Assembly: GCA_003168295.1 (NCBI GenBank)
Contig: PMST01000513.1
Location: forward strand, 1-10,637
Length of the DNA stretch: 10,637 nucleotides
Source: Actinomycetota bacterium
GTDB lineage: Bacteria; Actinomycetota; Actinomycetes; Streptosporangiales; Streptosporangiaceae
Reading direction: 5' to 3'
This document shows, one piece after another, positions 1 to 10,637 of the stretch. The notes beneath the pieces are model-generated. The model saw nothing but the letters and a program-made list of their open reading frames with translations. It made no database searches and was not told the origin of the DNA. Positions within the stretch are counted from its first letter, which is position 1; each line of letters opens with the position of its first letter. The position numbers and the translations under genes are program-made.

Positions 1-2
1 CC

Positions 3-221
3 TTCACCCAGGCTGGCGACGAGGACAGTGTCTTCCCCATCCGCCACTTCTACCAACGCTGGGGCGCCGCCATCGCCATCGAGCGGCGGCCCTCTGTCGC
101 CGCCCGGCTCCACGCCGCCGAACGGGCCCTTGCCGACCCCGACCCCGCTGTCCGGGACCAGGCAGTCCGGGAAGCCGCTGAGATCGTCCAGGCGGCCTAC
201 CGCGAGGTCGCGGGTGGCTGA
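3..221 (+). CDS. C-terminal part of a small antitoxin-like protein (5' end outside window)
   Basis: The open frame enters from the left edge and stops with TGA at 219-221, giving 72 visible residues. It includes the stretch FYQRWGAAIAIERRP followed by an Ala/Arg-rich helical tail (AARLHAAERALADPD). I recall small actinobacterial proteins of about 100 aa (DUF6247-like) with a similar W...AIER.P..AARL pattern, but I cannot confirm the family. The stop codon overlaps the start of the next gene by 8 bp, so the two are probably translationally coupled. The downstream protein resembles a RelE-superfamily toxin, which makes an antitoxin or partner role likely by position. A competing frame on the same strand (from 28) is Pro/Ser-rich over this stretch and looks like a shadow of this gene. 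Confidence 0.6.
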   Translation, partial: FTQAGDEDSVFPIRHFYQRWGAAIAIERRPSVAARLHAAERALADPDPAVRDQAVREAAEIVQAAYREVAGG

Positions 222-465
222 CTGGCACTGGGAGCCTGTCACCGATGACCTGCTCGACGAACTGCCGCCTGCCGTCCTAGCAGCGGTCCGTCAGGTAGCC
301 GAGGAACTGACCGTCCGCGAATCGATGATCTTCCTCGATGGACGGGAGTTCACAGGCGAGCCGCCGGGGCTGCGGACAGTCCAGCAAGGCCCGTTGATGC
401 TCGTCTACCTGACCGACGTCCGCGGCGAACGCGTGGTCATCATCCAGGTGAACTGGATCAGCTAA
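214..465 (+). CDS. small RelE/ParE-superfamily-like protein, probable toxin
   Basis: This 83-aa protein starts at GTG 214, inside the last codons of the upstream gene (8-bp overlap). The frame is open further upstream, but that part is low-complexity and overlaps the other coding frame, so I choose GTG 214. The N-terminus WHWEPV leads into an amphipathic helix (LLDELPPAVLAAVRQVAEEL). It ends with two strand-like segments, PLMLVYLTDVRGERV and VIIQVNWIS, an arrangement seen in small RelE-like toxins of actinobacteria. No catalytic residue can be assigned with confidence. A related fossil lies at 7169-7350, where LPPAARASLAAFMDAVV matches the helix here. Functional assignment as an mRNA interferase is inference; it could be an inactive member. 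Confidence 0.68.
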   Translation: MADWHWEPVTDDLLDELPPAVLAAVRQVAEELTVRESMIFLDGREFTGEPPGLRTVQQGPLMLVYLTDVRGERVVIIQVNWIS

Positions 466-1041
466 CCGAAGCAGCCGCAGAGGCCCCTCGTCAGCGCCGC
501 CGGCCGCTGTGCGGCTGCATGACACGGACTGACCTCCGCCTCTGGCATGGTCGCATCATCTACCGGTGAAACCCTCTCGCAGGATTCCTCGACGCAGGAG
601 TCTGGAAATTCTCGAACCATCCCTCAAGATCGCCAGGCTTCACGATGCTGCGGTTTCTGAGGTAGGCATACTCGTAGTCCTTGTCCTGGTAATGGACATC
701 CTGCAGCAAGCCGAAGCCGAAGCGCGACTTGGGCATCTCGCCCGTGAAAAGCTTCAGCTCAGGCGTTTCGTCTGCGACGATCCCAGCTGCGGTGCACCCA
801 TTCTCGGCAGCGACTCGGTCCACGGCTCACCGCGGCCATTGCCTCATGCCGCCCCTGGGACCCTCAGCTCGCATCGCTAATGACCGCTCGCGCCCGCGCC
901 GTCATGGTAGAACGCCTGATCATCATACTGATCACCGATCTGAGAGCGTGATCTTTCGACATCACCTTCTATGGCCGCCTGTGCGGGGACGCAGGTAACA
1001 ACAAGGGAAAGTTACGAAAGTTGACGGACCCGTGACCCCTG
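466..1041. other. mostly non-coding spacer between two TA modules
   Basis: No convincing complete gene is visible on either strand. The only stretch with protein-like character is the minus-strand frame at 560-823, listed separately. Around 918-934 there are two TGATCA palindromes 11 bp apart. At 949-966 a short GTGAT/ATCAC inverted repeat follows. I see no further evidence for a regulatory role. Base composition between about 600 and 1020 is lower in GC than the flanking genes, as expected for imported or decaying DNA. Confidence 0.4.
560..823 (-). pseudogene. possible gene remnant or short hypothetical protein
   Basis: The minus-strand frame reads 87 residues from GTG 823 to TAG 560-562. 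Its composition is balanced and protein-like rather than the Arg/Pro/Ala-rich look of shadow frames: it contains MPKSRFGFGLLQDVHYQDK, YEYAYLRNRSIVKPGDLEGW and FENFQTP. I do not recognise the family. An in-frame stop lies two codons upstream of the GTG, with no clear ribosome binding site. The sequence also starts as if in mid-domain (DRVAAENGCTAAGIVADETP). A 3' fragment of a longer gene whose front has been lost is therefore more likely than a complete gene. Codon third positions include more A/T than in neighbouring genes, suggesting foreign origin or decay. Confidence 0.4.
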
Positions 1042-1365
1042 TCAACGCAGCAGGCCGAAGTGCCGGGACAGGCAGTGCTCGACCTGCGTCATGTCATCGC
1101 GGGACAGGTAGTCCACGAGTTCTCCGGAGACATACCGGGTGTCGATGGTGCGGATCTGGTCGATCAAGATCTTGGTGTCCCGCCCCGCGATGACCACGTC
1201 CGGCCTGAAGATGGCCGCCTGAGCGCTGGTCGAGGTGGGGAGGATGGTCACCGTGGACCAGGCGTTCTGCTCGATGCTGATGACCAGGCCAAGGCGCCGA
1301 CCTCGCTGCTCGTGCCCGCGCTTGGCGTCGCCCAGATCCACCGGGTAGACGGCGCCGCGGATCAT
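1042..1365 (-). CDS. mazF: MazF/PemK-type endoribonuclease toxin
   Basis: This 107-aa protein starts at ATG 1363-1365 and overlaps the antitoxin stop by 4 bp (ATGA), the classic coupled TA arrangement. The frame is open further upstream, but that part only shadows the antitoxin. MazF/PemK features are clear: an N-terminal RGAVYPVDLG, then HEQRGRRLGLVIS, then TVTILPTSTSAQAAIFRP. The family hallmark follows in the middle to late part (KILIDQIRTIDTRYV). The C-terminus MTQVEHCLSRHFGL matches the usual closing helix. Family members cleave mRNA at short specific sequences and are held inactive by the partner antitoxin. The conserved Arg of the RGRR segment and the Thr of the TSTS loop are the expected active-site positions. 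Length is normal for the family. Confidence 0.93.
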   Translation of the reverse strand: MIRGAVYPVDLGDAKRGHEQRGRRLGLVISIEQNAWSTVTILPTSTSAQAAIFRPDVVIAGRDTKILIDQIRTIDTRYVSGELVDYLSRDDMTQVEHCLSRHFGLLR

Positions 1366-1631
1366 ACGGGATCGGCCGGGCGCGGCGGAACGGTGAGACT
1401 TGTGCCGGTGATCCGGATGTTGCCGTCGGCGTCGTACTCCCAAGCGTCCGCCGCGGCAGACAGGTCCTCGTCCCTCAGCCGGTGCATGTCGGCGCGCGCG
1501 CGCTCTTCCCATGCTTCGCGGTCAAGCAGTCGCAGCGCGCGGCGGATGACGTCGCTGGTCTTCTCGTCCTCGCGGCGGTTGGCTTCGATGACGCGGAGAT
1601 CCTCTTCGGTGGGACGGAATCCAACGCTCAT
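1362..1631 (-). CDS. mazE: ribbon-helix-helix antitoxin of the MazF pair
   Basis: This 89-aa protein starts at ATG 1629-1631; six further in-frame residues upstream would start at a weaker site inside the palindromic operator. The N-terminus SVGFRPTEEDLRVIEANRR followed by EDEKTSDVIRRALRLLDRE reads as a ribbon-helix-helix unit: one strand and two helices. It binds DNA as a dimer and represses its own operon. The C-terminal half (DEDLSAAADAWEYDADGNIR) is acidic and probably disordered, and is the part expected to wrap the toxin. It is first in the operon, as usual. There is no purine-rich ribosome binding site in front of the ATG, and a -10-like TATACG ends 8 nt upstream, so the transcript may be leaderless. 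The symbol is by role; the fold is CopG-like rather than AbrB-like MazE. Confidence 0.88.
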   Translation of the reverse strand: MSVGFRPTEEDLRVIEANRREDEKTSDVIRRALRLLDREAWEERARADMHRLRDEDLSAAADAWEYDADGNIRITGTSLTVPPRPADPV

Positions 1632-1654
1632 AGATCTATCGTATAACAATTGTT
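1630..1654 (-). promoter_or_regulatory. probable mazEF promoter/operator with two palindromes
   Basis: Two perfect 10-bp palindromes lie at 1630-1639 (ATAGATCTAT, overlapping the antitoxin start codon) and 1645-1654 (AACAATTGTT). Their centres are 15 bp apart. On the minus strand a -10-like TATACG (1640-1645) sits between them, ending 8 nt before the ATG. This AT-rich island stands out in very GC-rich DNA. Paired palindromes over the promoter are what a ribbon-helix-helix antitoxin would bind. No good -35 hexamer is visible, which is common for actinomycete promoters. Binding is inferred from layout. Confidence 0.55.
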
Positions 1655-1798
1655 GGACACCTCGGCTCGCCGGGTGGTCTCCCTCGGTTTCCGGGCTACC
1701 CGGGTCACTTCCTGCGGCAGACGTGCCTACCGGCTTGGCGACCAGAGGTCACAGCGGTCAGCACGGGCGCGGCGGGCGTACCCCGGCACCTGTGAGGT

Positions 1799-1804
1799 TA
1801 GGCT
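1799..1804 (+). promoter_or_regulatory. possible -10 element of the pirin gene, suggesting a leaderless transcript
   Basis: TAGGCT lies 6 nt before the GTG start of the pirin gene and fits the actinomycete TANNNT -10 pattern. No convincing ribosome binding site is present between it and the GTG. A transcript starting at or near the GTG itself would be leaderless. No clear -35 is seen, so the assignment is weak. Confidence 0.3.
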
Positions 1805-1810
1805 GGGACA

Positions 1811-2794
1811 GTGAGCAACCTGGACCGGTCCCCCACCGAGTTCACGTGCGAACGGCATGAGGATGGTTCAGCCGGGCCTGTCGTGCTGCCCTACCGGAAC
1901 GTGCCGCTCGGCGGTCCGCGGGCGATGACGGTGCGGCGCAGTCTGCCGCAAAGGGCGCAGTCGCTCATCGGGGCATGGTGCTTCGTGGACCACTACGGGC
2001 CCGACGACGTGTCCCTGACCGGCGGGATGGCGGTGCCCGGCCATCCGCACACCGAGCTGCAGACCGCCTCTTGGCTGTTTACCGGCGAGGTCGAGCACCG
2101 CGACACGACCGGCACCCAAGCGCTGGTCCGCCCGGGGCAGCTGAACCTTATGACCGCCGGTTCCGGCATCGCTCACTCGGAGTACTCCACACCGACGACG
2201 ACTGTGCTCCACGGCGCGCAGCTGTGGATCGCGCTGCCCGAAGCGGACCGGTTCGCCGCTCCGGGGTTCGCGCACTATGAGCCGCCGGTCACTGACGTCG
2301 ACGGAGCGAAGGTTCTGGTCTTCCTCGGCAGCCTTTTCGGGCAGACGTCGCCGGTGCCGATGTATTCGGCTCTCGTCGGGGCGGAGGTGACCCTGGCGGC
2401 CGGGCATTCGCTTGACGTCAAGCTCGACGTGGGCCACGAGCACGGATTCCTCTGCGACACCGGCAGCCTGGCCGTGGGCGGCGCCGTGGCTCGGCCGGGT
2501 GAGATCCTGTTCCAGCCTGCCGGTGCCTCGGCGATTACGCTTGAGGCGAGTCCGTCGGAGCCGACGCGGGTCCTCGTCCTGGGGGGTAAGCCGTTCGGTG
2601 AGCAGATCGTCATGTGGTGGAACTTCATCGGCCGCAGCCACGAGGAGGTAGTCGCCTTCCGCAAGGAATGGCAGCGCCAGCGCGCCGACCGGACGCCCGG
2701 CGCTCCGGGGCGTTACGGCGCGTTCCCGGACGTGTGGGAGCACACGCTTCCCGCACCCGAGCTGCCCAACGTCCGCCTGCGTTCCCGCGGCTGA
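1811..2794 (+). CDS. pirin family protein (bicupin)
   Basis: This 327-aa protein starts at GTG 1811. It has the two-cupin pirin layout. The N-terminal metal-binding cupin spans about residues 25-140: VRRSLPQRAQSLIGAWCFVDHYGP, where the last eight residues are the pirin entry motif, then HPHTELQT, then GSGIAHSEY. The four metal ligands of pirins are all present at H78, H80, H122 and E124. A second cupin follows at about 165-260, ending with the family motif (LVLGGKPFGEQIVMWWNFIG, about 255-275). The C-terminus carries a usual R-x-W-Q helix and a proline-rich tail. Pirins bind Fe(II); some have quercetinase activity or act as transcription cofactors, but the substrate here is unknown. The gene stands alone: the next gene begins more than 500 bp away. 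Confidence 0.95.
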   Translation: MSNLDRSPTEFTCERHEDGSAGPVVLPYRNVPLGGPRAMTVRRSLPQRAQSLIGAWCFVDHYGPDDVSLTGGMAVPGHPHTELQTASWLFTGEVEHRDTTGTQALVRPGQLNLMTAGSGIAHSEYSTPTTTVLHGAQLWIALPEADRFAAPGFAHYEPPVTDVDGAKVLVFLGSLFGQTSPVPMYSALVGAEVTLAAGHSLDVKLDVGHEHGFLCDTGSLAVGGAVARPGEILFQPAGASAITLEASPSEPTRVLVLGGKPFGEQIVMWWNFIGRSHEEVVAFRKEWQRQRADRTPGAPGRYGAFPDVWEHTLPAPELPNVRLRSRG

Positions 2795-3003
2795 GGGCGT
2801 CGTAGCAGATAGTTCAGACGGGCTTAGATCTCGGCGGTAGTGGACTCAGAGAGCTGGCCGGCGCCCACCTCGACGAGAATCCTCCGCAGATACGCGGAGG
2901 CATCGAGGGGTCGACGGGCGCAAGTCACCATCAGCCAGGACTGTTGGGAACAACGACTCCACGATCCGGTCCATGGCTTGACCGATGCTACTAGTAAAAC
3001 GGC

Positions 3004-3048
3004 TGGTGGGGCGGGTGGGGCTCGAACCCACGACCGGCGGATTATGAG
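3004..3048 (-). repeat. tRNA 3'-half fragment (CAU anticodon), att-like repeat copy 1
   Basis: Read on the minus strand, this is the 3' part of a tRNA from the anticodon loop to the end. The loop CTCATAA is followed by the 3' side of the anticodon stem (TCCGC) and variable loop CGGTC. The T arm is GTGGG-TTCGAGC-CCCAC, the acceptor strand CCGCCCC, discriminator A, and an encoded CCA at 3004-3006. The 5' half (acceptor GGGGCGG, D arm) is absent from the adjacent sequence, so this is not a functional tRNA. CAU could be elongator Met or the Ile tRNA with lysidine. Positions 3005-3048 are identical to 3938-3981. An identity segment running from the anticodon loop to the tRNA 3' end is the standard att core of actinomycete tyrosine integrases such as that of pSAM2. 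Confidence 0.85.
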
Positions 3049-3210
3049 GAGCCTGATCTGGTGCGACGTATGCGCTAACTGCACCGATAGCACGAACACT
3101 TGCTCTGACGGCACTCGTCGCGCCGAGGTTACCTGGCGACCCGGTCCACGAACCGGTCCATGCATCGAGGCCCTGTGTTCCGTCTCCTGCTACTGAACGT
3201 AACGATGATC
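3049..3210. repeat. conserved blocks beside att copy 1 (candidate integrase arm region)
   Basis: Comparison with 3982-4143 at a fixed offset of 933 bp shows alternating conserved and divergent segments without net insertion or deletion. The conserved blocks are 3079-3094 (CTGCACCGATAGCACG, one mismatch), 3142-3160 (CGGTCCACGAACCGGTCCA, identical) and about 3184-3201 (TCCTGCTACT then CGTAA). The middle block contains the same 7-bp word (CGGTCCA) twice, 12 bp apart. Short conserved words with fixed spacing next to a core are expected for arm-type integrase sites. The binding role is inferred. Confidence 0.5.
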
Positions 3211-3290
3211 TGCGATGCTCACGGCCCGACATAGAGACGGAGGCTGCGAGCTGCATCCGTTAGACGGGCGAATGTACCCTTACTTAACAG

Positions 3291-3298
3291 AGGGAGGA
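3291..3298 (+). promoter_or_regulatory. ribosome binding site that decides the antitoxin start
   Basis: AGGGAGGA is a strong Shine-Dalgarno sequence. It ends 1 nt before the first ATG (3300) but 7 nt before the second in-frame ATG (3306). The second ATG is therefore the likely start. Confidence 0.75.
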
Positions 3299-3305
3299 AA
3301 TGACG

Positions 3306-3593
3306 ATGAGCGAGCTTGCAATCGACGGCACGCCAGAGCCGGACGACGTCGCCGCCGCGGCACGCGATGCGGCCCGTGGCCACGTCGTTTACCTGACGGA
3401 GCACGGCGAGCGCGTTGCCGTTATTGTCCCGGCGGAGCTCGGGCCCCAGCTGGAGCGTTTGTCATCGGAAGAGCTGGCCGGGCTCCTGGAGGACTTCGCT
3501 GACGCAGCCACTGCGCGCGAGGCCCGCGCAAGCATCGAGGCGGGCGAGCCGCTGATCCCATGGGAACAGGTCAAGGCCGAAGCTGGCCTGTGA
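3306..3593 (+). CDS. Phd/YefM- or RelB-like antitoxin
   Basis: This 95-aa protein starts at ATG 3306, chosen from the ribosome binding site spacing. The N-terminal half has the Phd/YefM pattern: a helix-rich start (EPDDVAAAARDAARGHVVYL) followed by TEHGERVAVIVPAELG. This corresponds to the GxxVxLTxHGxxVAxIVP core that binds DNA. The C-terminal half is acidic and helical (LLEDFADAATAREARASIEA) and closes with PLIPWEQVKAEAGL, the common tail that leads into RelE partners. It should neutralise the toxin encoded 3 bp downstream and repress the operon. The pair lies wholly within the 933-bp unit bounded by the two tRNA fragments. Confidence 0.88.
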   Translation: MSELAIDGTPEPDDVAAAARDAARGHVVYLTEHGERVAVIVPAELGPQLERLSSEELAGLLEDFADAATAREARASIEAGEPLIPWEQVKAEAGL

Positions 3594-3596
3594 CCG

Positions 3597-3860
3597 ATGA
3601 CCTACGAGGTCGTATTTCGGGAACACGCCAGCCAGGCATTCCAAAAGCTTGACAAGGCGGTCCAGCGCCGGATCCAGTCAGTCCTTGACCGGCTCGCGGA
3701 CAACCCGCGACCGGGCCAGGCAACCCAGCTCGTTGGTGACCAAGGAACGTGGCGAGTACGAGCGGGAGACTGGCGCATACTCTACGAGATCCACGACGAC
3801 CGTCTGATCGTGCTGGTGCTCGACGTACAGCACCGGAGCACCGCCTACCGCAACCGCTGA
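3597..3860 (+). CDS. RelE/ParE family toxin
   Basis: This 87-aa protein starts at ATG 3597, 3 bp after the antitoxin stop. RelE-family features are clear. The N-terminal strand MTYEVVFREHASQAF is followed by a helix (KLDKAVQRRIQSVLDRLADN). Then come the basic core (GTWRVRAGDWRILYEIHDD), a strand (RLIVLVLDVQHRS) and the closing TAYRNR. The Arg residues in WRVRAGDWRILYEI and the C-terminal HRSTAYR are the usual catalytic and mRNA-binding positions of ribosome-dependent RelE nucleases. Length is normal and nothing is missing. ParE-type gyrase poisons share the fold, but the VxxxGDWRxLY core favours a RelE-like mRNA cleavage role. Confidence 0.92.
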   Translation: MTYEVVFREHASQAFQKLDKAVQRRIQSVLDRLADNPRPGQATQLVGDQGTWRVRAGDWRILYEIHDDRLIVLVLDVQHRSTAYRNR

Positions 3861-3937
3861 CCGCTGTCCTCCGGACACGGATGCAGCCCGTTCGGCATAT
3901 TAATCGGCGCGGTCGCCAGCTCGGCAGAACAGGGATG

Positions 3938-3981
3938 GGTGGGGCGGGTGGGGCTCGAACCCACGACCGGCGGATTATGAG
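3938..3981 (-). repeat. tRNA 3'-half fragment (CAU anticodon), att-like repeat copy 2
   Basis: These 44 bp are identical to 3005-3048 in the same orientation. They cover the anticodon loop, T arm and 3' acceptor strand of the same CAU-anticodon tRNA. Unlike copy 1, the CCA is not encoded next to the discriminator base (the plus strand reads GGG at 3937-3939). No 5' tRNA half is present. The two copies form direct repeats enclosing a 933-bp unit that carries a whole TA operon. Confidence 0.85.
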
Positions 3982-4143
3982 AAGCCCGGCGCGACGCTCC
4001 AGACGCACTACCTGCACGGATAGCACGGAGTCCTGCCCCCGATAGCCCTGATTGCACCGATTGCCCAGATGGCTCGGTCCACGAACCGGTCCACGGTCGC
4101 AGCGCCCGTGCCGCTTATCCTGTTACTTTGCGTAATGTCGCCA
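3982..4143. repeat. conserved blocks beside att copy 2 (candidate integrase arm region)
   Basis: This is the counterpart of 3049-3210 at exactly +933 bp, with blocks at 4012-4027, 4075-4093 and about 4117-4136. On the minus strand there is also a local repeat: GCTATC-N-GGGCAG-type words occur twice about 22 bp apart (about 4014-4050). This again looks like repeated protein-binding sites. I do not see an integrase gene nearby. Confidence 0.48.
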
Positions 4144-4198
4144 AGAGCGCCGGGCTTACGTCCGCGGCGAACGGCGATACACTCTGCTGCGCCTTGAT

Positions 4199-4236
4199 AC
4201 ACGTATTGCGTGTGATGCACCTAAGGCGCCTAACAT
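4199..4236 (+). promoter_or_regulatory. probable promoter/operator of the vapBC-type operon
   Basis: ACACG-TATTG-CGTGT at 4199-4213 is a perfect 5-bp inverted repeat. AGGCGCCT at 4224-4231 is a perfect 8-bp palindrome. A -35-like TTGCGT (4207-4212) and -10-like TAACAT (4231-4236) are 18 bp apart. The palindromes overlap these hexamers, which suits autorepression by the antitoxin. A purine-rich site (TAGGAG, 4255-4260) then precedes the GTG start at 4271. Confidence 0.42.
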
Positions 4237-4270
4237 AAGAGGGTAGGCAGCGCTTAGGAGAGTGGTACCA

Positions 4271-4471
4271 GTGAGCACATCAAGCGCAGACAGCAATGCA
4301 GGTAAGGCGGCCGCCCGTCCGGGCCTGTCGGTCACGCAGTTGCTTGCCGCGAAGGGTACCCGGCCGATCCGTTCTCTCGATGAGCTTGCCGCGGATACCT
4401 TCGAGTCCGACGAGGAACTAGAGGAGTTCCTGGCCTTCACCTACGCCGAGCGTCACCGCGACTTGGCCTGA
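4271..4471 (+). CDS. antitoxin of the PIN-domain toxin pair
   Basis: This 66-aa protein starts at GTG 4271, about 10 nt after TAGGAG; an in-frame GTG at 4262 is too close to that site. The sequence has a loosely structured start (SADSNAGKAAARPG), then SVTQLLAAKGTRPIRSLDEL. The acidic helical tail (ESDEELEEFLAFTYAERHRD) is suited to wrapping a PIN toxin. I see no clear ribbon-helix-helix or AbrB fold, so the DNA-binding part is not obvious. The role as antitoxin rests on size, acidity and its place 8 bp before a vapC-type gene. It lacks a safe family name. Confidence 0.75.
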   Translation: MSTSSADSNAGKAAARPGLSVTQLLAAKGTRPIRSLDELAADTFESDEELEEFLAFTYAERHRDLA

Positions 4472-4479
4472 TCCCAGCC

Positions 4480-4884
4480 GTGGACCCAGTCGTCCTGGAT
4501 ACCGATGTCGCCTCCTTGCTGCACAAGGGAACACTCGCCGGACCGCTTGCCACTCGCCTGATCGGCCGCGAGCCGCTGATCACCTTCGTGACCTTTGGAG
4601 AGCTGGCCAAGTGGGCGGAGATCCGCAACTGGGGCCAGCACCGCCGCGATGAACTCACCAGCTGGCTGTCCCACATCGCGGTACTGCCCGGTGATGAGGC
4701 AGTAGCCGCCACCTGGGGCCGACTGTCCGCGGCAGCCGTCCAGCGTGGACGACCGCGGCCGGTCAACGACATGTGGGTCGCGGCCTGCTGCCTCACCCAT
4801 GGCATCCCGCTCGCCACCTTGAACCTTAAGGACTACGAGGACTTCGAGCAGTACCACGGCTTGCGCATCCTCGGCCGGGAGTAG
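4480..4884 (+). CDS. vapC: VapC-type PIN domain ribonuclease toxin
   Basis: This 134-aa protein starts at GTG 4480, the first start after the antitoxin stop. The PIN metal-binding acids are all in place: D7 (with D9) in VVLDTDVASL, E41 in TFGELAKWAE, D97 in PVNDMWVAACC, and the late N115/D118 in TLNLKDYEDF. PIN toxins cut specific RNAs, often tRNA, using Mg2+ or Mn2+ held by these residues. Length is typical and no damage is visible, so it should be active when free of its partner. The operon follows directly after att-like copy 2, so two successive att-linked segments each begin with a TA pair. Confidence 0.93.
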   Translation: MDPVVLDTDVASLLHKGTLAGPLATRLIGREPLITFVTFGELAKWAEIRNWGQHRRDELTSWLSHIAVLPGDEAVAATWGRLSAAAVQRGRPRPVNDMWVAACCLTHGIPLATLNLKDYEDFEQYHGLRILGRE

Positions 4885-4968
4885 CCGAAACTCGGCGTAG
4901 CCGGGAGAGTTCCGGGCTGAGCATCAGGCGGCCGACGGACAGCAGTTAGCAGATCTGGAGGAACGATG

Positions 4969-5232
4969 ATGCGCATCGCTGGCAGGTGGCGGATCACGCA
5001 GGCAGACCTGTGGAACTGCGGCGCCCTGAACCTCGTGGCACCCGCGTTCATTGAGTTCGCCGAGGACAGGTCGGGCAGCTTCGGCTTCATCGCCGTCCAG
5101 GGAGAGATGGGCTACCGCGAGATGGAGCGGGACGGGCGGCCCGGTGTGGAGTTCTCCTGGGAGGGCAACGATGAGGCAGCCATGGCTGAGCCTGGTGAAG
5201 ACATCCCGGCCGAAGGGTCTGGGCCGAGCTAG
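4969..5232 (+). CDS. small conserved hypothetical protein, possibly truncated
   Basis: The best start is ATG 4969, 6 nt after GGAGGA (4957-4962); ATG 4966 is also possible. The product is 87 aa. It begins MRIAGRWRITQADLWNCGAL, then FIEFAEDRSGSFGFIAVQGE, then PGVEFSWEGNDEAAMAEPGE. I recall a widespread bacterial family of unknown function with this GRWRI...DLW......F(I/V)EF...G.G.F.FIAV..........FSWEGNDE layout. In that family the chain normally continues for some 30 residues after NDE with a GRG(W) segment. Here it runs instead into a short acidic, Gly/Ser-rich tail and stops. The C-terminus may therefore have been replaced after a small deletion. The function is unknown, and no partner gene is visible. 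Confidence 0.72.
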   Translation: MRIAGRWRITQADLWNCGALNLVAPAFIEFAEDRSGSFGFIAVQGEMGYREMERDGRPGVEFSWEGNDEAAMAEPGEDIPAEGSGPS

Positions 5233-5298
5233 GCATCGCCGACGACCAGATTGGTCACCGCAGCGAGGTACGACCGCTAGCCAGCGGCGCGCTTCTGA

Positions 5299-6996
5299 CT
5301 AGCGATGGCCGCGCAGGTCGTCCCAGAAGCTGCGGGCGGCGGAGACGGCGCCGACCGTGCGGTTGACGGCCTCAGCGGCGGCGCGAGCCGCGGTTCCCTT
5401 CACGCCGGGTATGGCCGCGACGGCGTCGGTGATCACATTGCCGGTCGCCTCGACGATGCGGGTACCGGGCGGGACGTGCACCTGGAACTCGTCCGGGTCG
5501 ATGGGCTCGGTGCTGATGTCGTCCAGCTCCGACCAGATCGCCAGCGTGTCGTCGGTGTAGCAGAGCAGGCGGAGCAGGCAGCCGGTCTCGGCGTCCACGA
5601 TCGCGTCGGCGGGGAAACTCATCAGCAGCCCCAGGACCTGCTCGCCACCTGAGGATGTCACGCGGAGTTGGCGGGCGGGCCGACCCCGGTAGGTGAGCTC
5701 CGCGCCGCCGGATAGCCCGAGGCGAAGCAGCCAGGACGACTCGGCCAGGGACACAATCGGCTCCCGTAGCGAAGTGGCCGGACCTACCGCGATCCAGTCC
5801 TGGAAGACCCGCCAGCAGCGCTCGCCGTCGCAGGAGATCGTCGTCGCATCTACGGGGCGCGGGCGGGCGGAATAGTCCAGGCGGTACCGGTCCGGGCCGC
5901 TGACGCGCAGCCGGGCTTCGGTGCGGGTCACGTTCATGACGCTGGTCACCGTATCGAGGAGGGAAGCGAAGCCGCCTCCCCCGGCGCGCATTTCTTCTGA
6001 CATCGGCCTGGCGACGGCGGCGAAGTCGAGCCACTGCCGCGCCGTAGCGCTGAGGACCTTGGGCTCGCCGCTGCGGTACAGCAGCTCAAGGACCTCGCCG
6101 GGCGGCGGTGCGCCGCCGGCCGGCTCAAGTGGGGCCGGATCGGGCGATGGCATCGCCTCCGGCTGCTCGGCGGGCGCAGCGCGATCGGGCTTGCTGAGCT
6201 GACACCTGGCCAGCGCACTGAGGCCACTCGCCGCCAGGTTCGCGGCCGCCCAGCCAGGCCCGCTGACCGCTGGCTTCTCCCCCTTGGGATCGCCGAGGTG
6301 GCTGCCCGGTCGCGGAGCGAACCGGGCCGGGTCGGCGGCCTCCGGCGGGTCCATCGTCACGTCGGTCAGCTCGGTGAGGGTGACCAGCTCGCCCGCGGAC
6401 GTCTCGATCCGGCGGAGCAGGATGCCGAGCTCGGCGTCCACAGCAACCTCAATGCGGTCGTCGGCCTGCTGGGCGGGACGGGATCCGAGCGCATCACGGC
6501 GCGGCGTGGCCGCGACCGCGATCGCGTCGCGCCCGGCGACGGTCACCGGACCCAGCTCCTCCAGCGTGTACCCGCCGAGCAGGCGGGAGGGGCAGAGCAG
6601 CTCCGGAACCGGCAGATAGGCGCCGTTCTCCCTGACCGGGAGCGGCGCAGGACCTTCCGTCTCCAGCGGCCGCCACGACCAGAGGTGCTCCCCGTCGTTG
6701 CCCTCGGCGGCCTCTCCCCCGGCGCCCCGGCCGGGGTCCGGGCACACCAGGCGCCACCGGCCGCCGGGACCGATCAGGAGCGCTCCGTGTGCCACGTAGC
6801 GGCCGTTATCCTGCTTCTGCCCCGGCCAGTCGCGGTACCAGCGGGACCGGTATTTGCGCGGTGAGCGCGGGAGCGGAGGCGGAGGCGGAGGCGGGAGTGG
6901 CTCCTCGCCATATTCGGCGCGCAGCTCGGCCGACAGGGACAGGCGGGTCCAGTCGGCCCGGTAGAGCAGCGCTATCAAGTCTGGCAGGCCGGCCAT
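5299..6996 (-). CDS. large hypothetical protein with two LolA/RseB-like halves
   Basis: This 565-aa protein starts at ATG 6994-6996 with no strong ribosome binding site. It has no signal peptide and no membrane segment that I can see. It looks internally duplicated. Half 1 (about 5-235) opens DLIALLYRADWTRLSLSAEL, has the middle VTVAGRDAIAVAATP and VDAELGILLRRIE, and ends LTELTDVTM.....DPARFAPRPG. Half 2 (about 301-515) opens EVLELLYRSGEPKVLSATAR, has LTYRGRPARQLRVT and VDAETGCLLRLLCY, and ends WSELDDIS.....DPDEFQVHVPPG. The pattern GR.A..L...VDAE.G.LLR...ELxDI...P.xF is typical of the LolA/RseB-type half-barrel that binds lipid or peptide. The linker (about 236-300) is Pro/Ala-rich, and a PPPPPP tract lies at about 35-41. 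The fold is inferred, and the location is unclear without a signal peptide. It stands alone on its strand. Confidence 0.75.
   Translation of the reverse strand: MAGLPDLIALLYRADWTRLSLSAELRAEYGEEPLPPPPPPPLPRSPRKYRSRWYRDWPGQKQDNGRYVAHGALLIGPGGRWRLVCPDPGRGAGGEAAEGNDGEHLWSWRPLETEGPAPLPVRENGAYLPVPELLCPSRLLGGYTLEELGPVTVAGRDAIAVAATPRRDALGSRPAQQADDRIEVAVDAELGILLRRIETSAGELVTLTELTDVTMDPPEAADPARFAPRPGSHLGDPKGEKPAVSGPGWAAANLAASGLSALARCQLSKPDRAAPAEQPEAMPSPDPAPLEPAGGAPPPGEVLELLYRSGEPKVLSATARQWLDFAAVARPMSEEMRAGGGGFASLLDTVTSVMNVTRTEARLRVSGPDRYRLDYSARPRPVDATTISCDGERCWRVFQDWIAVGPATSLREPIVSLAESSWLLRLGLSGGAELTYRGRPARQLRVTSSGGEQVLGLLMSFPADAIVDAETGCLLRLLCYTDDTLAIWSELDDISTEPIDPDEFQVHVPPGTRIVEATGNVITDAVAAIPGVKGTAARAAAEAVNRTVGAVSAARSFWDDLRGHR
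6875..6892 (-). repeat. GGAGGC hexamer repeat coding for a proline tract
   Basis: Three perfect tandem copies of GGAGGC (plus strand) lie within the large hypothetical gene and encode a run of prolines near residue 38. Such in-frame hexamer repeats can change in copy number by slippage without breaking the frame. Confidence 0.6.
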
Positions 6997-7107
6997 GGCG
7001 ACACCATCCGGGGCAATTCAGCTGGGGGGAGGCGGGAACGCCACCCCGTTTGGGCAGATTATGCCCTGTGCCGGCTTGAGAGCTGCACGGGTGGTGGTGA
7101 CGTGGAC

Positions 7108-7176
7108 TTACCTGGGGAGGCCGAATAGTGCCGCCGCGTCGCCGTAGCAGATTTTGCGGCGGTCGTTTTCACTGAA
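7108..7176 (-). pseudogene. C-terminal remnant of an amidohydrolase-like gene
   Basis: The minus-strand frame reads FSENDRRKICYGDAAALFGL, then Pro-Arg and a TAA at 7108-7110. This resembles the closing helix of amidohydrolase (amidohydrolase_2 type) enzymes, where a xxxxRxKIxxxNAxxLFGL tail is usual. The rest of the enzyme is missing: upstream the frame enters the toxin fragment, whose frame stops in the same place. The assignment rests on about 22 residues and is tentative. Confidence 0.35.
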
Positions 7177-7350
7177 ACGTGACCGGGCCTGCCGCCGGGC
7201 CGAAATGCAGTGAGCGCAGCGGCACAGTGACTTCATCACGCTCGTCGCGGCGGCGCTGGTACTGCACCGGATCCACGATCACGACTGCGTCCATGAATGC
7301 CGCTAGGGATGCTCGCGCGGCCGGAGGCAGGTCGGCGAACTCCTGCTGAG
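7169..7350 (-). pseudogene. internal fragment of a RelE-superfamily toxin gene
   Basis: The minus-strand frame reads about 60 residues and stops at TGA 7169-7171. It contains QQEFADLPPAARASLAAFMD, AVVIVDPVQYQRR and PLRSLHFGPAAGPVTF. This is the middle of a small actinobacterial RelE-like protein. The expected final strand after VTF (a hydrophobic V..VQW segment) is absent, and the N-terminal strand is also missing, with no start codon in frame. The fragment begins at the apparent outer edge of the IS256-type element, so that insertion probably removed the front; a separate deletion joined its end to the amidohydrolase remnant. The helix resembles that of the intact gene at 214-465. Confidence 0.6.
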
Positions 7351-7409
7351 CCGGGGGCCACGTCCCGAGAGATGGTGTATGAAATGGCCACCTCGCAACC
7401 TATGTCGAT

Positions 7410-7891
7410 TTAAGCAGGAATGGCCTCTATCGTCAATCCAGCCTCACTAGTGCCATTCTTTCCCACGCCGGGCTGCATCGCTTTACGGCAGGCGGCGAGG
7501 ATTTCCAGTCCCATATAGCGGCGGGACTCGGTCCATTCGTCGTTCTGCTCGGCCAGCACCGCGCCGACCAGGCGGATGATGGCGTCGCGGCCAGGGAAGA
7601 TGCCCACCACGTCGGTCCGTCTCCTGACCTCTTTGTTCAGCCGCTCTTGAGGGTTGCTGGACCAGACCTGGCGCCACACCTCGCGGGGGAACGCGGTGAA
7701 CGCCAGGATGTCGTCGCGGGCCTCGTCGAGATGGGCGGCGGCGGCCGGCAGCTTGGCATCGAGCGCGGCGACGACCTGGCGGTGCTGGGCCCGGACCGAG
7801 GCCGGATCGGGCTGCTCGAAGATGGTGCGGACCAGGGTGGACACCCACGGCTGGGCGGTCTTGGGCACCCGGGTGAGCAGGTTGCGATGGT
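7410..7891 (-). pseudogene. IS256-family transposase, C-terminal part (split by insertion)
   Basis: This is the 3' portion of the transposase, continuing from 10063-10637. It begins at the Tyr of a ...CRTH-YHRNLLT... junction and reads LLTRVPKTAQPWVSTLVRTI, then FTAFPREVWRQVWSSNPQER, LNKEVRRRTDVVGIFPGRDA and LVGAVLAEQNDEW, stopping at TAA 7410-7412. The NPQERLNKE segment carries the catalytic Glu of IS256-family DDE transposases. The C-terminus (SEAGLTIEAIPA) is of ordinary length. An apparent start just upstream, beginning MQPQNHRVDSL, lies inside the inserted element's terminal repeat and is an artefact of the insertion. Confidence 0.93.
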
Positions 7892-7894
7892 AGT
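7892..7894. repeat. target site duplication (AGT), left copy
   Basis: AGT directly outside the left terminal repeat. Its partner is 10063-10065. Removing one copy and the element restores the IS256 transposase codons CAC TAC CAT (His-Tyr-His). Confidence 0.85.
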
Positions 7895-7908
7895 GAAAGC
7901 GTAAAGAA

Positions 7909-10008
7909 TCAACACGATGGTTCTGTGGCTGCATTCGGAGTGGTGTTATTCGTCACCGAGGCGAGGATGTCGGCTGCGGTGGCGTATCTGGTGCCGGCGG
8001 CTTCAATGACGGGGCCGTGTTGTTCGAGCAGCGGGGTGATGTCCGCGATGACCGTGCCGATGGTCCTGCGGCTGACGCGGAAGAGGTCGGCGAGGACCTC
8101 GCCGGTGCAGAGCTTGCGGTGGTAGAGGATCGTGGCCAGGATCCGGTCGGTGTCGGTGATCTTCTGACGGAAGATGCCGCCGCGGGTTCCGGGTAGGCGG
8201 TCAGCACCGCGCTGCCGGTAGCGGCGGCGTTCGATCGTGGCGGCGTGTGGGATAGCCAGGCGGCTGGCGAGCCGCTGGAATTCGTGGCGGCTCATCCCGG
8301 TCAGCGCCGGGTCGGACAGCTCGCCGTGCGGCGGCTGGGGGATGCGGGCCTGCCCGTGGGCAAGGTAGTCGAGCAGGTCCTGGGCGCGGGTGAAGCGCAA
8401 GCTGGTGGGCGTGATCGTGACCTGGCGCTGTTCCAGGAGCTGCCGGGTGTCCTTGATGGCCTGACCGATGGAGGCCGGGTTGATGCAGAGCAGCTCGGAC
8501 AGGACCTTTTGTGAGCTGACGTGCCGCAGGTAGATGATGGTGATCAGGACACGGTCAGCGTCTGTGAGCAGGGGGCGGCCGTGGTCTCCCCTGGCTTTGC
8601 GGCGCCGGCCGCCGCGATCTTCATAGCGGCGCTGCTCGGCCTGGGCTGCCTGGGCCGGGGCCAGGTCAGCGGCCAACTGGCCAAGCTCTGACCGGTGCAT
8701 CGCGGTCAGCCGGGTATCGGTGAGCATATCCAGGGCCTGTCTTCTTGCCGTGGCCCGGCCGGGAGAGAGGCCAGCGGCAGTGCTCGCGGTCTGCGGGCAG
8801 ATGGTGTAGTTCCAGGAGCCGTGGCTGGCGTGGTGCTGGATCGGCAGGGCGTCCAGGTGCGCCTTGGTCACCGATACCCCGGTGGGATAGGTGCCGGTGT
8901 CCAGTTCTGCTTCCACCCGCAGCCCGCTGCTGGTGCGGGTGGACGCGATGGTCTTAACGACCACGTCGTGGCTGGTCAGCGGCCTTCCCCGCCAGTTCAT
9001 AGTGATGTGGGAGAACAGCCGGTGCTCGATCTTGTTCCACTTGGACGTGCCCGGAGGGAAATGGCAGACGGTGATCACCAGCCCGGCCTCGGCGGCCAGG
9101 ACGGCCAGTTCGGCCTTCCAGACGCGGTAACGGTAGCTGTTGGATCCGCCGGCATCCGCCGTGATCAGCAGCCGCCTGGCCTGCGGGTAGTCTGTTCGGC
9201 CGCGAGCCAGCCACCAGCGGCGGACCGAGGCGACCGCGAAAGCCGCAGTGTCGTGATCGATGCCGACGTTGACCCATCCGGTGTTCGCGGTGATGTCGTA
9301 GATCCCGTAGGGGATGGCCTGCTCGACCTCGGGACCGGTGAAGAAGAAACTGTGGTCCTCGACCTGGACCGGATCGCCTTTCGGCCGCCATTCCCGGCCC
9401 GGGATCGGCAGCCGTCCCAGCTGCTCGCGCTTCTTGGTATCGACGCTGATGACCGGCTCGCCGCCGTTCTGGTGCTCGCGGACCTGCTGACTGATGTAAC
9501 GGAACTGCGCGTCCCGGTCCGGGTGCTGGGCTCCCTCGAGCGTCTTGGCGGTGCCCTACAGGCTGAAACCCGCCTGGCGCAGCAGCCGGCCCACCGTCGG
9601 CGCCGATACCCGGTGTCCCTGCCGGGCCAGCTCCTCAGCGAGATGCCGCAGCGACTTAGTTGTCCACCGCAGCGGCGACTCCGGATCACCCCGCTCGTCC
9701 GGCTCGACCAGGGCCAGCAGCGCCGGGACCAGCCGCCCGTCCCGTTCATCAGCGCTCTTACGACCCCCGCCAGGCCGCCGGACCCGCCCATCCGGTAGCG
9801 GGCCCTGGTCATCCTCGAGCTCGAACACGCCCTTGCGGACCGTGGTCTCGCTGACCCCGGCCAGCCGCGCGACTATCCGCACGCCGCCGTGGCCGAGCAG
9901 CCGCGCCTCCGCGCCGAGCAGCAGCCTGCGCTGACGCTCGTTCAGATGCGGCAGTAATACCTCCAGCCGCAAGCCGAGCTGGTCCAGAACATCACCCGGA
10001 ACGCTCAT
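7909..10008 (-). pseudogene. ISAzo13-family transposase with one in-frame amber codon and an extended C-terminus
   Basis: The reading frame runs 700 codons from ATG 10006-10008 to TGA 7909-7911, with one interruption: TAG at 9556-9558 (codon 151), between AGFSL and GTAKTLEGAQHPDRDAQF. A C-to-T change from CAG would give this. The N-terminus holds an HTH (VRIVARLAGVSETTVRKGV, about 42-62). The DDE acids are D190 (VISVDTKKRE), D285 (LLITADAGGSN) and E328 (SKWNKIEHRLFSHI), each in the expected ISAzo13 context. The usual domain closes near residue 406 (HGSWNYTICPQ). Beyond it lie two homologous ~120-residue repeats (about 429-550 and 564-685), each with an LTDADRVLITIIYLRH/ITDTDRILATILYHRK helix and a following HTH-like segment. 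Without suppression the gene yields a 150-aa fragment; a downstream GTG (9078) leaves E328 but lacks D190 and D285. Confidence 0.9.
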
Positions 10009-10041
10009 AGCACTGCATCAAACCAGGAACCACGAAACGCC

Positions 10042-10062
10042 GTGTTATTTCCTTACGCTTTC
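10042..10062. repeat. right terminal inverted repeat of the ISAzo13-type element
   Basis: This 21-bp end ends CCTTACGCTTTC on the plus strand and matches the reverse complement of 7895-7915 at 18 of 21 positions, including the outer ten. It lies 34 bp upstream of the transposase ATG. AGT follows directly at 10063-10065. Confidence 0.88.
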
Positions 10063-10065
10063 AGT
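10063..10065. repeat. target site duplication (AGT), right copy
   Basis: AGT directly outside the right terminal repeat, pairing with 7892-7894. It lies within the IS256 transposase codons for His-Tyr. Confidence 0.85.
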
Positions 10066-10637
10066 GCGTACGACAGCGCTGCCACGCGGCTCCGGGCAGC
10101 ACCGCGGCGATCGCGTTCACCAGCCCGGCGTGGTCGTCGCTGGTCACCAGCTGCACGCCGGCCAGGCCGCGGGCGGTCAGGCCGCGCAGGAACGCCAGCC
10201 AGCCCGCGCCGTCCTCGGAGCTGGTCACGTCGATGCCGAGGATCTCGCGGCACCCGTCGGCGTTGACGCCGGTCGCGATCAGGCAGTGCACGTTGACGGT
10301 GCGGCCGCCCTCGCCGACCTTCCAATTCAGCGCGTCGATCCAGCAGAACGTGTACGGCCCGCGGTCCAGCGGCCGGTTCCGGAAGCCATCGACGAGATCA
10401 TCCAGCTCGCTGGCCATCGCGCTGACCTGCGACTTCGACAGCCCCGACGACGCCGAGGGCGGCGGCGAGCTTCTCCACCCGCCGGGTCGAGACCCCCAGC
10501 AGGTACGACGTGGCCACCACCGAGGCCAGCGCCCGCTCGGCCCGCCGCCGGTGCTCCAGGAAACCGGGGAAGTACGACCCGGCCCGCAGCTTCGGGATCG
10601 CCAGCTCGATCGTCCCGGCCCGGGTGTCCCACTCCCG
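10066..10637 (-). pseudogene. IS256-family transposase, N-terminal and central part (frameshifted; 5' end outside window)
   Basis: The transposase enters from the right edge reading REWDTRAGTIELAIPKLRAG, then ALASVVATSYLLGVSTRRVE. A frameshift lies near 10442-10445, where a run of four C (plus strand) seems to have one base too many. It then continues as SKSQVSAMASELDDLVDGF, GPYTFCWIDALNWKVGEGG and VTSDDHAGLVNAIAAVLPG, and ends at CRTH, where the inserted element starts. The Asp of CWIDAL and of VTSDDH are the first two catalytic acids of the family; the Glu is in the 7410-7891 part. The gene is therefore inactivated twice, by frameshift and by insertion. A single-base sequencing error could mimic the frameshift. 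Confidence 0.88.

Follow-up and report, generated by a model that had tools for sequence, protein, structure and literature searches.

The 933-bp unit enclosed by two tRNA-Met gene fragments in the window (the whole stretch of 10,637 nt that was analysed, likely from a soil actinomycete) is probably, at about 60% in our estimate, a CIME-like remnant without an integrase, derived from islands that are predicted to insert at tRNA genes and often carry a GntR-type integrase, standing in what is likely a tandem array and reduced to a predicted toxin-antitoxin (TA) pair. The flank of its first repeat is matched in a related genome by the distal end of an element that carries an integrase, and comparable arrays occur in other genomes with pieces of integrase in or beside their units.

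The tRNA-bounded unit in the window

The two repeats (cores 1 and 2, Table 1) are identical over 44 bp and lie in direct orientation with their starts 933 bp apart, as the initial annotation had recorded and as was confirmed at the same coordinates. Both represent the 3′ half of an elongator tRNA-Met gene whose sense lies on the minus strand. A search of the window with the last 16 bases of the core, allowing up to three mismatches, returned both cores and no other site; 200 shuffled controls gave a mean of 0.04 sites, and one of the 200 reached two. Neither core copy is an intact tRNA, and ARAGORN found none anywhere in the window. A minus-strand Rfam match to tmRNA (3004-3085) was set aside, since its 15.4 bits, against a gathering threshold of 47, reflect the tRNA-like 3′ end alone.

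The similarity between the two repeats runs beyond the core, at 80% over 99 nt, and resumes in a second block at the same 933-bp offset, which contains CGGTCCACGAACCGGTCCA. Each core therefore heads a shared leader of ~155 bp with paired CGGTCCACG-type sites, and the repeats are longer than 44 bp. Core 2 heads a second unit, which carries a VapBC-like pair at 4271-4884. To the left of core 1 lie paired sites that we assign by eye to the preceding element; G001:C66, C473_5 and G186_b each have a CGGTCCAYG site about as far from their core.

Within unit 1, a simple gene caller returned two genes only, an antitoxin and a toxin, and tblastn with four integrase proteins of two families (E 1e-3) found no match in the unit or in the rest of the window, in agreement with the earlier description of an enclosed antitoxin/RelE pair with no integrase. 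The toxin matches both of its families above their cut-offs (that of TIGR02385 is 27.9 bits). The antitoxin assignment is less firm, the PF02604 match (E 5.7e-4, 20 bits) lying below the cut-off of 29.8 and the RelB-like and Phd-like NCBIfam matches also falling below theirs. The arrangement of a predicted RelE/ParE toxin adjoining its antitoxin is that of a type II TA system (RelBE/ParDE). Unit 1 has a core at each end and a likely distal arm, and no proximal arm could be recognised in its right end. One candidate there, 'GCTCGGCAG', was not counted as an arm, as the same letters form part of the start of an integrase reading frame in G001:C340. The putative VapB-like antitoxin of unit 2 has no family match in Pfam or NCBIfam.

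Further genes of these kinds lie outside the two units. A MazF/PemK toxin (PF02452) with a small upstream ORF is found at 1042-1631, which brings the Pfam-supported toxins in the first 5 kb of the window to three. Positions 1-413 are 91% identical to a part of G001:C66 that follows a core and leader there, and their small genes look toxin-antitoxin-like by eye, without a Pfam match. To the right of the array, one ORF at 7909-9078 contains a transposase domain (PF07592) together with HTH_Tnp_4 (PF13613).

Table 1 Features of the window (positions without a prefix) and of integrase loci in related genomes.
Feature	Position	Strand	Remarks
Paired arm-type sites (ACTCCACG, CGGTCCATG)	2956..2975	+	at right end of the preceding element; judged by eye to be of proximal arm type
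Core 1	3005..3048	+	tRNA-Met 3′ half; tRNA sense on minus strand
Leader 1, likely distal attachment arm	3049..3203	+	CGGTCCACGAACCGGTCCA at 3142-3160; matches G001:C216 distal end, E 1.3e-7
Antitoxin, 97 aa, Phd/RelB-like	3300..3593	+	PF02604, below cut-off
Toxin, 87 aa, RelE/ParE	3597..3860	+	PF05016 1.8e-14; TIGR02385 28 bits
Unit 1 right end, without recognisable CGGTCCACG arm	3861..3937	+	by eye
Core 2	3938..3981	+	identical to core 1
Leader 2, likely distal arm of next element	3982..4136	+	CGGTCCACGAACCGGTCCACG at 4075-4095
Putative VapB-like antitoxin, unit 2, 66 aa	4271..4471	+	47% identity over 49 aa to small gene of G190 unit
VapC-like PIN toxin, unit 2, 134 aa	4480..4884	+	PF01850 5e-9; 57% over 132 aa to G190 PIN protein
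Stretch 92% identical to G001:C473	5190..7173		in C473, follows core with decayed arm; no VapBC
Tyrosine integrases with inserted GntR winged-helix domain	L256:1622-3094, L260:1441-2955, L261:349-1803		adjoin tRNA genes, read away from them

The leader and tRNA-inserting integrase islands

Genome contigs were scanned for the core together with the leader bases that directly follow it. Of the 14 matches, two were taken further: L009, in a metagenome-assembled genome (MAG) titled Nocardiopsis (G001), and L013, in a Streptosporangiaceae MAG (G002). By blastn of the window (E 1e-4), the other 12 are unlike it beyond the pattern itself. The core-leader query found ten sites in G001, six on one 22.7-kb contig, all in one orientation. 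The family of G001 was represented by 341 genomes in a search for the exact core and arm pattern, which occurs in three of them (G001, G002 and G186); a reversed-pattern control occurs in none. Viral contigs gave no match to the exact arm or to the core followed by AGCC, and one to a gapped pattern, the surroundings of which point to chance. In G186, four core copies, all oriented alike, follow an intact tRNA-Met on a 586-kb contig; its intact tRNA stands at the array end that corresponds to the higher coordinates of the window. A pirin stretch of the window (1756-2882) matches G001 in two pieces, at 91% and 83%, and lacks core and unit there. We rejected it as a clean empty site, because transposase-like sequence (by eye) follows it in G001 and the arrangement is thus no proof of one.

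Alignment of 20 core-bearing sites showed that most share the post-core blocks AAGC..CGGCC, CTGCACGGATACCACG and the paired CGGTCCACG. The same kind of sequence closes a complete element in G001:C216, which consists of a tRNA-Thr gene, paired arms, a GntR-type integrase, cargo, a leader-like distal arm and, 9.7 kb on, a copy of the tRNA-Thr core. Leader 1 matches this distal end with 40 bits. The initial proposal that the repeats are att cores of tyrosine integrases is supported, in that they look like attachment cores of such a family. Leader 2 matches two integrase-bearing distal ends weakly, the best score being 28.3 bits against a maximum of 24.7 bits for 60 approximate dinucleotide shuffles of leader 2. 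Judged by sequence comparison, the leader is thus likely to be the distal attachment arm of a GntR-type tyrosine-integrase family. We had also considered that it might derive from the 3′ coding end of an integrase gene, a reading that was dropped because the frames break and differ between copies. The distal-arm layout of the GntR-type islands, paired NGTNCCACG sites followed by a tRNA core, is present in the window, in which no GntR-bearing integrase gene was found beside a tRNA. A similar arm layout is carried by tRNA-Thr and tRNA-Lys genes (L143 and G001:C216), where toxin-only units may therefore exist as well.

The integrase itself was traced from G186, where a 128-aa integrase N terminus lies just past the intact tRNA-Met. 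This N terminus is matched in 13 of 338 genomes, a count that includes G186 (E 1e-6), and its longer relatives are tyrosine integrases (PF00589). Full-length genes were found in four cases (G056, G082, G001:C216 and G108). Five proteins were tested for a GntR domain (PF00392), which is inserted before the catalytic part in three of them (G056, G082 and G001:C216) and was not found in the G108 integrase or in a fragment from G033; with one integrase lacking the domain and one fragment lacking a family match, the family is not uniform. An intact tRNA gene (Met, Thr or Lys) lies just upstream, in the same direction, in seven of the eight integrase loci examined, and the seven gaps between tRNA and integrase contain paired NGTNCCACG-type sites, some with a changed base, as read by eye. 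At three further tRNA-Met genes with integrase starts, one site is present in G186, a degenerate site in G002 and none in G001:C340. A downstream copy of the tRNA 3′ half was seen in 4 of the 10 such integrase stretches examined (11 were fetched; L278 was left out).

An intact integrase adjoining tRNA-Met is found in G056, and the arms in the gap between them are of a variant that also occurs in the toxin-bearing cassettes of that genome. This protein is a PF00589 integrase with PF00392 inserted. Of 7,995 candidates scored, at least 1,910 are related to it at E 1e-20 or better; the 120 relatives among the matches listed all carry both domains. No single region of any phage or plasmid record spans 80% of the protein, and a literature search by title found no paper on a GntR-integrase fusion. 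In one tRNA-Met island with an intact GntR-type integrase (G056:C229, at L280:10669-13485), a DndB gene called by PADLOC lies between a class-V aminotransferase and an ORF that is DndC-like by eye.

Small units in other genomes

We surveyed 104 loci with an intact tRNA-Met, which were picked from the best core matches and are thus not a random sample. Downstream tRNA matches were present at 14. Of these, 12 were kept, all but one from the 91 loci that have 3 kb or more downstream; the two dropped as weak were L085 (73.7%, tRNA positions 7-63) and L197 (83%, positions 50-78). Nine units of up to 2.5 kb are bounded by two cores or by a core and a tRNA, namely that of the window, two each in G186 and G001:C473, and one each in G160, G190, G181 and G056. 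A Pfam-supported toxin is present in five (window, G186, G190, G181 and G056, the last with another gene too), the G160 unit is TA-like but lacks Pfam support for a toxin (DUF6247 and a 72-aa ORF), and the remaining three hold other genes. Counted by leader, the first genes form a Pfam-supported toxin operon in 6 of 17, with C473_4, G002C77 and G078C117 left out of the 20 aligned. In support of the initial annotation, similar small toxin units occur in other genomes; not all array units carry toxins.

A comparable case is the second unit of G186, in which 1,021 bp hold an antitoxin-like gene (no Pfam match) and a ParE toxin, with nothing else called. Its toxin is 31% identical to that of the window. 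With its counterpart in the G001:C11 pair, the antitoxin-like gene shares 68% identity; the two pairs agree at 71.5% over 471 bp of genes and in the start of the leader, and their right ends are unlike, the C11 contig ending before the next core. The contents of neighbouring units in G186 are a WS/DGAT gene together with a hydrolase, a short-chain dehydrogenase, and a bigger gene set that includes pieces of integrase, and the non-toxin cargo of array units as a whole includes WS/DGAT, FAD-binding, short-chain dehydrogenase and MraY-like genes. In one case a lone MraY-like gene (PF00953, PF10555; L035:7210-8247) fills a 1.5-kb att-bounded unit of G001:C473. In G186, the 3′ end of a membrane-protein-like gene (L074:11760-13064) runs into a tRNA core copy, so its C terminus is tRNA-derived.

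Association with these units varies among toxin families. The single PF05016 (ParE) match of G001 lies beside such an arm (the C11 unit), and one of the three in G186 lies in the array there. HepT (PF01934) occurs in or beside units in one of two cases in G056, one of one in G181 and one of four in G025, with none in G001, G186, G190 or G160. PIN domains (PF01850) are not enriched, at 1 of 13 in G001 and 0 of 18 in G186; enrichment is thus not true of every toxin type.

By eye the arms fall into two families, the CGGTCCACG type in the window, G001, G002 and G186, with a variant in G056, and a GCAGGTCAG type in G160, G190 and G181. Pieces of integrase are kept in several units: the 1.46-kb VapBC unit of G190 contains integrase debris, the MNT/HEPN unit of G181 retains a 239-aa integrase piece, the G160 unit matches the GntR part of the integrase and so holds a GntR remnant, and N-terminal debris adjoins a core in G001:C66 and is contained in a unit of G001:C473. 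No such debris was found in unit 1 or in the G186 toxin unit, and the latter, too, has no recognisable proximal arm. Debris in or beside units, together with the lack of recognisable proximal arms, leads us to prefer deletion remnants in a tandem accretion over mini-elements. Of the two origins offered by the initial annotation, a minimal integrating element or a deletion remnant, the second is the one favoured; the first agrees with the lack of an integrase, and the debris and the unrecognisable proximal arm speak against a clean minimal element.

Origin of the unit and comparison with known systems

Since the leader is likely the distal arm of integrase islands, the window likely holds a tandem array of elements without integrases, and a course of events can be suggested for it. 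Insertions at tRNA-Met would have followed one another, with a copy of the core left by each, and later deletions would have removed integrase and cargo. The predicted TA pair probably survived because its loss would be toxic, and its toxin would then hold the unit in place. Any movement would then need an integrase supplied in trans, or a neighbouring element that carries the unit along. This reading draws on the core and arm common to the window, G001, G002 and G186, on the G186 cores that run in tandem from an intact tRNA-Met with two of them enclosing a ParE unit, on the arm with which the G001:C216 element ends, on the intact G056 integrase with its shared arm variant, on the integrase debris of G190, G181, G001:C66 and G001:C473, and on the placing of ParE matches in such units. 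Against it stand the weak match of leader 2, the PIN counts, the non-uniform integrase family and the short contigs of G001, G002 and several other relatives; in addition, no full-length ancestor of unit 1 was found among the relatives examined, and unit 1 and the G186 toxin unit are free of debris, as a freely built mini-element would also be.

The main rival, which we consider unlikely, is that the unit is an actively moving, non-autonomous TA mini-element, excised and inserted in trans by an integrase of GntR type, or by one from a phage that has the same core specificity, much as integron cassettes are moved by IntI. Small toxin units do recur with two different arm families, and homologous VapBC pairs occur with one family in the window and with the other in G190 (57% identity for the PIN proteins, 47% for the small genes). 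Arm-like sites stand at either end of the unit in both G190 and G160, and the mycobacteriophage RitSun carries a 47-bp core, 97.8% identical, ~140 bp before its integrase gene. However, the proximal arm is not recognisable in either unit 1 or the G186 toxin unit, the integrase start on the tRNA-Met side is a fragment in G186 and looks broken, as read, in G001 and G002, and the G001:C11 and G186 pairs differ at the right end, with the next core of C11 not reached. A bolder form of the idea, that tRNA-Met acts in these soil actinomycetes as a second kind of integron, in which a GntR-sensing tyrosine integrase at a tRNA 'attI' collects small att-bounded cassettes in trans and TA-only cassettes are addictive parasites, is more doubtful still. 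We found no paper on a TA pair with an integrase acting in trans at a tRNA.

That the repeats arose by tandem duplication of one element which later diverged, instead of by two separate insertions, would account for the identical cores and for leaders that align at the same 933-bp offset; it is very unlikely, given that the enclosed operons differ (RelE/ParE and PIN) and that G001:C473 and G186 show consecutive cores with differing leaders and cargo. An assembly or binning artefact, in which repeats of different genomes were joined at the shared tRNA core, might be suspected where several relatives are in short contigs, but appears extremely improbable in view of the similar array on the long G186 contig and the 2 kb right of unit 2 that are collinear with G001.

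Work on superintegrons and plasmids has asked whether TA pairs act to retain mobile DNA that is decaying, or travel as mini-elements in their own right. The arrays described here are natural cases in which a TA pair is all the recognised cargo left between two attachment sites. They come from more than one genome and from both arm families, and make deletion versus addiction directly testable. They also adjoin an integrase clade, of at least 1,910 members, in which a sensor-type domain is inserted. A literature search by title found no published case of a toxin-only tRNA-bounded unit among the matches listed.

Arrays of small units that include TA pairs are familiar from superintegrons, whose TA cassettes are described as stabilising the array (PMC11551772). 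In contrast to those of the superintegron, the sites in these arrays are 3′ halves of tRNA genes, with paired arms, and the tRNA-Met-adjacent integrase of G056 is a GntR-type tyrosine integrase. The head of the array, where IntI would stand in an integron, lies outside the window. Actinobacterial AICEs share the use of tyrosine integrases at tRNA 3′ ends and are reported to form occasional tandem arrays with tRNA remnants serving as sites (PMC3218068); the word toxin is absent from the main text of that account, and the present family differs from the AICEs described there in that its integrase starts beside the tRNA and reads away from it, and in that no rep or tra gene came to notice among the genes called in its units. 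In Dehalococcoides, tandem ssrA islands are likewise bounded by RNA-gene repeats, 15 of them without an integration module (PMC3146451), although their cargo is rdhA and their integration module and target are different.

Perhaps the closest known kind is that of the CIMEs (cis-mobilizable elements), which decay from ICEs or IMEs by losing recombination and transfer genes and keeping their att sites, and which in Streptococcus salivarius comprise classical forms of 1.2-13 kb and gene-less microCIMEs of 130-220 bp, with tandem accretion (PMC7563491). Like these, unit 1 probably stands in tandem beside a target gene and contains neither recombination nor transfer genes, the two genes called in it being the TA pair and no integrase match being found. 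It has a likely att core at each end and a likely distal arm, and its proximal arm is not recognisable. It differs from the CIMEs of that account in that the pair is its sole cargo within 933 bp, that its target is tRNA-Met, and that its likely parents carry a GntR-type integrase and are known here as integrase-bearing islands, not as ICEs or IMEs. Unit 1 thus fits the CIME kind as a variant of it.
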